A stretch of DNA of 64,000 nt, from positions 272,021-336,020 of the forward strand of contig NZ_KB907123.1 of assembly GCF_000381825.1 (NCBI RefSeq). The letters run 5' to 3'. Shown here piece by piece: positions 1 through 64,000 of this stretch. The position numbers and the translations under genes were made by a program. The notes under the pieces were generated by a model. That model saw only the letters and a list, made by a program, of their open reading frames with translations. It was not told where the DNA came from and ran no database searches. Origin of the DNA: Thioalkalivibrio sp. ALJT. GTDB taxonomy: Bacteria; Pseudomonadota; Gammaproteobacteria; Ectothiorhodospirales; Ectothiorhodospiraceae. Each line of letters begins with the position of its first letter. Position 1 is the stretch's first letter.

Positions 1-99
1 TAGAACTACTACCCGCTGTTTGAGGCGCCTTGTATCGGAACGCTTGTCTCCAGAAACTGAGGGGCACCCACGCGGACGTGCGATTCAATCAGCGTCTCC
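1..99. mobile_element. MITE-like element, subfamily A, right part only
   Basis: This is the right-hand end of a non-coding element that continues past the window edge. Its last 29 or so bases match, almost base for base, the right end of the copy at 58497-58838, and the terminus reads CAGCGTCTCC followed by TTAA. It carries a copy of the short CTACCCGC half of an internal hairpin seen in the complete copies. No coding content is supported. The TTAA directly outside the end forms the TAA stop codon of the minus-strand gene next to it. Confidence 0.75.
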
Positions 100-942
100 T
101 TAAGAGTGGGCGGCGGCGCGCACGAGCGCGCGGAACAGGTGCTGGTGGCGGCGTTTCTGTGGCAGGTACTCGGGGTGCCACTGCACGCCCACGCACCAGC
201 CGCGCTCGGCCTCGATCGCCTGCACCACGCCTGCTCCGTCATGAGCGGCCACCTGCAGCCCGTGGCCGAGCGCGTCCACGGCCTGGTCATGCAGAGCGTT
301 CACGTACAACGGCGTATCACCGAGGATGTCCGCCAGATGACTGCGTGGTTCCAGGGTGACCGGTTTTACTGGCAGCAGGCCGCGGGCCCGGGGTGTCTCC
401 ACGTAGAAGTCGGTCAGGTCCCGCTGCAGCGTGCCGCCATGGACCACGTTCACCAGTTGCATCCCGCGGCAAATGCCGAGCATGGGGCGGTGATCGTCCA
501 GGGCACGGTGGATCAAGGCCTTTTCCAGGCGATCGCGGTTGCGATCGAGTACGCCCCCGTGGGACTGAAACAGCCGGCGCAGCAGCCACAGCGCCGGGTA
601 GAACAGGTAACCGATCAGGCGCTGGGAGAGATGGCGTTCGGCCGCGCGGATGGCCTCGGTATCCGGCCCCTCGGGCGGGGTCTCGCCGTAAAGCTCGGGG
701 TCGACGTCGGCACCGCCACCGATAATCAACCCGTCGAAATGGCAATGACTGCAGGGTTTCCCGGGGCGCAGTCGCACAGGCCGCCCGCCGGCACGCCAGA
801 CGGCCAGGGCCGTAAACAGCCAGGCCGGTCCGCCACCCTGGTCCGGTCCGGTAATGGCGATCACCGGGCGCCGGTGGGGCGCTGTCAGAGGGTCGCCGGC
901 GCCATGATCAGAACCATTCACGGATGCGCTGGCTCCAGTCAT
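100..942 (-). CDS. class I glutamine amidotransferase (gamma-glutamyl-GABA hydrolase/PuuD-like)
   Basis: A 280-residue peptidase C26/class I glutamine amidotransferase. The nucleophile cysteine lies in LGICRGMQ and the His-Glu pair in WHPEY, so the triad is complete. An oxyanion-side glycine motif IIGGGADVDP is present, as in PuuD-type hydrolases. The start chosen is the ATG at 942, which overlaps the end of the upstream amidoligase gene by 35 bp, so the two are translationally coupled. Members next to amidoligases are thought to remove gamma-glutamyl groups or deliver ammonia. The true substrate is unknown. The TAA stop lies in the TTAA at the end of the neighbouring repeat element, so the native C-terminus may have been altered. 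Confidence 0.85.
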   Translation of the reverse strand: MTGASASVNGSDHGAGDPLTAPHRRPVIAITGPDQGGGPAWLFTALAVWRAGGRPVRLRPGKPCSHCHFDGLIIGGGADVDPELYGETPPEGPDTEAIRAAERHLSQRLIGYLFYPALWLLRRLFQSHGGVLDRNRDRLEKALIHRALDDHRPMLGICRGMQLVNVVHGGTLQRDLTDFYVETPRARGLLPVKPVTLEPRSHLADILGDTPLYVNALHDQAVDALGHGLQVAAHDGAGVVQAIEAERGWCVGVQWHPEYLPQKRRHQHLFRALVRAAAHS

Positions 943-1900
943 CCGTCCAGCGCCCCAGCGCCTGTCCGGGACGTTCAAGATACTCGCGGGAAAGTTGTTC
1001 AAGCCGTTCCGGGCTGGCCGCAAGCCGCTCGACCTCCACCCAGCCGTTGAACGGGCGGGCCAGACTCCAGTCGGGATCGTCGATCTCGCAGTTGGGCAGG
1101 CGGTAATGAAACGCCGGGCGGGGCTTGATCAGTTCGTGCTCCACTGGCGCTGCGGCGACCCGGTCCGGGTCGAGATGGGCGAAGAGCGGCAACAGATCCA
1201 GCGGGCGGTTGCGGGTCGGGCTGTGTTCCAGGTAGGTGTCGATCAGCGTTGCCTGGTCGGGCTGAAAATTCGGGTCCAGCATGGCGCGTACGAAGGCGCC
1301 GGGGAAGGCCCGGATGTAGGGCGACAGCCGTCGCGCCAGATTGATGGTGCCCGCGGCCGTCAGGGCCTCGTACAACAGCAGGAAGGCCCGTAGTACGGCG
1401 AGGATCCATCCGCTTTCGGCGCGGTGGATCTCGATATTCAGCTGCAGCCCGAAGGCATAGAGCAGGGAGGTCTCGGTGCCCTGGGCCCCGGCTTGCTGGA
1501 GCTGCGCGCGCACCCGGTCCAGTCGTGGCAGCATGGCTGCGGGGACGGGCGGGGCAACGATCTCGTGCGGGACCAGGTGGCCGGCTGCATCGGCCAGCCA
1601 GCGTTCCAGCGCGGCTTCGTCGGAATCGTCCAGTTCGATCCCCAGCCGTCGCAGGTGTTCGCGATAGGCGCGGTCCTTCAGTACCCGTGCGTCCAGTTCC
1701 AGCTGGAAGTCTCCCAGCTCGGAATCCCGGACCTGTGCCACGAAGGCATTGTCGTACTGAATATGCCCGCCGAACTCGTCCTGCACTGCAGCGGCCATCG
1801 CCTCCAGCGAGACCCCGGCCATCTCGATTTCGACGCCGATGCGTCGGGGCTTTCCATCCGGACCCTCATTCCAGGGCAGTTCGTGAAAGGACTTGCTCAT
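908..1900 (-). CDS. putative amidoligase (Amidoligase_2 family)
   Basis: A 330-residue protein resembling the putative amidoligase enzyme family (ATP-dependent carboxylate-amine ligases of the glutamine-synthetase-like fold). The N-terminal RRIGVEIEMAG provides the Glu residues typical of the first beta-strand of this fold, and LQLNIEIH in the middle is a second acidic strand. The ATG at 1900 was chosen because it starts just before the conserved block; an upstream GTG/ATG region adds only ten low-complexity residues. It is first in a two-gene operon with the glutamine amidotransferase. Such pairs are predicted to make or degrade gamma-glutamyl-type amides or isopeptides. The product is inferred from family and context, not known. 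Confidence 0.75.
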   Translation of the reverse strand: MSKSFHELPWNEGPDGKPRRIGVEIEMAGVSLEAMAAAVQDEFGGHIQYDNAFVAQVRDSELGDFQLELDARVLKDRAYREHLRRLGIELDDSDEAALERWLADAAGHLVPHEIVAPPVPAAMLPRLDRVRAQLQQAGAQGTETSLLYAFGLQLNIEIHRAESGWILAVLRAFLLLYEALTAAGTINLARRLSPYIRAFPGAFVRAMLDPNFQPDQATLIDTYLEHSPTRNRPLDLLPLFAHLDPDRVAAAPVEHELIKPRPAFHYRLPNCEIDDPDWSLARPFNGWVEVERLAASPERLEQLSREYLERPGQALGRWTDDWSQRIREWF

Positions 1901-2026
1901 GCGGCTGCCTGACGGGAAGTGGGTATTCATGATAGCGGCTCGGTATCGCGGCTGCGGCTGCGGCTGCGGCTCGGGCAGGGCTCAGGTAGCATTGGCGCGC
2001 CTTCACTTGTTGTGGAAGAACGGATC

Positions 2027-2389
2027 ATGGATCGAGTCTATCTCAAGGATTTGCGCGTGGATGCCGTGGTCGGCGTCTATGACTGGGAACAGCGCTTGCA
2101 GCGCCCGCTGCGCTTCGATATCGAGCTGGCCACCGATACGCGGGTCGCGGCGTACTCCGGAGAGATCGGCGACACCGTGGATTATGAGGCCGTGGCCAAC
2201 AAGGTACGCGCGATTGTGACCCGCGAACCCCATACGCTGCTGGAATCGCTGGCCGAGGAGATTGCCGAGACCCTGATGGCCGAGTTCCGCACCCCCTGGG
2301 TGTGCATCGAGCTGGGCAAGCCAGGGGCGGTCGCAGGTGTGGCCGAGGTCGGTATCCGGATTGAACGCGGGGTACAGCCGACCGGCTGA
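2027..2389 (+). CDS. folB: dihydroneopterin aldolase
   Basis: A 120-residue FolB. It converts 7,8-dihydroneopterin to 6-hydroxymethyl-7,8-dihydropterin and glycolaldehyde in cytosolic folate synthesis. The N-terminal MDRVYLKDLRVDAVVGVYDWE carries the conserved active-site Glu, and VDYEAVANKV and the C-terminal strand KPGAVAGVAEVGIRIER (catalytic Lys) are typical. Length equals the family norm. The ATG at 2027 was chosen over an upstream in-frame start because it begins exactly at the conserved strand. It is divergent from the amidoligase operon; the gap holds a short CGGCTG-type tandem run. A rho-independent terminator follows. Confidence 0.95.
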   Translation: MDRVYLKDLRVDAVVGVYDWEQRLQRPLRFDIELATDTRVAAYSGEIGDTVDYEAVANKVRAIVTREPHTLLESLAEEIAETLMAEFRTPWVCIELGKPGAVAGVAEVGIRIERGVQPTG

Positions 2390-2425
2390 GACGCCACCGG
2401 ACCCTGATACTTCCTTCTGGCCGGC

Positions 2426-2447
2426 GCCGGCGTTCGCCGGCTTTTTT
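2426..2447 (+). terminator. rho-independent terminator after folB
   Basis: A 6-bp GCCGGC stem closes a GTTC loop and is followed by six T residues. It ends the folB transcript before the nitrogen-regulated porin promoter. Confidence 0.85.
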
Positions 2448-2458
2448 ATGTCGTGCTG

Positions 2459-2505
2459 GCACCGCCTTGGTGCGTGTGCACTTTTAGTGCGCACTGTGTT
2501 GGTGC
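2459..2505. promoter_or_regulatory. two NtrC-type enhancer sites
   Basis: Two copies of the NtrC dyad GCACY-N5-GGTGC occur at 2459-2473 (GCACC, 5 nt, GGTGC) and 2491-2505 (GCACT, 5 nt, GGTGC). Their centres are 32 bp apart, about three helical turns, which suits cooperative binding of two dimers on the same face. They lie 65-110 bp upstream of a sigma-54 promoter and precede a porin-glnK-amtB block, the expected Ntr target. Binding itself is inferred. Confidence 0.75.
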
Positions 2506-2569
2506 GCGCCGCCCGTTGTTTTCCCGCAACAGGTGTTGCAAACGCTCGTTTTCTCCCCTTTTTTGTACT

Positions 2570-2585
2570 TGGCACGTCCCATGCA
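2570..2585 (+). promoter_or_regulatory. sigma-54 (RpoN) -24/-12 promoter
   Basis: TGGCAC, five bases, then ATGCA: the GG and GC doublets are 12 bp apart as required for RpoN (consensus TGGCAC-N5-TTGCA, one mismatch). Transcription would start near 2595, giving a leader of about 45 nt before the porin start. Together with the two NtrC sites this predicts induction under nitrogen limitation. Confidence 0.75.
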
Positions 2586-2640
2586 AGGCATTGGGTGTCG
2601 ATTACGCGACACTCGATTGAACCATTGGGAGAAGACCAAC

Positions 2641-3348
2641 ATGAAGAAATTTACTCGCTCTGCACTGGCGGCTGCTGTCCTTACCGTGGGGTCCACGGGT
2701 GGCGTTGCCTTTACTTCCACTGCCGCCGCGGAACTTTCCGTGAACATTGGTGCGGTTTCCAACTACTACTTCCGTGGTCTTTCCGAAACGGATAATGCGG
2801 CCGCCATTCAGGGTGGTATCGACTTCGAGCATGAGTCCGGTTTTTACGTAGGGACCTGGGCCTCCAATGTCGATTTCGGTGATGACACCACTTATGAGCT
2901 CGACCTGTACCTGGGGTTCGCCGATGAGCTCGCCAGCGGTTTCGGTTATGACGTCGGCTACATCCAGTACCTGTATCCGGATGCCGATGATGACCTGGAC
3001 TTCGGCGAAATTTATGGTGAGCTGAGCTACGACATGTTCTACGGGGGGCTTGCCTACACTGCCTACGTCGAGGATTCCGATGCCAGTACCGGAGACGTGT
3101 ACTACTACCTCGGTCTCGATGTTCCCTTTATGGACGTATATAGCGCAGGTTTCCTGGTTGGGTACACCGACTTTGAGGAGTCCGGCGTCAATGGGTACAC
3201 CCATTACATGGCAAGCCTCGCGCGGGATGCTGGTGATTTCGGCGAGTTCAGCTTCAACCTCGAATACGCCACTGGAACGAGCGAGTTCGACGAAGAAAAT
3301 GATGCGGGCGATGTGAAGGCGTGGGTCGGCTGGTCCACTACGTTCTAA
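2641..3348 (+). CDS. TorF-family putative outer-membrane porin
   Basis: A 235-residue protein with a signal peptide (MKK, hydrophobic core, cleavage near STAAA-ELSVN) followed by aromatic-rich alternating strands such as NYYFRGLSET and a C-terminal strand ending VGWSTTF, with terminal Phe, as in outer-membrane beta-barrels. It matches the TorF/TIGR02001-type porins, which are often next to glnK-amtB. The strongly acidic loops (runs of Asp) fit a haloalkaliphile, though that is only suggestive. The start is the ATG at 2641 after GGGAGAAG. It is the first gene behind the sigma-54 promoter and probably passes ammonium or small solutes across the outer membrane; the substrate is not established. 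Confidence 0.85.
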   Translation: MKKFTRSALAAAVLTVGSTGGVAFTSTAAAELSVNIGAVSNYYFRGLSETDNAAAIQGGIDFEHESGFYVGTWASNVDFGDDTTYELDLYLGFADELASGFGYDVGYIQYLYPDADDDLDFGEIYGELSYDMFYGGLAYTAYVEDSDASTGDVYYYLGLDVPFMDVYSAGFLVGYTDFEESGVNGYTHYMASLARDAGDFGEFSFNLEYATGTSEFDEENDAGDVKAWVGWSTTF

Positions 3349-3367
3349 GTCCTGCGTTACCTCTTAA

Positions 3368-3754
<387 letters not shown>

Positions 3755-3789
3755 GGCTCCGTCATTCCATCGAATGAGGAATTTCAATC

Positions 3790-5043
3790 ATGGAAATTGA
3801 ACAGCAAGTAGTCGAACTCGCCTACGCAATGGACACCTTTTACTTTCTGGTGGCCGGCGCGCTGGTAATGTGGATGGCAGCGGGCTTTACCATGCTCGAG
3901 GCCGGGATGGTGCGCACCAAGAGTGTGGCCGAAATCGCAACCAAGAATATCGCCCTGTATTCGATCGCCAGCATCATGTACATGCTGATCGGCTACAACA
4001 TCATGTACAGCGACGGCCTGAGCTCCATCATTCCGGGCCTGGGCTTCCTGATCTCGGGCGACAACGCGGTCGCGGACGTACTGGGTAGCGGTGGCGACAT
4101 CTACTACTCCGATCGTGCCGACTTCTTCTTCCAGGTCGTGTTCGTGGCCACCGCGATGTCCATCGTCTCGGGCGCCGTGGCCGAACGCATGAAGCTGTGG
4201 GCCTTCCTGGCCTTCGCGGTCGTCCTGACCGGCTTCATCTACCCGATCCAGGGCTTCTGGAGCTGGGGTGGCGGAATCCTCGACCAGATCGGTTACCTAG
4301 ACTATGCCGGCTCGGGCATCGTCCACTTCACGGGCGCCGCTGCCGCGTTGGCCGGTGTGCTGCTCCTCGGGGCGCGCAAGGGCAAGTACGGCAAGGATGG
4401 CCAGATCAACGCGATCCCGGGCTCCAGCATGCCGCTGGCCACCCTGGGTGTGCTGATCCTGTGGCTGGGCTGGTTTGGCTTCAACGGTGGTTCCGAACTG
4501 AAGGTCTCGGATGTCGAATCCGCCAACGCGGTCGCCGCCGTGTTCGCCAATACCAACCTGGCTGCGGCCGGGGGTGTGGTGGCCGCCCTGATCACCACGC
4601 GTCTGGTGTTCGGCAAGGCTGATCTGACCATGGCGCTGAACGGTGCGGTTGCGGGCCTGGTGTCCATCACCGCCGAGCCGCTGATGCCCAGCCCGTTCCT
4701 GGCGATGATCATCGGTGCCATCGGTGGTGTGATCGTGGTCTTTTCGATCGTCGCGCTGGACAAGCTGAAGATCGACGACCCGGTCGGCGCGATCTCCGCG
4801 CATGGTACCGCCGGTATCTGGGGTGTGATGGCGGTCCTGCTGTCCAACCCCGATGCCACGTTCTTCGGTCAGATCGCGGGCCTGCTCGCCATCTTCGCCT
4901 TCGTCTTCACGGCTTCCCTGATCGTCTGGGCCATCCTGAAGGTCGTCATGGGCATCCGCCTGAGCGAAGAGGACGAGCATATCGGTGCCGATATCGCCGA
5001 GTGTGGCCTCGAGGCCTATCCGGAGTTCACCGGGAAGCAATAA
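3790..5043 (+). CDS. amtB: ammonium transporter
   Basis: A 417-residue Amt/MEP/Rh channel with eleven predicted membrane helices. Signature segments include FFFQVVFVATAMSIVSGAV and the pore motif region LGWFGFNGGSEL; the conserved His residues in VHFTGAAAAL and SAHGTAGIWG line the pore. There is no obvious cleavable signal peptide before the first helix. The gene ends the porin-glnK-amtB operon and is followed by two hairpins, the second a clear terminator. It imports ammonium and is predicted to be controlled by GlnK at the membrane. Confidence 0.96.
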   Translation: MEIEQQVVELAYAMDTFYFLVAGALVMWMAAGFTMLEAGMVRTKSVAEIATKNIALYSIASIMYMLIGYNIMYSDGLSSIIPGLGFLISGDNAVADVLGSGGDIYYSDRADFFFQVVFVATAMSIVSGAVAERMKLWAFLAFAVVLTGFIYPIQGFWSWGGGILDQIGYLDYAGSGIVHFTGAAAALAGVLLLGARKGKYGKDGQINAIPGSSMPLATLGVLILWLGWFGFNGGSELKVSDVESANAVAAVFANTNLAAAGGVVAALITTRLVFGKADLTMALNGAVAGLVSITAEPLMPSPFLAMIIGAIGGVIVVFSIVALDKLKIDDPVGAISAHGTAGIWGVMAVLLSNPDATFFGQIAGLLAIFAFVFTASLIVWAILKVVMGIRLSEEDEHIGADIAECGLEAYPEFTGKQ

Positions 5044-5153
5044 TTCCTGGTTAACCTGGCAGGGGTTCGGTCCGGTGTGACCGGATCGAACCCCGAATCT
5101 GTCTCCTCCGACGCCGACAATATGTCTCCCAGGACTTGAGGAAGTCGGCCTTT

Positions 5154-5180
5154 GGGCGCCCCCCCCGGCGCCCTTTTTTT
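5154..5180 (+). terminator. rho-independent terminator after amtB
   Basis: GGGCGCC and GGCGCCC form a 7-bp stem around a C6 loop, followed by seven T residues. A second stem without a T-tract lies just upstream at 5062-5094 (GGGGTTCG arm). Confidence 0.85.
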
Positions 5181-5375
5181 ATTTCCAGAGCTGTGGGAGC
5201 GGGATTGCCCGCGAAGCCCCTGCCGGAGCCCGATAGTGCGATCGACATCCGCAGAGGCAACCCGTCACGATGGATCGTTCTTCTCGCAGCAAGCAGCGCC
5301 TGCCCGTCCGGCCATTCATCCCGCCGCCCCGGCTTCGGTTACGATCGCCGTTTCGCCAGACTGGAAGCCTGTCGT

Positions 5376-5996
5376 ATGGATCGTCTGCTGGACGTTCGCC
5401 AACTGAAAACCGCCCATCTAGGCCCGCTGGATCTGGCGCTTCAGCCCGGGGAGCTGGTGCAGGTCACGGGCGCCTCCGGTGCCGGAAAATCCCTGCTGCT
5501 GCGGGCCCTTGCCGACCTTGATCCCAATACGGGGGAGGTGAAACTGAACGGCGACCCGCGGGACACCATGGCGCCGGTCGAGTGGCGCAGGCGCGTGGCG
5601 TACGTACCGGCGGAGACGGCCTGGTGGGGCGAGCGAGTGGACGAGCACCTGCCAATAGATTTCTCGCGCCCGGCGGCCTTACACCTGCTGGAACAGGTCG
5701 CCTTGCCGGAAGCCTGTCTAGGCTGGGAGGTCGAACGTCTCTCCAGCGGTGAGAAGCAGCGCCTGGGGCTGGTGCGTGCGCTCCTGAACCAGCCGCGTGT
5801 CCTGTTGCTGGACGAGCCCACTGCCAACCTGGACCTGGAAAACACCAAGCGTATCGAACGCGCGGTACGAGGGTATCTCGCCGAGGAAGACGTAGCGGCG
5901 CTGTGGGTCAGCCACGACACCCTGCAGCGTCAGCGCCTGGGCGGACGCATCCTGACCATCAGCGATGGCCAACTGGAGGCGTCGGCATGGACCTGA
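5376..5996 (+). CDS. fetA: iron/metal efflux ABC transporter ATP-binding protein (FetA/YbbL-like)
   Basis: A 206-residue ABC ATPase with Walker A GASGAGKS, signature LSSGEKQR, Walker B VLLLDEPT and the switch His in WVSHD. The start is the ATG at 5376 (MDRLLDVRQL), at the usual distance before Walker A; earlier in-frame codons give an unlikely Arg/Pro-rich leader. It overlaps the next gene by 10 bp, and together they match the FetAB (YbbLM) pair that exports iron and helps survive oxidative stress in E. coli. Substrate is by homology only. The 5181-5375 gap has a REP-like GTGGGAGCGGGATTGCCCGC palindrome at about 5193-5212. Confidence 0.85.
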   Translation: MDRLLDVRQLKTAHLGPLDLALQPGELVQVTGASGAGKSLLLRALADLDPNTGEVKLNGDPRDTMAPVEWRRRVAYVPAETAWWGERVDEHLPIDFSRPAALHLLEQVALPEACLGWEVERLSSGEKQRLGLVRALLNQPRVLLLDEPTANLDLENTKRIERAVRGYLAEEDVAALWVSHDTLQRQRLGGRILTISDGQLEASAWT

Positions 5997-6793
5997 TCAC
6001 GCTCTCGCCCGTCGACCTCGCGCTCGCCGCGCTGCTGGTTCTCGCCCTGGCCGGGGTCACAGTCTGGGCGCGCATGGGTCTGGGGCGCAGCCTGGTGATC
6101 GCGGGGGTGCGAACCGTGGTCCAGTTGCTGCTGGTCGGACTGATCCTCCAGACGCTGTTCGACCACGCCCAGCTCGGCTGGGTCGCGTTGATGGCTGTGG
6201 TCATGCTCGCAGTGGCCGGGTACGAGGTGATGGCACGCCAGCAGCGCCGTTTTACCGGGCTGTGGGGCTACGGCATCGGCACCGCCACCATGTTCATCTC
6301 GGCGTTTGCGGTCACGGTGCTGGCGCTGACCACCATGGTTGGACCGACCCCCTGGTGGGAGCCGCAGTACGCGATCCCCCTGCTGGGCATGCTGCTCGGC
6401 AACACCATGACCGGGATTGCACTGGGGCTGGACCGCCTGACTCAGACCGTCTGGCGCGAGCGGCGCACCATTGAGGGCCGGCTGGCGCTGGGCGCCTCCT
6501 GGAGCGAGGCGGTGGCGACCATGCGCCGCGAGGCTGCGCGTTCCGGGCTGATGCCGACCATCAACGCCATGGCTGCCGCCGGCATCGTCAGCCTGCCGGG
6601 CATGATGACCGGCCAGATCCTGGCCGGCGCCCCGCCAGTGGAGGCCGTGAAGTACCAGATCCTGATCATGTTCCTGATTGCTGCCGGCACCGGCTTTGGC
6701 ACTCTGGGCGCCGTCTGGTTCGCCTCCCGCCGCCTGTTCGACACCCGCGAACGCCTGCGCCTCGACCGCCTCAGGGCCGGCCGCCACGCCTAG
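5987..6793 (+). CDS. fetB: iron export ABC transporter permease (FetB/YbbM-like)
   Basis: A 268-residue membrane protein with about six to seven hydrophobic segments and the family hallmark block LPGMMTGQILAGAPPVEAVK near residue 205. It is of the UPF0014/FetB family and pairs with the overlapping ATPase. The ATG at 5987 sits inside the last codons of fetA, indicating translational coupling. It presumably exports ferrous iron or another metal from the cytoplasm. Confidence 0.88.
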   Translation: MDLITLSPVDLALAALLVLALAGVTVWARMGLGRSLVIAGVRTVVQLLLVGLILQTLFDHAQLGWVALMAVVMLAVAGYEVMARQQRRFTGLWGYGIGTATMFISAFAVTVLALTTMVGPTPWWEPQYAIPLLGMLLGNTMTGIALGLDRLTQTVWRERRTIEGRLALGASWSEAVATMRREAARSGLMPTINAMAAAGIVSLPGMMTGQILAGAPPVEAVKYQILIMFLIAAGTGFGTLGAVWFASRRLFDTRERLRLDRLRAGRHA

Positions 6794-6857
6794 CCCGATC
6801 CCGCTCACGGTGAATTCGCATGTGCTCATTGCACCTTACGGGGCTCTGCAGCCCCGT

Positions 6858-6886
6858 GGGATGCGCTGAGCGAAGCGAACCGCATC
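6858..6886. repeat. short dispersed palindromic repeat
   Basis: GGATGCGCTGAGCGAAGCGA and flanks. Close relatives occur in intergenic DNA at 25084-25109, inverted at 23339-23362, and around 38719-38741. It separates the convergent fetB and speE ends and may serve as an RNA-stabilising stem. Confidence 0.6.
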
Positions 6887-6939
6887 AAGCCGCGGCTGGC
6901 GGAGCCCTCTTGCGTTCGGCGGCGAAGTGGCCGCCCGCC

Positions 6940-7791
6940 TCAGGCGAATAGTTTGCGGCGGAAGAACTCCGGGGTAGCGCCGGCGGCGCGGTGGATCGCG
7001 GCGTTGTAGTAGTGGGTGACAAAAGGCAGCTCCTCGGCCGCCTCTTCGCGCAGGAAGGACACCGGGCAGTCCTTCGCGGCGATGGTGCACGTCCACCAGC
7101 CGGAGGGGTAGGTGGCCTGCGGGAAGTGCAGGGTCAGGGCGTCGATGAAGCCGGCCGCGCGCAGGCTGTCGTGCATCGGGCGGATGATGCTGTCGGTGTG
7201 CAACAGCGGCGATTCGCTTTGCTGCACCAGCAGGCCGTCTGCGCCCAGGGCCTTCACGCAGTCCTTGTAGAACGCGGTGGAGAACAGGCCTTCGGCCGGG
7301 CCGACCGGGTCGGTGGAGTCGACGATGATCACGTCGAGGGAGCCGGGCGTGGCGTCTTTCAGGTACTGCACGCCGTCGTCGAACAGCAGCTCGGCGCGCG
7401 GGTCGTCGTTGGCGTCGCACAGCTCCGGGAAGTACTGCTCGGCAAGGCGGGTGACGCGCTCGTCGATATCCACCTGTACGGCGCGCTCGACCTCGTCGTG
7501 CTTGAGCACCTCGCGCAGGGTGCCGCAGTCGCCGCCGCCGATGATTACTACGTTCTTCGGGGCGCTGTGCGAGTACAGCACCGGGTGCGACATCATCTCG
7601 TGGTAGATGAAGTTGTCGCGGCCGGTGAGCATCACGCAGTCGTCGATCACCATCAGGTTGCCGAAGGCCTCGGTCTCGTAGATCTCGATCTTCTGGTACG
7701 GGGTCTGTTCCTCGTGCAGCTTCTGCTTGATGCGCAGGGACAGCGCCATGTCTTCGTGCGGTTCGCTGAACCAGTTGTTGTCGAGTGCCAT
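6940..7791 (-). CDS. speE: polyamine aminopropyltransferase (spermidine synthase)
   Basis: A 283-residue enzyme that moves an aminopropyl group from decarboxylated SAM to putrescine. The SAM-site motif IIGGGDCGTLREVLKH, the catalytic Asp region VDSTDPVGPAEGLF and YPSGWWTC near the C-terminus are intact. The ATG at 7791 was chosen because MALDNNWFSEPHED aligns with other SpeE N-termini; the longer in-frame extension is Arg/Ser rich and runs into the divergent speA. The divergent arrangement with arginine decarboxylase puts two polyamine steps side by side. No S-adenosylmethionine decarboxylase or agmatinase gene is in view. Confidence 0.95.
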   Translation of the reverse strand: MALDNNWFSEPHEDMALSLRIKQKLHEEQTPYQKIEIYETEAFGNLMVIDDCVMLTGRDNFIYHEMMSHPVLYSHSAPKNVVIIGGGDCGTLREVLKHDEVERAVQVDIDERVTRLAEQYFPELCDANDDPRAELLFDDGVQYLKDATPGSLDVIIVDSTDPVGPAEGLFSTAFYKDCVKALGADGLLVQQSESPLLHTDSIIRPMHDSLRAAGFIDALTLHFPQATYPSGWWTCTIAAKDCPVSFLREEAAEELPFVTHYYNAAIHRAAGATPEFFRRKLFA

Positions 7792-7897
7792 GGGTGGCTC
7801 CCCTTGCCGGTGCGGTGGACGGTATGATGCGCCGCTATGATAGTGCCCCGTACGCTGCGGGCAACTGGTCACACTCATGCGCAACCCCGGGATCGCC

Positions 7898-9802
<1,905 letters not shown>

Positions 9803-9806
9803 ACCC

Positions 9807-10055
9807 ATGCAGTGCTATGTCTACCGTGCGTCCCGGCGCGCCGATACCTATGTCTACCTGCCCGAGAAGGACGATTTCTCCGACCTGCCCGAAGGCGTGA
9901 TGCGGGCTCTCGGTAACCTGGAGTTCGCACTGGAGTTCGAACTGACGCCCGAGCGCACCCTGGCCCGGGAAGACCCGCAAAAGGTCCTCGCTAACCTCAA
10001 GGAGCAGGGCTTTCACCTCCAGTTCCCGCCCCCGGAAGACGAACGTCAACCCTGA
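9807..10055 (+). CDS. ycgL: YcgL domain protein
   Basis: An 82-residue cytosolic protein of the YcgL family (MQCYVYRASRRADTYVYL start, then a conserved GNLEFALEFELTPERTLA segment). It lies 4 bp after speA, so it is co-transcribed. Biochemical function is not settled; the family is widespread in gammaproteobacteria. Confidence 0.88.
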   Translation: MQCYVYRASRRADTYVYLPEKDDFSDLPEGVMRALGNLEFALEFELTPERTLAREDPQKVLANLKEQGFHLQFPPPEDERQP

Positions 10056-10104
10056 TCCATCCGGACGGAGGCCGGCGAACGTCGTCGCCTTGGGCTTCCC
10101 TTTC

Positions 10105-10225
10105 GGTCATCCCGGAAACCGCGCAGCGGTTATCCGGGATCTCATGCGGTGAGTTCTGCCCGGGCTTCGGGGGCTGTCCAGCGCCGGAGATCCCGGCTCT
10201 TCGCTGCGCTGCGGCCGGGATGACC
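10105..10225. repeat. BIME-like pair of inverted palindromes
   Basis: Two hairpins in opposite orientation: 10109-10140 (ATCCCGGA stem, inner CCGC/GCGG stem) and about 10188-10218 (ATCCCGGC and GCCGGGAT). The outer GGTCATCCCGG and CCGGGATGACC edges also pair with each other. The rest of the 380-bp gap between ycgL and typA holds no gene; a TATAGT -10-like box lies at 10394-10399 before typA. Confidence 0.65.
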
Positions 10226-10435
10226 GGGGCCAGGTGGCTGTGACAACGAGTGGCAAGGGAAAGCGGTCGCGGCCGAGGGGTGCACGGTTGCCGGAGCGGG
10301 CCAGAGCCGTAATGCGTTGCGTCGGCGGCGCTTGGCGGTGAGGGAGCCTGCGCATAAAACGCGGGAGTCGCAGCGCGGTCACGCATAAGTCTGTATAGTG
10401 TCGGCCCTTTTGCCAGTATCCAGAGTTTGTATTCC

Positions 10436-12256
10436 ATGACCGAGAAGCTTCGCAACATCGCCATCATCGCCCACGTTGATCATGGCAAGACCACGCTGGT
10501 CGACCAGCTCCTGCGCCAGTCCGGCACCCTCGACAAGCGTGGCGATCACGGCGAGCGGATCATGGACTCCAACGCCATCGAGAAGGAACGCGGGATCACC
10601 ATCCTGGCCAAGAACACGGCCATCGAGTGGCAGGACTACCGCATCAACATCGTCGACACGCCCGGACACGCCGACTTTGGTGGCGAGGTCGAGCGCGTGC
10701 TGTCGATGGTCGACTCCGTGCTACTGCTGGTGGACGCGGTGGACGGCCCGATGCCGCAGACACGCTTCGTAACGCAGAAGGCCTTCGCGATGGGCTTCAA
10801 GCCGATTGTGGTGGTCAACAAGGTTGACCGCCCCGGCGCGCGCCCCGACTGGGCCGTGGATCAGGTGTTCGACCTGTTCGACCGCCTGGGCGCCACCGAC
10901 GAGCAGCTCGACTTCCCCATCGTGTTCGCCTCCGCGCTGAACGGCTTTGCCGGTATGGACTCGAGCGTGACCGAGGGCGACATGACCTGCCTGCTGGAGA
11001 CCATCGTCGAGCATGTCGCGCCCCCGAATGTGGACGCGGACGGCCCGTTCCAGATGCAGGTCTCCTCGCTGGACTACAACTCCTACCAGGGCCTGATCGG
11101 TATCGGCCGCGTGAAGCGCGGGCGCATCAAGCCGAACACCCCGGTCAAGGTGGTGGACCGCGAAGGCGGCGTGCGCAACGGCCGCATGCTGCAGATTATG
11201 GGCTTCCACGGTCTGGAGCGCGTGGAGGTCGAAGAGGCCCGCGCCGGCGACATCATCACCTTCACCGGGATGGACAAGCTGTTCATCTCCGACACGCTGT
11301 GCGATCCGAACCACGTGGAGGCGATGGAGCCGCTGACCGTCGACGAGCCGACCGTCAGCATGACCTTCCAGGTGAATACCTCGCCGTTCGCCGGGCGCGA
11401 GGGCAAGTACGTCACCTCGCGCGTGCTGCGTGACCGCCTGCAGGAAGAACTCAAGCACAACGTCGCCCTGCGCGTGGAAGAGGGCGAGGACCCGGACAAG
11501 TTCAAGGTCTCCGGCCGTGGCGAGCTGCACCTGGGCATCCTGATCGAAAACATGCGCCGCGAGGGCTACGAGCTGGCCGTCGCGCGCCCCGAGGTGGTCA
11601 TCAAGGAAGTCGACGGGGTGAAGCAGGAGCCCTACGAGGCCGTCACCGTGGACGTCGAAGAGCAGCACCAGGGCACGATCATGGAGAAGCTCGGCGAACG
11701 CCGCGGCGACATGACCAACATGGTCCCGGACGGCAAGGGCCGCGTGCGCCTGGACTTCATCATCCCGTCGCGCGGGCTGATCGGCTTCCAGACCGAGTTC
11801 ATGACCGCGACCTCCGGTACCGGCATCCTGCACCATATCTTCGACCACTACGGCCCGTACCAGCCAGGTGCGGTGGCCTCGCGCCAGAATGGCGTGTTGA
11901 TCGCCAACGCGGCCGGCAAGGCCCTGGGCTTTGCCCTGTTCAACCTGCAGGACCGTGGCAAGCTGTTCATCGGCCCGGGTGAAGAAGTCTACGAAGGCAT
12001 GGTGATCGGCCTGCACTCGCGCGAGAACGACCTGGTCGTCAACGCGCTCAAGGCCAAGCAGCTCACCAACATCCGCGCCGCCGGGACCGACGAGAACATC
12101 CAGCTCACCCCGCCGATCCGCATGACGCTGGAGCAGGCCATCGAGTTCATCGACGACGACGAACTGGTCGAGGTCACCCCGGAAAACCTGCGCATCCGCA
12201 AGAAGTTCCTGCTCGAGCACGAACGCAAAAAGGCCTCCCGCGCCGCCTCGGCATAA
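10436..12256 (+). CDS. typA: ribosome-binding GTPase TypA/BipA
   Basis: A 606-residue translational GTPase with G1 [11 protein letters not shown]3 [10 protein letters not shown] and G4 [12 protein letters not shown], then EF-G-like domains and the C-terminal domain unique to BipA. It acts in ribosome assembly and stress adaptation. The ATG at 10436 is favoured; an upstream TTG gives only three extra residues. It is monocistronic, with its own -10-like box upstream and a strong terminator downstream. Confidence 0.96.
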
Positions 12257-12296
12257 GACCGACGCCAACGCCCCGCCAGTGGGCAAGGCACAAAGA

Positions 12297-12331
12297 AGCG
12301 CCCGGACGGATCATCCGCCGGGCGCTTTTTT
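12297..12331. terminator. terminator between convergent typA and vapC
   Basis: AAGCGCCCGG-CGGAT and ATCCG-CCGGGCGCTT arms form a long GC stem followed by six T residues on the plus strand; the arms start with AA on the other side, so it may act weakly on the minus strand too. The following 130 bp before vapC contain a degenerate copy of the TCCCGGAAA...GGGGAT palindrome. Confidence 0.85.
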
Positions 12332-12463
12332 GTGTCGAGGGCCCCTGGGGCCAGGATCTTCGTCTTCCCGGAAATCGTATGGCGCTTATCGGGGATCTGC
12401 GGGATGCGTGACTGTGGACTCAGCCATGCACGATGTGCCAGTTGGGAATGGTGGGATCGCTCG

Positions 12464-12850
12464 TTACCAGATGCAGCGTATTGGAAAGTCGTGGAAGGCC
12501 GGATCGGTAGTCAGTAAAGGGGCCTGCTCGAGTTCCGCCTGGGTAGCCTGGATGCGGTCGAACGGGTCGCGATGGTCGACAGAATATGTCCCGGCGTGGA
12601 TCGCTTGCGAGGAGTTCACGGCAAGATGCGTAAAGCCATCTGCGGCGACCGGTTCATCAAAGCGCTGGATGACCACACCGCCAATCTGCAGTTTGCCCGG
12701 GCGGTGCTTGGTCGCAATCTCCCATGCGCTGGCGGCGCTTACCAGGACAGTGTTCTCCAGGTCCTCGATAATTTCCCGAGCGCGTGACGATAGCCGCGTA
12801 TCGTCTGTGAACCACCAGAGCAGGGCATGCGTATCGAGCAGGATCCGCAC
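12464..12850 (-). CDS. vapC: PIN-domain toxin, VapC family
   Basis: A 128-residue PIN-domain ribonuclease. The first acidic residue is in ILLDTHALLWW, a middle Glu in SAASAWEIATK, and the last acidic cluster in YSVDHRDPFDRI: the full VapC metal site. The GTG at 12850 is chosen because it is preceded by the antitoxin stop codon (1 bp gap) and gives the canonical VRILLDTHALLWW start; the upstream ATG extension lies in the antitoxin gene. It forms a type II toxin-antitoxin module with the Phd-like gene before it. Confidence 0.88.
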   Translation of the reverse strand: MRILLDTHALLWWFTDDTRLSSRAREIIEDLENTVLVSAASAWEIATKHRPGKLQIGGVVIQRFDEPVAADGFTHLAVNSSQAIHAGTYSVDHRDPFDRIQATQAELEQAPLLTTDPAFHDFPIRCIW

Positions 12851-12851
12851 C

Positions 12852-13082
12852 CTATTGCTCCCAAGCGTCGAGTTCGTCCTCCGGCAAGGATTCAAAGAAT
12901 GCGTCTTCGACCCGGCCCGTTACGCGCCCGGGTTGGCGCCGTGCTGGGGTGGACTCCAGTGGCACCAGACGCGCATATGGCCGGCCGGACTTCGCGAGAA
13001 TGATCTCCTCGCCATCATGCGCGCGTTTCAACAAGCGGGACAGATGCGTCTTTTCTTCGTGAACGTTGGCCGTTGTGCTCAA
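12852..13082 (-). CDS. vapB: type II antitoxin, Phd/YefM family
   Basis: A 76-residue antitoxin. The N-terminal half (VHEEKTHLSRLLKRAHDGEEIILAKSG) is the Phd/YefM DNA-binding fold, ending in GRPYARLVPLE; the acidic C-terminus is the toxin-binding tail. It is first in the operon and is expected to autoregulate. About 200 bp upstream up to 13281 hold no gene, apart from a 23-bp dispersed repeat at 13217. Confidence 0.85.
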   Translation of the reverse strand: MSTTANVHEEKTHLSRLLKRAHDGEEIILAKSGRPYARLVPLESTPARRQPGRVTGRVEDAFFESLPEDELDAWEQ

Positions 13083-13216
13083 GGGCTCGCCCCGCCTGAC
13101 TGAGTATTAAGACTTAGCTTATGGTTGTTGGGTCTTGCATCAATCGAATGTATCCAGTGGTCATTCTGTCGAGCGGGTCTTGGCCACGTCTGTCGCAAAG
13201 GGCAAGGTTCTGACTA

Positions 13217-13239
13217 GAAAATAAATCTGTCCCCGTTTC
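13217..13239. repeat. 23-bp dispersed repeat, copy 1
   Basis: A 23-base stretch (core AAATAAATCTGTCCCCGTTT) is identical to 14810-14832. Both copies lie in gene-free DNA near the PEP-CTERM-like gene and both are followed by CNGCG. It resembles short repeats seen near REP-associated sequences in gammaproteobacteria, but no transposase is nearby. Confidence 0.6.
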
Positions 13240-13281
13240 TGCGTTTCTGGGCGCGACGTGCCTTGTTGCTGTCCCGTTTCT

Positions 13282-13315
13282 AAAAAAACGCCCGCCAGCG
13301 GGTGACTGGCGGGCG
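13282..13315 (-). terminator. rho-independent terminator of the PEP-CTERM-like gene
   Basis: On the minus strand CGCCCGCCAGT and ACTGGCGGGCG-type arms (CGCCCGCCAG / CTGGCGGGCG) form a 10-bp stem followed by seven T residues, 42 bp after the stop codon. Confidence 0.9.
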
Positions 13316-13356
13316 TGGAGATCGGGCGAAGGCCCGAGTCGGGCCTGGATGGGGTG

Positions 13357-14154
13357 TTACACCGTGTGCTTGCGGCGAATGCCCACCATCGCCGCCAGGC
13401 CCGTCAGGAAGAGCGCGAGTGTGGCAGGCAGCGGGATCTCACCCGGCGCGTCATCGCCGATGTCCCGGCCGGCGATGGTTGCGCCGTCGAAGGCAAGCCC
13501 GGACTGAAATGCCTCGTCGTTCCAGTTCACCACGCCAAACTGGAGGGCAAAGGTGCCGTCCTCGTCAAAACTGAAGACGCTCTCGATCCAGTCCGTGTAA
13601 CCACAGCCATCGCCAAAACAGCTACCGGAGCTGTTACCGAGGGGGGACCATTCCGGGGCGCCTGCGATGATGGGCGTTTCGGAGGGATCGAGAGCTACGT
13701 CCGCGTCCGGCTCCGGGAGCTCGAACCCTGGCACCGTGTTACCCCCGGGGTTGGTGCGGGCGGTAAACAATTGGGCTGCCGGCTCCAGGTTCTCGTCCAG
13801 CAGCAGGGCCCAGGCATAGTCGCTGAACCCGCCGCCGTCCGAGGTGACGTAGTTGAAGTTGAAGCTCAGCTCGTCACCCTGATTCGCGTCAAACAGGGGG
13901 GAGGTGATGGTTGAACCGGTGGTTTCGTTTCCGATCCCAAGGCCTTCAGTGTCGACGCCGTTGGCGGTGGAGATCCAGCCGTATTCGGAACTGCCGAAGG
14001 GGGAGAGCGAGATATCCCCATCGGCGGCAGCCGTGCCGCAGTTCCCTTCGCAGTTCCAGTCGGAGATGTCGAACGGGGAGCTTTGAGCGGTATGGGCCCA
14101 GCCCAAAAGGGTCAGCGCTCCGGCGATCGCCAGGAATTTCCTTGTGTTCTGCAT
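13357..14154 (-). CDS. secreted PEP-CTERM-like sorted protein
   Basis: A 265-residue protein with signal peptide (MQNTRKFLAIAGALTLLGWA, cut near QS-SP) and a C-terminal sorting signal: IPLPATLALFLTGLAAMVG followed by IRRKHTV, i.e. PEP-like motif, hydrophobic segment, basic tail. The middle is an acidic beta-rich region with paired Cys (NCEGNCG, CFGDGCG). It belongs with PEP-CTERM/exosortase-sorted extracellular proteins. The start at 14154 follows AGAGGACGG. No exosortase is in the window. Role is unknown, possibly biofilm or surface. Confidence 0.75.
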   Translation of the reverse strand: MQNTRKFLAIAGALTLLGWAHTAQSSPFDISDWNCEGNCGTAAADGDISLSPFGSSEYGWISTANGVDTEGLGIGNETTGSTITSPLFDANQGDELSFNFNYVTSDGGGFSDYAWALLLDENLEPAAQLFTARTNPGGNTVPGFELPEPDADVALDPSETPIIAGAPEWSPLGNSSGSCFGDGCGYTDWIESVFSFDEDGTFALQFGVVNWNDEAFQSGLAFDGATIAGRDIGDDAPGEIPLPATLALFLTGLAAMVGIRRKHTV

Positions 14155-14279
14155 TAGACCGTCCTCTATTTGCTGTGGCTGCTGGTGGTCTGACATGGCA
14201 TCCATGTCGTTGTCCGGAACTCAGCAAATATTGGGCCAATGATCTTAAGTGTCTGAATTATCTAGATCGCATTTGCTTT

Positions 14280-14468
14280 CTATCCGGTGAGGCGGGGCTG
14301 GCTGTAAAAAAAACGGACAACCACGGCGCCTCGGGCCTGGGGTTGCTCGCGCGAAGTAGCGAGGCAACCCGTGGCGGTGAGGAAACACGGACGAGTCCGT
14401 CCTGGCGTTTGTTGCATGCAAGGCGCTGAACGCGCCGTTGCCGGAAGGGTTTGCTGTTTATTCGGCAT
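14280..14468 (-). CDS. small Ash/Icd-like ORF
   Basis: A 62-codon ORF that begins MPNKQQTLPATARSAPCMQQ and ends VVVRFFYSQPRLTG. It resembles, from memory, small ORFs annotated as 'ash family' or 'host cell division inhibitor Icd-like' proteins linked with P4-type satellites. A GGAG precedes the ATG. The start context TTAAGGAGACGCTGAT is identical to the outer end of the subfamily A repeat elements in this window. The DNA is rich in hairpins (for example GGTTGCTCGC with GCGAGGCAACC, 14341-14369), so it may be a structured RNA rather than a protein gene. Confidence 0.35.
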   Translation of the reverse strand: MPNKQQTLPATARSAPCMQQTPGRTRPCFLTATGCLATSREQPQARGAVVVRFFYSQPRLTG

Positions 14469-14838
14469 CAGCGTCTCCTTAAAGGTGGCCGCTTTTGGGG
14501 CGGTGCTCTCGTCGCCACGGGAGGGCGGCCCATAACGCAGCGTGGCTTGATAGGGGCGAGTGTCGTGATGCGTGGCGTTCGCTTGCGGAGTACGCAGCTT
14601 CACACCTGGTTTGCGGTTCAGTGCGTCCGCAAACACATGGCGGGCTGGAGGTGGTTATGTATTCAGCGCCGCCCGTGCGGAGGCTGCGGGTGTGCATGTT
14701 TTGGCTCCACAAAAGTGCAATGTGATGCCGATTGCCAGCATTCACTGGCCCCGCAGGCACGACGATCACGGGTTTTTTGAACGCCCTTGGGAGATGCGGT
14801 CAACGTGCGGAAAATAAATCTGTCCCCGTTTCCGCGGG
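14469..14838. other. gene-free stretch with repeat
   Basis: About 370 bp with short overlapping frames but none that looks like a protein family apart from a possible upstream extension of the Ash-like ORF (to 14636). It carries the second copy of the 23-bp repeat at 14810-14832. Confidence 0.5.
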
Positions 14839-15252
14839 TCACCAGCAGTCACTGACGTCGGCCTCAGGAGCACCCTTTTGGCCGCGTTCATTGAGCGTGA
14901 GGTCGCCGCAACCGCGCCGGTCGTTTTGTTGGGCGCCCCGGGGGGACGCGGTCAACGTGAAGGTCTGCGCATCCGGTATTGGGTCGGGGGAAAAGTTGTA
15001 CCGGTTGTTCATGTCCCCTTCGTTCATGCAGCCGCGATCGGGCAATGCACCGGCGTAGCTCATGGTGCTTGTGTACCGCCGTTCGAGTGCCTGCGCGAGC
15101 TCGGTCAGACAGGCGCCGGCGGTCGCACGATAGGAGTTGATGACGTATTGCTGATAGGCGGGATAGGCGATCGCCGCGAGTATGGCGATGATCGCCACCA
15201 CGATCATCAACTCGATCAGGGTGAAGCCGGCACTGTGCTGTGGACGGGGCAT
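14839..15252 (-). CDS. pilE: type IV pilin, PilE-like
   Basis: A 137-residue pilin. After a short leader ending in Gly, the processed N-terminus is [20 protein letters not shown] with Glu5 present, then [16 protein letters not shown] as in PilE. Four cysteines lie in the C-terminal globular part. The ATG at 15252 follows AGGAG. It is the last gene of the minor pilin operon after pilY1. It is cleaved by PilD and enters the pilus as a minor or major subunit; position after pilY1 suggests a minor pilin. Confidence 0.9.
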
Positions 15253-15335
15253 TTTGCTGCACTCCTGTCGGTTGTGGGTTCTGCACCGGCCGTGCGGGTG
15301 CAATCACCATTTTCGGTCGCCGATGGTGCGTTAGC

Positions 15336-15366
15336 GTGAGCCGGGCGTCTGGTTTGCCCGGCTCAC
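15336..15366 (-). promoter_or_regulatory. strong hairpin between pilY1 and pilE
   Basis: An 11-bp perfect stem GTGAGCCGGGC / GCCCGGCTCAC with a 9-nt loop, just after the pilY1 stop codon. There is no T-tract, so it is more likely an RNA-stabilising or processing stem, or partial attenuator, than a full terminator. Confidence 0.6.
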
Positions 15367-15374
15367 GAGCTCAA

Positions 15375-18300
15375 TCAACGTAGTTGAATCCAGGTGCGTG
15401 GGAGCTGGAAGGCTCTAGGTGGTCCGGGTTCACCCCTGGGAGCGGACGATTCAGTCCCGCTGATGATTCGAGTGATGCCTTCCGAGCTCCGGACGATGGT
15501 TGGGGCTGACATAATGCCGATCCCGGGGTCAATGGAACTCACCGGCACCCGTTCGTCACCGACGATGATCATATCGTCTTCGCCAAATTCCCCGTCGCCA
15601 GTCAGATCGAAAACAGGCTCGGCAGGCCGACTTCCCGTGGCTGCATTCAGCGCAACAATGGACGACGTGCCTCCGCCGTCGCAGGGGTCATCTGAGGGCG
15701 TAAGCGTGACGAATTCCACTCGTCCATCGACGATTTGTGCAGGCTCCACAACGCGCTCCCCCCGTGGGCTGGGGTAATCGAGGTCGATGTACCACCCGTC
15801 GTGGATGCTGCCATCGAAATTATCCCCGGCCGTAGTGGCGCGTACGGAGAAGTCACCGACGACGCCGGAGCCGATAAATTCGTGCTGCAGCAGCTTGCCT
15901 CGGCTAACGGGTGCCTGGATGGCTTCATGCTGGCGGATGCCGTAAAAGCTCTGGACGGGTGCCGGGTCAGGAACCTGGATGTCGGCATTCTCCAGATACT
16001 TGCCGGTCCCGAACATCACGATTGATCCACCATTCGGGTGGCTGCCCACTGCGGGTCTGGCGGTGATGGGTTGTGTCTCGCCATTGGGGCCCGTTGCCTG
16101 AAAATGCAGGTGGGCACTCCACAGAGAGCTTGCATCCCCAAGTAGATTCAGCCTCCAGAGGTTGCCCTGCAGGTCGCCCGCGAAGCCGTCTGTGATCACG
16201 CCGGCTGCGTTCTGGCGGAAAAGGGCCTCGGAGAGGCCATTGTCACCGGTGGCGTCGGTTTCGATCGTGATGACGTTGCCCGATTCCAGGTTGGCGATCA
16301 TCAGCACGGCCGACTCGTCATTGCTGCCGTAGCCGTTCGGAAAGAGGACCGACCACTCACCATTGGCCGTCTGGGCGATCTCCGGTGCCCCGAAGGTATA
16401 CCCCAGTGCATCCAGATCGTCACCGGATAGCTCCCAGAGGATGTTGTCGGCCGAGAAGCTCGTGGGGTCGGTGACGTCCAGGGCATAGATGCCGCGCCCA
16501 CCAGCGCCGAGCGTTCCGACCAGCACTGTGCTCCACTCGCCGTCGACCTTGGCGTGGGTGATGGTTTGCTGACCATCCACGAAGAACTGGTGGCTGTAGT
16601 CCGGGTCGGCCAGATCCGGCAGTTTGTCGAATACAGCATTGGGTACGTAGGCGAACAGTTCTTCGCCGCTTTCCCCATCAAAGGCATGGAGCATACCGGC
16701 GTTGCCACCCACGTAGACGACTTCGGGTACATCCTGATTGTCTTCCCGAAACTTCGAGTAGCCGTCGATGTGGAAGTACCCGAAATTCATGCTCGGTGTC
16801 TGGACAGCCGGGTTCGAGTTGATGAAGTCGCCCAGAGGGGTCGGGCGGTTGCGCCACTCGCCTCCGTTTCGGGTTTCGTGGACAGCGGAACCACGCAGGA
16901 AGGCCAGCAGGTCTTCTCCGCTTCGATCCGTGGCCCCGGTCACGACGGGGGCGCTGGACAGAATGTCTTGTTGTTCTGAGCTTAACCCCGGGGCGCCGGG
17001 GCTGCTGTCCCATTGGAACAGGATTCCTTCGCTACCGTCATGGGAGAAGATGTTGCGTTCCTGGTGGGGTGGCAGGTTTTCCGATGCACGCCATTCTTCG
17101 GAGAAGCTCAAGTCGTCGAGCAGGAAGTCGTAGGCTACAAGGTCACCGGACCAGTCGGCGGAGTTGAACAAGGCCTGGTAGACGAAATTCGCGTCTTCCT
17201 CCTGATAGGTGGTTGCGGCTGCCGCCACCGAGGAGGCACTGCCTGTGGCCTCCGCAATAATGGCCTCGAAGATCTGCGTCATCGCAGCGTCCAGGCTTGC
17301 CTCATCCGTTGCATCGAACGCAGTGCCAGTGCCGCCGGCCTCGGCGAGCAGGTTCAACGGGTTTTCCGGCATGCCAGAGATGCCGGATACCCCGGCCGGC
17401 ATGGCAAAGCCTACGATGTAGGTGTCGACCTGAGTGTCGTTGTGGAAATCGGCAACGGCCTGTTGGGCTTCTTCCAGTGCTTGTGGCAGGTCTGCACCAA
17501 GAGCTGTTCCATCGCTGGCAACGGAAGGCAGCCCATCCGTGACCCAGATGGCGGCGTTTACACCACAGCTTCGTGGTATCGGGTCCGCGTTGTTGCGCCC
17601 CTGGTTGTTCCCGAAGCTGGACCCCGCGGTTCCAGTCATGTCGCCACTCTCTTCCGGGTGCACGAAATCCAGGAAATAGTCCCGCGCAGTCTGCATAGTG
17701 CCTTCAAGTGGCGTCAGGCCGGATGCGATCAGTGGCCATGACGCATCAGTCATGGGGTTGCCCGTTCCATTCCAGTCATGGCGTTGAGGTTGCAGCTTGG
17801 TGCGAATGGCATCCCAGTGGTCGCTGTCGATGCTTCCGTCCTGATTCAGGCCGCCAATGGGGACGTGCAGATAACCCAGTCCGGGCGACTCCGTGTTTCG
17901 CCATTCCAGCTGGTTCATTGGGAGTGAAACCATGACTTCCCCCCAGCTGTCGATATTACGCTGCCGTTGGCTATCTACTAAGAAAACGTTAAAACTACCG
18001 ATGCTTGTCCGAAACACAATGGATTGTTGACCCCACCAGCTTGTCTGAAGCTCAACTCTCTCGTAAGCATCCATGCTGTCGAAATCCGCCCCGCCCGTGT
18101 CGTGGCGGTCAAAGAAGACCTCTTGGTCGATTGTCGGGACTGCTCTCCAAGATTCACCCGTATCCCACCAGTAACCGGGAACCCCATCATTGAAGAAGAG
18201 CCAAAGTCCGTCCGCGCCCGGGGCTGCCACCCTGAATCGCTTGGTACCCGAGTCCCAGGCGCCTTCGAAGTCCTCGTCGTAGAAGTCGGGTGATTCCTCG

Positions 18301-18821
18301 GTACTGATACGAACGTCGATTGCGCGTTCCGCCAATCGCCAGCGTACGGTTCCCCCGGAATTGAACGCGTTGCGGGTATTACTGGCGGGCATCTGCTGGT
18401 ATGACATCAGGCCCAGGTTGACCTGGCCTTCATACTGATCCAGCAGATCGAGCCCTACACGTTTGACGATACTACCCTTGCTGTTAGGGTGCCGAGCACC
18501 TGCGGGGCATATATCGTCTGCCGGGTCGCGGTCGTAGTCGATGTCCGGATCGAGATCCGGGCCTGGCTGGCAGAGAGGGTTGTCCTGATCCATGGCCAGG
18601 CGTCCGTCGGGGCTCTCCTGCATGCTTTCGGAGGTATCCGGGATGAACAGGATGTTCGGCGGTAGTCCGGAGTCGAGCAGGAACAGGGGGGTGCTCGCCA
18701 GGTTGATGCCATGTGCGGTGCCGGAGAACGCCATGGTGGCCGCCGCCACCGCAATAGCGATCCGGCTGCGCGAGAGCCGCGGGGGGCGGGCCGTTGGAGT
18801 GTTGTCTCGATGTGAAGCCAT
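15375..18821 (-). CDS. pilY1: type IV pilus tip adhesin/assembly protein PilY1
   Basis: An 1148-residue PilC/PilY1 protein. The signal peptide spans about residues 18-38 (IAIAVAAATMAFSGTAHG). An N-terminal von Willebrand A-like region starts with the modified MIDAS DTSESM and extends to about residue 530. The C-terminal propeller holds VVYVGGNAGMLHAFDGESGE and further PQQ-like blades; a calcium loop DLTGDGEFGEDD lies near the C-terminus. It sits at the pilus tip or in the secretin channel, controls extension and retraction and can sense surfaces. It is encoded between pilX and pilE, the usual order. Confidence 0.94.
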   Translation of the reverse strand: MASHRDNTPTARPPRLSRSRIAIAVAAATMAFSGTAHGINLASTPLFLLDSGLPPNILFIPDTSESMQESPDGRLAMDQDNPLCQPGPDLDPDIDYDRDPADDICPAGARHPNSKGSIVKRVGLDLLDQYEGQVNLGLMSYQQMPASNTRNAFNSGGTVRWRLAERAIDVRISTEESPDFYDEDFEGAWDSGTKRFRVAAPGADGLWLFFNDGVPGYWWDTGESWRAVPTIDQEVFFDRHDTGGADFDSMDAYERVELQTSWWGQQSIVFRTSIGSFNVFLVDSQRQRNIDSWGEVMVSLPMNQLEWRNTESPGLGYLHVPIGGLNQDGSIDSDHWDAIRTKLQPQRHDWNGTGNPMTDASWPLIASGLTPLEGTMQTARDYFLDFVHPEESGDMTGTAGSSFGNNQGRNNADPIPRSCGVNAAIWVTDGLPSVASDGTALGADLPQALEEAQQAVADFHNDTQVDTYIVGFAMPAGVSGISGMPENPLNLLAEAGGTGTAFDATDEASLDAAMTQIFEAIIAEATGSASSVAAAATTYQEEDANFVYQALFNSADWSGDLVAYDFLLDDLSFSEEWRASENLPPHQERNIFSHDGSEGILFQWDSSPGAPGLSSEQQDILSSAPVVTGATDRSGEDLLAFLRGSAVHETRNGGEWRNRPTPLGDFINSNPAVQTPSMNFGYFHIDGYSKFREDNQDVPEVVYVGGNAGMLHAFDGESGEELFAYVPNAVFDKLPDLADPDYSHQFFVDGQQTITHAKVDGEWSTVLVGTLGAGGRGIYALDVTDPTSFSADNILWELSGDDLDALGYTFGAPEIAQTANGEWSVLFPNGYGSNDESAVLMIANLESGNVITIETDATGDNGLSEALFRQNAAGVITDGFAGDLQGNLWRLNLLGDASSLWSAHLHFQATGPNGETQPITARPAVGSHPNGGSIVMFGTGKYLENADIQVPDPAPVQSFYGIRQHEAIQAPVSRGKLLQHEFIGSGVVGDFSVRATTAGDNFDGSIHDGWYIDLDYPSPRGERVVEPAQIVDGRVEFVTLTPSDDPCDGGGTSSIVALNAATGSRPAEPVFDLTGDGEFGEDDMIIVGDERVPVSSIDPGIGIMSAPTIVRSSEGITRIISGTESSAPRGEPGPPRAFQLPRTWIQLR

Positions 18822-18867
18822 GGCAATGCTCCCTGTTAGAGCGGATTACGCTTGAACGACGGACGGG

Positions 18868-19356
18868 TCAGTTTGGCCGCACGATGGCCTGCAAAATGAC
18901 GACGGCATGTTCGGTACCGCCGACCCCCTTGGAGGTCACCCGATAGACGGGAACAATGGGCCGTTCTCGGAGTGGGGGGCATACCTCCTCCGGGTCACAA
19001 GGCTCCCTGACTTCCAGCCGCTCGACAAAGTGCGCAAACTCGTTGGGTGGGGTGTCCCGCAGGGCCGGATGTTTGTCCCACTCCTCGGCATTTGTGGGCG
19101 AGAAGCTGACCGGGGCGTTGGCATCGTTGGCGATGTTCGGGTCGTTTGCTGCGTCCCGCAGGCCGCGTTCCGCGTTCTGGAAGGCGATGTTGCGGTCGTG
19201 CATGTTGCCCGCCATCCGCTCCTGGAGGACGGTGTTCTGCATTCCGGCAACGGCCAGGATGGTGATGACCAGCAGCAGGATCAGCGCGATGATCAGGGCG
19301 GAGCCGGATTGCCGCGTGCGGGCTGCCGAGGGGGCGTGAACGAGGCTGGAATTCAT
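18868..19356 (-). CDS. pilX: minor pilin assembly protein PilX
   Basis: A 162-residue PilX. The leader is followed by SGSALIIALILLLVITILAVAGMQ, a type III-like prepilin helix, then TVLQERMAGNMHDRNIAFQNAERGLR, a typical PilX stretch. The start is uncertain: GTG at 19377 overlaps the pilW stop, ATGs lie at 19365 and 19356; the last has AGAGG at good spacing. It cooperates with pilV, pilW and pilY1 to prime pilus assembly. Confidence 0.88.
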   Translation of the reverse strand: MNSSLVHAPSAARTRQSGSALIIALILLLVITILAVAGMQNTVLQERMAGNMHDRNIAFQNAERGLRDAANDPNIANDANAPVSFSPTNAEEWDKHPALRDTPPNEFAHFVERLEVREPCDPEEVCPPLRERPIVPVYRVTSKGVGGTEHAVVILQAIVRPN

Positions 19357-19373
19357 CGTGTTCATCCTCTGGA

Positions 19374-20423
19374 TCACTCGAGCCGGTTGCGTGCGGCGAT
19401 GGTGGTGGTAAAGGTCTGGTACAGGCGGCGGTCCGGTGCGTTGAACAGGTCGTCAACGAAGTAGAGATTGGTTCGGGGTTGATCGACTACGTTATCTTCT
19501 TCGCCGTTGTGCACCAGCAGGTGAACACGGACGGCCGCAGTCCTCTCCCAGTCTGCGCTGCTCATGGCGTCCGTAGGTTGGTATCGGTTCACGTGCCCGT
19601 CCCCGTTGTCGTCCAGGCCGTATTCGAGTCGCATGTCGTAGATACCGCTTGCGATTTCCCGGGTGGACTGAACGTCCGCCCCGCCAGTTGCATTCGTGAA
19701 GGAGGTACGGCGGAAAAGGCCCGGGATTGTGCCCCCCGTGGTCGTCCCGATGAAGTAGGTTCGTTGCTTCAGAACCCGAATATCGACCTGGCCACTGAAC
19801 GGGCTGTAACCGACATGCGCTTCGGGTTCGAAATTACCGGGCAACATATCCCGGTCGATGCCCCGGACAAGGCCGGGAGAGTCTGTTGCCGCGGCATTCT
19901 GAAACACCTCGCATGCACCGGATTCAGAGTCAGCTACTCGCAATATCCATCCCCGGTTAAAGCTGGCAGGGTCGCCTTCTTCGAGAGTCAGATCCGGGGC
20001 GCTGGAGCCATCCATTTCAAAAGTGTCCGCGTCGTTGAGCGAGCGCATGGAAGAGATGGTCAGGATGTCGCCACGCACGTGTTCCGAGGGGGCGTCTCCG
20101 TCCACAAAGGCCCGATTAACATCATGCAGGTTGGGGTTGTAGCTGGGGTTTTCAGCCCGGATCCAGTTTTCTGGCGTGCCGGGGCATCCAAGGTACCCGG
20201 CCTCGCGGGCGTCGCGTGCAATGCGCTCGATCGCGAAGCGGCCGGACTCCTGCACGCGCGACATGGCTTCCTGAGTGCGGTAGGTCTGCTGAGTGCTGAT
20301 GAAGATACTGATGGTGCCCCCGATCAGGAGCAGCCCGATCAGCATGGCGACCATCAGCTCGACGAGCGTGAGGCCGCGGACCGCGCAGGAAAAGGAGGTT
20401 GTCGGGGTTCGGCGGGCACTCAT
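19374..20423 (-). CDS. pilW: minor pilin PilW
   Basis: A 349-residue PilW. The class III signal is RGLTLVELMVAMLIGLLLIG with the Glu5, followed by STQQTYRTQEAMSRVQESGRFAIE, characteristic of PilW. The large C-terminal domain has few cysteines. It overlaps pilV upstream by 4 bp and nearly abuts pilX. It is processed by prepilin peptidase and sits in the initiation complex at the pilus tip. Confidence 0.92.
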   Translation of the reverse strand: MSARRTPTTSFSCAVRGLTLVELMVAMLIGLLLIGGTISIFISTQQTYRTQEAMSRVQESGRFAIERIARDAREAGYLGCPGTPENWIRAENPSYNPNLHDVNRAFVDGDAPSEHVRGDILTISSMRSLNDADTFEMDGSSAPDLTLEEGDPASFNRGWILRVADSESGACEVFQNAAATDSPGLVRGIDRDMLPGNFEPEAHVGYSPFSGQVDIRVLKQRTYFIGTTTGGTIPGLFRRTSFTNATGGADVQSTREIASGIYDMRLEYGLDDNGDGHVNRYQPTDAMSSADWERTAAVRVHLLVHNGEEDNVVDQPRTNLYFVDDLFNAPDRRLYQTFTTTIAARNRLE

Positions 20424-20908
20424 ATCTCGGTCCTGGTGATAAATTCTTCGACTTCTTCGCTGTCGTCATCGACCAGACGGTCGTTGTCCCAGCGGATGCG
20501 GATGGTGAATTCATCGCCGTCGCGGGTGATGCGGGCGCGGCCGTTGGGCATCCCGCAGGCCAGTGCCACACGCCACTCCGCCACGTCACGCTGGGCCAGG
20601 TTGCCTGCAGGGCTGGGCAGGTTGTCCGGGTCGCTGGGACAATTGATCGCGCTGTAGTCGCCGACGTAATCATTATCAGTACTGAGGGCAGCCTGGCGGT
20701 TTGCCCGCATCCGGTCGGCGATGTCGTAGGCGAGATTGGTCGCCTGTGATCGCATCTGGGAACCATGGTTGGCCTGCAGGGCGTTGGCCTGCAGGGCGGC
20801 CACGCCGATTAGCCCGATGGACAGTACGAGCAGTGCCACCAGCACCTCGATCAGGGTGACGCCGGAACTGTAGCGGGAGCGCATCGGTTGGTTATTTGAT
20901 CGGTCCAT
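20420..20908 (-). CDS. pilV: minor pilin PilV
   Basis: A 162-residue PilV with the prepilin motif SGVTLIEVLVALLVLSIGLI, then GVAALQANALQANHGSQMRSQA and the DIADRMRANR block typical of PilV. The ATG at 20908 is preceded by AGGG; a TTG one codon earlier is less likely. Operon member between the FimT-like genes and pilW. Confidence 0.9.
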   Translation of the reverse strand: MDRSNNQPMRSRYSSGVTLIEVLVALLVLSIGLIGVAALQANALQANHGSQMRSQATNLAYDIADRMRANRQAALSTDNDYVGDYSAINCPSDPDNLPSPAGNLAQRDVAEWRVALACGMPNGRARITRDGDEFTIRIRWDNDRLVDDDSEEVEEFITRTEI

Positions 20909-20944
20909 CAAGAAGGCCCTGGTTGAAGCTCGGTGTCTGTAGCG

Positions 20945-21436
20945 CTATTCGCAGTCGATGCGTTGTACGGATGCCCGGCCGCCGGGGCCGACCTGGATTT
21001 CCCGGGCGCGTTCGCCCCCCGTACAGTCTTTGGGTTGAATCGTGAAGGTGAAATCGTCGTCGTTAGCGGCTGTGTCCATCCTGCCCCCAAGGGCATCGAA
21101 TGCGAGGTAACTATCGGTACCAGAAGCGGTGATCGTTACCCGTGTGGGGAGTTCGGTCCATTCTCGGAGCAGATCGCCGCCGCAGCCTTCGCTGCGGACC
21201 ACCTGCCAGCCATCCGCCCATGCGCCGTCCAACGGGCATACGGATACCGGCAGGCCTCTCCGGACGGCTTCGCTGCGCGCATAGTTGAAAGCGGTGGTCA
21301 GTTCGTTGGCGGCGGTGGTAACGCGATTGTTCTCGATGATGAACCGGAAGCTCGGCACGGCGATCGAGGCCAGCACCGCGAACACCGCGATGGTGACCAT
21401 CAGTTCGACGAGCGTGAATCCTTGGGGTCGGGTCAT
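20945..21436 (-). CDS. fimT: GspH/FimT family pseudopilin (first copy)
   Basis: A 163-residue FimT/FimU-type minor pilin. The motif is QGFTLVELMVTIAVFAVLAS, followed by NNRVTTAANELTTAFNYARSEAVRRG, the GspH/FimT signature. Three cysteines lie in the globular part. The ATG at 21436 gives a 7-residue leader ending in Gly. A second gene of the same family lies upstream, so the operon carries two. Confidence 0.9.
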   Translation of the reverse strand: MTRPQGFTLVELMVTIAVFAVLASIAVPSFRFIIENNRVTTAANELTTAFNYARSEAVRRGLPVSVCPLDGAWADGWQVVRSEGCGGDLLREWTELPTRVTITASGTDSYLAFDALGGRMDTAANDDDFTFTIQPKDCTGGERAREIQVGPGGRASVQRIDCE

Positions 21437-21598
21437 GGGGCGCAGCCGTTCCGGTTTTCCGTAACTCCAGTGATAAGCAGGCGGCTGCCGCATCGCAAGG
21501 CTCGGATCGGTGAGTGGTCAAATCGTACCCATCGGCGGTGGCTGCTGCCGTGGCAGAGGCCTGGTCGGCTGCGGGCCGCCGTCAGGTCGCGGCCGGGC

Positions 21599-22126
21599 TC
21601 AGGTGCAGTTGGTGGTGGTGACGCGGGGGCGGCCGGCGCTGCTGATGATGATGGCGCGGCCTTCGCTCGATTGGGCGCAGATCGAGAGGGTGCCCATGAG
21701 AAGCGCACCCGACAGGCGTTCGGTCTGGCCGAGGGCGTTGTAGGAGATGTGCTGACTGACGGGCTGGTTGCCGGCCACCGCTATGGTGGAATCGGTCCAG
21801 GCGTGGCCCACGCGCAGGATGCTGTCCGGCCCGTTAGGCTGGTGGGCACGCCCCGGATTGGCGTAAAGAATCCAGCCCGCGTCCCAGGTCGAACCGCTGG
21901 TGCAGGTGGTGCCGTCGGTGGAGGTGCACAGGCTGACCAGGTGGCCGCGACGAATGGCCTCGCTGCGTGTCATGTGCAGGGTGGTCAGGAACTGGTTGGT
22001 GGTTGTGGTCAGTCGGGTGTTTTCGACCAGGCTGGCGAAGGCCGGTATACCCACGCCCAGCAGGATCGAGGCCACCAGCAGGGTGATCATCAGCTCCACG
22101 AGCGTGAAGCCGCGCAAGTGCTCCAT
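21599..22126 (-). CDS. fimU: GspH/FimT family pseudopilin (second copy, FimU-like)
   Basis: A 175-residue minor pilin and first gene of the operon. The leader MEHLRG is followed by FTLVELMITLLVASILLGVG and NTRLTTTTNQFLTTLHMTRSEAIRRG. It is a paralog of the next gene with a longer globular domain and Cys pairs. The ATG at 22126 follows GGGAGGAG. A gap of 162 bp with no gene separates it from the first FimT copy. In other type IV pilus operons the corresponding positions are held by FimT and FimU. Confidence 0.85.
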   Translation of the reverse strand: MEHLRGFTLVELMITLLVASILLGVGIPAFASLVENTRLTTTTNQFLTTLHMTRSEAIRRGHLVSLCTSTDGTTCTSGSTWDAGWILYANPGRAHQPNGPDSILRVGHAWTDSTIAVAGNQPVSQHISYNALGQTERLSGALLMGTLSICAQSSEGRAIIISSAGRPRVTTTNCT

Positions 22127-22447
22127 GTTCGACTCCTCCCTGAGTCCAAACAACAACCCGAGCGTAAAATGGCCTTGCGGGGTGTGCAACCCGCGCCGTG
22201 TGGCCGCGAACCTTCGGTGCTGATGTTTGCCTACAGGGGGTGACCCGGGCGCTGGCACGTAAGTGCCCGGGGCCGCGGCATCAGCCATGGGGTTATGGTC
22301 GGGACTGGCGGCTGCGGAGAAGCGCCACAAAGTCCCGGGGTTGGTCGGGGCAAGGTTTTGTTTCGTTCAAAATGGCGGCCCGCCTCGCTGGTGGCAGGGT
22401 GGGGCGAACACGGGCGGTTGATGCAAGTAACGGAGGTGTGCAGGCCC
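22127..22447. other. divergent regulatory gap of minor pilin operon and SUMF1-like gene
   Basis: 321 bp without a convincing gene. It must hold the promoters of the pilin operon and of the SUMF1-like gene. A GC-rich dyad around CGGGCGCTGGCACGTAAGTG at about 22246-22270 is visible; no known riboswitch or clear sigma-70 boxes were identified. Confidence 0.45.
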
Positions 22448-23314
22448 ATGGTGAAGGACGTGCAGCGGATGGATCAGGCAGATTTGCTGGATCTGCAGCA
22501 GCGGGCAGCGCGCCAGGCTCGGGTGGCGGTGGGCTTTCGGGATACCGCGCGTTCCGGAGCGCTTACCCCGGAGCTACAGGTGATCCCGGCCGGAGAGTTC
22601 GAGCTGGGCTCGGATGCCTCGGAATATGGGCACCAGCCGCACGAGGCCCCGCGGCGGTTCGTGGCGCTGGAACGGCCCTTTGCGCTGGGACGCTACACCA
22701 TCACGCGCGAGGAATGGGAGGCGTTTCAGGCGGCCACCGGCTGGACGCCCTGGGACTGGCTGGTCTGGCCCAGTACCCCGCGTATGCCGATCTTCAACGT
22801 CAAGCCGGGCAGCATCCAGCAATATCTCGACTGGCTGAGCGAGGAGACCGGTAAGCGCTACCGCCTGCCCACCGAGGCGGAGTGGGAATACGCCTGCCGG
22901 GCCGGCACCCGCACGCCATTCGCCTTTGGCGAGGTGGTGGGCTGTCGCGACGTACACTTCAACTCCCTGTTTCCCTACGAGGAGCGGCGTCAGCGGCGCA
23001 AGTGGTATATCCCCGCCTGTTTCCCGCTTTCGCGTCCGCTGGATGTCGGCAGTTTCCAGCCTAACCTGTGGGGGCTGTATGACATGCACGGGAACGTGCA
23101 GGAGTTCACCTCCACGCCATGGCATGACAGCCATGCCAGCCTGCCGCGCGATGGCGTCTACCGTCGCGATCCGGACAACGAATGGGTGGTCGCCAAGGGC
23201 GGTTCCTGGTTCGATCCAGCGGTGAACACCCGCAGCGCTGCCCGGCGCCGCCGCAATATCGACGAGATGGATACCAACCTGGGCTTCCGCGTGCTGCGCG
23301 AGCTGGACGATTAA
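22448..23314 (+). CDS. SUMF1/formylglycine-generating-enzyme-like protein
   Basis: A 288-residue cytosolic protein of the SUMF1 fold: VIPAGEFELGSDASE at the start of the domain, RLPTEAEWEYACRAGT, GNVQEF and the C-terminal KGGSWFDPAVNTRSAARRRR...NLGFRVLRE. The two catalytic cysteines that true formylglycine-generating enzymes carry in the segment before the C-terminal NLGFR are absent, so sulfatase activation is unlikely. Related proteins act as substrate-binding or iron-dependent oxidase (EgtB/SenA-like) domains. The ATG at 22448 follows GGAGGTG; an ATG at 22469 is possible. It is monocistronic, with no sulfatase nearby. Confidence 0.8.
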   Translation: MVKDVQRMDQADLLDLQQRAARQARVAVGFRDTARSGALTPELQVIPAGEFELGSDASEYGHQPHEAPRRFVALERPFALGRYTITREEWEAFQAATGWTPWDWLVWPSTPRMPIFNVKPGSIQQYLDWLSEETGKRYRLPTEAEWEYACRAGTRTPFAFGEVVGCRDVHFNSLFPYEERRQRRKWYIPACFPLSRPLDVGSFQPNLWGLYDMHGNVQEFTSTPWHDSHASLPRDGVYRRDPDNEWVVAKGGSWFDPAVNTRSAARRRRNIDEMDTNLGFRVLRELDD

Positions 23315-23458
23315 TCGCTGGCGCCCTCGGCACGACGAGTTCGCTGCGCTCAACAGCATCCTACGGTTGGATTCATGCGCGCGGGCGCACTAAGTCTCGT
23401 GAGCTGAGCCATCCGTTTGCCGTTTGCCGGTTACCGTTAAGCGTTATATTCTGTATCC

Positions 23459-24007
23459 ATGATCAGAAGCTTTCGGTGTAGGGAAACCCGGGCGCTGTTC
23501 GAAACCGGAAGGAGTCGGCGTTGGTCCGGTATCCGAGCGATTGTGGAGCGCAAGTTGGTTCAGCTTCAAGCGGCGGAGACGCTGCAGGATTTGCGTTCGC
23601 CGCCGGGTAATCGGCTGGAGGTCCTGTCTGGAGATCGCGAGGGACAGCACAGCATTCGCATCAACGCCTTGGGAAACACTGATCAATGTACGCGCTCGCG
23701 TTGGTGCCCCCTGTTTTCCGAGACAAGGCGCGGCGCGTAGAGTCGTAGCATTCTACGGCCAAGCGGCGCAACGCAGGATCGGGGAACAGGGGGCACCAAC
23801 CCCGCAGAGGCTCGGCCGCTTTTGCGCGTGTACGGCGTTGCGGTTCCCTTGTGCAGAATGACTGCACGGCAGTCGCCGCGCCTTGTTCACACGCAAAAGC
23901 GACTCGAGCGCGAGTGCGTACATTGATCAGTGTTTCCCTGGTGGCGTATCTGTTTCCGGTGGACTGACGAAGGTCCCGAGGATGTGGAGATCGTCGATTA
24001 CCACTGA
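23459..24007 (+). pseudogene. higB: higB toxin gene split by a MITE-like element
   Basis: The 5' part (23459-23670) encodes a RelE-fold HigB toxin up to GQHSIRIN; the 3' part (23939-24007) resumes with WRICFRWTDEGPEDVEIVDYH and a stop, which is exactly the missing HigB C-terminus. The 268-bp insert between them is a repeat element. The reading frame shifts across the insert and the encoded chimera would run into element sequence, so the toxin is almost certainly inactive: the last beta-strands with conserved residues are lost. A TATATT -10-like box precedes the start at about 23446. The intact antitoxin gene follows 24 bp after the old stop. Confidence 0.9.
23671..23938. mobile_element. MITE-like element, subfamily B, inserted in higB
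   Basis: 268 bp with terminal inverted repeats: left GGGAAACACTGATCAATGTA, right its complement TACATTGATCAGTGTTTCCC, extending inward to CGCTCGCG. Inside are the two hairpin arms shared by the family: the GTTGGTGCCCCCTGTTTTCC / GGAACAGGGGGCACCAAC arm and the CGCTTTTGCG / CGCAAAAGCG arm, in inverted order relative to the copy at 27855. It carries no ORF of its own. A target duplication, if any, is at most 2 bp and is not clear. Confidence 0.88.
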
Positions 24008-24031
24008 AAGGTTTTGGAAGGAGGTTAAACC

Positions 24032-24331
24032 ATGAGCACAAGCGGTATGCGACCCATCCATCCAGGCGAGGTCCTGCGCGAGGAGTTTCTTGCCCCGCTT
24101 GGGCTCAGTGTGAACGCGCTTGCCGGGGCGTTGCATGTGCCGACGACGCGAATGAACGACATTGTGCGCGAGCGTCGTGGCATTTCGGCTGACACGGCCA
24201 TGAGGCTGGCGCGTTATTTCGGCACTTCCGAGCGTTTCTGGCTGAACCTGCAGGTTGAATACGAACTGAGGCGCGCCCAGATCGAACTCGCTGACCGCGT
24301 GCGCAGCGAGATCGAACCTCGCGCTGCGTGA
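24032..24331 (+). CDS. higA: HigA antitoxin, XRE/HigA family
   Basis: A 99-residue antitoxin with the HigA signature HPGEVLREEFLAPLGLSVNALA and helix-turn-helix LHVPTTRMNDIVRERRGISADTAMRLARYFGTSERFWLNLQ. It follows a strong GGAGG. Its toxin partner higB directly upstream is broken by a repeat element, so this is an orphan antitoxin. It may still repress its own promoter or neutralise related HigB toxins elsewhere in the genome. Confidence 0.93.
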   Translation: MSTSGMRPIHPGEVLREEFLAPLGLSVNALAGALHVPTTRMNDIVRERRGISADTAMRLARYFGTSERFWLNLQVEYELRRAQIELADRVRSEIEPRAA

Positions 24332-24362
24332 CGCGCGTTTTCGCCGCACCTTGCTGTTCTGG

Positions 24363-24617
24363 TCAGTAGTGGTAGCGGAGCTGCGCAATCAGCAGGGTCC
24401 CGTCGTCCACCTTGTAGACGATGCGGTGTTCGCTATCGATCCGTCGGGACCAGTAGCCGGCAAGGTTGTGCTTGAGGGGTTCGGGCTTCCCGATGCCCGT
24501 AAACGGGTCGCGCAGGATGGCCTTGATGAGCTCGTTCACGCGGCGAAGGGTTTTCTTGTCGTGTCGTTGCCAGTAGAGATAGTCCTCCCAGGCAAGTTCA
24601 GCAAAGAGTAGCCTCAC
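24363..24617 (-). CDS. yoeB: YoeB toxin (Txe family)
   Basis: An 84-residue ribosome-dependent mRNA interferase. It aligns end to end with E. coli YoeB: start MRLLFAELAWEDYLYWQ, middle DPFTGIGKPEPLKHNL, and the C-terminal ...AQLRYHY with the catalytic Glu-Arg-His set (GKPEPLK, SRRID, RYHY). The start is a GTG at 24617. It follows yefM by 19 bp and intrudes on a palindrome. Intact. Confidence 0.93.
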   Translation of the reverse strand: MRLLFAELAWEDYLYWQRHDKKTLRRVNELIKAILRDPFTGIGKPEPLKHNLAGYWSRRIDSEHRIVYKVDDGTLLIAQLRYHY

Positions 24618-24621
24618 TCCT

Positions 24622-24651
24622 CTAGGGGAACACTAATCAGTGTTCCCCTAG
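24622..24651. repeat. palindrome at the yefM/yoeB junction resembling fused MITE ends
   Basis: CTAGGGGAACACT and AGTGTTCCCCTAG form a 13-bp inverted repeat around a 4-nt centre. The arm GGGGAACACTGAT matches the outer end of the subfamily B elements (GGGGAAACACTGAT) apart from one base. It contains the yefM stop codon. It may be a tip-to-tip remnant of an element, or a plain hairpin that tunes toxin translation. Confidence 0.55.
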
Positions 24652-24891
24652 CCTCCGTTCCTTGCCTCCCCCTTGCTCCAGTTCGGCGACCGAGGCAAGC
24701 AGGCGCCGAGCATTCTCTGGTGCCCGAAGCAGGTAGGCCGTTTCCTGTAGCGCCTCAAAGTCTTCCAGTGACATCATGACCACGGAGGGGGCTTTGTTGC
24801 GGGTAATGATAATCGTGGAATGGTCTTCGCAGACCTGTTCCATCGTCTTGGCCAGATTGCTCCGCGCTGCGGTGTAGCTAATGGCGTCCAT
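24637..24891 (-). CDS. yefM: YefM antitoxin
   Basis: An 84-residue Phd/YefM antitoxin, MDAISYTAARSNLAKTMEQV followed by ITRNKAPSVVMMSLEDFEALQETAYLL, which matches E. coli YefM closely. It neutralises YoeB and represses the operon. The ATG at 24891 was chosen by alignment. The C-terminal GGGKERRLGEH ends within the palindrome between the two genes. Confidence 0.93.
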   Translation of the reverse strand: MDAISYTAARSNLAKTMEQVCEDHSTIIITRNKAPSVVMMSLEDFEALQETAYLLRAPENARRLLASVAELEQGGGKERRLGEH

Positions 24892-24913
24892 GGAGTACCC
24901 CCTTGGGTTCGGA

Positions 24914-24940
24914 TCTGTACATGTACGGGATAATGTACGA
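24914..24940 (-). promoter_or_regulatory. YefM-type operator with TGTACA cores
   Basis: TGTACA at 24916-24921 within a GTACATGTAC palindrome, and a further TGTAC at 24934-24938, lie 25-50 bp upstream of the yefM start. YefM-YoeB of E. coli is known to bind TGTACA-centred palindromes at its promoter, so this is the likely autoregulatory site. Confidence 0.75.
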
Positions 24941-25083
24941 TTGGGCGTGAGCCATAGCAAGCGAACGGACAATCGTTGTTGGACGCTTATGGGAGCTGCT
25001 CGGTACCAGCCGGGGGAGCACGTTGGGGGGGTAATGCGTGTCGCTCCGTTCAACCGCATCCTACGATTGGATTGCGGTGCGCA

Positions 25084-25109
25084 GGATGCACTGAGCGCAG
25101 CGAACTGCA
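25084..25109. repeat. short dispersed palindromic repeat
   Basis: GGATGCACTGAGCGCAGCGA and flanks, with an inverted partner CGTTCAACCGCATCCTACGA just before it (about 25047-25066). The pair fills the gap between yefM and the thioredoxin-like gene. Confidence 0.55.
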
Positions 25110-25126
25110 CCGTTTGCTGGAGGCTG

Positions 25127-25666
25127 TTACAGCCAGCGGGCGAGCCAGAGGCGCAGGCGCAGTTCCAGGGGGGGGGCGTAGCCCTGCTTGCGGAAGACGA
25201 TCTCGCCGTCCGAGTTGATGATGAACGTGGCCGGTACACCGCGGACGTTGTAGCGCGCGGCCAGGGCGCCCTGCGGGTCGTTGACCACGGGCAGTTCGCG
25301 CTCGCGCTCGTTCATGTGCTCCAGCACCTCCGCCGGCGCGCCGGACTGCATGGCGACCGTGAGCACCGGGTGGCCTTGCGCCAGGCGCACGATCTCGCCT
25401 TCTTCCAGGCGGCAGATCGGGCACCAGGTGGCCCAGAAGTGCAGCAGCATGGGTTCGTCGGCATAGTCCGCAAGGGCCACGGGCGTGCCGTCCAGCAACT
25501 GGGCCTCGAACTCGGGGGCCGGGCCTTCGGCCATGTCGCGGGCCATCCAGGCGCGCACGGCCAGAAAGATCACCAGCGCCAGACCGATCTGGATGCCCCA
25601 GCTCAGCGCGCGGCGACGCCGGGACGGTTTCGGGGCTTGCGGTTTTTCGGGGCGGGTCTCGGTCAA
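25127..25666 (-). CDS. membrane-anchored thioredoxin-like protein (TlpA/ScsD type)
   Basis: A 179-residue protein. Residues about 22-42 form one membrane anchor (WGIQIGLALVIFLAVRAW), then a periplasmic thioredoxin fold with FWATWCPICRLEE (CPIC active site) and the cis-Pro in GVPATFIIN. It resembles protein disulfide reductases of the TlpA/ScsD group that hand electrons to periplasmic thiols, e.g. in cytochrome c maturation or copper tolerance. It overlaps the preceding solenoid gene by 4 bp (ATGA). Confidence 0.85.
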   Translation of the reverse strand: MTETRPEKPQAPKPSRRRRALSWGIQIGLALVIFLAVRAWMARDMAEGPAPEFEAQLLDGTPVALADYADEPMLLHFWATWCPICRLEEGEIVRLAQGHPVLTVAMQSGAPAEVLEHMNERERELPVVNDPQGALAARYNVRGVPATFIINSDGEIVFRKQGYAPPLELRLRLWLARWL

Positions 25667-26094
25667 CGGATCATCTCGGCTTGTCCGGGGCGGGCGCGGG
25701 TCCCGCGTTTTTTCGGGCCCTTGCGTACCGCAATGCGCACCAGTTCGTCTTCGTCATGCATCAGATGTTCCCGCTGGGCGTCTGTCAGCAGCGGGTTGCG
25801 CGCGACGAAATAGCGCAGGTTTGGGTCACGGTCGTGTACGCAGGCCTCAACCTGATCCGGCGTCAGGTCGGGACGCTTGGCGCAGTTCAGGCGCACGGTC
25901 TGGTTGGGATCAGCCAGCAGCAGCGCGACCTCCTCGGGGGTCAGGTCCATGCGGCGGGAGAAATAGGCCTTTACCTGGGCATGCTGGTCGCGCACCAGCA
26001 GAGGGCGCCAGTGCGCCTCGAGGTCCGCGGACAGAGCCAGGTCCATGCGCGCTTCAAAGGAGAGCGCCTTGTATTGGCGAGTGAGTTCATCCAT
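25663..26094 (-). CDS. HEAT/leucine-rich-variant repeat protein
   Basis: A 143-residue cytosolic protein made of short alpha-solenoid repeats, with recurring blocks such as LLLADPNQTVRLNCAKRPDL and CVHDRDPNLRYFVARNPLL (pattern: D-x-N-x-x-(V/L)-R-x-x-(V/A)-A-x-(N/R)-P). It resembles variant leucine-rich/HEAT repeat proteins. The ATG at 26094 was chosen; upstream in-frame sequence is Arg rich and overlaps the divergent nadA promoter. Function unknown; operon partner of the thioredoxin-like gene. Confidence 0.7.
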   Translation of the reverse strand: MDELTRQYKALSFEARMDLALSADLEAHWRPLLVRDQHAQVKAYFSRRMDLTPEEVALLLADPNQTVRLNCAKRPDLTPDQVEACVHDRDPNLRYFVARNPLLTDAQREHLMHDEDELVRIAVRKGPKKRGTRARPGQAEMIR

Positions 26095-26231
26095 CGGGTG
26101 GGCATTATAGGGAGATCGCCGCCCCCGGGTCCTGCGCCCCCACAATCTGCAGGAACGACAGCGCGCGCAAGGCTGTCGTACCATAAGCGGCCCATTATTC
26201 TCCTCCGACCCTCTCGGAGAACGAGGCATCC

Positions 26232-27314
26232 ATGAATGCACCGGTAGCCGACAAGCCGATCTTCCAGGTGCCGACCACGGCTCACGTGACGGCTTCGCTG
26301 CATGCGCTGAACGACGCCCAGCGCGACGAGCTGGTACGCCGTATCAAGCGCCTGCTGATCGAACGCAACGCGGTGCTGGTGGCCCACTATTATGTGGACG
26401 AGTCCCTGCAGCGACTGGCGGACGACACCGGCGGTTGTGTGGCCGACTCGCTGGAGATGGCGCGCTTTGGCAAGGAGCACCCCGCCGAGACGCTGGTCGT
26501 GGCCGGGGTGCGTTTCATGGGCGAGACTGCCAAGATCCTGAGCCCTGAGAAGCGCGTGCTGATGCCGACGCTGGAGGCCGAGTGTTCGCTGGACCTGGGC
26601 TGCCCGGCCGACGAGTTTGCGAAGTTCCGCGCCCGGTATCCGGACCACACCGTGGTGGTGTACTCCAATACCTCGGTGGACGTGAAGGCGCAGGCCGACT
26701 ATGTCGTCACCTCCAGCATTGCCGTGCCGCTGGTCGAGCACCTGCGCGATCAAGGTAAAAAGGTCCTGTGGGCCCCGGACAAGCACCTGGGCGACTACAT
26801 CCGCCGTACGACCGGCGCCGACATGGTGCTTTGGGATGGCTCCTGCGTGGTGCACGACGAGTTCCGCGCCTGGGCGCTGGAGGACCTGCGCGGCCGCCAT
26901 CCGGGTGCCGCGGTATTGGTGCACCCGGAGTCCCCGCGCGAGGTGATCCATCAGGCCGATGTGGTCGGCTCCACCAGCCAGCTGATCGCGGCGGTGAAGG
27001 GTCGCCCGGAACAGGAATTCATTGTTGCCACCGACAAGGGCATCTTCTACAAGATGCAGCAGGCGGCCCCGGGCAAGACCCTGATCGAGGCCCCCACCGG
27101 CGGCCACAGCGCCACCTGCACCAGCTGCGCCCACTGCCCGTGGATGGCCATGAACGACCTGGTTGCGCTGGCCGCGACGCTGGAAGACACGGCGGACCCC
27201 GCGCAGAACGAAATCTTTGTCGACGAGGCCGCGCGCCAGAAGGCCCTGGTAGCAACCCAGCGCATGCTCGACTTCGCCGCCGATCACCGCAAGGCCAGCG
27301 CCGGCGACGCCTGA
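26232..27314 (+). CDS. nadA: quinolinate synthase
   Basis: A 360-residue [4Fe-4S] enzyme that condenses iminoaspartate with dihydroxyacetone phosphate in NAD synthesis. [14 protein letters not shown] and SLEMARFG near the N-terminus, [19 protein letters not shown], and the cluster cysteine regions (DLGCPADEF and [12 protein letters not shown]) are present. Typical length. The ATG at 26232 follows a CGGAGAACGAGG box. It is monocistronic; L-aspartate oxidase is not in the window. Confidence 0.95.
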
Positions 27315-27324
27315 CGATGTGTCT

Positions 27325-27349
27325 TGTAGGAGCCTGCTTGCAGGCGAAG
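27325..27349. repeat. REP-like palindrome, left of DUF433 pair
   Basis: TGTAGGAGCCTGCTTGCAGG and flanks contain the GCCTGC-TT-GCAGGC stem. An inverted copy (CTTCGCCTGCAAGCAGGCTC) lies at 28330-28352, so the DUF433/DUF5615 locus is bracketed by two inverted REP-like units about 1 kb apart. Confidence 0.65.
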
Positions 27350-27467
27350 CCCCGCCCGCGCCCGACTCTGGCGAACATGACATTCGCGGACCCGTTTGCT
27401 CCAGCATTGGTCCGATAGCGATACACTCCATCGATACATTCTCTGGTCGTCTGCGCAGGAGGCCATC

Positions 27468-27692
27468 ATGAGCGAGTTGAAACGTATCACCTTTGATCCG
27501 GAAATCTGCGGGGGGCGCCCCTGCATCCGGGGTACCCGGATGCGAGTGATGGATGTCCTGGACCTTCTTGCTGCAGGGGCCTCGCGGGAGGAAATTCTGG
27601 AGGATTACCCCTATCTGACGGGCGAAGACATTACCGAGGCACTGCGGTTTGCCGCGCGGCAAACGGACCATCCTGTCCTTCACGTTGCCTGA
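27468..27692 (+). CDS. DUF433 antitoxin-like protein
   Basis: A 74-residue DUF433 protein (COG2442), RITFDPEICGGRPCIRGTRM then VMDVLDLLAAGASREEILEDYPYLTGEDITEAL. The family has a winged/helix-turn-helix fold and is the predicted antitoxin of DUF5615 nucleases. It is preceded by AGGAGG and its stop codon directly abuts the next start (TGAATG). Its partner is broken by an inserted element. Confidence 0.9.
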   Translation: MSELKRITFDPEICGGRPCIRGTRMRVMDVLDLLAAGASREEILEDYPYLTGEDITEALRFAARQTDHPVLHVA

Positions 27693-28309
27693 ATGCGCTT
27701 CCTGGTGGATGCACAGCTCCCGCCGGCCCTTGCGCGCTGGCTGGTTGACCAGGGTGTTGAGGCCGAGCATGTTGCAGATGTCGGGATGCTTGAGGCTTCA
27801 GACCGGGAGATCTGGGCGGAAGCACTCCGGACGCGGGCCGTCATCGTGACCCCGGGAGACGCTGATTTAATCGCACGTCCGCGCTCGAGTCGCTTTTGCG
27901 TGCGAACAAGGCGCGGTGACTGCCGTGCAGTCACTCTGCACAAGAGAACCGCAACGCCGTGCGTGCGCAAAAGCGGCCGAGCCCCTGCTTTCTATGGCTT
28001 GTCGGGTTGGTGCCCCTTGTTCCCCGATCCTGCGTTGCGCCGCTTGCGGGTAGAACCACTACCCGCTGCACGACGCGCCTGGTCTCGGAAAACAGGGGGC
28101 ACCAACGCGGACGTGCCATTAAGTCAGCGTCTCCCGAGGATGAGGATTTTGCTGTCTGGCGCTCCGCGGCTTCGGGGGCCTATCCAGCCGTCGTCTGGCT
28201 TCGAGTTGGCAATACTCGAAAGGCGGCCTTGCTCGAATGGTTCAAGCCGCTTTTACCTCGCGTGCTCCAGGCTTCGGAGCACGGTGAATCGCTGATCGAA
28301 GTCGACTGA
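27693..28309 (+). pseudogene. DUF5615 PIN-like nuclease toxin split by a MITE-like element
   Basis: The 5' part encodes MRFLVDAQLPPALARWLVDQ...AEALRTRAVIVT, the first half of a DUF5615 (COG4634) predicted nuclease. The 3' part resumes after the 280-bp element as DEDFAVWRSAASGAYPAVVW and ends GESLIEVD. In intact relatives a single residue links VIVT to DEDF, so the insertion separates the catalytic Asp residues. The frame after the left junction runs into element sequence. The toxin is therefore dead while the DUF433 gene upstream is whole. Confidence 0.9.
27855..28134. mobile_element. MITE-like element, subfamily A, inserted in DUF5615 gene
   Basis: 280 bp, ends GGAGACGCTGATTTAATCGC and its imperfect complement finishing CAGCGTCTCC. 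Arm 1 pairs 27883-27904 with 27961-27982 (CGCTTTTGCG with CGCAAAAGCG). Arm 2 pairs 28006-28026 with 28086-28106 (GTTGGTGCCCC with GGGGGCACCAAC), capped by a GCGGGTAG / CTACCCGC hairpin at about 28046-28067. The layout is therefore end, arm, arm, end, able to fold into a cloverleaf. No ORF. The junctions show no clear target duplication. Confidence 0.88.
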
Positions 28310-28329
28310 CCGAGATACCCCTTGCTGAG

Positions 28330-28352
28330 CTTCGCCTGCAAGCAGGCTCCTG
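28330..28352. repeat. REP-like palindrome, right of DUF433 pair
   Basis: CTTCGCCTGCAAGCAGGCTC and flanks; inverted copy of the unit at 27325-27349. It sits between the dead toxin gene and the convergent small hypothetical gene and could act as a shared 3' stem. Confidence 0.65.
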
Positions 28353-28365
28353 CGGTGGGGTGGGG

Positions 28366-28572
28366 TTACCGGTCGTTCAGCCAGGCGGCCCACTGGGAAT
28401 GGGTGGAGACGTCCACGCCGTCGGCCTTCGCGGCCTGTTGCAGGTGGGTCTGCAGGTCTGCCATCAGTTCGGAATCCATCAGTTCCGGCGCCAGTGCCAA
28501 CTGTGCGTGCAGTGTGCTGTAGACGAGTTTGAGTTCATTCACGGGATAATGTGACCAGTCGAGGTGGGCCAT
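28366..28572 (-). CDS. small conserved hypothetical protein
   Basis: A 68-residue acidic helical protein: MAHLDWSHYPVNELKLVYST, then LMDSELMADLQTHLQQAAKADGVDV and STHSQWAAWLND. No membrane segment or signal. Its regular composition and clean start after CGGAAGG on the minus strand suggest a real gene. I do not recognise a function. A MITE-like element begins about 75 bp upstream of its start and occupies the divergent promoter gap. Confidence 0.65.
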   Translation of the reverse strand: MAHLDWSHYPVNELKLVYSTLHAQLALAPELMDSELMADLQTHLQQAAKADGVDVSTHSQWAAWLNDR

Positions 28573-28645
28573 GCCTTCCGTTCTCCATTGTGATCCGTTG
28601 CGTTATAGCTTGCCGCTGGTTGCGGGTGGCATTCAAAAGCACCTG

Positions 28646-28949
28646 CCGGGGAAGCACTGATTCATGTACACACACGCGCTGGCACCCCGGGTGTTCCGAG
28701 ACCAGGCGCGGTGCGCAGCGGGTAGTGGTTCTACCGCGCAAGCGGCGCAAAGCAGGATTGGGGAACTTGGGGGGCAACCCCGCAACGTCCATCAACGCGG
28801 GGGCTCGGCCTCTGGTTGTGATCAAAAACGGGCGCGGGAACGGCGTTGCGGCTCCCTTGTGCAGAATGACTGCGCGGCGGTCACCGTGCCTTGTTCGCAC
28901 GCAAAAGCGACGCAGCAGCGAGCGTGTACATTGATCAGTGTTTCCCCGG
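28646..28949. mobile_element. MITE-like element, subfamily B
   Basis: About 304 bp, left end CCGGGGAAGCACTGATTCAT, right end ATTGATCAGTGTTTCCCCGG. It shares the family arms (GTTCCGAGACCAGGCGCGG region, GCGGGTAGTGGTTCTACCGC hairpin, CGCAAAAGCG near the right end) in the same order as the higB copy. It lies between the divergent small hypothetical gene and the gene at 28959, whose start codon is only 10 bp from its end. Confidence 0.82.
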
Positions 28950-28958
28950 GGGATAGAG

Positions 28959-29315
28959 ATGTATAAGCGTCGAGCGCGGTTGTTGGTCGCGGCCGCAGGC
29001 CCGGACGGGCGAGCCGCACGCGTGGCGGAACTGGCCGCGGCGGGCGAGTTCAGGGACTGGATCGAGGTACGCCCGGCGCCGGCGATGGCGGCGGTGACGG
29101 AGGCCGACCTGGCCTGGGGTGATCTGCTGGTGGCCGTGGATACGGCCGCGGCCCGCGCCATGCCCGCACAGCGCCCTGCGACCTGTCGGCCGAAGTACTG
29201 GCAGCTGCCCGCCGATACGGGAATGGCGTTTGATCGCCAGGCCCAGGAGGCGCTGCGCTGCATGGTCGGCGGGATGCGCATGCTGGCGCGGGTGGATGTC
29301 GCAGATGATGCCTGA
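28959..29315 (+). CDS. hypothetical protein, distantly phosphatase-like
   Basis: A 118-residue cytosolic protein starting MYKRRARLLVAAAGPDGRAA. The part WGDLLVAVDTAAARAMPAQ followed by PKYWQLPADTGMAF recalls the C-terminal half of low-molecular-weight protein tyrosine phosphatases, but the CX5R P-loop is missing at the N-terminus (AAAGPDGRAAR instead), so no catalysis is expected. The ATG at 28959 is preceded by GGGGGATAGAG, which abuts the repeat element, so the element end may supply part of its ribosome binding site. Function unknown. Confidence 0.6.
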   Translation: MYKRRARLLVAAAGPDGRAARVAELAAAGEFRDWIEVRPAPAMAAVTEADLAWGDLLVAVDTAAARAMPAQRPATCRPKYWQLPADTGMAFDRQAQEALRCMVGGMRMLARVDVADDA

Positions 29316-29719
29316 CCGGCAGCCTGTCCGGGCGCGTCTGTGTCCTCTCCTCATCCGCCTCGAGTCCGTCCTCGCCCGGGCCTTGGTGTGCCTGCCCGAG
29401 CATCCTGATCCTGCGGCTGGAGCACGCCCTGGTTCCGGTCCACCCGGTGAAATGAGCCCCGGCCTCGTCCTCCCTGCTCAAGCGAAACCGAGAGTGCAGA
29501 ATCTCCAGCGCTGGTTGTACCTCGAGGCCCGCGACCCCGGATAAGCGCTGCGCGGTTTCCAGGGTGATGTCGGGCAGGTGGGGGCCGGTTTGCTGCGGAT
29601 GATGGCCATGTTGTTGCGCTGGCGGGTGTTTGCCGGCTTGTCATTGCAGGGTGTCCGGTGAGCGCGGGTGCTCTCCGGCGGTTGTCCGGTTGCCGGGGTG
29701 GTGCGGGGGATGTCGGGGG
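29316..29719. other. gene-free stretch
   Basis: About 400 bp with no recognisable gene. A minus-strand reading (around 29400-29600) can be followed as QQTGPHLPDITLETAQRLSG without a family match, and may be a decayed gene. GC-rich G/T runs mark 29640-29720. Confidence 0.45.
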
Positions 29720-30250
29720 CTATTCGGGGTGGTACGGCACGGGGGCGCGGGCGTGCAATTGGGCCAGGTGGGATTCGTAGAGGGTCCAGATACGTGGAGC
29801 GATGGCGCCGCGTGAGCCGGGGTAGGTGAGGCGGTCGGGGTTGAAGGTGGCGAGGCGTTCGATCTCGGTGCAGCGCAGTTCTTCGTTGATTACGTTGAAG
29901 ATCAGGATCTGCGTGCCCTGATCGGCGATCGGCAGCAGGGCCCCGATGATGCCGGTGTCGTTAAGTCCGGGTTCACCGCGGGCATCGCCCAGCTCGGCCG
30001 GTGGTCGCACCAGGGTGCCCAGCAGTTCCTGATAGGCCTGATCGCAGGCGTAGCAGATCTCCGGCGCCCGCAAACCCTGTACGCGTTCGCAGGCCAGGCG
30101 GATTGTCTCGTTTGGCAGCGCCATGCGTTCCGGTGACAGGCCGATGCGGTTGCGCTCGCCATTGGGCAGCAGGCGCGGGACCTTCTCCTGACAGGATGGG
30201 CAACGCCAGTTGGCGATCTGAGGACCTTCAACAATGTTGCTGGGCGGCAT
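29720..30250 (-). CDS. hypothetical protein with two CxxC pairs
   Basis: A 176-residue protein with WRCPSCQEKVPRLL near the N-terminus and ICYACDQAY near residue 67; the two CxxC pairs could hold one zinc. The rest is a mixed alpha/beta region (NDTGIIGALLPIADQGTQIL) with no known signature. No signal peptide. The start MPPSNIVEGPQ at 30250 fits the coding composition. It is followed by the redox gene on the same strand after 93 bp (upstream side). Function not recognised. Confidence 0.55.
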   Translation of the reverse strand: MPPSNIVEGPQIANWRCPSCQEKVPRLLPNGERNRIGLSPERMALPNETIRLACERVQGLRAPEICYACDQAYQELLGTLVRPPAELGDARGEPGLNDTGIIGALLPIADQGTQILIFNVINEELRCTEIERLATFNPDRLTYPGSRGAIAPRIWTLYESHLAQLHARAPVPYHPE

Positions 30251-30343
30251 GGGTGGCGATCCCGTGAGGTTGCGTGGCGGTATACGACCGGGACCGGCGG
30301 GGTGGCCCTTGCCTTGCCCCGCGGGCCCGCGGCCGCCGCGGGG

Positions 30344-30925
30344 TCAGCCGTAGTAGGCCGGTTCGTTGCCCGGGCGCCACTTGATGTTGCAGCCGAGGCT
30401 CGGGTGCTGCGGTTCGGGGGCGGGCTGACCGGCGAGCAGGGCATCGCTGGCGGCGCGCAGGTCGCGGCCGGTCACCGGGGTGTCGGCGCCGGGTCGAGTC
30501 TCGTCGAACTGGCCGCGGTAGTACAGCTTGCGCTCGGCATCGAACAGGTACAGGTCGGGGGTGCAGGCGGCGTGATAGGCCTTGGCGACGGATTGGTCCT
30601 CGTCCAGGCAGTACGGGAATTTGTAGCCGAAGCGACGGGCGTCGTCCTTCATCTTGTCCGGGGCGTCGTCCGGCACCGCCTGGATGTCGTTGGAGTTGAT
30701 TGCGATCACTGCGATGCCCTTTTCCGAGTATTCGCGACCGTAGCGCGCAAATTCGTGGCGGATCAGCTGTACGAACGGGCAGTGATTGCAGATGAAGGCG
30801 ATCATGTAGCCTTTCGCATCGGGAAAGCTGTCCAGGCTGATGGTGTCGCCGGAGACGACGTCCGGAAGGGAAAAGTTCGGTGCCTCGGTGCCGAGTTCGA
30901 TCATCTGCGAGGGGGTACGGGCCAT
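30344..30925 (-). CDS. thioredoxin/AhpC-TSA family redoxin
   Basis: A 193-residue redoxin. GTEAPNFSLPDVVSGDTISL is the family start, FICNHCPFVQLIRHEF carries the active Cys (NHCPF, one or two Cys), and HAACTPDLYLFDAERKLYYRGQFD follows, as in thioredoxin family proteins annotated as alkyl hydroperoxide reductase-like. No signal peptide, so cytosolic. The ATG at 30925 was chosen at the conserved start; the upstream extension overlaps the divergent fpr promoter. It may reduce peroxides or protein disulfides; partner unknown. Confidence 0.85.
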   Translation of the reverse strand: MARTPSQMIELGTEAPNFSLPDVVSGDTISLDSFPDAKGYMIAFICNHCPFVQLIRHEFARYGREYSEKGIAVIAINSNDIQAVPDDAPDKMKDDARRFGYKFPYCLDEDQSVAKAYHAACTPDLYLFDAERKLYYRGQFDETRPGADTPVTGRDLRAASDALLAGQPAPEPQHPSLGCNIKWRPGNEPAYYG

Positions 30926-31043
30926 GACTGCTCCATTGGTCGAATTTGGGTGAATTATACGGTGCCGGCCGGGGGTGCTTGAAACCTTCCGGCCGCGCCA
31001 GCACTCTTGCGCATAATACCCGAGTAACGGAGTAAGGAATAAC

Positions 31044-31784
31044 ATGGGCTGGGTAACCGGTGTCGTACAGGAGCGCAAGCAGTGGACGGAACGTTTGTTC
31101 TCGCTGCGCGTGGATGCGGAGGTCGAGCCGTTCAAGGCGGGACAGTTCAATCGCCTGCGCCTGGAGATCGACGGCGAGATGGTGGGGCGGCCGTATTCCT
31201 ACGTGAATGCGCCGGACGAGCGACCGCTGGATTTTTACCTGATCACGGTGCCGGACGGGCCGCTTTCCAATCGCCTGGCCGCGCTGGAGCCAGGCGACAC
31301 GGTGGAGGTGATGCCGCGCGCCACGGGCTTCTTCACGCTGGACGAATTACCGGACAGCCGCGATCTCTGGCTGCTCTCCACCGGGACGGCACTGGGGCCG
31401 TTTCTGTCGATACTGAAGACGGATGCCCCCTGGGAGCGGTTCCAGAACATCCGTCTGATCCATGCGGTCCGCCAGGCGGAGGAGCTGACCTACCAGGACA
31501 CGCTCCGGCAGTTTCAGGAGCGTGCCCCGCAGCAGTTCCAGTACATCCCGTTTGTCAGTCGGGAGCCGTTCGCCGGGGGGCTGGAAGGCCGGGTCCCGGC
31601 GGCCATCGCGGAGGGGCGCCTGGAACATCACGCGGGCCTGAAGATCACGCCCGAGCACTCGCAGGTGATGCTGTGCGGCAACCCCGCGATGGTGCAGGAC
31701 ACCACTGCGATCCTGAAGGAACGCGGGCTCGCGAAGAACCGCAGGCGCAAGCCCGGTCATATCACCACCGAAAACTACTGGTAG
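31044..31784 (+). CDS. fpr: ferredoxin/flavodoxin--NADP+ reductase
   Basis: A 246-residue FAD enzyme of the bacterial FNR (Fpr) subclass. FAD-binding RPYSYVNAP (RxYS), NADP-binding LLSTGTALGPFLSIL and the C-terminal GHITTENYW with the aromatic end are present. It exchanges electrons between NADPH and ferredoxin or flavodoxin, often for oxidative stress defence or Fe-S assembly. It is divergent from the redoxin gene (118 bp gap). Confidence 0.94.
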   Translation: MGWVTGVVQERKQWTERLFSLRVDAEVEPFKAGQFNRLRLEIDGEMVGRPYSYVNAPDERPLDFYLITVPDGPLSNRLAALEPGDTVEVMPRATGFFTLDELPDSRDLWLLSTGTALGPFLSILKTDAPWERFQNIRLIHAVRQAEELTYQDTLRQFQERAPQQFQYIPFVSREPFAGGLEGRVPAAIAEGRLEHHAGLKITPEHSQVMLCGNPAMVQDTTAILKERGLAKNRRRKPGHITTENYW

Positions 31785-31826
31785 GGCCCGGCTCCGGCTT
31801 TGGGCAGGAGCTGCCCCTGCGAGCAG

Positions 31827-31845
31827 GCCCCCGCGGGGGCTTTGG
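31827..31845. repeat. GC palindrome between convergent fpr and hydrolase
   Basis: GCCCCCGCGGGGGC-type perfect palindrome followed by TTT, plus a REP-like GGAGCTGCCCCTGCGAGCAG just upstream. It may serve as a weak bidirectional terminator. Confidence 0.5.
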
Positions 31846-31855
31846 CGTCAGGCTT

Positions 31856-32629
31856 CTAGTCCAGCAGGTTTGCGGACCAGGCGCGGATCAGGCCGCCGAC
31901 GTAGCGGGTGTGTTCCGGGCGCGAGAGCAGGTGGTCGGTCTGATGCAGGGCGACGAAGCTTTTCGGGTGCCGGGCCTGCTGAAAGATCTTGCGGGCGTGA
32001 TCGACGCTCACCACGGTATCCCCGGGCGCGTGCAACAGCAGCAGGGGGCGTTCCAGCGTCTCCAGTGCCGTATCCAGCGTGGGTTCCGCGATGGATTCGA
32101 TGAAGGCGCGGCCGATTTCGACCGGGCGCCCTCCGATATGGATACGGGCGGAGCCTTCGTTGCGGATTGTGTCCGCGGCATCCCCGAACAGGTGTGCCAC
32201 GTGCCCGGGCCGGCTCGGGGCGGCGATGGTGACGATGCCGTCGAGGGATTTTCGTTGTGCCCCTACGTAGATGGCCATGGCGCCGCCGAAGCTGTGGCCG
32301 ATCAGCAGGTTGGTGTGGCGTCCGGTGTACGTCTCCAGGGCCTCGAGGGCGGAGTGCAGGTCCTCGCAATAGGTGTCCAGGGTGCTGTCACGGAATTCAC
32401 CGTCCGAGTCGCCCAGTCCCATGAAGTCGAAGCGCAGGGTGGCGATGCCTTCTGCGGCCAGTGCGCGCGCCAGCCGGACCGTTGCGGGGAAGTCCTTGGA
32501 ACAGGCGAAGCAATGGGCGATACAGGCCTGGCCGCGGATGGCATCGACCGTGTCGGGCGCAACCAGGATGCCGCCGAGGCGTACCCCGCGCGGGGTCTTG
32601 ATGTTCAGCGCTGTGGTCTGGGTGGACAT
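31856..32629 (-). CDS. alpha/beta hydrolase
   Basis: A 257-residue cytosolic alpha/beta hydrolase. Nucleophile elbow IGHSFGGAMA, acid region HAPGDTVVSVDHA and catalytic His in LHQTDHLLSRPEH are intact; FDFMGLGDSDGEF is the typical oxyanion-side loop. It resembles a family fused in other bacteria to an OsmC domain, but here it stands alone. Substrate unknown. It is divergent from the YdcH-like gene. Confidence 0.85.
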   Translation of the reverse strand: MSTQTTALNIKTPRGVRLGGILVAPDTVDAIRGQACIAHCFACSKDFPATVRLARALAAEGIATLRFDFMGLGDSDGEFRDSTLDTYCEDLHSALEALETYTGRHTNLLIGHSFGGAMAIYVGAQRKSLDGIVTIAAPSRPGHVAHLFGDAADTIRNEGSARIHIGGRPVEIGRAFIESIAEPTLDTALETLERPLLLLHAPGDTVVSVDHARKIFQQARHPKSFVALHQTDHLLSRPEHTRYVGGLIRAWSANLLD

Positions 32630-32767
32630 CGGCCAGGCTCCGGGTTGGGTTTCCTATGGTCCCGCGGGGGACGGTCTGCGATCATACGGGTTTGCGCATC
32701 CAGATGGCCAAGTGAGTCGCCTCGCGAGATCACAACCATATGGTCACGGCAGAGCAGAGGGGGCGAC

Positions 32768-32968
32768 TTGGAAACCGACAGTCAGATTCGTGCGCGCCTG
32801 GCCGAGCTGGAGGCCGAACATCGGGCCCTGGATGCGGCCATTGGTGCGATGCATGAACAGTCCTCCCCGGATCTGTTCGCCATCCAGCGTCTGAAAAAGC
32901 GCAAGTTGCAACTGAAGGACGCCATCCAGCGTTTGCGCAGCCGGCTGATCCCTGACCTCAACGCCTGA
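32768..32968 (+). CDS. YdcH/DUF465 family small coiled protein
   Basis: A 66-residue helical protein: ETDSQIRARLAELEAEHRAL then FAIQRLKKRKLQLKDAIQRL, the DUF465 pattern. The start is a TTG at 32768 set just after AGAGGGGG; no in-frame ATG fits. Basic/acidic amphipathic helices suggest a short coiled coil. Function in the family is unknown. Confidence 0.75.
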   Translation: METDSQIRARLAELEAEHRALDAAIGAMHEQSSPDLFAIQRLKKRKLQLKDAIQRLRSRLIPDLNA

Positions 32969-33158
32969 TCGCAGGCGTCCACCACGCAGCGGACGGGGAG
33001 ACGCATGAGAGCAAAGCGCCTGATAGCAGGCGTGGAAGACACGAAGAAAGGCAGGGCCACCTGACAGAAACAGCGGTTGTTCTTCCCGCTTTCCCAGCCT
33101 TCCTGTCAATCGCTCTTGACCTGGACCTTCTTCGCGCCTTCGTGTGACTCGTCGCGAG

Positions 33159-33188
33159 CAAAAAAAAACGGCGCCCGGAGGCGCCGTT
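33159..33188 (-). terminator. rho-independent terminator of fccAB
   Basis: On the minus strand ACGGCGCCTCC / GGGCGCCGT arms form the stem followed by nine T residues, about 30 bp after fccB. The rest of 32969-33158 contains no gene, only a short imperfect direct repeat (CTGATCGCAGGCGT / CTGATAGCAGGCGT). Confidence 0.9.
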
Positions 33189-33219
33189 CAAGTGTGTTCC
33201 GTAATGGAACTTCTGGGCG

Positions 33220-34515
33220 TTAGCCCCAGATGTCGTGGGTGATGCCGTCGTACCAGGCGCGGGTGTACCCTGCCTCACGGCGACGAACGCTGGAGCTCGC
33301 ACCCATCGGGCTGACGCCCCCTGCACCGTCGACACCGCTCATGGCGCCATCCTGGTACTGGTACACCGCGGCCACGCTGATGGCGTATTCCGGTGTGACC
33401 AGGCTGTAGCAGGTGTTGGCGGAGGAGGGGTTGATGGGCTCCTGACCGGAGAGCTCGCGCACGATCGCGGCGGCGACGATCTTGCCCTGGTTGTTGGCCG
33501 AATGGCCGGACTTGGGCATGGCCCCGGCCACGCTGGCATCCCCGAGGACGTAGATGTTGTCGTCCATCTCCGACTTGAAGGTGAGCTGATCCACCGGGAC
33601 CCAGCCTGCGTCGTTGGTCAGCCCCACGTCGTGGGCGATTTGACCGGCGCGCTGGGCGGGGATGAAGTTCAGCACGTCGGCGCGGACGCGTTCGAAGCCG
33701 CTGTCGGCCATGACGGTCATGTTGTCGACGTCGATTTCTTCGGCGCGGCCGCCTTCGGAACCGGCACGCCATTCGATCATGTCGCCGTAGTGCTCGGCCC
33801 AGCCTTCCTCGAACAGGCCCTGCTTGGAGAAGGCATCCTTCGGGTCCAGGATGATGATCTTGGAGCGCGGCTTCTCCTGCTTGAAGTAGTGCGCAACCAG
33901 CGACACCCGCTCATACGGCCCCGGCGGGCAGCGGAACGGGTTCGGCGGGGCGACCATCACGAATACGCCGCCGTTCGGCATGTCGCGCAGTTGCGAGCGC
34001 AGCAGTTCGGTCTGTGCACCGGCCTTCCAGGCGTGCGGGATGCGATCGGCGTCGGCTTCCGAGATGCCGGGCATGGCGTCGTAGCGGAAATCGATGCCCG
34101 GGGACATCACCAGCTTGTCGTAACTCATGCTGTCGCCGCCGGCCAGGCGCACACTGCGGGCAGCGGCATCCACTGCTGTCACGCGGTCCTGAACGATCTC
34201 GATGCCGTGGTCGTCACGCAGGGTGTCGTAACCCTGGGCGATATCACCCATGCTGGCAAAGCCGCCGATCACCCAGTTACTGCCGTAGCAGGTGTGGTAG
34301 GTGGCGTTCGGCTCAATCAGCGTCACGCGAGTGGCGGGCGAGAACTGCTTGATGTATTTGGCTGCGGTGGCCCCGCCGGATCCGCCGCCAACCACCACGA
34401 TGTGAGCCTTGTCGGCCCCCTGTACGCCGTTGGCTGCACAGCCAATGCCGGTGAAGGCCGCGGCACCGGTGATACCGGCGACCTTGAGAAAATTACGTCG
34501 CGAAAAATCATGCAT
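33220..34515 (-). CDS. fccB: flavocytochrome c sulfide dehydrogenase, flavoprotein subunit
   Basis: A 431-residue FAD protein with a Tat signal (SRRNFLKVAGITGAAAF). FAD-binding IVVVGGGSGGATAAKYI, the redox Cys regions TYHTCYGSNWVIGG and NTCYSLVTPEYA, and PPNPFRCPPGPYERVSL are characteristic of FccB. It oxidises sulfide to sulfur or polysulfide in the periplasm, passing electrons to the FccA haem. The ATG at 34515 was chosen as it starts the twin-arginine signal; it lies 19 bp after fccA. Confidence 0.95.
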   Translation of the reverse strand: MHDFSRRNFLKVAGITGAAAFTGIGCAANGVQGADKAHIVVVGGGSGGATAAKYIKQFSPATRVTLIEPNATYHTCYGSNWVIGGFASMGDIAQGYDTLRDDHGIEIVQDRVTAVDAAARSVRLAGGDSMSYDKLVMSPGIDFRYDAMPGISEADADRIPHAWKAGAQTELLRSQLRDMPNGGVFVMVAPPNPFRCPPGPYERVSLVAHYFKQEKPRSKIIILDPKDAFSKQGLFEEGWAEHYGDMIEWRAGSEGGRAEEIDVDNMTVMADSGFERVRADVLNFIPAQRAGQIAHDVGLTNDAGWVPVDQLTFKSEMDDNIYVLGDASVAGAMPKSGHSANNQGKIVAAAIVRELSGQEPINPSSANTCYSLVTPEYAISVAAVYQYQDGAMSGVDGAGGVSPMGASSSVRRREAGYTRAWYDGITHDIWG

Positions 34516-34534
34516 GTTGTCGTTCCCCCCAGAT

Positions 34535-34846
34535 TCAGAAGCGGCCGAAGTAGGCGGCCATGGCGTCGATTTCTTCGTCGGTGTAGCCCTTGGCGTGACG
34601 ATCCATGATCGTCGCAGCACGGTCACCGTCGCGGAATGCCCTCATCTGACTGGCGATGATCTCAGCGGGGAAATGACTCAGTTCGGTTACGCCCTGCTGG
34701 GCCCCGGCTGCGTTATGGCAGGCCTTGCAGGAAGAGGCCATCAGCTGGCCACGCGTGATTTCGTCGTCGGCGACGGCTTGCGTGGCAGTGCCTGCCATCG
34801 CGAGCGAGGCCACGAGTCCCGCCAGGTACAAATACGATTTCTTCAT
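34535..34846 (-). CDS. fccA: flavocytochrome c sulfide dehydrogenase, cytochrome subunit
   Basis: A 103-residue monohaem c-type cytochrome. A Sec signal ends near AVA-DD, C40-K-A-C43-H44 binds haem, and Met in ATIMDRHAKGY is the likely axial ligand. One haem only, so it is the short form rather than the dihaem type. It is first in the fccAB operon and exported separately (Sec) from the flavoprotein (Tat). The ATG at 34846 follows GGAGGAG. Confidence 0.92.
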   Translation of the reverse strand: MKKSYLYLAGLVASLAMAGTATQAVADDEITRGQLMASSCKACHNAAGAQQGVTELSHFPAEIIASQMRAFRDGDRAATIMDRHAKGYTDEEIDAMAAYFGRF

Positions 34847-34916
34847 TGAATCGGACTCCTCCGTTCGAAGTGACTTTGAAAAGTGACAGCTGTGGAGTAC
34901 TGCCTTCATCCTCTGG

Positions 34917-34966
34917 CCCGGTGTGAAATACCGGGTTGTCGTTGCGCCACCGGGTTCGAGCCCGGT
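34917..34966 (-). promoter_or_regulatory. hairpins in the fccAB upstream region
   Basis: Two adjacent stems, CCCGGTATTTCACACCGGG (34917-34935) and ACCGGGCTCGAACCCGGT (34949-34966), lie 70-120 bp upstream of fccA, the second flanked by direct GTTGCGCC copies. They may be operator dyads or a leader structure. The remaining upstream DNA to 35067 is gene-free and is shared with the divergent PilZ gene. Confidence 0.45.
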
Positions 34967-35067
34967 AGTTGCGCCTGATCGTCTAAAGGATCGATCATGG
35001 CACTCGTATAGCACATACAAGCGGTCTTTTCGATGCATCTAAAAGGCATTTGTGATCAGGAGGGGGC

Positions 35068-35376
35068 ATGAACGGGGAGCGGCGGCGGCATCCACGGGTT
35101 CCGATGGCCGTCGAGGTCGTGTGCGAAATGGAGGACGGAGACCAGGTCACCCTGACCACTAACGACATCTCCGGTGGTGGTGCCTTCCTGCAATGGGACG
35201 ATCCGGACGACGCCTGTGTCGGGCGCCTGATGAAGCTTGCTTCGGACGACGAGCTGATGCTGCAGGTCTTCGGGATGCTCGGGGATGGCGGTGCAGCGCC
35301 GCGGGTCAAGGCCCGGGTCGTGCGGGTGATGGAGGGCGGTATCGCCGTGCGTTTTGACCCCGAAGAACTGGAATAA
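35068..35376 (+). CDS. PilZ-domain protein
   Basis: A 102-residue single-domain PilZ protein. The c-di-GMP site is intact: ERRRHPR (RxxxR) at residues 4-10 and NDISGGGAFL (D/N-x-S-x-x-G) about 23 residues later. It would bind cyclic-di-GMP and signal to an unknown partner, possibly pilus or envelope functions. It stands alone and divergent from fccAB. The ATG follows AGGAGGGGG. Confidence 0.9.
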   Translation: MNGERRRHPRVPMAVEVVCEMEDGDQVTLTTNDISGGGAFLQWDDPDDACVGRLMKLASDDELMLQVFGMLGDGGAAPRVKARVVRVMEGGIAVRFDPEELE

Positions 35377-35439
35377 ACCGGTGTCCAATCGCGCGTCGGC
35401 ATCCTGCGAGCACGCAGGGTACCGATGCGGAGATGCGCC

Positions 35440-35841
35440 TCAATCCGCGTGGTCCTCGCGTTCCATCAGTTCCAGCCCCGCTGCCCATTCGTCGGCGATC
35501 ATCGGATTGGTGAGCAAGCCGTGCACGGTGTCCTCGCTCCAGTCCTCGCGCGCCTCCTGCAGTGCTGCGTCCCAGTTGTCCTGGGTGTAGTCACCGCGGC
35601 CGATCGCGCTCAGCGCCTGCAGTTCCGCCTGGTGTTCGGGGGCGAGGTTGCGCAGGGTGGCTTCCAGCTCCTGCAGGGTCAGGTCGCTGGCGTGGTCGGC
35701 CAGGATCTGCATCGCCCAGTCATCGTCATTGCCCTCGGCGCTTGTGTCCGGGAAGACCACGTCTTCCTTGGCGTGGAACTCGCGCGCGGCCTGGAGCAGC
35801 CGCTCCATGGTGTTGGCGTTAATGCCGAGGGAGGCCGACAT
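35440..35841 (-). CDS. DUF3775-family protein
   Basis: A 133-residue acidic cytosolic protein, MSASLGINANTMERLLQAAR then DLTLQELEATLRNLAPEHQAELQALSAIGRGDY, matching DUF3775. No catalytic motif is evident and the function is unknown. It is 11 bp downstream of the DUF2288 gene on the same strand, so the two are co-transcribed. Confidence 0.75.
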   Translation of the reverse strand: MSASLGINANTMERLLQAAREFHAKEDVVFPDTSAEGNDDDWAMQILADHASDLTLQELEATLRNLAPEHQAELQALSAIGRGDYTQDNWDAALQEAREDWSEDTVHGLLTNPMIADEWAAGLELMEREDHAD

Positions 35842-35852
35842 CGTCGCGGCGA

Positions 35853-36164
35853 CTAGTGAGAGCGGGTGCGTTCCTGGGCGAGGACCCAGGGCGCGGCCAC
35901 GATGGCGGTGAAGACCGGATCGTTCGCGGCCCAGCGTCGGGCGTCGTCATCCGAGGCCCGGGCCACCTGGTCGTTCGCCAGCCATTCGCTGACCTGGTGG
36001 GTCGCATCGTCGCGAAAGGCGCGGGCCACTTCGATCAAGTCCAGCTCCGGTGCCACGCGGATCACCACGCCGCGGGCAAAATGCGGCATCAGTTCCTTCC
36101 AGGGCAGCGGGCCGGCTTCTTCCTCCAGCGGGATGGCGGGTTGTTCGGCAGAGGCGTCGTGCAT
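35853..36164 (-). CDS. DUF2288-family protein
   Basis: A 103-residue protein with LPWKELMPHFARGVVIRVAP, ELDLIEVARAFRDDATHQVSEWL and AIVAAPWVLAQER, the DUF2288 pattern. The ATG at 36164 is preceded by GAAGGA at good spacing; an ATG seven codons earlier has no ribosome binding site. Function unknown. Confidence 0.75.
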   Translation of the reverse strand: MHDASAEQPAIPLEEEAGPLPWKELMPHFARGVVIRVAPELDLIEVARAFRDDATHQVSEWLANDQVARASDDDARRWAANDPVFTAIVAAPWVLAQERTRSH

Positions 36165-36259
36165 GATGGTTTCCTTCGGTTTCATATACGGTTCAGGCTA
36201 GGCGGATACCCTTGCATCTGCAAGATTTTTTCAGCCACGATTCCCGGAGACGAACCGAT

Positions 36260-36592
36260 ATGCGACCGACACCGGACCAGCAGTTCGGATGCGGCAGGCG
36301 GGCCCTTGCCCGGCCCCTGGTCGTGCGCTCGCTGCTGGTGCTGGTGGTGTTGCTGGGCCTGGTGCTGCCGGCCCGGGGTCAGGTCATGACCGATGACTCG
36401 GACGCCGCGGTCTGGGATCTCGACGAGGCCGTCGCCCAGGTCGAGGCGCGCTACTCCGGGCGGGTGCTCCAGGCGCGCGAGGACGTCAACCCGTACGGCG
36501 CGCGCCTGTTCGTCATCCGCATCCTGACTACCGACCAGCAGGTGCGTACCCTTCGCATCAAGGAAGGTACTGCGGTGGAGCTGCCGCAATGA
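36260..36592 (+). CDS. PepSY-domain exported protein
   Basis: A 110-residue protein with a signal or anchor (VVRSLLVLVVLLGLVLP, cut near ARG-QV) and a C-terminal PepSY-like half: WDLDEAVAQVEARYSGRVLQAREDV then YGARLFVIRILTTDQQVRTLRI. It overlaps the response regulator gene by 4 bp. Small PepSY proteins before two-component genes are common and may act as periplasmic modulators of the sensor kinase. Confidence 0.8.
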   Translation: MRPTPDQQFGCGRRALARPLVVRSLLVLVVLLGLVLPARGQVMTDDSDAAVWDLDEAVAQVEARYSGRVLQAREDVNPYGARLFVIRILTTDQQVRTLRIKEGTAVELPQ

Positions 36593-37305
36593 ACCTGCGC
36601 GTGATCTTGATCGAGGACGACGTCGCCCTGCGTAACCAGATCGCCGAGGAACTGGAGCGCAGTGGCTGTCGCGTGGACACGGCATCGGATGGCGAGACCG
36701 GCCTGTACCTGCTGACCGAGTACCATTGCGATATCGCGGTGGTGGATCTCGGGTTGCCCGGCATGGACGGGCTGGACGTGATCCGCAAGGCCCGCGAGTC
36801 CCGGCCACGGTTGCCGATCCTGATCCTGACCGCGCGCGATCGCTGGCAGGACAAGGTCGAGGGTCTGGAGGCCGGGGGCGACGACTATCTGGCCAAGCCG
36901 TTCCATATCCAGGAGCTGGTGGCACGTCTGCGTGCCCTGGTGCGGCGCAGCCTGCAGTCGGGCCAGGAGCGCTTGCAGTTCGGGCCCCTGGTCATCGATA
37001 CCGCTGGCGATGATGTCTGGCTGCATGGCGAGCCGGTAAGCCTGACCACCTTCGAGTATCGCCTGTTATTGACACTGGTGCGTCAGCAGGGCCGCGTGCT
37101 CAGCAAGGAGGTGCTGGCGGACTCCCTCTACGAGCATGACGAGGACCGCGAATCCAATGTCATCGAGGTCCTGATTGGCCGCTTGCGGCGCAAGCTGGAT
37201 GCCGATGGCAGCCTGGGGCTGATCGAGACCTTGCGTGGTCGTGGCTACCGTTTCGCGCGTGCACCTGACGCCGCGCCGGATGGCGGGGGGACGGCATCCG
37301 GATGA
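36589..37305 (+). CDS. OmpR/PhoP-family response regulator
   Basis: A 238-residue two-domain regulator. Acidic pocket E9-D10, phospho-acceptor D53 in VVDLGLPGMDG and the conserved Lys in YLAKPFHIQEL define the receiver; the C-terminal winged helix (TTFEYRLLLTLVRQQGRVLSK, VLIGRLRRKLD, RGRGYRF) binds DNA. It resembles PhoP/QseB-type regulators. Middle gene of a PepSY-regulator-kinase operon. Confidence 0.93.
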   Translation: MNLRVILIEDDVALRNQIAEELERSGCRVDTASDGETGLYLLTEYHCDIAVVDLGLPGMDGLDVIRKARESRPRLPILILTARDRWQDKVEGLEAGGDDYLAKPFHIQELVARLRALVRRSLQSGQERLQFGPLVIDTAGDDVWLHGEPVSLTTFEYRLLLTLVRQQGRVLSKEVLADSLYEHDEDRESNVIEVLIGRLRRKLDADGSLGLIETLRGRGYRFARAPDAAPDGGGTASG

Positions 37306-37330
37306 TTCGCCGCGTGGCCGCGCGGTGGCC

Positions 37331-38665
37331 ATGAACGCCTGGCTGCGCAAGCTGCGGGGTGGCCTGATCCTGCGCCTGGCCGCGGTCACCGCGGTCACCG
37401 TACTGATCTTTTCGTTCCTGACGGCCTGGATGCTGGAGGCCGCCTTCCGCGACAACGCCGCGGATGCCGTGGAAACCCGCCTGGAGGCGCAGGTCCTGTT
37501 GCTGATGGGGCTGGCCGAGGTGATCGGACCGGCGGACGTGCGCGTTCCCGAGATGCTGCCGGAAAGTCGGCTGCAACTGCCGGTCAGTGGGCTGTACGCG
37601 CGCATCCTGGGGGCCGACGGGCAGACCCTCTGGCGGTCGCCCTCGGCGGTCGGGGTGTCGCTGAGCAGCTGGTCGGAGGACGAGTACTTCAGTTTCAGCC
37701 TGCCCGTGCAATGGGAGCTGGAGGGCACGCAGGTGGGGCTGACCTTCCAGATGCTGGAGGACCGCGCGGCCTTTACCGAGCAGGTGGAACAGTATCGCAT
37801 CAGTCTGTGGCAGGGGCTGATGACTATGTCCGTTTCGATGATCCTGGTATTGTCCCTGGCGCTGTGGTTCTGGGGGCTGCGGCCCTTGCGCCAGGTGCGG
37901 CGCGATCTGGATGCCCTGCGCCATGGTGATCACGCGCGGCTGGAGGGCAATTATCCCACGGAGGTTCGCTCGCTGACGGGCAGCATCAACGACCTGGTCG
38001 AATTCGAGCGCGCGCGGCTCACGCGTCAGCAGAACGCCCTGGCGGATCTGGCTCACAGTCTGAAGACACCCATCGCCGCGCTGCGCCTGAACCTCGAGAG
38101 TGCGCACCCGGACAGCGACGACATGCAGCGCCAGGTGGACCGGTTGCAGGGGATCGTCCAGCACCAGCTGAACCAGGCGCAGCGGCTGGGGCCGGCGCCG
38201 TTTCAGGCGCGCGAACTGCTGGCACCGATCATCGAGCGCACGGGGCAGGCCCTGGGGCGACTGGCGGCGCAGGAGGGTGTGACATTGGAGACCGACCTGG
38301 CCGCGGACTGCAGCCTGCGCATGGACAGCGGTGCCATCTTCGAGTTGCTGGGTAATACCCTGGATAATGCGATTCGACATGCGACCACCCGGGTGCGGAT
38401 TACCACCCGTTGTCAGTCGGGGGAGGTGAGGCTGATCATCGACGACGACGGCCCGGGCATCCCTCCGGCCGATCGAGCCCGGGTACTGGAACGTGGTCAG
38501 CGTGCGGATACCCGTACCGGGTCCGCTGGCGAAGGCGGGAACGGGCAGGGGCTCGGGCTCAGTATTATTCACACCCTGGTGACCGACCACGGCGGCAGGC
38601 TGTTCATCGAGCAGGCGCCAGAGCTGTACGGCGCCCGCATCCGCATGGTCTTCCCGGCGTCGTAA
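37331..38665 (+). CDS. PhoQ-like sensor histidine kinase
   Basis: A 444-residue membrane kinase. TM1 (about residues 14-36), a periplasmic domain rich in acidic residues, TM2 (about 155-178), HAMP-like linker, then the H-box LADLAHSLKTPIAALRLN with the phospho-His, N-box NTLDNAIRHA, G1 DDDGPGIP and G2 GNGQGLGLSI. The H-box form (HSLKTP) is that of PhoQ-type kinases. The ATG at 37331 begins 26 bp after the regulator stop codon. It may sense divalent metals, peptides or envelope state; ligand not determined. Confidence 0.92.
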   Translation: MNAWLRKLRGGLILRLAAVTAVTVLIFSFLTAWMLEAAFRDNAADAVETRLEAQVLLLMGLAEVIGPADVRVPEMLPESRLQLPVSGLYARILGADGQTLWRSPSAVGVSLSSWSEDEYFSFSLPVQWELEGTQVGLTFQMLEDRAAFTEQVEQYRISLWQGLMTMSVSMILVLSLALWFWGLRPLRQVRRDLDALRHGDHARLEGNYPTEVRSLTGSINDLVEFERARLTRQQNALADLAHSLKTPIAALRLNLESAHPDSDDMQRQVDRLQGIVQHQLNQAQRLGPAPFQARELLAPIIERTGQALGRLAAQEGVTLETDLAADCSLRMDSGAIFELLGNTLDNAIRHATTRVRITTRCQSGEVRLIIDDDGPGIPPADRARVLERGQRADTRTGSAGEGGNGQGLGLSIIHTLVTDHGGRLFIEQAPELYGARIRMVFPAS

Positions 38666-38747
38666 ACGGAGCGGGCCCGCACGGCCTTGAGCCTGGCTGA
38701 TGCTTGTTGCGAATCAGGCGATGCGTTGAGCGCAGTGCATCGCTCCA

Positions 38748-38852
38748 GAAGCCTGTCGGGTTTGGGCGGTCGTCGCGAGCGTCGTGGGAGCGAGCGGAAA
38801 AAGGGGCCACTCTCCTGCGTGCGGCATATCAGTCCCAAGCCCGACAGGCTTC
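38748..38852. repeat. long inverted repeat between kinase and dadA
   Basis: GAAGCCTGTCGGGTTTGGG (38748-38766) pairs with CCCAAGCCCGACAGGCTTC (38834-38852), a 19-bp stem with one G-T mispair and a 67-nt centre. A copy of the GATGCGTTGAGCGCAG repeat lies just before (about 38719-38741). The convergent kinase and dadA genes both read into it. Confidence 0.7.
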
Positions 38853-38860
38853 AGGGCGGA

Positions 38861-40117
38861 TCAGAGCCTCAGGCCTTCCATGGGCAGAGACGGCGATTCG
38901 CCCAGTACCCCCGTGCAGACCAGTGCCGCTGCCCCGCAGGCAAAGGTCCACCCGAGGTGCCCGGCCCCGGTGTTCAGATGCAGGCCCGCGACGTCGGTGG
39001 GACCGAGGATGGGCGTACCGCGGGCGCTCATCGGGCGCAGTCCGGTCCAGGGCGCCATCGTCTCCGGGTTGAACCTCGCGGGCAGGCCCGTCAGGGTGCG
39101 CCGGCACTGGTCGAGCACATTGCCCGCGCGCTCGGCATTCAGATGCCGGTCGCGGCCGGCGAACTCGGCGGTGCCGGCCAGGCGCAGGCGCTCTCCCAGC
39201 GGGGTCATCACCACCTTGTTGGCGTCATCGATCAGCGGCAGATTCAGCCGGCAGTCGGCGTCCATCGGCAAGGTCAGCGAGTAGCCCTTTACCGGGGCGA
39301 CGGGCAGGTGCAGCCCCAGCGGGCGCAGCAGGTCCGGGGCATGGTAGCCGTTGGCCACCACACAGGCCTGCGCTGCGATCGGCCCTTCGGAGGTCTCCAC
39401 CGCGTCGATCCGGTCGCGGTGGGTGCGCAGGTGTCGAACCGCGACATTCGGGTAATACCGGATGCCCCGGCGCTGGCCGATTGCGAGCAGCTGCTCGGTG
39501 AAGCGGGCGGCGTCACCGATCGCATCCCCGGGGAAGAACAGCCCGCCGCACAGGCGGTCGCGCACCGGCGCCAGGGCCGGCTCCTCCGCGATGATCCGCT
39601 CCACGTCCCAGTCCTCGAAGCGCACGTCCTCATTACGCATCGCCTCGCTGGCGGCGCGATTGTGGGCCTGGCTGGCCGGGTCCTGGAACAGCTTCAGGAT
39701 GCCGCAGCGGCGAAAGTCGAAGTCCAGCCCCGCGCTTGCCAGTTCCCGCTGCAGGCGGTCGATCTCCCGGAGCGAGAACGCGGCCAGGCGGGCATTCAGG
39801 CGGGTGTGCTGCTCGAACAGCGAACGGCGGCTGTTCCAGAGAAAACGCAGGCCCCACCCGGCCAGCCCCGGCAGGGCGCGCGGGCGCAGCAGCAGCGGCG
39901 ACTCCGTGCGGCCGAGAAAGCGCAGCAGGTCCAGCCCGACGCCGGGGGTGTTCCAGGGTTCGGCGTGGCTCGCATGCAGCATCCCGCCGTTGGCGTGGCT
40001 GGAGCCGGTGGCGGGGGCGGGGCCGGCATCCACCAGCACGACCTCGGCCCCGGCCTCCTGCAGGTACCAGGCGGTGGTCACGCCGATCACACCGGCCCCG
40101 ATCACGACTACGCGCAT
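38861..40117 (-). CDS. dadA: D-amino acid dehydrogenase (DadA-like)
   Basis: A 418-residue FAD oxidoreductase of the DAO family. The dinucleotide fold VVIGAGVIGVTTAWYLQEAGAEV, SSHANGGMLHASHAEPWNTP and the C-terminal FAD loop LHLNTGAGHLGWTFACG match small DadA subunits. It deaminates D-amino acids, feeding electrons to the membrane quinone pool. It follows hrpA closely (25 bp) on the same strand, which is an unusual pairing and may be co-transcription by default. Confidence 0.9.
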   Translation of the reverse strand: MRVVVIGAGVIGVTTAWYLQEAGAEVVLVDAGPAPATGSSHANGGMLHASHAEPWNTPGVGLDLLRFLGRTESPLLLRPRALPGLAGWGLRFLWNSRRSLFEQHTRLNARLAAFSLREIDRLQRELASAGLDFDFRRCGILKLFQDPASQAHNRAASEAMRNEDVRFEDWDVERIIAEEPALAPVRDRLCGGLFFPGDAIGDAARFTEQLLAIGQRRGIRYYPNVAVRHLRTHRDRIDAVETSEGPIAAQACVVANGYHAPDLLRPLGLHLPVAPVKGYSLTLPMDADCRLNLPLIDDANKVVMTPLGERLRLAGTAEFAGRDRHLNAERAGNVLDQCRRTLTGLPARFNPETMAPWTGLRPMSARGTPILGPTDVAGLHLNTGAGHLGWTFACGAAALVCTGVLGESPSLPMEGLRL

Positions 40118-40142
40118 CCGTTGCTTCCCTTATCAAGAACGC

Positions 40143-43100
40143 TCATGTACCGCTTGCCAGTCGTTGGATCACGTCCGCGTATTCGCGTTCCAGCCGCTTC
40201 GGCGACACCTTCTCGCGGGTGCCCAGTTCCTGGGCGAACTGCGAGACGCGAAACTCCTCGATGCGGTAGCGAAAGGCGAGCACATCCGGGTGGTCCGGCG
40301 CGCGCGCGATCAGCTCCTGTGCCTGCTGCCACAGCGGTTCCACGGCCACGCGCCGGGCGCGGTCCTTGTCCGGTGCCTGGGTCAGGCGTTCCAGGCGCTT
40401 GTCGATCGCCTGCAGGTAGCGTGGCAGCTCGGGCAGCGTGTCGTGCGGGGTGCGCAGCAGGAAATCCGCCGGGACCAGGGCCTCGAGTTGTCCGCGGATG
40501 TCGCGCGCAGCTTCGATCCAGGACAGCGGCAGATCCCCCTGCAGCCGGGTGCGCAGGTCGTGCCAGTGGCGCAGGATCTCGGCGGCCAGGCGCGAAAGCT
40601 CCATCACCGTGGGCGAGAATTCGGGCAGGCGGGCCTCCAGGCGCTCTCCAAAGGCCTCGGCGTCGCGTGGCCACGGCTCGGCCAGGAACACGCGGTCGGC
40701 CGCGGCTTCCAGGATCTGGTCGCGCAGGACCTCGCAGCTGCCCAGCGTCGAGTAGTTCAGGCAGGCGCGTTCGATCTCCGGGAGCTGGCGGCGCAGGTCG
40801 CGCGCGGTCTTGCGCGCGCCCAGCAGGAACAGCCGGCGCAGGCCCGCGCGGTGGGCGCGCGCGGCCCGCGCCGGGTCCGGTTCCAGCTCCAGCGAGACGG
40901 CGTCGCCGCGATCGACCAGGATCGGGAAGGCGCGCAGCTGCGCCCCCTGGTGGTCGAACTCGACACTCTCCGGCAGCGCGCCGAAGTCCCACTCGGTGAT
41001 GCCCTCGCGGGTGATCTCGTCCGGGCGGCTGGCGTCGAAGTGGGCCTCGGCGCTGTCGCCCAGCCGGCGTTTCAGCGCGGCCAGGTCGCGGCCGCTGGCC
41101 TGCTCGTTGCCTTCCGGGTCGAGGATGCGGAAGCGCATCACCAGGTGCGGCTCCAGGTTCTCCGGCCGCCAGGCCTCCAGCGGAGTCTCGGTGCCGGTCA
41201 TCGCGCGCAGGGCCTCGGCCAGCGCCGGAATCAGCGGGCCCTGACGGTGCTCGATGCGTGCCAGTGCCGCCTGCGCGAAGTCCGGTGCGGGCACGAACTG
41301 GCGGCGCAGACTCTTGGGCAGGCTCTTCAACAGGGCCGTCACGCGCTCCTCCAGCAGCCCCGGCACCAGCCAGTCGCCCAGCCAGTCGGGCACCGCGTTC
41401 AGCGCGGCGATCGGGATGGTCACGGTCACGCCGTCGTCCGGCTGGCCGGGCTCGAAGCGGTAGGCCAGCGGCAGGCGCAGGCCCTCGAGCTCCAGGTGGT
41501 CGGGATAGGCCCCTTGCGGGAGTGTGGTGTCCGGCTCGTTCAGCAGTTCCGCACGGTCGATCCGCAGGGCGTCCGGGTCCCGCTTCTCGGTCTTGCGCGC
41601 CCAGGTCTCGAAGCTCGTGCCGTCGGTGGTCTCTGTGGGCAGGCGGGCGTCATAGAAGTCGAACAGGCGATCCTCTTCTACCAGCAGGTCGCGCCGGCGT
41701 CCGCGCGCCTCTTGCTCGGCGATCTCGGCCACCGCCTCGCGGTTGGCCTGCACCCCCTTCGAGCGGGTGCGCAGCTCGCCGCCGACGAGGCCCTCGCGGA
41801 TCAGGATGCGCCGGGCCTCGGCGGGGTCGTGTCTGGCGAAGTCCACTGGTTTTTTCGGGGCGACGACCAGGCCGTACAGGGTGATGCGGTCGAAGGCCCC
41901 GACGCGCCCGCTGCGACGCTGGAAGTGCGGCTCGAAGATATGGTGCTTGAGCAGATGCGGCGCCACGGCCAGGATCCAGTCGGGCTCGATGCGGGCGTTG
42001 TCGCGGGCGTAGACGCGGGTGGTCTCGGCGATCTCCGCGCTCATCACCCAGGCCGGCTTCTTCTTCGCCAGGGTCGATCCGGGATGGATCTGGAAGCGGC
42101 GGTTGCGCGCGCCGAGGTAGTCGCCGCGCTCAGTCTTCTGCCCGATCTGGCTGACCAGCCCGGTCAGCAGCGCGCGGTGCACGGGCTCGGCGTCGGCGGG
42201 CTGGTGGTTCGGCTTCAGGTCCATCTCGCGGGCCTGGCGCAGCAGCTGCACGCGCAGCTCCTGCCACTCGCGCATGCGCAGGAAATTCAGGAAGTGCTCG
42301 CGGCACCAGCGCTTCAGCGCATTCGATCCCAGGTCCTCGCGCGCGGTGTGCCAGGCCTCCCACAGCCGCAGCATGCCCATGAAGTCGGAGCCCTCGACCT
42401 GAAACTCCCGATGGGCCTGATCCGCCGCCTGGGTGGCCTCGGCCGGGCGTTCGCGCGGGTCCTGCAGCGACAGGAAGGCGGCGATGGTCGCGGTCTCGGT
42501 CACGCAGCCGTGGTCGGCCCCGGCCAGCAGCATCGCGCCGTGGCGCGGGTCGATGGGCATGCGCGCCAGCTGGCGGCCGCGCGGGGTGATGCGGCCGCGG
42601 GCATCCACCGCACCCAGCTCCTCCAGCAGGCGGTAGCCGTCCTTGACCAGGCGCGGGTCGGGCGGGTCCACGAACGGGAACTGGCGCGGCTGGCCGAGCT
42701 TCAGCGCGGCCATTTGCAGGATTACCGAGGCGAGGTTGGAGCGCTGGATCTCCGGGTCGGTGAAGGGCGGGCGCAGGTGGTAGTCGTCCTCCGCGAACAG
42801 CCGGATGCAGATGCCGGGGCCGAGCCGTCCGCAGCGCCCGGCACGCTGGTTGCAGGCGGCCTGCGATATCGGCTCCAGGCTCAGGCGCTGCACCCGCGAG
42901 CGCCAGGAATAGCGCGAGACGCGGGCCAGCCCCGAGTCGATCACGAAGCGGATGCCGGGGACGGTCAGCGCGGTCTCGGCGACGTTGGTGGCCAGCACGA
43001 TGCGCCGGCCGGCGTGCGACTGGAATACCCGCGACTGCTCGCGCGCGGACAGGCGCGCGTACAGCGCCAGGACCTCGGTGTCCGCGCGCACCTGGCCGCG

Positions 43101-44069
43101 CAGGGCCTTGTGGGCGTCGCGGATCTCGCGCTCGCCGGGCAGGAACACCAGGATGTCGCCGAGGCCGGCGCGCTCGCATTCGGCGACGGCGTCGCGGATG
43201 CCGTCGAACAGGTCGCGTTCGCCGCGGCCTGCGTTCTCGTCGTCGGCCGCGTCTTCCGGCTCGATCGGGCGGTAGCGCAGCTCCACCGGGTAGGTGCGCC
43301 CGGCCACGGTCAGGATCGGGGCGTCGTCGAAGAACGCCGACAGCCGCTCCGGGTCCAGCGTCGCGGAGGTGATGATGATGCGCAGTTCCGGGCGTTTCTT
43401 CGACAGGCGCTTGAGCACGCCCATCAGGAAGTCGATGTTCAGGCTGCGCTCGTGGGCCTCGTCCACGATGATGGTGTCGTAGGCGCGCAGTTCCGGGTCA
43501 TGGGCCAGCTCCGCCAGCAGCATGCCGTCGGTCATCAGCCGGATCCAGTTGTTGGGCCCGGTCTGGTCGGAGAAGCGCACCTTGAAGCCCACGGTGGAGG
43601 TCTTGTCACCCCCCAGCGAGGTGCCGAGCTCCTCGGCGATGCGGCTGGCGACCGAGCGCGCGGCGATGCGGCGCGGCTGGGTGTGGCCGATCAGCCCGGT
43701 CTCGCCGCGCCCGGCCTCCAGGCACAGCTTGGGCAGCTGGGTGGTCTTGCCGGAGCCAGTCTCGCCGCAAAGTATCAGCACCGGATGTTCGCGGATCGCA
43801 GTGACGATCCGCTCGCGCTCGGCGTGGATCGGCAGGTCGCCGGCGTAGATGGGCTGCGGACGCAGGCGGGTGCGCTCTTCAAGGCCCCCTTCGGCGCGGT
43901 CCAGACGTTTGGACAGGTTGCGCGCGATGCGGTCGCAGGGCTGCCCGCGCTTCTGGCGCTGGCGGGCGCGGCGCAGCAGATCCGCGAGGTCCTTGCGTTC
44001 GGGGCCGGCGGGCAGCGCCTCGATGCGGGCGGCGAGGGCGTCGAGATCCGGTGCGGCGGCCGGTTCCAC
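40143..44069 (-). CDS. hrpA: ATP-dependent RNA helicase HrpA
   Basis: A 1308-residue DEAH-box helicase. Walker A LCGETGSGKTTQLPK near residue 93, DEAH in IIVDEAHERSLNIDF, SAT in IITSATLDPERLS and motif VI QRAGRCGRLGPG. The long C-terminal half carries the HA2/OB regions and the HrpA-only extension. Length matches E. coli HrpA (about 1300). It rescues stalled ribosomes and processes mRNA. Long antisense frames over it are GC artefacts. Confidence 0.96.
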   Translation of the reverse strand: MEPAAAPDLDALAARIEALPAGPERKDLADLLRRARQRQKRGQPCDRIARNLSKRLDRAEGGLEERTRLRPQPIYAGDLPIHAERERIVTAIREHPVLILCGETGSGKTTQLPKLCLEAGRGETGLIGHTQPRRIAARSVASRIAEELGTSLGGDKTSTVGFKVRFSDQTGPNNWIRLMTDGMLLAELAHDPELRAYDTIIVDEAHERSLNIDFLMGVLKRLSKKRPELRIIITSATLDPERLSAFFDDAPILTVAGRTYPVELRYRPIEPEDAADDENAGRGERDLFDGIRDAVAECERAGLGDILVFLPGEREIRDAHKALRGQVRADTEVLALYARLSAREQSRVFQSHAGRRIVLATNVAETALTVPGIRFVIDSGLARVSRYSWRSRVQRLSLEPISQAACNQRAGRCGRLGPGICIRLFAEDDYHLRPPFTDPEIQRSNLASVILQMAALKLGQPRQFPFVDPPDPRLVKDGYRLLEELGAVDARGRITPRGRQLARMPIDPRHGAMLLAGADHGCVTETATIAAFLSLQDPRERPAEATQAADQAHREFQVEGSDFMGMLRLWEAWHTAREDLGSNALKRWCREHFLNFLRMREWQELRVQLLRQAREMDLKPNHQPADAEPVHRALLTGLVSQIGQKTERGDYLGARNRRFQIHPGSTLAKKKPAWVMSAEIAETTRVYARDNARIEPDWILAVAPHLLKHHIFEPHFQRRSGRVGAFDRITLYGLVVAPKKPVDFARHDPAEARRILIREGLVGGELRTRSKGVQANREAVAEIAEQEARGRRRDLLVEEDRLFDFYDARLPTETTDGTSFETWARKTEKRDPDALRIDRAELLNEPDTTLPQGAYPDHLELEGLRLPLAYRFEPGQPDDGVTVTIPIAALNAVPDWLGDWLVPGLLEERVTALLKSLPKSLRRQFVPAPDFAQAALARIEHRQGPLIPALAEALRAMTGTETPLEAWRPENLEPHLVMRFRILDPEGNEQASGRDLAALKRRLGDSAEAHFDASRPDEITREGITEWDFGALPESVEFDHQGAQLRAFPILVDRGDAVSLELEPDPARAARAHRAGLRRLFLLGARKTARDLRRQLPEIERACLNYSTLGSCEVLRDQILEAAADRVFLAEPWPRDAEAFGERLEARLPEFSPTVMELSRLAAEILRHWHDLRTRLQGDLPLSWIEAARDIRGQLEALVPADFLLRTPHDTLPELPRYLQAIDKRLERLTQAPDKDRARRVAVEPLWQQAQELIARAPDHPDVLAFRYRIEEFRVSQFAQELGTREKVSPKRLEREYADVIQRLASGT

Positions 44070-44071
44070 GG

Positions 44072-44656
44072 TCAGCCCTGGTGGCGCAGACGCAGGGCCT
44101 CGATGTTCTCCGTACGCAGGCGCTCCAGCGCCTGGCGCACGCGGTCCTCATCGCGGAACGGCCCAAGATAGACGCGATACCAGGTGTCGCCCTGGAGCTC
44201 GACCTCGCGCACGTTCGGGGACAGGCCCAGCAGGGTCAGGCGGGCCCGCATCTCGTCGGCCTGTTCGAAGCGGCGGAACGAGCCGGTCTGGAGGACGACC
44301 GGCTCGCCCGCGTCGGGTGACGTGGCCGGTGGCACGGTGGGGGCGGGGGCCGCGCGCTCGGATTCCGGCACGCGGATCTCGTCCTGGGGCAGCAACTCGT
44401 AGTAGCGAAAGCGCGGTTCGTCATCGGATGGCACCCGCTCGCGTTCTACCGGGACCGGGGCGGGGGCCGTCGTCTCGGTCGTGGGGTCGTCGAACAGGGC
44501 GGCGAGATCGGGTGAGCGGTCGGTCCCCTGCAGGTACAGGACGGCGGCAACCCCCAGCCCGAGCAACAGGCCAATCAGCATCCATACCCAGCCGGGGATC
44601 GGACGCGAGGCGCTGTCCGAGGTGGACTTGCGACGGGTCTTGCGCGCCTGGGCCAT
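44072..44656 (-). CDS. SPOR-domain membrane protein
   Basis: A 194-residue FtsN-like protein. A short basic cytoplasmic tail, one membrane helix (about residues 22-43, GWVWMLIGLLLGLGVAAVLYL), a Pro-rich periplasmic linker and a C-terminal SPOR domain (VVLQTGSFRRFEQADEMRARL ... DTWYRVYLGPF). SPOR domains bind denuded septal glycan, so a role in division is likely. Located between argS and hrpA, the position of ftsN-like genes after argS in many gammaproteobacteria. Confidence 0.88.
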   Translation of the reverse strand: MAQARKTRRKSTSDSASRPIPGWVWMLIGLLLGLGVAAVLYLQGTDRSPDLAALFDDPTTETTAPAPVPVERERVPSDDEPRFRYYELLPQDEIRVPESERAAPAPTVPPATSPDAGEPVVLQTGSFRRFEQADEMRARLTLLGLSPNVREVELQGDTWYRVYLGPFRDEDRVRQALERLRTENIEALRLRHQG

Positions 44657-44659
44657 GGT

Positions 44660-46438
44660 TTACATCCGTTCCGGGGCGGTTACGCCCAGCAGGCGCAGGC
44701 CGTTATGCAGGACCTGCCTGGCGCCGGTCAGCAGCGCCAGGCGGGCACTGATCACGGCGGTGTCTTCCGCGTTCAGGAACGGCACGGCGTTGTAATAGGT
44801 ATGAAAGCCGGCGGCCAGCTCGCGCAGGTATTGGGCGATCTGATGCGGTTCGCAGGTCTCGGCGGCGGCTGCAATCACCTCGGGGAAGCGGTCGAGCCGG
44901 TCCAGCAGGTCGTCTTCCTGCGGCTCGGTCAGGCGTGCGGACAGCCCGGCGTCGTCCAGCGCAGCGGCGGTATGGCCGCGCTCGGCGGCGGTGCGCAGCA
45001 CGCTGGCGATACGCGCATGGGCGTACTGGATGTAGTACATCGGGTTGTCGTTGGACTGCGACTTGGCCAGGTCCAGGTCGAAGTCCAGGTGCTGATCGCA
45101 GCGGCGCTGCACATAGAAGAAGCGTGCGGCATCCGAGCCGACCTCGTCGCGCAGCTCGCGCAGGGTAACGAACTGCCCGGCACGGGTGGACATCGGCAGG
45201 CGCTCGCCCCCGCGGTAGAGGATCGCGAACTGCACCAGCAGCACGTCGAGGCGGTCGGCCGCAAGGCCCAGGGCCTGTAGCGCGGCGCGCACGCGCGGGA
45301 CATAGCCGTGATGGTCGGCGCCCCAGATGTTGATCACGCGCTCGAAGCCGCGCTGGAATTTTTCGCGGTGGTAGGCGATGTCGGAGGCGAAGTAGGTGTA
45401 GTCGCCGTTCTCGCGGCGCACCACACGGTCCTTGTCGTCGCCGTAGTCGGTGGAGCGGAACCACAGCGCCCCGTCCTGCTCGTACAGTGCGCCGCGGGTC
45501 TCGAGGTCCTGCACCGCGGCGTCGATTGCGCCAGCGTCGGCCAGGCTGCGCTCGGAGAACCAGCACTGGTACTCGACCCCGAATTCGCTCAGGTCGTCGC
45601 GGATGTCTTCGAGGATCGCGTTGAGGCCGCCGTCGAATACCGTGCGGTAAAGCTCCGGACCCAGCAGCTCGCGGGCGCGGGCGATCACCGCGTCGATGTA
45701 GACCTCCTTGTCGCCACCGGCCGGTTCGTCCGGCGGGAGGTCGCGGGTGACGGCCTCGGCCGGGTGCACGGCCTGTTCGCCGATCTGCGCGGTCAGGGCC
45801 TCGGCGACCGGGTAGATGTAGTCGCCCTGATAGCCGTTGGCCGGGAACGGGACCTGCACGCCGTGCTGTTCCAGATAACGCAGCCAGACGCTGGCGGCGA
45901 GGATGTTCATCTGCCGCCCGGCGTCGTTTACGTAATACTCGCGGGTGACGTCGAAGCCGCAGAAATCCAGCAAGTCGGCGACGGTGGCGCCGAAGGCCGC
46001 GCCGCGGCCGTGGCCGACATGCAGCGGGCCGGTGGGGTTGGCGGAGACGAACTCCACCTGCAGCGGGCGGCCGTTTCCGACACTGGAGCGGCCAAAGTCG
46101 GCGCCCTGGGTGGCAATGCGGCCCAGTACCCGGGTGCGGGCATCCGCAGCCAGGCGGAAGTTGATGAAGCCGGGGCCGGCGATCTCGGTGGCGGCCAGGC
46201 CGGGCACTGCGGGCATCGCGGCGCTGAGGGCCTCGGCCAGGTCGCGCGGTTTCGTCTTCGCCGGGCGCGCCAGCTGCATCGCCAGGTTGCTGGCGAAGTC
46301 ACCGTGCTCGCGGTCGCGGGCACGCGTGACCTGCACCTCCACACCATGATCGGCGGGTACGCGGCCATCGGCCACCAGGGTCTCCAGAGCGGCCGCGAGG
46401 GCCTCGGTGAGGGTCTCTTTCAAGGGGGTCCGGTCCAT
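44660..46438 (-). CDS. argS: arginine--tRNA ligase
   Basis: A 592-residue class I synthetase. The HIGH motif is PTGPLHVGHGRGA, the degenerate KMSKS region is LPMSTRAGQFVTL, and the C-terminal DALR anticodon domain ends LLGVTAPERM. The N-terminal Add1 domain is present. Typical length. It is downstream of priA with a 71-bp gap and precedes the SPOR gene, the usual priA-argS-ftsN order. Confidence 0.97.
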   Translation of the reverse strand: MDRTPLKETLTEALAAALETLVADGRVPADHGVEVQVTRARDREHGDFASNLAMQLARPAKTKPRDLAEALSAAMPAVPGLAATEIAGPGFINFRLAADARTRVLGRIATQGADFGRSSVGNGRPLQVEFVSANPTGPLHVGHGRGAAFGATVADLLDFCGFDVTREYYVNDAGRQMNILAASVWLRYLEQHGVQVPFPANGYQGDYIYPVAEALTAQIGEQAVHPAEAVTRDLPPDEPAGGDKEVYIDAVIARARELLGPELYRTVFDGGLNAILEDIRDDLSEFGVEYQCWFSERSLADAGAIDAAVQDLETRGALYEQDGALWFRSTDYGDDKDRVVRRENGDYTYFASDIAYHREKFQRGFERVINIWGADHHGYVPRVRAALQALGLAADRLDVLLVQFAILYRGGERLPMSTRAGQFVTLRELRDEVGSDAARFFYVQRRCDQHLDFDLDLAKSQSNDNPMYYIQYAHARIASVLRTAAERGHTAAALDDAGLSARLTEPQEDDLLDRLDRFPEVIAAAAETCEPHQIAQYLRELAAGFHTYYNAVPFLNAEDTAVISARLALLTGARQVLHNGLRLLGVTAPERM

Positions 46439-46509
46439 CGTGTAAAAAGGGGCGCATTCTAACCCGTCAGGCCTGGGTGTGCCGCCTCGGTTTGTCCCTT
46501 GGCGTTTTC

Positions 46510-48714
46510 TCAGGCGAGGGATACGGGGTCGATGTCGATGGCGATGCGGACGGTGCGCGGCCGCTCGTCCGCCTGCCAGTCTTGACGTGCGCGGGCAAGG
46601 GCGGTGTGCAAGGGTCCGCGGTGGGCGGATTGCAGCAGGATCTGTTCGCGGAAACGCCGGTTCACGCGGTGTCGGGGGGCGGGGGCCGGACCCAGTACGC
46701 GCAGGTCAGCCGTGGCGGCGGCCAGCAGGTGGGCGGCCACACGTTCGGCGTGGTGACGGGCGTGCTCGGCGGTGTCCGCGTCCACCCGGACCAGGGCCAG
46801 GTATCCATGCGGCGGCATTCCGGCGGCGGCGCGCTCTTCCAGCAGGGGGGCGACCATCGCCGGGTAGTGCTCGGCGTCAAGGCTGCGGATCAGGGGGTGG
46901 TCCGGATGGCCGGTCTGCAACAGCACGCGGCCGCCTCCAGCGCCGCGCCCGGCACGCCCCGCCGCCTGTACGATCAGCTGCAGGGTGTTCTCGGTCGCGC
47001 GCAGGTCGACCGAAAACAGGCCCTGATCTACGTCGATGACTCCCACCAGCCCGACCTGCGGGAAGTCGTGGCCCTTGGCCAGCATCTGGGTGCCGACCAC
47101 GATGGCCGCGCCCAGTTGCCGGATGCGTTCCAGGGCCTCCTCCAGCGCGCCCTTGTGGCGGATGCTGTCGCGGTCCAGCCGGATCAGCGGGGTGGTCGGG
47201 AAATGCCGCGCCAGGGCCTGTTCCAGACGCTGGGTGCCGAGCCCGCGCTGGGCCAGGGCCTCGCCGCATTCGGGGCAGCGCCGGGGGCGTGCCTCCTGAT
47301 GCCCGCAGAGATGGCACACGGCGCGCGGGTTGTGGGCATGGATGGTCAGCCGCGCATCACAGGAGGGGCACTCGGCGATCCAGCCGCAGGCATCGCAGGA
47401 CAGGACTCGGGCAAAGCCGCGACGGTTCAGCAGCAGGAAGCACTGCTGGTCGGCGTCAAGGGTCTGCTGCATGGCGTCCAGGAGCGGCGCGGTCAGGCCT
47501 TCGTCGGCTGGATGGACGCGGGTGTCGATGGCCTCCACGGGGGGTGGGCGGCTGCCATCGGGACGGTTCTTCAGGCGCGCCAGGGCGTAGCGCCCGCTGG
47601 TCGCGGCATGCAGGGTCTCCAGGGTGGGGGTGGCCGACCCGAGCACGACGGCGGCCCCCTCGATGTGGCCGCGCTTGATCGCGAGATCGCGGGCGTTGTA
47701 GCGGAACCCGTCCTGTTGTTTAAAGGCGGCGTCGTGTTCCTCGTCGACGATGATCAGGCCGAGATCGGGTAATGGTGTGAACAGGGCCGAGCGGGTCCCG
47801 ACCACGATGCGGCGCAGGCCGCGGCGGGCGGCCTCCCAGGCGCGCAGGCGTTCGCCCTCGGCCAGGCCCGAGTGGAGCAGGGCGACCTGTCCGGGAAAGC
47901 GTTGCTGGATGCGGGCGCTGAGCTGCGGCGTCAGGGCGATTTCGGGGATCAGGAACAGGACCTGGCGCTGGCGTGCCAGTACGCGTTCCGCCATCTGCAG
48001 ATAGACCTCGGTCTTGCCGCTTCCGGTGACGCCCTGAAGCAGCAGGGGCGTCGGGTGGGTCGGGTCCAGTGCGGCCACGGCGGCTTGTTGCTCCGGGGTC
48101 AGTGCATGCTCGCCAGGGGTCGGTGCGACAGGGTGGTCCGCGTCGGGCGCGGTTGTCTCCAGCCAGCCCCGTTCCTTCAGGCCCCGCAGTTCCCGCGGGG
48201 CGAGTCGCAGCCCGGTCGCCGCGGCGAGGGTGGCGCGATCCAGGGCCGCGTCCGGGCCGGCCTGTTCCAGTGCGCGCAGGGTCGCCCGCTGGCGCCGTCC
48301 GCGGACTCGGTGGTCGTTGAGGGCATCGCGCCCGGTGGGGCTGAGCCGCCACAGGGTCTCGGGGGCCAGGGCAGGCAGGGGATTGCCGTGACGCAGGGCC
48401 GGCGGCAGGGCCCCCAGCAGGGCCTCCCCGAGGGGGTGATGGTAGTAGCGGGCACCGAACTGGAGCAGTTCCAGCAGACTCGCATCGAGCAGGGGTTCGG
48501 CGTCCAGTACCGCCTGAAGGGCGCGCAGCCGCCCGGGAGGGACCTCGCTGGAGGCCGCCAGTTCGACCACGACGCCGATGGCTGTGCCGCGTCCGAAGGG
48601 GGCGCGGATGCGCTGGCCCGGCTGTGGGGTGGCCGCCTCGGGCAGGCGATAGTCGAACAGCCGATCGAGGGGACGGTCCAGGGCGATGCGGGCGATACGG
48701 GGCGAGGCAGCCAT
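46510..48714 (-). CDS. priA: primosomal protein N' (PriA helicase)
   Basis: A 734-residue replication-restart helicase. Walker A GVTGSGKTEVYLQ, the DEEH box VDEEHDAAFKQ, and the zinc cysteines CDACGWIAECPSC and CHLCGHQEARPRRCPECG are all present. The ATG at 48714 is chosen; a GTG two codons upstream is possible. It reloads the replisome at stalled forks. Two inverted DnaA boxes lie 55-77 bp upstream. Confidence 0.96.
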   Translation of the reverse strand: MAASPRIARIALDRPLDRLFDYRLPEAATPQPGQRIRAPFGRGTAIGVVVELAASSEVPPGRLRALQAVLDAEPLLDASLLELLQFGARYYHHPLGEALLGALPPALRHGNPLPALAPETLWRLSPTGRDALNDHRVRGRRQRATLRALEQAGPDAALDRATLAAATGLRLAPRELRGLKERGWLETTAPDADHPVAPTPGEHALTPEQQAAVAALDPTHPTPLLLQGVTGSGKTEVYLQMAERVLARQRQVLFLIPEIALTPQLSARIQQRFPGQVALLHSGLAEGERLRAWEAARRGLRRIVVGTRSALFTPLPDLGLIIVDEEHDAAFKQQDGFRYNARDLAIKRGHIEGAAVVLGSATPTLETLHAATSGRYALARLKNRPDGSRPPPVEAIDTRVHPADEGLTAPLLDAMQQTLDADQQCFLLLNRRGFARVLSCDACGWIAECPSCDARLTIHAHNPRAVCHLCGHQEARPRRCPECGEALAQRGLGTQRLEQALARHFPTTPLIRLDRDSIRHKGALEEALERIRQLGAAIVVGTQMLAKGHDFPQVGLVGVIDVDQGLFSVDLRATENTLQLIVQAAGRAGRGAGGGRVLLQTGHPDHPLIRSLDAEHYPAMVAPLLEERAAAGMPPHGYLALVRVDADTAEHARHHAERVAAHLLAAATADLRVLGPAPAPRHRVNRRFREQILLQSAHRGPLHTALARARQDWQADERPRTVRIAIDIDPVSLA

Positions 48715-48768
48715 GTCCACAGTCTACTGGTTCGGGCTGAATACAGGGTCCGGTTAGGGGGCTGTTGG

Positions 48769-48791
48769 TTATCCACAAAAGCTGTGGATAA
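48769..48791. promoter_or_regulatory. inverted pair of perfect DnaA boxes
   Basis: TTATCCACA (48769-48777) and TGTGGATAA (48783-48791) are both exact consensus DnaA boxes, facing each other across 5 bp. A weaker TCTGTGGGT follows. They lie just upstream of priA in a 390-bp gap (48715-49107) with no gene. The gap also holds A/T runs at 48858-48905 that may contain promoters. DnaA control of priA, or a DnaA-titration site, is inferred. Confidence 0.7.
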
Positions 48792-49032
48792 GTCTGTGGG
48801 TGAATCGCCCCAACAGGCCCTAACTGTTTGTAACTGCGGGGAGTGCCGGGATTGGTCAAAAAACGACCATGTTCTTTTGTGGCTTTAAAAAACAGTAAGT
48901 TACGGTTCTTTCGTGAAACGGTGGAAGCGTTGTTGCTGCTAACCCCGACCCGGTTGCGCTTCTTGTGGGTAGTCTGTATGGAATGCGTGCAAAGCGTGCC
49001 GGGCCGGCGCGGGCAGCGGGGTCGCGCGCGCA

Positions 49033-49072
49033 CAAAAAAAGACCCGGGCCGCGCTGAGCGGAACCGGGTCTT
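49033..49072 (-). terminator. rho-independent terminator of the pnt operon
   Basis: On the minus strand AAGACCCGG pairs with CCGGGTCTT around a GC-rich loop, followed by seven T residues, about 36 bp after pntB. Confidence 0.9.
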
Positions 49073-49107
49073 GCAGGCGTGGCCGGCCAGCGGCCACGCA
49101 GGTCGAG

Positions 49108-50496
49108 CTAGCCGAGGGCCTTGACCGAGGCCACCAGTTCGGCGGCGACCTTCTGGCCGTCTCCGTACAGCATCTGGTTGTTGTCGGCATAGAACAGGTG
49201 GTTCTCGATACCCGAGAAACCCGCGCCCTTGCCGCGCTTCACGCAGATGACGTTCTGGGCCTGGTCGGCGTTCAGGATTGGCATGCCGTAGATCGGCGAT
49301 TCCGGATTGGTCCGGGCCACCGGGTTCACGACGTCGTTCGCGCCGATCACCATCGCGACATCCGCGGTCTTGAACTCCTCGTTGATCTCGTCGAGATCGA
49401 AGATGATGTCGTAGGGCACGCCGGCCTCGGCCAGCAGCACGTTCATGTGCCCGGGCATGCGGCCCGCGACCGGGTGGATCGCGAACTTCACGTCCACGCC
49501 GCGCTTCTGCAGCAGCTGGGTGAATTCCCAGATCTTGTGCTGCGCCTGTGCGACGGCCATGCCGTAGCCCGGCACGATAATGACCTTCTCGGCGTAGGCC
49601 ATCATGATCCCGGCGTCGTTGGCCTGGATCTCCTTCATGGTGCCTTCGATCTCTTCCTCGCCGCCGCCGGCGGAGCCGCCGAACTGGCTGAACAGGATGT
49701 TCTTGATCGGGCGGTTCATTGCCTTGGCCATCAGCTGCGTCAGCAGCGTACCGGCCGCGCCGACCACGATACCGGCGATCATCAGCGCCGGGTTGTCCAG
49801 CACGATGCCCTTCAGACCGACCGCCAGGCCGGTCAGGGCGTTGTACAGCGAGATCACCACCGGCATGTCAGCGCCGCCGATCGGCAGCGTCATCAGGATG
49901 CCGAAGGCCAGCGCCAGGATGAAGAACAGCAGCAGGGTGGCCGAACCGATCTCGCCGCCGCCGGTGGCCAGCATCAGGCCCAGGATCACGGTGATGGCGA
50001 AGATCGCGATGTTCACGATCTGCTGGCCGCCGAAGGTGAAGGTCTTCTTCATCAGACCTTCCAGCTTGGCGTAGGCCACCAGCGAGCCGGAGAAGGCCAC
50101 CGAGCCGATCAGCGAGCCGGTCACGGCGATCGCCAGGCCGGTGTTGCTCACGGTTTCCGGGGTGGCCTGCAGCAGGTAGATCGCACCGATACCGGCCGCG
50201 GCGCCACCACCCATACCGTTGTACAGCGCGATCATTTGCGGCATGTCGGTCATCGCGACCTTCTTGCCGCTCCACCAGGCCAGCGCGCCGCCGATGGCGA
50301 TACCCAGGATGATCAGGGTGTAGTTCACGCCGCCGGAGATCTCCGGATGCACGAACGTGACCAGCGTGGCGATCACCATGCCCACGCCGGCCCAGATGAT
50401 GCCCGGCCGCGCGGTGGTCGGCGAGGACATCTGCTTGAGGCCGACGATGAACAGTACCGCCGCCGCAAAATAGGCGAGGTTGATGATCAGGCTCAT
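49108..50496 (-). CDS. pntB: NAD(P) transhydrogenase subunit beta
   Basis: A 462-residue membrane subunit. Multiple helices fill the first 270 residues, followed by the NADP-binding dIII domain with PGYGMAVAQAQHKIWEF, GRMPGHMNVLLAEAGVPYD and VIGANDVVNPVAR. It forms the proton channel and NADP site of the Re/Si-specific transhydrogenase, making NADPH at the expense of proton motive force. It overlaps the upstream gene by 4 bp. Confidence 0.96.
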   Translation of the reverse strand: MSLIINLAYFAAAVLFIVGLKQMSSPTTARPGIIWAGVGMVIATLVTFVHPEISGGVNYTLIILGIAIGGALAWWSGKKVAMTDMPQMIALYNGMGGGAAAGIGAIYLLQATPETVSNTGLAIAVTGSLIGSVAFSGSLVAYAKLEGLMKKTFTFGGQQIVNIAIFAITVILGLMLATGGGEIGSATLLLFFILALAFGILMTLPIGGADMPVVISLYNALTGLAVGLKGIVLDNPALMIAGIVVGAAGTLLTQLMAKAMNRPIKNILFSQFGGSAGGGEEEIEGTMKEIQANDAGIMMAYAEKVIIVPGYGMAVAQAQHKIWEFTQLLQKRGVDVKFAIHPVAGRMPGHMNVLLAEAGVPYDIIFDLDEINEEFKTADVAMVIGANDVVNPVARTNPESPIYGMPILNADQAQNVICVKRGKGAGFSGIENHLFYADNNQMLYGDGQKVAAELVASVKALG

Positions 50497-50804
50497 GCGT
50501 TATCTCCCTTCTTGTCGTCCTTCTTGCTGGTCTTGAACATCTCCAGCATGCGTTCGGTGACGACGTAGCCACCCACGGCGTTGCCCGCGGCCAGGATCAC
50601 GGCGACAAAGCCGATGGCCTGTTCCAGCGGGGTCGTGGCGTGGCCCAGCGCAACCATGGTCCCGACCAGCACGATGCCGTGGACGAAGTTGGAACCGGAC
50701 ATCAGCGGGGTGTGCAGGATGACCGGCACCTTGGAGATGATCTCGTAGCCGGTGAAGGCCGCGAGCATGAAAATGTACAGCGCGATAAAGCCTTCAATGA
50801 TCAT
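50493..50804 (-). CDS. pntAB: NAD(P) transhydrogenase alpha, membrane part
   Basis: A 103-residue protein with three to four membrane helices (FIALYIFMLAAFTGYEII, LVGTMVALGHA, IGFVAVILAAGNAVGGYVV) ending in a Lys-rich tail. It equals the membrane-spanning C-terminal section of the fused E. coli PntA; here it is a separate gene, the three-gene format. It overlaps both neighbours by 4 bp. Confidence 0.93.
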   Translation of the reverse strand: MIIEGFIALYIFMLAAFTGYEIISKVPVILHTPLMSGSNFVHGIVLVGTMVALGHATTPLEQAIGFVAVILAAGNAVGGYVVTERMLEMFKTSKKDDKKGDNA

Positions 50805-51934
50805 GAGTTCGCTCCCTTCAGGGCCTCGCGGGTGGCCTCGTGCACGATCTCGCCGTCGCGGGTCAGCACGCTCTTGGCGATGACTTCGTCATCCCAGTCG
50901 GGCTTGAACTCGCCGCCCTCGGCGATCATCGGCGTGAGGAAATTGAGCAGGTTCTTGGCATACATCTCGGAGGCATGCAGCGGGACCTGCGAGGGAACGT
51001 TCAGCGGCGCATGGACCACCACGCCCTGATGTTCGCGGGTCGCGCCGGGTTCGGACAGCTCGCAGTTGCCGCCGCCCTCGGCCGCCAGGTCGATGATGAC
51101 CGCGCCCGGTTTCATGCCCTCGACCATATCCTTCGGGACCAGTTTCGGCGCGTCGCGACCGGGGATCGCGGCGGTGGTGATCAGCACGTCGGCCTTGGCG
51201 ATGAACGCGCCCAGCGCCTCTTGCTGCTGCTTCTTTTCTTCCGCCGTCAGTTCGCGGGCATAGCCGCCTTCGCCCTCGGCGGAGACCCCCAGATCGAGGA
51301 ACTTCGCCCCCAGCGACTCGACCTGCTCCTTGGTCGCAGAGCGCACGTCGTAGGCCTCGACCATCGCGCCCAGGCGCTTGGCCGTGGCGATCGCCTGCAG
51401 CCCGGCCACGCCGGCGCCGATCACGACAACCTTGGCCGGGCGGATGGTGCCGGCCGCGGTCGTCAGCATCGGGAAGAAGCGGCAGGACAGATCCGAACCC
51501 ATGATCGCGCCCTTGTAGCCGACCACGGCCGCCTGCGAGGACAGCACGTCCATGCTCTGGGCGCGCGAGATGCGCGGGATCAGCTCCATTGCGAAGCTCA
51601 GAATCTTGCGCTCCTGCATTGCCTTGACTACGTCCGGATTGCGGTGGGCGTGGAACAGGCTGACCACGGTCGAGCCCTCCGGCAGCTGGTTCACTTCTTC
51701 TACCGTCGGCGGGGCCACGCGGACCATCAGGTCCGACTGGCCGTAAGCGGTGTCGGTGTCGACCACGGTCGCCTTTTCGTAGGCGGCGTCCGGGAAATGG
51801 GCTGCGGAACCGGCACCCTTCTCCAGTTGCACGGTAACGCCCATGTCACTGAACTTGGCCGCAACCGTCGGATCCAGGGCCACGCGACGTTCGCCGCTGG
51901 CGGACTCCTTGGGAACGGATAATTTGATTGCCAT
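50801..51934 (-). CDS. pntAA: NAD(P) transhydrogenase alpha, NAD-binding part
   Basis: A 377-residue soluble dI subunit resembling alanine dehydrogenase. The N-terminal KLSVPKESASGERRVALDP, NAD-binding VIGAGVAGLQAIATAKRLGA and TTAAIPGRDAPKLV segments are intact. It starts the operon; the ATG at 51934 was chosen at the conserved MAIKLSVPKE. Upstream is a 342-bp divergent gap to the HNH gene. Confidence 0.95.
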   Translation of the reverse strand: MAIKLSVPKESASGERRVALDPTVAAKFSDMGVTVQLEKGAGSAAHFPDAAYEKATVVDTDTAYGQSDLMVRVAPPTVEEVNQLPEGSTVVSLFHAHRNPDVVKAMQERKILSFAMELIPRISRAQSMDVLSSQAAVVGYKGAIMGSDLSCRFFPMLTTAAGTIRPAKVVVIGAGVAGLQAIATAKRLGAMVEAYDVRSATKEQVESLGAKFLDLGVSAEGEGGYARELTAEEKKQQQEALGAFIAKADVLITTAAIPGRDAPKLVPKDMVEGMKPGAVIIDLAAEGGGNCELSEPGATREHQGVVVHAPLNVPSQVPLHASEMYAKNLLNFLTPMIAEGGEFKPDWDDEVIAKSVLTRDGEIVHEATREALKGANS

Positions 51935-52276
51935 GCACTCTCTCCCCGGGCCGAGCGTGCCCGTATTCGTGGCGGGACGATCAGCCGCGCTCGCGGGTGG
52001 TGAAATCGGATACGGCACACGTGATCCGGCTGTGCCGCACAAAAAACGACCCGCGAGTTTAGCGGAATCGGCCTCGTGCTTAAACCGTGTCCGGCGTGCC
52101 GGACGGTGTTCGCAAACCCGCGCAGCTTACGACACCACGTGTCATGGCGTTGTAATTGCGTTGTTCTCGAAGGCTGTTTATTGTTTTTTCTTGCAGTGTC
52201 TCCCTGAGGGGGCATGGATTTGTTCATTCGCGGTCCGTGTGAGCAAATCCGTGTTTCCTTGAGACGGGACGAGGTC
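51935..52276. other. divergent gap between pnt operon and HNH gene
   Basis: 342 bp with no supported gene. An A/T-rich tract (about 52160-52195, TGTTTATTGTTTTTTCTTGC) is the likeliest promoter area. A frame starting at 52214 can extend the HNH gene upstream but is less likely than the ATG at 52277. Confidence 0.5.
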
Positions 52277-52858
52277 ATGATACCGACCGAGCATCAAGTC
52301 CTGCGCACGGATGCCGCGGGTATGCCGCTGGAGTGGATCGGCCCGGAGCAGGCCGTTCGCCTCTACTACACCGGGCAGGTGGCCTACACCTGTGGCAGCC
52401 CGCTTTATCGCATGCGCGGCGGCATCAACGCCCGCACCGGGCAGCAGTCCCGGGTTGAGGTCAACTCGATCATCGCAACCTTCGGCACTCGCCAGTCCCA
52501 CCGCAGCGACTATATCCCCCCGCTGAACAACGCCACCCTGTTTCGCCGCGATGCCCACCTTTGTCTCTACTGTGGCCACCGTTTTCCCGAACATGAGCTG
52601 TCCCGCGATCATGTGACGCCGATCAGCCAGAATGGCTCCGACACCTGGACCAACGTCGTCACCGCCTGCAAGCGCTGCAACAACCACAAGGCCGGATTCA
52701 CGCCGGAAGAGGCCGGGATGCAGCTGCTCGCGATCCCGTTCACGCCAACCCACGCCGAATACATCTTCCTCAAGGGCAAACGCGTGCTGGCCGACCAGAT
52801 GGAGTTCCTGCAGGCGCACTTCCCGCGCACCAGCCCCCTGCGCGGCCGTCTGGGCTGA
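52277..52858 (+). CDS. HNH endonuclease
   Basis: A 193-residue HNH nuclease-like protein. The zinc pair CLYCGHRFP, the catalytic H in LSRDHVTPISQNG, the Asn in DTWTNVVTACKRCNNHKAG and the second Cys pair CKRC form a complete McrA-like HNH motif in the middle. The N-terminal 85 residues are conserved in housekeeping HNH proteins of gammaproteobacteria. The ATG at 52277 follows GACGAGG; the longer form would start at 52214. It has no methyltransferase partner, so it is probably not restriction. Target unknown. Confidence 0.85.
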   Translation: MIPTEHQVLRTDAAGMPLEWIGPEQAVRLYYTGQVAYTCGSPLYRMRGGINARTGQQSRVEVNSIIATFGTRQSHRSDYIPPLNNATLFRRDAHLCLYCGHRFPEHELSRDHVTPISQNGSDTWTNVVTACKRCNNHKAGFTPEEAGMQLLAIPFTPTHAEYIFLKGKRVLADQMEFLQAHFPRTSPLRGRLG

Positions 52859-52971
52859 ACCGGCGCTGGCTGCCCCCGGGCCGCCGCCGCGCTATCCTTG
52901 ACCGCTGAACCAAATGGCGCTGCGCTACTCCGACAGGGAGTCAGCGTCCCCTCGTGTCGGCAAGGAGCACC

Positions 52972-54063
52972 ATGAAGTACTTCGGAGAAGCGGATTATCG
53001 TCACGGCCAGGCGCGCGGCGTCGGCGTATTGCTGACCAACCTCGGCACGCCGGACGAACCCACCGCGCCCGCCCTGCGCCGCTACCTGAAGGAGTTTCTC
53101 TGGGATCCGCGCGTGGTCGAGGTCCCGCGCCCGATCTGGTGGCTGATCCTCAACGGCATCATCCTCAACATCCGTCCGAAGCGCTCGGCCGCCAAGTACG
53201 CCACCGTCTGGACCGACGAAGGTTCGCCGCTGCTGGCGATCTCGAAGCGCCAGGCCGAGGGTGTGCGCCAGCGCCTGGCCGAACAGGTCGGTGAGGTCCC
53301 GGTCGCGCTGGGTATGCGCTACGGCAACCCGTCGATCGCCGCGGGGCTGGACGAGCTGCGCCGCCAGGGCGTGCGCCGCGTGGTGGTGCTGCCGCTTTAT
53401 CCGCAGTACTCGGCCAGCACCAACGGCTCCACCTTCGATGCCGTGGCCGACGTGCTCAAGGGCTGGCGCTGGGTGCCGGATCTGCAGTTCATTGCCGCCT
53501 ACGATGCCCAGCCCGGCTACATCGAGGCGCTGGCCAGCAGCGTGCGCGAGCACTGGCAGGAACACGGCCAGGCCGAGCGCCTGGTGATGTCCTTCCACGG
53601 TATCCCCAGGCGCTACCTGCTGCAGGGTGACCCCTACCACTGCCTGTGCCACGCTACCGGGCACAAGCTGGCGCAGGCCCTGGGGCTGAACGAAGACCAG
53701 TGGCAGGTCACCTTCCAGTCGCGCTTCGGGCGCGAGGAGTGGCTGCAGCCCTACACCGACAAGACCATGGAGGCCCTGCCGGGGCAGGGCGTGCGCTCGG
53801 TGGACGTGATCTGCCCCGGCTTCTCCGCCGACTGCCTTGAGACCATCGAGGAGATCGGCGACGAGAATCGCGAAATCTTCCAGGAAGCCGGTGGCGAACG
53901 CTTCCACTACATCCCGGCCCTGAACGACCGCGCGGATCACCTCGATTTCCTGGCCGGGCTGCTGCGCCAGCACCTGACGCCGTGGCTCAACGATCCGGAC
54001 AATGCCCCCGAGGCGCGCGCCGCCGCCCGCGAGCGCGCGCTCGCGCTGGGCGCCAAACAGTAA
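52972..54063 (+). CDS. hemH: ferrochelatase
   Basis: A 363-residue enzyme that inserts ferrous iron into protoporphyrin IX. VLLTNLGTPDEPT, PLYPQYSASTNGSTFD, the catalytic His in MSFHGIPRRY and FQSRFGREEWLQPYTD are present. It acts at the inner membrane surface in haem synthesis. The ATG at 52972 follows AAGGAG. The CinA-like gene follows by 19 bp. Confidence 0.96.
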   Translation: MKYFGEADYRHGQARGVGVLLTNLGTPDEPTAPALRRYLKEFLWDPRVVEVPRPIWWLILNGIILNIRPKRSAAKYATVWTDEGSPLLAISKRQAEGVRQRLAEQVGEVPVALGMRYGNPSIAAGLDELRRQGVRRVVVLPLYPQYSASTNGSTFDAVADVLKGWRWVPDLQFIAAYDAQPGYIEALASSVREHWQEHGQAERLVMSFHGIPRRYLLQGDPYHCLCHATGHKLAQALGLNEDQWQVTFQSRFGREEWLQPYTDKTMEALPGQGVRSVDVICPGFSADCLETIEEIGDENREIFQEAGGERFHYIPALNDRADHLDFLAGLLRQHLTPWLNDPDNAPEARAAARERALALGAKQ

Positions 54064-54082
54064 CGTGGCGCAGACCGGGGCG

Positions 54083-54856
54083 ATGGACGGACCCGTGATG
54101 GTCGAACGGGATGCGGATGCGGTGGAGATCGGCGCCGTGATCATTGGCGACGAACTCCTGAGCGGCAAGCGCCGCGACCGCCATCAAGCCCATCTGACCG
54201 AGGCGCTTGCCGAGAAGGGCCTCGAACTCGCCTGGGTCCGCATCGTCGGGGACCACGCCGGGCGCCTGACGCAGACCTTCCGCGAGACCCTGGTAAGCGG
54301 CGCCGAGGTGTTCAGCTTTGGTGGCATCGGCGCGACGCCCGACGACCGCACTCGCGCCTGCCTGGCCGAGGCCCTGGGGCGCCCGCTGGCGCCGCATCCT
54401 GACTTCATGGCCCTGCTCGAGGAGCGCTTCGGCGCCGATGCGTGGCCGCACCGCGTGCGCATGGCCGAGCTCCCGGAGAGCGCGAGCCTGATCCCGAACC
54501 CGGTCAACGGCATCCCCGGGTTCAGCTGCGAACGCCACCACTGTGTGCCCGGCTTCCCGGTGATGGCCGAGCCGATGGCCCGCTGGGTCCTGGAGCAGCG
54601 TTTTCCCGACCGCGACGCCGCCGCCGGCGCCGTCGAGGAAACCCTGCGCCTGGAGAACGTCACCGAAAGCCGCCTGGTCCCCATCCTCGAGGCGATGGAG
54701 GCGGCCTTCCCCGATCTGCGCATCTCCTGCCTGCCGCGCATGGACCGCAACGCCCCGCAGGTCGAGCTGGGCCTGCGCGGGCCCCGCGCCCGCGTGACCG
54801 AGGGGCAGGCGGCCCTGCGCCAGCACCTGATCGCGGGCGGTTTTCTGAGCCACTGA
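54083..54856 (+). CDS. CinA-like molybdopterin-binding domain protein
   Basis: A 257-residue protein with the MoaB/MogA-like (MoCF) domain first: AVIIGDELLSGKRRDRHQAHL and FSFGGIGATPDDRTRACLAEALGR. It matches the N-terminal CinA 'competence/damage-inducible protein A' domain without the C-terminal deamidase domain. Starts at 54083 or 54098 are both possible. Stand-alone members may be nucleotide-pyrophosphatase-like; substrate unknown. Probably co-transcribed with hemH. Confidence 0.82.
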   Translation: MDGPVMVERDADAVEIGAVIIGDELLSGKRRDRHQAHLTEALAEKGLELAWVRIVGDHAGRLTQTFRETLVSGAEVFSFGGIGATPDDRTRACLAEALGRPLAPHPDFMALLEERFGADAWPHRVRMAELPESASLIPNPVNGIPGFSCERHHCVPGFPVMAEPMARWVLEQRFPDRDAAAGAVEETLRLENVTESRLVPILEAMEAAFPDLRISCLPRMDRNAPQVELGLRGPRARVTEGQAALRQHLIAGGFLSH

Positions 54857-54886
54857 CGCGGTTCGAGCAGATCCCGTCGAAAGTGC

Positions 54887-54914
54887 TTGCGCGCCGGCCC
54901 GGGCGAGGTATATT
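54887..54914 (+). promoter_or_regulatory. sigma-70-type promoter
   Basis: TTGCGC, a 16-bp spacer, then TATATT, about 60 bp upstream of the oxygenase start. Confidence 0.55.
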
Positions 54915-54974
54915 GCTGCCTTGCAGGCACCCGCCTGTGTGCCGCTTCGGCGGCCCGAATGGAAGACCCCGCCC

Positions 54975-55694
54975 GTGAATCTGCCCGTTCCCGGCCCCGA
55001 ATGGCCGGACTTTTCCGATACGCTTCCGCCCCGCGCACCGGCGGTCCTTGACCCCCCGGTTCCCGAGGCCCGCGAGCCGGAGGGCTGGCTGGATGCGCTG
55101 GCGCGTGATCAGCGGTGCGTATGGCCCGACTTCATACCGGCGGATACGGTCGATGCGCTGCACGACGAGGTCTACGCTCTGCGCGATGCCGCGCAGCTGG
55201 CGCAGGCGCGCATTGGCCGGGGTGGCGACCGCCACCGGGACGGGGCTACCCGCGGCGACTGGATCCACTGGCTGGATGGCGCCAGTCCGGCCCAGCAGGC
55301 GTTCATGGCTCGCCTGGAAGAAATTCGGCTGCAGGTGAGCCGCACGCTGATCCCGGGCCTGTTCGAGACCGAATCGCACTTTGCCCTGTACCCGCCCGGC
55401 ACCCATTACGCCCGGCATGTGGATGCCTTCCAGGCCGGCAACTGCCGCCGGCTGTCGCTGGTGTTCTACCTGAACCGCGACTGGCGCGAGCAGGATGGCG
55501 GCCAGCTCGCGATCCATGACACTGCGGACCGCGAATGCCAGCGCATCCAGCCCACGGCCGGCACGCTGGTGATGTTCCTCAGCCAGAGCGTGCCGCACGC
55601 GGTACTGCCCACCCGTCGCTGGCGCGCCAGCATCGCCTCCTGGATGCGCGTGCGCGATCTCTCGGGCCCGCTCGCCAGCCTCGACCGCTTCTGA
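54975..55694 (+). CDS. 2OG-Fe(II) dioxygenase (prolyl-hydroxylase-like)
   Basis: A 239-residue iron- and 2-oxoglutarate-dependent oxygenase. Fe ligands are in HYARHVDAFQ (HxD) and the distal His in QSVPHAVLP; the 2OG-binding Arg follows in WRASIASW. FYLNRDWREQDGGQL is a characteristic strand. The start is GTG at 54975 behind GGAAGA; no good ATG is in frame. Relatives hydroxylate proline or other residues in translation factors or ribosomal proteins, but the target here is unknown. A promoter lies upstream. Confidence 0.83.
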   Translation: MNLPVPGPEWPDFSDTLPPRAPAVLDPPVPEAREPEGWLDALARDQRCVWPDFIPADTVDALHDEVYALRDAAQLAQARIGRGGDRHRDGATRGDWIHWLDGASPAQQAFMARLEEIRLQVSRTLIPGLFETESHFALYPPGTHYARHVDAFQAGNCRRLSLVFYLNRDWREQDGGQLAIHDTADRECQRIQPTAGTLVMFLSQSVPHAVLPTRRWRASIASWMRVRDLSGPLASLDRF

Positions 55695-55758
55695 ACGTCC
55701 GGGCCTGTTTGCTGCCGCTGGGCATGGCGTGTATCGCGTGCTGTCGGGCCCTGCGTGC

Positions 55759-56928
55759 TTAGAGGTCGCGTGCCTCGATGATGCCGACCGCCCACTCCTG
55801 GGCAGCGAGGATGGAGGCCTGGCTGGCGGCGATGTTCATGTTCATCGCCTGCTGGGTATCCAGGATTAGGTCCGCCTGTGTGCCGATATTGTCCGCCATC
55901 GCCAGGATCTGTCCTGACATCTCGAGGATGCGGTTGGCCATCAGACCGATATCGGCCGATAGCTCCAATATGCTGTCCATGGACCGGGCCAGCGTCGGGT
56001 CGGAGGTCATCGGCGCGAGTCCGTTGATGGCGATGACGTAGCCGTCCAGGGCGGTGGTCAGCGATTGCATCATCAGCGACAGGCTGCCCAGCTCCATGAA
56101 TACCCTGGGGCCGAGGTGGACCTGGTTGTCCTTCGCGGCCGCGTTGATCGCGTGGCGGAGGCTGATCACGTCGGCCTGGAAGTCCTGTACGTCATCAACG
56201 ATCGACCGGAGCTGGCGGTCCATGCGCCACGGGCGGAACATCACGGCCCGCATGCGCACGGAGAGGCGGCCACCCTCCATTACCAGCTGACTCAACTCCG
56301 CCGCGTAGCTGGCGTCCTCCATCACCGAGACCACGGCCAGGATGTTGTTCCGGGTCTGCAGGATGGAGTCCATGGTCAGGGCGACGTTCCGCGATTGCAG
56401 ATCCTGGGTCACCAGGATCCGGTCCGCCATTTCGCCGATATTGTCGGCCATCACCAGGATGTTGTCCGCCATTTCGCCGATGCGGTCGGCCATGGTGCCG
56501 ATGTCGTTCGAAAGCTGCAGCATCGCCGCGATACTGATGACAAGGGTGATGTCGTCGCCAACCGCGCCGAGGTGGTCGAGGCGCAGGGACAGGAGCAGGG
56601 CCTCGTTGGCGAGCGCAAGACCGTTATCGAACAGGTCGTCGAGGGCCTCCATGGTGGCGGCGTCCACGCTCAGTGGTGCGGCCAGGCCCGCGTTGATGGC
56701 CGTGATGCCGTTGACCAGGTCGCGTGCGGACTGGTTGGCCTCCAGCAGGGCCGGGCAGGTGACGCCGGCGGCGAGGTTGACCATCGCCAGCTGATTGTTC
56801 AGGGCGATGGCCCCGCCGTTGAGTGCTTGCAGGTCGGCGGCGAGGTCGGCGCGCGCCGGGCCGTGGGCCAGCCCGACGCTGACCAGGAGCAGGAACGCCA
56901 GGATACGGTGCAGGCGGAGTGCGGACAT
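55759..56928 (-). CDS. secreted heptad-repeat protein, paralog 2
   Basis: A 389-residue exported protein of unknown function. Signal peptide: LHRILAFLLLVSVGLAHG, cut near ARA-DL. Two similar blocks, about residues 135-180 and 318-375, consist of near-perfect heptads of the type D-(R/N)-I-(G/L)-x-M-A, for example DIGTMADRIGEMADNILVMA. Each block ends with a TQ..Q..N segment (ILVTQDLQSRN, ILDTQQAMNMN). It is 26 bp after and clearly paralogous to the gene at 56955-58115. The Met-rich heptads predict an amphipathic coiled coil in the periplasm or outside the cell. No known domain recognised. Confidence 0.75.
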   Translation of the reverse strand: MSALRLHRILAFLLLVSVGLAHGPARADLAADLQALNGGAIALNNQLAMVNLAAGVTCPALLEANQSARDLVNGITAINAGLAAPLSVDAATMEALDDLFDNGLALANEALLLSLRLDHLGAVGDDITLVISIAAMLQLSNDIGTMADRIGEMADNILVMADNIGEMADRILVTQDLQSRNVALTMDSILQTRNNILAVVSVMEDASYAAELSQLVMEGGRLSVRMRAVMFRPWRMDRQLRSIVDDVQDFQADVISLRHAINAAAKDNQVHLGPRVFMELGSLSLMMQSLTTALDGYVIAINGLAPMTSDPTLARSMDSILELSADIGLMANRILEMSGQILAMADNIGTQADLILDTQQAMNMNIAASQASILAAQEWAVGIIEARDL

Positions 56929-56954
56929 GGCTTGTTCTCCGGGAGACGGATCGA

Positions 56955-58115
56955 TCAGAGGCCGCTGTCGCGCATGGCCGCAAGGGTCAGGGACTGGGCG
57001 GTCAGCAGCGATTCACGGGTCATGATGAGATTGGACTGTTGCAGGTTCTGGGTCTCGACGATGCGATCGGCCATCAGCCCGATGTTGTCGGCCATCACAA
57101 TGATCCGGTCGCTCATCTGCAGGATGCGGTTGGACATCCGCCCGATGTCGCGGGTCAGGCGCAGCATGCTGGCGGTGGCGTCGCCGAGTACTGCGTTGTC
57201 CGTTACCGGGGCCAGGCGGTCGACCTGTGTCGCGTGCTCCTCTAGGGCGTCGCCCAGCGCACGGTGGATCCAGGAAAGATCGCCGAGCCAAGTCAGCGTA
57301 TCGCCATCGATGTAGTGGCTTGCGGCCTGGCTGTCTTCGTTGACCGCACTGATCAGGTCCGCGGCGTGGTGGGCGACCGCAGCGGTCATTCCTTCAAGAG
57401 CGGCCAGTTCATCCGCCATGTTGTGTTCGGTCAGGGTTACCGCGTCCATCGCATCGGCCAGCACCTGGCTGTCGTCCACCATGGTCCCGAGGGTGGTGTT
57501 GTAGGCGATGGTCGACACACTGGTCTGCAGGGCGATCAGACCCTCCTGCGTGGACAGCATGGCCTGCTGGGTGAGCGCGATGTTGGTGTTCTGCAGGCGC
57601 TGGGTCGCGAGGATGCGATCGGCCATCAGCCCGATGTTGTCCGCCATGACCAGAATGCGGTCGGCCATCTCGATGATGCGATCGGCCATGGTGCCGATGT
57701 CGTCCGACAGCTGGAGCATCGCGGTGAGGGCGGTGCGGTACCGGAGCAGGTCCTGGACGTCTTCGATGTCCTGCAGTTCCGTGGCCAGGCGCAGGGTCTC
57801 GCTCGCCGAATCCGTGGCCAGGGTCGCGAGCTCGTCCAGGGACGCCAGATCGTCCGGCCGCAGGGCAAACGGCGTGCGCAGCTGGGCGTGGATCCGCTCC
57901 AGACTGTTGATGTAATCCGCGACTGAGGTATTCAGGGTGCCCAGTTGCGTACAGTCCCGGGTCGCACTGATTGAGAAAGATCCGAGGTCTTCGTTGAAGC
58001 TGCGGAGGTCCGCGACCAGTGCCTGCAGGTCGTCGCCGACATCGGCGTGGACATGGAAGGAAGCGAGACTCAGGACCAGGGCCAGCAGGGCCACGAAAGA
58101 ACGCGAGCTGGGCAT
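56955..58115 (-). CDS. secreted heptad-repeat protein, paralog 1
   Basis: A 386-residue exported protein, first of the tandem pair. Signal peptide SFVALLALVLSLASFHVHA before DVGDDLQAL. It has the same two blocks of heptads: LSDDIGTMADRIIEMADRIL then VMADNIGLMADRILATQRLQ, and near the C-terminus LTRDIGRMSNRILQMSDRII then VMADNIGLMADRIVETQNLQ. The ATG at 58115 was chosen as it starts the signal peptide; an upstream start adds 23 residues without sense. An A/T-rich segment (58195-58220) upstream is the likely promoter. Function unknown. Confidence 0.75.
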   Translation of the reverse strand: MPSSRSFVALLALVLSLASFHVHADVGDDLQALVADLRSFNEDLGSFSISATRDCTQLGTLNTSVADYINSLERIHAQLRTPFALRPDDLASLDELATLATDSASETLRLATELQDIEDVQDLLRYRTALTAMLQLSDDIGTMADRIIEMADRILVMADNIGLMADRILATQRLQNTNIALTQQAMLSTQEGLIALQTSVSTIAYNTTLGTMVDDSQVLADAMDAVTLTEHNMADELAALEGMTAAVAHHAADLISAVNEDSQAASHYIDGDTLTWLGDLSWIHRALGDALEEHATQVDRLAPVTDNAVLGDATASMLRLTRDIGRMSNRILQMSDRIIVMADNIGLMADRIVETQNLQQSNLIMTRESLLTAQSLTLAAMRDSGL

Positions 58116-58310
58116 GGGAACAGGGCTCCGGTAACAGGTGATCGCGCCGGGTGAAGGCCGCGGGGCGGCGCGATCGTAATGCATCCATCAGGATGTGCTT
58201 ATTAACCCCTTCTATTTTTGTTGAAGTGCCTGTCCAGCGCGTGGTCGTTGTACAGAGATCCGTGCAGCGAGCGCCGGCATGCGTCCGGGAGGCGTCAGTG
58301 GATGGCGGTG

Positions 58311-58338
58311 CCTTGCAGGCAGTCGGCGGCTTTGCGGG
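58311..58338. repeat. duplicated 3' end of the BamD-like gene
   Basis: CCTTGCAGGCAGTCGGCGGC followed by TTTGCGGG matches 58861-58888 at 26 of 28 bases, exactly 550 bp away. On the minus strand both read (R)KAAD-x-LQG, the C-terminal end of the lipoprotein, here followed by TAIH and a stop. The rest of 58116-58310 shows no gene. Confidence 0.75.
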
Positions 58339-58341
58339 GTT

Positions 58342-58496
58342 CTATCCCATTTCTGCGGACGGTGCCTGGCCGTTGGTGATGTCCCAGGCGTGCGGCAGGT
58401 GGATGGCGTCGTGGAACCATTGCTGGTGCCAGTGGGGATCGTTCGGCATGAGCAGTGGCTTGAGCCGGTAATTGGACGAGGCGGAAATTGGGTTAA
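58342..58496 (-). pseudogene. remnant of an S8 (subtilisin-like) peptidase gene
   Basis: On the minus strand the 155 bp next to the MITE-like element read ...NYRLKPLLMPNDPHWHQQW, then FHDAIHLPHAWDITNGQAPS and a stop. The pattern NDP-x(4)-QQW...AWDITNG is the start of the catalytic domain of S8 peptidases. Nothing of the Asp-His-Ser catalytic core follows and there is no start codon, so this is a fragment. It ends abruptly at the element, which may have carried or cut it. Confidence 0.7.
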
Positions 58497-58838
58497 GGAG
58501 ACGCTGATTGAATCGCACGTCCGCGCTCGAGTCGCTTTTGCGTGCGTTTAATGCGCGGTGACGGCCGTGCAGTCACTCTGCTACAGGAGAACCGCAACGC
58601 CGTTCCCGCGCCCGTTGTTGATCAAAAAACGGCCGCCAAACCCCCTACTTCAAAAACCTGGGGGGGTGGGGGCCCCCCGATTCTGAATGAATATGGCCCG
58701 ATCCTGCGTTGCGCCCCGAATCCATCAGAAACGGGCGGGTAGAACCACTACCCGCTGTACGATGCGTCTTGTCTCGGAACGCTTGTCTCCAAAAACTGGG
58801 GGGCACCCACGCGGACGTGCGATTCAATCAGCGTCTCC
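58497..58838. mobile_element. MITE-like element, subfamily A, complete copy
   Basis: 342 bp with a perfect 29-bp terminal inverted repeat: GGAGACGCTGATTGAATCGC... and its complement, both flanked by TTAA outside. It has the CGCTTTTGCG arm, the GGGTAGAACCACTACCCGC hairpin (about 58737-58755) and extra central sequence. No gene. It is the best-preserved copy and the one to use as reference for subfamily A. Confidence 0.9.
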
Positions 58839-59504
58839 TTAACGGTCAGTCCCTGCATCCCCCTGCAGGCGGTCGGCGGCTTTGCGGGCGGCGGAGGTAC
58901 CGGGGTAGTAGTCGCGGACGTATTCGGCGCGTGCGCGGGCCTCTTCCTGATGGCCGGCTGCGGCGGCCTGGTCGGCGATCTGGAGTTCGATGTCGGCCAG
59001 GTTCTCGCGCAGGCGAGCGAGGCGCGGGGCGAGGGACTCCGTGTATTCCGACATGGGGTAGTCGTTCAGGAAGGCGGCGAGTCGCAGGAAGACCTGACGG
59101 CCCTGTTCGCTGCGCTGTTGCGGCGGCATGGCGGTGGCGCGGTTCCAGGTGCCCAGTTGCGCCAGGGCGCCCAAATAGGCGGCGTAGTCGGTATCCGGGT
59201 GGTTCGGGTGGTCCTCGAGAATGGCATCAGCGAGGTTGCGGGTGCGCGTAAACTCCCCGCGCTGCAGACACACACGCGCGACGGACAGGCGGACGTCGAC
59301 CGCGCTCGGCGCATCGGCGGTATCGAGTGCGTCGTAGGCCACGCGGCAGTCCCCGCGGTCCAGCGCATGTCGGACGTCCGCTGGCGGGGAGTCGGCCCCC
59401 TGTGGTGGCGTCGTGGCGCACCCGGTCAGGGCCAGGCCGATCAGCACGCAGGTCGCGAGCGAAACGGGCGCAAGGGAACGACGGTGGCTGTTGGGCGCGA
59501 ACAT
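58839..59504 (-). CDS. BamD-like lipoprotein with TPR-type repeats
   Basis: A 221-residue lipoprotein: lipobox IGLALTGC, then helical repeats (VRHALDRGDCRVAYDALD, ARVCLQRGEFTRTRNLADAI, EARARAEYVRDYYPGTSAARKAADRL) like those of BamD/YfgL-type outer-membrane assembly factors. The ATG at 59504 gives a standard lipoprotein signal; 59543 is an alternative. It follows gspN, so it may serve the type II secretion machine, for example as a pilotin-like or helper lipoprotein. That role is inferred. Its TAA stop lies in the TTAA flank of the repeat element. Confidence 0.72.
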   Translation of the reverse strand: MFAPNSHRRSLAPVSLATCVLIGLALTGCATTPPQGADSPPADVRHALDRGDCRVAYDALDTADAPSAVDVRLSVARVCLQRGEFTRTRNLADAILEDHPNHPDTDYAAYLGALAQLGTWNRATAMPPQQRSEQGRQVFLRLAAFLNDYPMSEYTESLAPRLARLRENLADIELQIADQAAAAGHQEEARARAEYVRDYYPGTSAARKAADRLQGDAGTDR

Positions 59505-59518
59505 GGATTGCTCAAGTG

Positions 59519-60337
59519 TCACGGGGCTGATCCTGCGGTCCATAGATACCGTCCCTGCTCATTACGACGGAGGTTGTTTTCGAGTAGGCGCTTGATGCTG
59601 TCATCGGCGTGGGCGCGCGGGTCCAGCCGCACTTGAGCGTCCAGGCCCGGCGGGTTCGTTCGCAGGTCCAGGCGGAGGGTGCCGGTGATCCCCAGTTCGG
59701 CCTCCGGTGAGGCATCCAGCTCGATCCCCAGGAGCTCATCCCCGTCGCGCAGAGTGGCGCGTTGTTCGCCCAGAGGCAAGGGACGCGGGAGGCCCGCTGC
59801 CGCTTGCTGCCAGTTGACCCGTCCCGAGGCCTGCTCCACTGACCCGTTCCGCCGGACTCGAAGTTGGAGGTCGCTCGCCAGCAGGTGGCCGTCCAGCACG
59901 AGCGGGATGCCGGTATCCCACTGATGCAGCGCAGTTGCGGGCAGGGTGCCTTCGAGCCCCGATAGTTGCAGGCTGCCAGGCCCGACCCGGAGGGCACCGC
60001 GGAGCTCGCCTCCGCCTGGCGGGAGCCAGTAGAGGTCGGCGGCCACGCCGCCACGAAGCCATTCGCCAGGCTGGAGTTCCCACTGCAGATACCCCATGGG
60101 CCCCACCTGGGACTGGAGCCCATCGACGCTGCCCCGCCAGACCGACCCGTGCACCTGCTCCCAGGCGATGCTGTCCGGCAAACCGGCCCACCGTTCGGCC
60201 GCCGCCAGCGCAACGGAGGCCGGCAGGCGCGCAACCAGCGCGACCAGCAGGGCGAGCACGAAAAAGGTCCCCAGCGAGAACCACGGCGCGCGATACGCCT
60301 GCCGTTGGGCGGCCGGGTTGTCCTGGTCCGTATTCAT
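59519..60337 (-). CDS. gspN: type II secretion protein GspN
   Basis: A 272-residue single-pass inner membrane protein (anchor about residues 22-44) with GspN-like repeats in the periplasmic part: WERV/WEQVHGSVWRGSVDGL, GYLQWELQPGEWLRGGVAADL, and LSGLEGTLPA. It is the optional last component of the T2SS operon, 1 bp after gspM. The ATG at 60337 was chosen since the longer form overlaps gspM. Confidence 0.88.
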   Translation of the reverse strand: MNTDQDNPAAQRQAYRAPWFSLGTFFVLALLVALVARLPASVALAAAERWAGLPDSIAWEQVHGSVWRGSVDGLQSQVGPMGYLQWELQPGEWLRGGVAADLYWLPPGGGELRGALRVGPGSLQLSGLEGTLPATALHQWDTGIPLVLDGHLLASDLQLRVRRNGSVEQASGRVNWQQAAAGLPRPLPLGEQRATLRDGDELLGIELDASPEAELGITGTLRLDLRTNPPGLDAQVRLDPRAHADDSIKRLLENNLRRNEQGRYLWTAGSAP

Positions 60338-60338
60338 G

Positions 60339-60839
60339 CTAGGGCTCGCGGGTGAGAAAGAGTTCGGCATTGACCCGCCCCGGGTCGACGACGCGTTCCA
60401 GCAGGATGCGTCCCGGAACAACGCCGTCTTCCTGCTCCAGTTCGCCGAGCCAGCGCATCAGGGCGCTGTAGGGCACGGCTTCGAGGTGTACGTTCACGCC
60501 GGTCTCGCTCGGCCGCGCCCGCGCCAGGTGCTCGCCCAGGCCGGAGGCCCGGGCGGAGGCATCCACGTGGGCGATCAGCGAGCGGCCTTCGAGGCGCGGG
60601 CGTTGATCGGCCTGGGCCGAGCCGCGATCACGGGAGGCGGCAGCCGCGGCCGCAGAGGCATTGGCTTGCATCCAGGCGAGTTCCGAGCGGGCCTCGGCCA
60701 GCCGTTCGCGGGCCTGTTCGCGGCTGTCCAGCAGGGGCTCGATCACACCGAGGAACCCGGCCGCGATCAGAAGGATCAGTCCGCCCGCTAGTAGCAGGCG
60801 TTGCTCGCGGCTTTGCAGGTTGTTCCAGAAGGCCTTCAT
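60339..60839 (-). CDS. gspM: type II secretion protein GspM
   Basis: A 166-residue protein with a short N-terminal cytoplasmic part (WNNLQSREQRLLLAGG) and one membrane helix, then a periplasmic coiled and ferredoxin-like domain, the GspM layout. It forms with GspL the inner membrane platform. It overlaps gspL by 4 bp. Confidence 0.9.
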   Translation of the reverse strand: MKAFWNNLQSREQRLLLAGGLILLIAAGFLGVIEPLLDSREQARERLAEARSELAWMQANASAAAAAASRDRGSAQADQRPRLEGRSLIAHVDASARASGLGEHLARARPSETGVNVHLEAVPYSALMRWLGELEQEDGVVPGRILLERVVDPGRVNAELFLTREP

Positions 60840-62128
60840 GGTTCTTGCTCGATGGTCATGCGTGCCCGGACGCCCCGTTCCCCGGTCTCTGCCGAGACGA
60901 TCCGGACACGCGCGGTCAGGGCTTCGCGCAGGTCCTCGCGCAGGCGTTCCAGTTCCGCGATTCCACTGCCCTCCAGTTCCAGCTCCAGGCGCCCCGGCTC
61001 GCCGCGCAGCCGCTGCAGGGCCAAGTCGCGCGGGGCGAGGCTCGCCATGATGCTGGCCATGGATGCGCCGAGCGGGCCGGGCGAGGTGGCCGTCGTCGCT
61101 TCCGCTTCGCCGGGTTCCAGCAGGGCCTCGAACTGGGCGACGGGATCAACCATGCGCGACTGTGGCAGGGTGGCCTCGAACAGGCTGGCAATCTCGCGCT
61201 CCGTTACCCGGTATTCCTGTTCCAGCTGGGCCACTTCCAGCCACAGGGCCCCCATCCAGAGGGCGCCCAGCGCAAGCGCCAGGGCGGCGGGTACGCGCCA
61301 GGACGGCGGCAGCAGCGAGGATGCGGGCGAACCCGTGGCGGGGGAGGCAAAGTCGAAGGCGAGCGCGCTCCGCAGGGTCTGCTGCAGTGCGGGTGTCAGG
61401 GTGTCGCCTGATTGCAGCCCGTGCAGAAGGAGCTCGAGCACCCCCCCCGACCAGCCGGGCGGGGGGTGGAGGGGGGTGCGCGGGTCTGGATTGGCGCCGG
61501 GTTCGATCACCCGGGGCGTGTCCGGAGCGGTCTGGCCCTCGCCACGGGCGTTTTCGGGAGATGATGTGACGGAGTGCTGTTGCAACCACCAGGCGGCGAC
61601 CTCGCCGGGCATCGCCAGGGGTTCGGCGTCCGGGGAGAGCAGGATACTGCGTTGGGTCCCCGCGAGCAGGATGGCCCGGTCATCCGTTTTCAGGCCGCGC
61701 AGGAGCGAGAGGTCCGGAATCAGATGCGCGACATGGATGCCCTGATCGTGCAGCCAGGCTTCCCAGTGTTTCAGGTCGCGGCGGGCGGCCACGCTGGCCG
61801 TGGTCTCGGCCCCGTGACGCGGGCCGGCGACGATGCGGAGCTGTTCCAGGTCTTCGCTGAGGCGGTCTTCCAGGGCGAACGGCAGCGCGCGATGCCGGAT
61901 TCGTTTCGACTTGCCGGGTACAAAGACACGATGCAGGGGCGCGCGTTCTCCCGGCAGCAGCGCGATGGTCCGGTCGTCCGGCGTCATCAGGGTACGCAGT
62001 TCTTCCGGCGTCGCCTCGCCCTGCCCGGAGAAGGCCCCGTTCCGGCGTAGCCGCAGCCAGCGCAGCCGCCCCGGCGTGTCTGCGGCCAGCATCTCGGGTT
62101 CCGGCAACTGGAACAGCAGCCAGTTCAC
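60836..62128 (-). CDS. gspL: type II secretion protein GspL
   Basis: A 430-residue GspL. The cytoplasmic actin-like domain holds LPFALEDRLSEDLEQLRIV, one membrane helix lies near residue 290 (PAALALALGALWMGALWLE) and a ferredoxin-like periplasmic domain follows. The start is GTG at 62128, in VNWLLFQLPEP; upstream frame overlaps gspK. It couples the GspE ATPase to the platform. Confidence 0.88.
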   Translation of the reverse strand: MNWLLFQLPEPEMLAADTPGRLRWLRLRRNGAFSGQGEATPEELRTLMTPDDRTIALLPGERAPLHRVFVPGKSKRIRHRALPFALEDRLSEDLEQLRIVAGPRHGAETTASVAARRDLKHWEAWLHDQGIHVAHLIPDLSLLRGLKTDDRAILLAGTQRSILLSPDAEPLAMPGEVAAWWLQQHSVTSSPENARGEGQTAPDTPRVIEPGANPDPRTPLHPPPGWSGGVLELLLHGLQSGDTLTPALQQTLRSALAFDFASPATGSPASSLLPPSWRVPAALALALGALWMGALWLEVAQLEQEYRVTEREIASLFEATLPQSRMVDPVAQFEALLEPGEAEATTATSPGPLGASMASIMASLAPRDLALQRLRGEPGRLELELEGSGIAELERLREDLREALTARVRIVSAETGERGVRARMTIEQEP

Positions 62129-62174
62129 CTGAGTTGCAGCCAGTGGGTGGCGTGTATCGGCATCCGGTTTTTCC

Positions 62175-62975
62175 TCAAGGTTCGCAGGGCGTGTGTTCGC
62201 GGATGATGGTACGCCCGTTGGGCCCGTCCAGGATCGCGCAGTGAAAATAATCGCGGCCGGCGATGCGGACAACCAGTTGCAGCCGGAAGTACCGAATCTC
62301 CGGGGCCTCCTCGGTGGCCTGATTCTGCCCGGCGGCCTGGACCGGGTCCGGGGCCTGGTCCAGATCGATTGCGTTGTCCGTGCCTGGTCGGGCCACCACA
62401 TAGGGCGCCAGGGCCCACCAGAGGTCCTGACTGAAACCGTGGACCTGAAGCAGTTCCGATGCCAGCCACATGGGCCGGTTGCCACTCAGCCGTGGCGGTT
62501 CCAGCCCCCGGTAGATCGGGTCGTCCGTCTCCGGATTCAGCCAGTCGTGCACGGCGACGGCCAGGCGCCGGGCGTTGCCCGTCGCTGCCTCGCTCTCACG
62601 GATGGCATGCTCGATCAGGCCGGCGAAGGCCTCCAGCGGGGGATCGTCAGGCCGCGCGAGGCTGTTGATGTTGAAGCGGCAATGCAGGTTCTCCAGGCGA
62701 GCCTGGACGCCAACACCTTCAACTTCCAGCGGGATCGTGGGCGAGCTGCAACCCTCCCATGGCAGATTGTCGTAGCTGTCCAGGTTTTCCAGCATGTGGA
62801 GCGCGACGGTTTCGCCGGCCCGGGTCAGGCGTCTGGCCTGGTCCTGGTCCTGAATGGTCGCCGCGCGGAACACCTGCTGGTGGTCGCGCATGGCCATGGT
62901 GACGGCCGTCACGCTGGCGATTGCAACCACCAGCAGTGCCGTGATCAGGGCGGCACCCGATGCGTCGCGCCTCAC
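62175..62975 (-). CDS. gspK: type II secretion minor pseudopilin GspK
   Basis: A 266-residue GspK. The prepilin helix SGAALITALLVVAIASVTAV lacks Glu5, as expected for GspK, and the large alpha domain includes NLHCRFNINSLARPD and VHDWLNPETDD. It caps the pseudopilus tip with GspI and GspJ. It overlaps gspJ by 4 bp. Confidence 0.93.
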   Translation of the reverse strand: MRRDASGAALITALLVVAIASVTAVTMAMRDHQQVFRAATIQDQDQARRLTRAGETVALHMLENLDSYDNLPWEGCSSPTIPLEVEGVGVQARLENLHCRFNINSLARPDDPPLEAFAGLIEHAIRESEAATGNARRLAVAVHDWLNPETDDPIYRGLEPPRLSGNRPMWLASELLQVHGFSQDLWWALAPYVVARPGTDNAIDLDQAPDPVQAAGQNQATEEAPEIRYFRLQLVVRIAGRDYFHCAILDGPNGRTIIREHTPCEP

Positions 62976-63625
62976 TGGCCCCCCGTCAGCGCGATACGCC
63001 GTTCGACGGGGCCCAGCCCCGGGATAATCAGGTGCACAACGACCTGGGCCGGACGTCGTTCGCCGGCGTCCAGTGGCGGCCAGCTATCCGTGATCTCCCG
63101 GGTGCGACCGTCGACAAAATCGAAGCGGATTTGCAGCGCCTGAGCCTCATCCCGGGCGTCCGGGTCACCTGGCAGAAACAGCCGCACCTGCTCGGATTCC
63201 GCCAGCGCGCCGTCCAGCACTGGCCAGGTGACCCGTTCCAGCCCACGTTCCGAGACCCGCCAGGCGACCCGTGCGAGGCGGTCATGTTCTCCGTGTCCCG
63301 CCCGCACCAGCTCCAGTTGTTCCGGGTCCGTGACGGGGCTGTAACGCAGGGCTGGCAGACGGTCCCCGAATCCATCCCGGGGGCGTAGCGCGATGCTGTG
63401 GCGCAGGTCGCGTTCCAGTACGGCCAGGGCAACCTGGAGCTCCGTCAGGCGCTGGCTTTGTGCCTGTGTGGCGTGGTCGGCGACCAGCACCGCGCGCAGC
63501 CCACCAATGGCCAGCACCCCCACGGTGGCGAATACCGCCACCGCGACCAGCAGCTCCAGCAGGGTAAAACCGCGGGCCGGGCGGATCGCGAGCACGTCAT
63601 GGATCGGGCGCTCAGGGCAGCGCAT
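62972..63625 (-). CDS. gspJ: type II secretion minor pseudopilin GspJ
   Basis: A 217-residue GspJ, with prepilin motif ARGFTLLELLVAVAVFATVG and then LAVLERDLRHSIALRPRDGFGD. The ATG at 63625 gives an 18-residue leader and overlaps gspI by 14 bp; a GTG ten codons on is another option. Confidence 0.92.
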   Translation of the reverse strand: MRCPERPIHDVLAIRPARGFTLLELLVAVAVFATVGVLAIGGLRAVLVADHATQAQSQRLTELQVALAVLERDLRHSIALRPRDGFGDRLPALRYSPVTDPEQLELVRAGHGEHDRLARVAWRVSERGLERVTWPVLDGALAESEQVRLFLPGDPDARDEAQALQIRFDFVDGRTREITDSWPPLDAGERRPAQVVVHLIIPGLGPVERRIALTGGQ

Positions 63626-64000
63626 AGCCGACCGCCTGGGCGAGGGGGTGGTCGGGGTCACCGTCCAGTGGCCAGACCCGGACCTCGATGCGGCGCACGG
63701 CCGGCAGCGGGAGCGGGGCGTCGATGACGGTATCAGTGATCTCGACGCGGGCATCCCACTCCCGGTTGGCGAGGTGCGAACGAATGCGCTCGGTACCGGG
63801 CTCGACCTGGCGCAGCCCGGCCTCGTAGTCCGCGATCAGGTTGCTGGCCACCCAGCCGGCCAGCGTGCGTTCCTGCAGGTACGCAGTATTGCGGGCGTGC
63901 TCACTGCCCGCCTTGATGAGGGCGCCGAGGGCGACCCCCAGCACGACCAGGGCAATCAGCACCTCAAGCAGGGTGAATCCGCGTGCAGCGGCAGGCGTTG
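63612..64000 (-). CDS. gspI: type II secretion minor pseudopilin GspI (5' end outside window)
   Basis: The 3' 129 codons of gspI. The prepilin motif ARGFTLLEVLIALVVLGVAL lies within the last 40 bp of the window; no start codon is visible before the edge. Further on AYLQERTLAGWVASNLIADY is the GspI pattern. It is the first visible gene of the gspIJKLMN run; the earlier gsp genes lie outside. Confidence 0.92.
   Translation of the reverse strand, partial: TPAAARGFTLLEVLIALVVLGVALGALIKAGSEHARNTAYLQERTLAGWVASNLIADYEAGLRQVEPGTERIRSHLANREWDARVEITDTVIDAPLPLPAVRRIEVRVWPLDGDPDHPLAQAVGYALP

Follow-up and report, generated by a model that had tools for sequence, protein, structure and literature searches.

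The window analysed here, a stretch of 64,000 nucleotides from a 2.66-Mb draft genome of Thioalkalivibrio sp. ALJT in 21 contigs, raises the question of whether a HigB-type toxin gene has been cut by a small mobile element while its antitoxin gene was left whole, and, if so, what the element is and whether such insertions recur. The locus consists of the following features, in toxin-first order.

23459-24007, plus strand: higB, interrupted after codon 70, with higA downstream
23459-23667, plus strand: higB 5′ part, HigB residues 1-69 and part of codon 70 (PF05015)
23668-23671, plus strand: left 4-bp flank, CTTG (CTAG at the equivalent place in Thioalkalivibrio sp. AKL19)
23672-23937, plus strand: inserted element of 266 bp, read as a MITE, with ends GGAAACACTGATCAATGTAC and complement and nested palindromes inside
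23938-23941, plus strand: right 4-bp flank, CTGG
23942-24007, plus strand: higB 3′ part, WRICFRW...EIVDYH, stop codon at 24005-24007
24032-24331, plus strand: higA antitoxin gene, intact, 99 aa (TIGR02607)

A profile search with the 5′ reading frame matched HigB (PF05015) over profile positions 12-69 of 91 with an E value of 5.3e-10, over the cut-off. Compared with five Thioalkalivibrio genomes, nucleotide identity was 87.0-98.1% for the 5′ part and 90.9-97.0% for the 66-bp 3′ part, and WRICFRW...EIVDYH resumes 3′ of the element, so that the two parts complete a HigB C-terminus across the insert, as the sequence-only reading had proposed. The downstream gene scored 110.1 bits with NCBIfam TIGR02607 (HigA, cut-off 47.7), is preceded by GGAAGGAGG, and encodes a protein 97% identical to that of AKL19 and 96% identical to that of T. 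versutus AL2, the nearest named relatives by HigA. That an element cuts higB and leaves HigA intact is thus borne out by the sequence, the reading frames, the repeats and both profiles. HigA had also been called an orphan, which agrees with our finding that the broken higB is the single PF05015 match in the 21-contig draft; within that draft, HigA looks like the orphan of its broken pair.

The insert is bounded by inverted arms of 30 nt (23671-23700 and 23909-23938) that a repeat search found to be 97% complementary. Comparison with other copies of the family placed the limits at 23672-23937, so the length first given, 268 bp, was right to within 2 bp and becomes 266 bp. Together with a 4-bp flank the insert lengthens the gene by 270 nt without shifting the frame, yet two in-frame stops lie inside it. 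The complete toxin frame is absent, and the interrupted frame encodes 93 aa, about 70 of them from HigB and the rest from the element, inside which the frame ends.

Searching the genome of the window with the insert listed 58 matches, comprising 40 primary rows, a lower bound, and 18 reverse-palindrome or fragment rows. At least 240 of the 281 query bases were covered in 16 of the 40 primary rows, and at least ten rows held one inner module only, or nearly so. One such module of about 89 bp (query bases 160-248) stands without the rest of the element at several places in the genome, so that the MITE looks like a mosaic of repeat families. With higBA plus the insert as query, 22 of 30 genomes of the genus were matched, and each of 16 among these gave 12 or more matches. 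Because orthologous higB genes are uninterrupted and the insert matches at least 40 primary rows in its own genome, we regard the interruption as an insertion and not as chance. The earlier description of a small mobile element accords with the terminal repeats (GGAAACACTGATCAATGTAC and its complement, with variants, across the family), with the 4-bp flanks, and with an autonomous insertion sequence in congeners that has matching ends.

This insertion sequence is about 1.2 kb long, carries the ends GGAAACRCTGATCAATGG and GGAAACACTGATTTAT, and was found complete in four congeners (G005, G009, G011 and AKL19, which is G015) and cut by a contig end in a fifth (G006). The shared terminal inverted repeats read GGAAACACTGATCAATG in the MITE and GGAAACGCTGATCAATGG / GGAAACACTGATTTAT in two insertion sequence copies (L333 and L338), with a similar form in a third (L334). 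Its transposase belongs to the IS5 family (NF033581, with scores of 319.3 and 310.1 bits where the cut-off is 140; also PF01609 and PF05598). IS5 elements target the 4-bp sequence YTAR, and all four cleanly read copies had equal 4-bp flanks, CTAG in L333 and L338, GTAG in L341 and TAAG in L334. A DDE_Tnp_1 profile search across 16 genomes yielded 12 matches, spread over 8 of them; these transposase loci, two of which contain a MITE-family element, had been meant as a second control and served instead to find the insertion sequence. By its ends, the higB insert is thus a MITE of an IS5-family insertion sequence, and since MITE and insertion sequence share those ends, we infer that it was moved in trans by an IS5-family transposase.

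To survey the flanks, 65 copy rows were extracted, representing 63 distinct places. The 4-bp flanks were equal on both sides in 18 of the 63 copies and unequal in 45; a YTAR tetramer bordered both ends of 19 copies, and one end or both of 48. One unequal pattern, CTAG/CTGG or CCAG/CTAG, was common to 12 of the 63 copies; it would be explained if very-short-patch repair had turned CTAGG into CCAGG, or if the flank had travelled with the element. Like IS5-family MITEs, the element is short, has no transposase gene in its 266 bp, shares its ends with an insertion sequence of the same genus, has 4-bp flanks and occurs in many copies. It differs from them in its interior of nested palindromes, with one module found free-standing, and in having equal flanks in only 18 of 63 copies.

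Comparison with empty higB sites in close strains had been proposed as a check, and it showed the same locus without the element in four congeners, G005, G006, G013 and T. versutus AL2 (G029). The junction of the uninterrupted orthologues reads HSIRINAQWRICFRW in G005 and G013 and HSIRINARWRICFRW in AL2, with a close variant in the DNA of G006. G005, G013 and AL2 each have a complete HigB frame; in G006 the junction DNA is empty and PF05015 matches over profile positions 23-91. Among the matches listed, where a filled locus would rank at the top of the genus list, AKL19 was the sole other genome with the element, at the same higB position and in the same orientation. Its insert is one base longer and puts a stop codon at the left junction, and no related strain with a functional spliced or frameshifted HigB was seen. 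The pair resembles HigBA type II systems in its toxin-first order, its HigA-type antitoxin and the whole HigB of congeners, and departs from them in that the toxin is interrupted in the window genome and AKL19.

Taken together, the repeat family, the ends and 4-bp flanks, the insertion sequence of congeners, the empty orthologous sites and the intact higA are best explained by the insertion of a MITE, moved by an IS5-family transposase, into higB, the toxin gene of a pair which congeners keep in place; we put the probability of this reading at about 0.9. What speaks against it is that the flanks of the window copy are unequal, that those of most copies are unequal as well, and that the empty sites (CCAG, CCGG, CCAA) are not YTAR. 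The insertion sequence is also absent from the matches listed for the window genome, where no pair of ends lay 1-2 kb apart and the one partial PF01609 match (contig C18, profile positions 153-200) is a transposase fragment.

On the preferred reading, the MITE would have entered higB and left a 93-aa product that would be non-toxic, missing the C-terminal third with its VDYH end. Loss of toxicity is likely because that third is gone and the insert holds two in-frame stops. The VDYH end is common to the HigB proteins of AL2, G005 and G013 and to 6f8s_B, the closest solved chain (‘Putative Killer protein’, E 4.3e-38), which we take to be the GraT toxin; it is missing from the truncated product. 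In P. vulgaris HigB these last residues are reportedly catalytic. PMC7180214 describes conserved histidine and acidic or tyrosine residues as used by HigB, YoeB and YafQ, and PMC9098466 treats other HigB residues. The antitoxin gene would then persist, harmless without its toxin and with its own ribosome-binding site kept.

A quite different explanation holds that the element is an RNA or regulatory structure useful to the host that now drives or insulates higA. The predicted RNA fold of 23668-23941 is very stable (-180.3 kcal/mol, z -13.3, shuffle mean -107.7) and could hinder read-through into higA. However, any palindromic element folds well, and a scan of 23300-24700 found 0 sigma-70-like promoters where 0.4 were expected by shuffling, the promoter and terminator scan giving no signal above chance. 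We consider this explanation very improbable.

In-frame insertion was considered as well, because 266 plus 4 is divisible by three and because the frame of a second interrupted gene in the window, DUF5615, runs through its element. It was rejected on the in-frame stops of the higB insert, the extra base and junction stop in AKL19 and the shifted frame in DUF5615. Rickettsia palindromic elements are described as in-frame insertions; the present family resembles them as palindromic elements within genes, but here the outcome is stops (higB) or a frameshift (DUF5615).

Since AKL19 and the window genome are filled at the same position, either two insertions struck one higB site or a single insertion was shared. 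The single event would require homologous recombination between lineages, or precise loss in AL2 and G006. Position and orientation are identical in the two genomes, and their inserts, which are 94% identical, form one clade with an intergenic G006 copy (L131) at a support of 100. The flanks (CTTG/CTGG in the window, CTAG/CTGG in AKL19) share CT where the four empty sites have CC, and the higBA region of the window is a mosaic, its higB 5′ part being 98.1% identical to the empty G006 and its higA only 84.7%. All of these observations would fit one event. Against it, AKL19 is close to the empty AL2 in all four segments tested, on both sides of the insert (97.7% in the upstream gene, 97.1% in the higB 5′ part, 95.5% in the 66-bp 3′ part and 97.7% in higA), whereas the window 3′ part is nearer to G013 and G005 (97.0%) than to AKL19 (90.9%).

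L131 is equally close to the window and AKL19 inserts, and a tree of 61 copies joined the AKL19 insert to L131 and not to the window insert (support 98), although an AU test on ten copies rejected none of the three orders (0.075 with the two higB copies joined, 0.43 and 0.70 for the others). Between the window and AKL19 genes, the 5′ parts show 8 residue differences and about 18 silent changes, which indicates that most differences arose while higB was kept. This divergence as working genes, the G006-like 5′ part of the window and the empty state of AL2 despite its likeness to AKL19 favour two insertions. We therefore think that the AKL19 element probably reached the same position through a second insertion, a single insertion being the less probable history but a serious one.

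The window contains further copies of the family next to or within toxin-antitoxin genes, along with a third element.

24363-24617, minus strand: yoeB toxin gene (PF06769, 134.3 bits; TIGR02116, 120.8 bits)
24622-24651, plus strand: 30-bp palindrome read as a MITE-family relict, terminal repeats only, with 13-nt perfect arms and CTAG on both sides
24637-24891, minus strand: yefM antitoxin gene (PF02604, 90.1 bits), its last codons now within the relict, as judged by its end in L214
27468-27692, plus strand: DUF433 gene (PF04255, 96.4 bits)
27855-28134, minus strand: second element, with ends GGAGACGC (divergent subfamily), lying within a DUF5615 gene that begins at 27693
28650-28945, plus strand: third element, of 296 bp, flanked by CCGG at each end

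The 30-bp palindrome is read as a relict because only the two ends are left, because G009 has a full element at the yefM/yoeB junction (L210), and because in G012 (L214) that junction is empty, with overlapping stop and start codons. DUF433 is presumably an antitoxin-like partner, DUF433 and DUF5615 forming what we take to be a toxin-antitoxin pair. The DUF5615 gene is whole in G010 and G006; in the window its insert adds 284 nt (280 plus 4), which puts the 3′ part of the gene in another frame (ORF 27693-28295), and PF18480 scores 49.0 bits on the interrupted frame against 83.8 bits on the uninterrupted G010 gene.

Across 16 genomes the family recurs in HigB genes. The element abuts or splits 4 of 28 PF05015 matches (26 of these 28 exceed the cut-off), namely those of the window, AKL19, AL2 (L209) and G012 (L208). 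In L209 (positions 1000-1760) a second HigB type is split at CTAG on both sides, with higA following. The G012 case is the C-terminal half of a third HigB type, a match below the cut-off, again followed by HigA. Beyond HigB, the element cuts a RelE-like toxin gene in G005 (L145; Pfam RelE 17.5 bits, cut-off 27), the HTH antitoxin gene beside it being whole, and five antitoxin/toxin junctions hold an element: L210 together with the window relict, L126/L285 (of which L005 has the Phd side only), L277, where the last antitoxin codons are cut off, L286, and L146, with a DUF4258 match below the cut-off. No element lay inside the matched domain in 60 sampled HigA and Phd loci (0/60).

We compared locus sets made up of all 28 HigB matches and the best 30 of 41 HigA, 64 ParE, 87 Phd and 145 GNAT matches, the last as control. 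An element was present in 7/28 HigB and 7/30 HigA loci (overlapping sets), in 6/30 ParE loci (one element being shared by L286 and L299, and fragments of 34-56 bp making up the hits in L288, L300, L199 and L321), in 3/30 Phd loci, in 2/30 GNAT loci and in 2/12 transposase loci. Within HigB genes, four hits compare with 0.16 expected at GNAT-locus density, a baseline of two elements (Poisson 2e-5, or 5e-4 without the window).

These counts raise the question of whether toxin-antitoxin loci attract the family, or selection favours insertions there, so that the family acts as a recurrent toxin silencer. The excess in HigB, the RelE-like and DUF5615 genes, the five junctions and the element-free domains of the 60 HigA and Phd loci would fit such a role. 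On the other side, Fisher tests on loci with an element gave p values of 0.07 for HigB against GNAT and 0.08 for HigB plus ParE against GNAT, the toxin and GNAT loci are unmatched for dispensability, and a non-toxin gene, an aldo/keto reductase, is split too. In a flank survey, 4 of 57 copies, two of them the window case and its AKL19 counterpart, had a hit to HigB, HigA, Phd or ParE no more than 600 bp away, as against 6 of 26 GNAT loci. This survey is weak either way: its queries came from four families only, which leaves the DUF5615, RelE-like and DUF4258 cases outside, some antisense frames were included, several GNAT hits may represent one orthologous locus, and 8 of 65 copy rows (same, orthologous or duplicate places) and 4 of 30 GNAT loci (too short) were omitted. 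It gave no excess over GNAT loci and does not support a general attraction to toxin-antitoxin genes; we hold the silencer role to be unlikely. The same doubt applies to the still wider proposal that an IS5-type MITE is a recurrent toxin switch-off in Thioalkalivibrio, which would settle time and again in toxin genes or at antitoxin/toxin junctions, would have hit the same higB codon twice independently, and would spare the bodies of antitoxin genes because cells survive only such insertions.

As a single case, the window locus is ordinary toxin loss with a surviving antitoxin, a known type of gene loss; the same-site pair and the recurrence in toxin genes lift it slightly above that. Literature searches limited to open-licence papers showed neither this element nor any MITE in a toxin gene of Thioalkalivibrio. 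Since the same sites are found empty, filled and, at yefM/yoeB, as a relict in relatives, the rate and direction of toxin loss may become measurable. An insertion in a toxin gene should be viable and one in an antitoxin gene not, so the loci could be read as natural traps for a mobile element, and, if the switch-off proposal were true, as one-sided traps that record transposition.

We claim no bias in position or orientation within genes from a codon score, after scanning ten flagged copies with Pfam on both sides. One of them splits a gene, with the aldo/keto reductase on both sides (L004), another five have one family to their left and a different one to their right (L019, L123, L125, L163 and L142), and the Pfam scan gave no assignment either way for L002, L016, L118 and L135. 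In several flagged copies the flank itself terminates the upstream frame, since a stop codon can fall within CTAG or TTAA.

The halves of the third higB of G012 seemingly lie on different contigs (L208, positions 1-100, and L200, positions 150-300), each beside CTAG and a similar AT-rich sequence that resembles the end of another insertion sequence.
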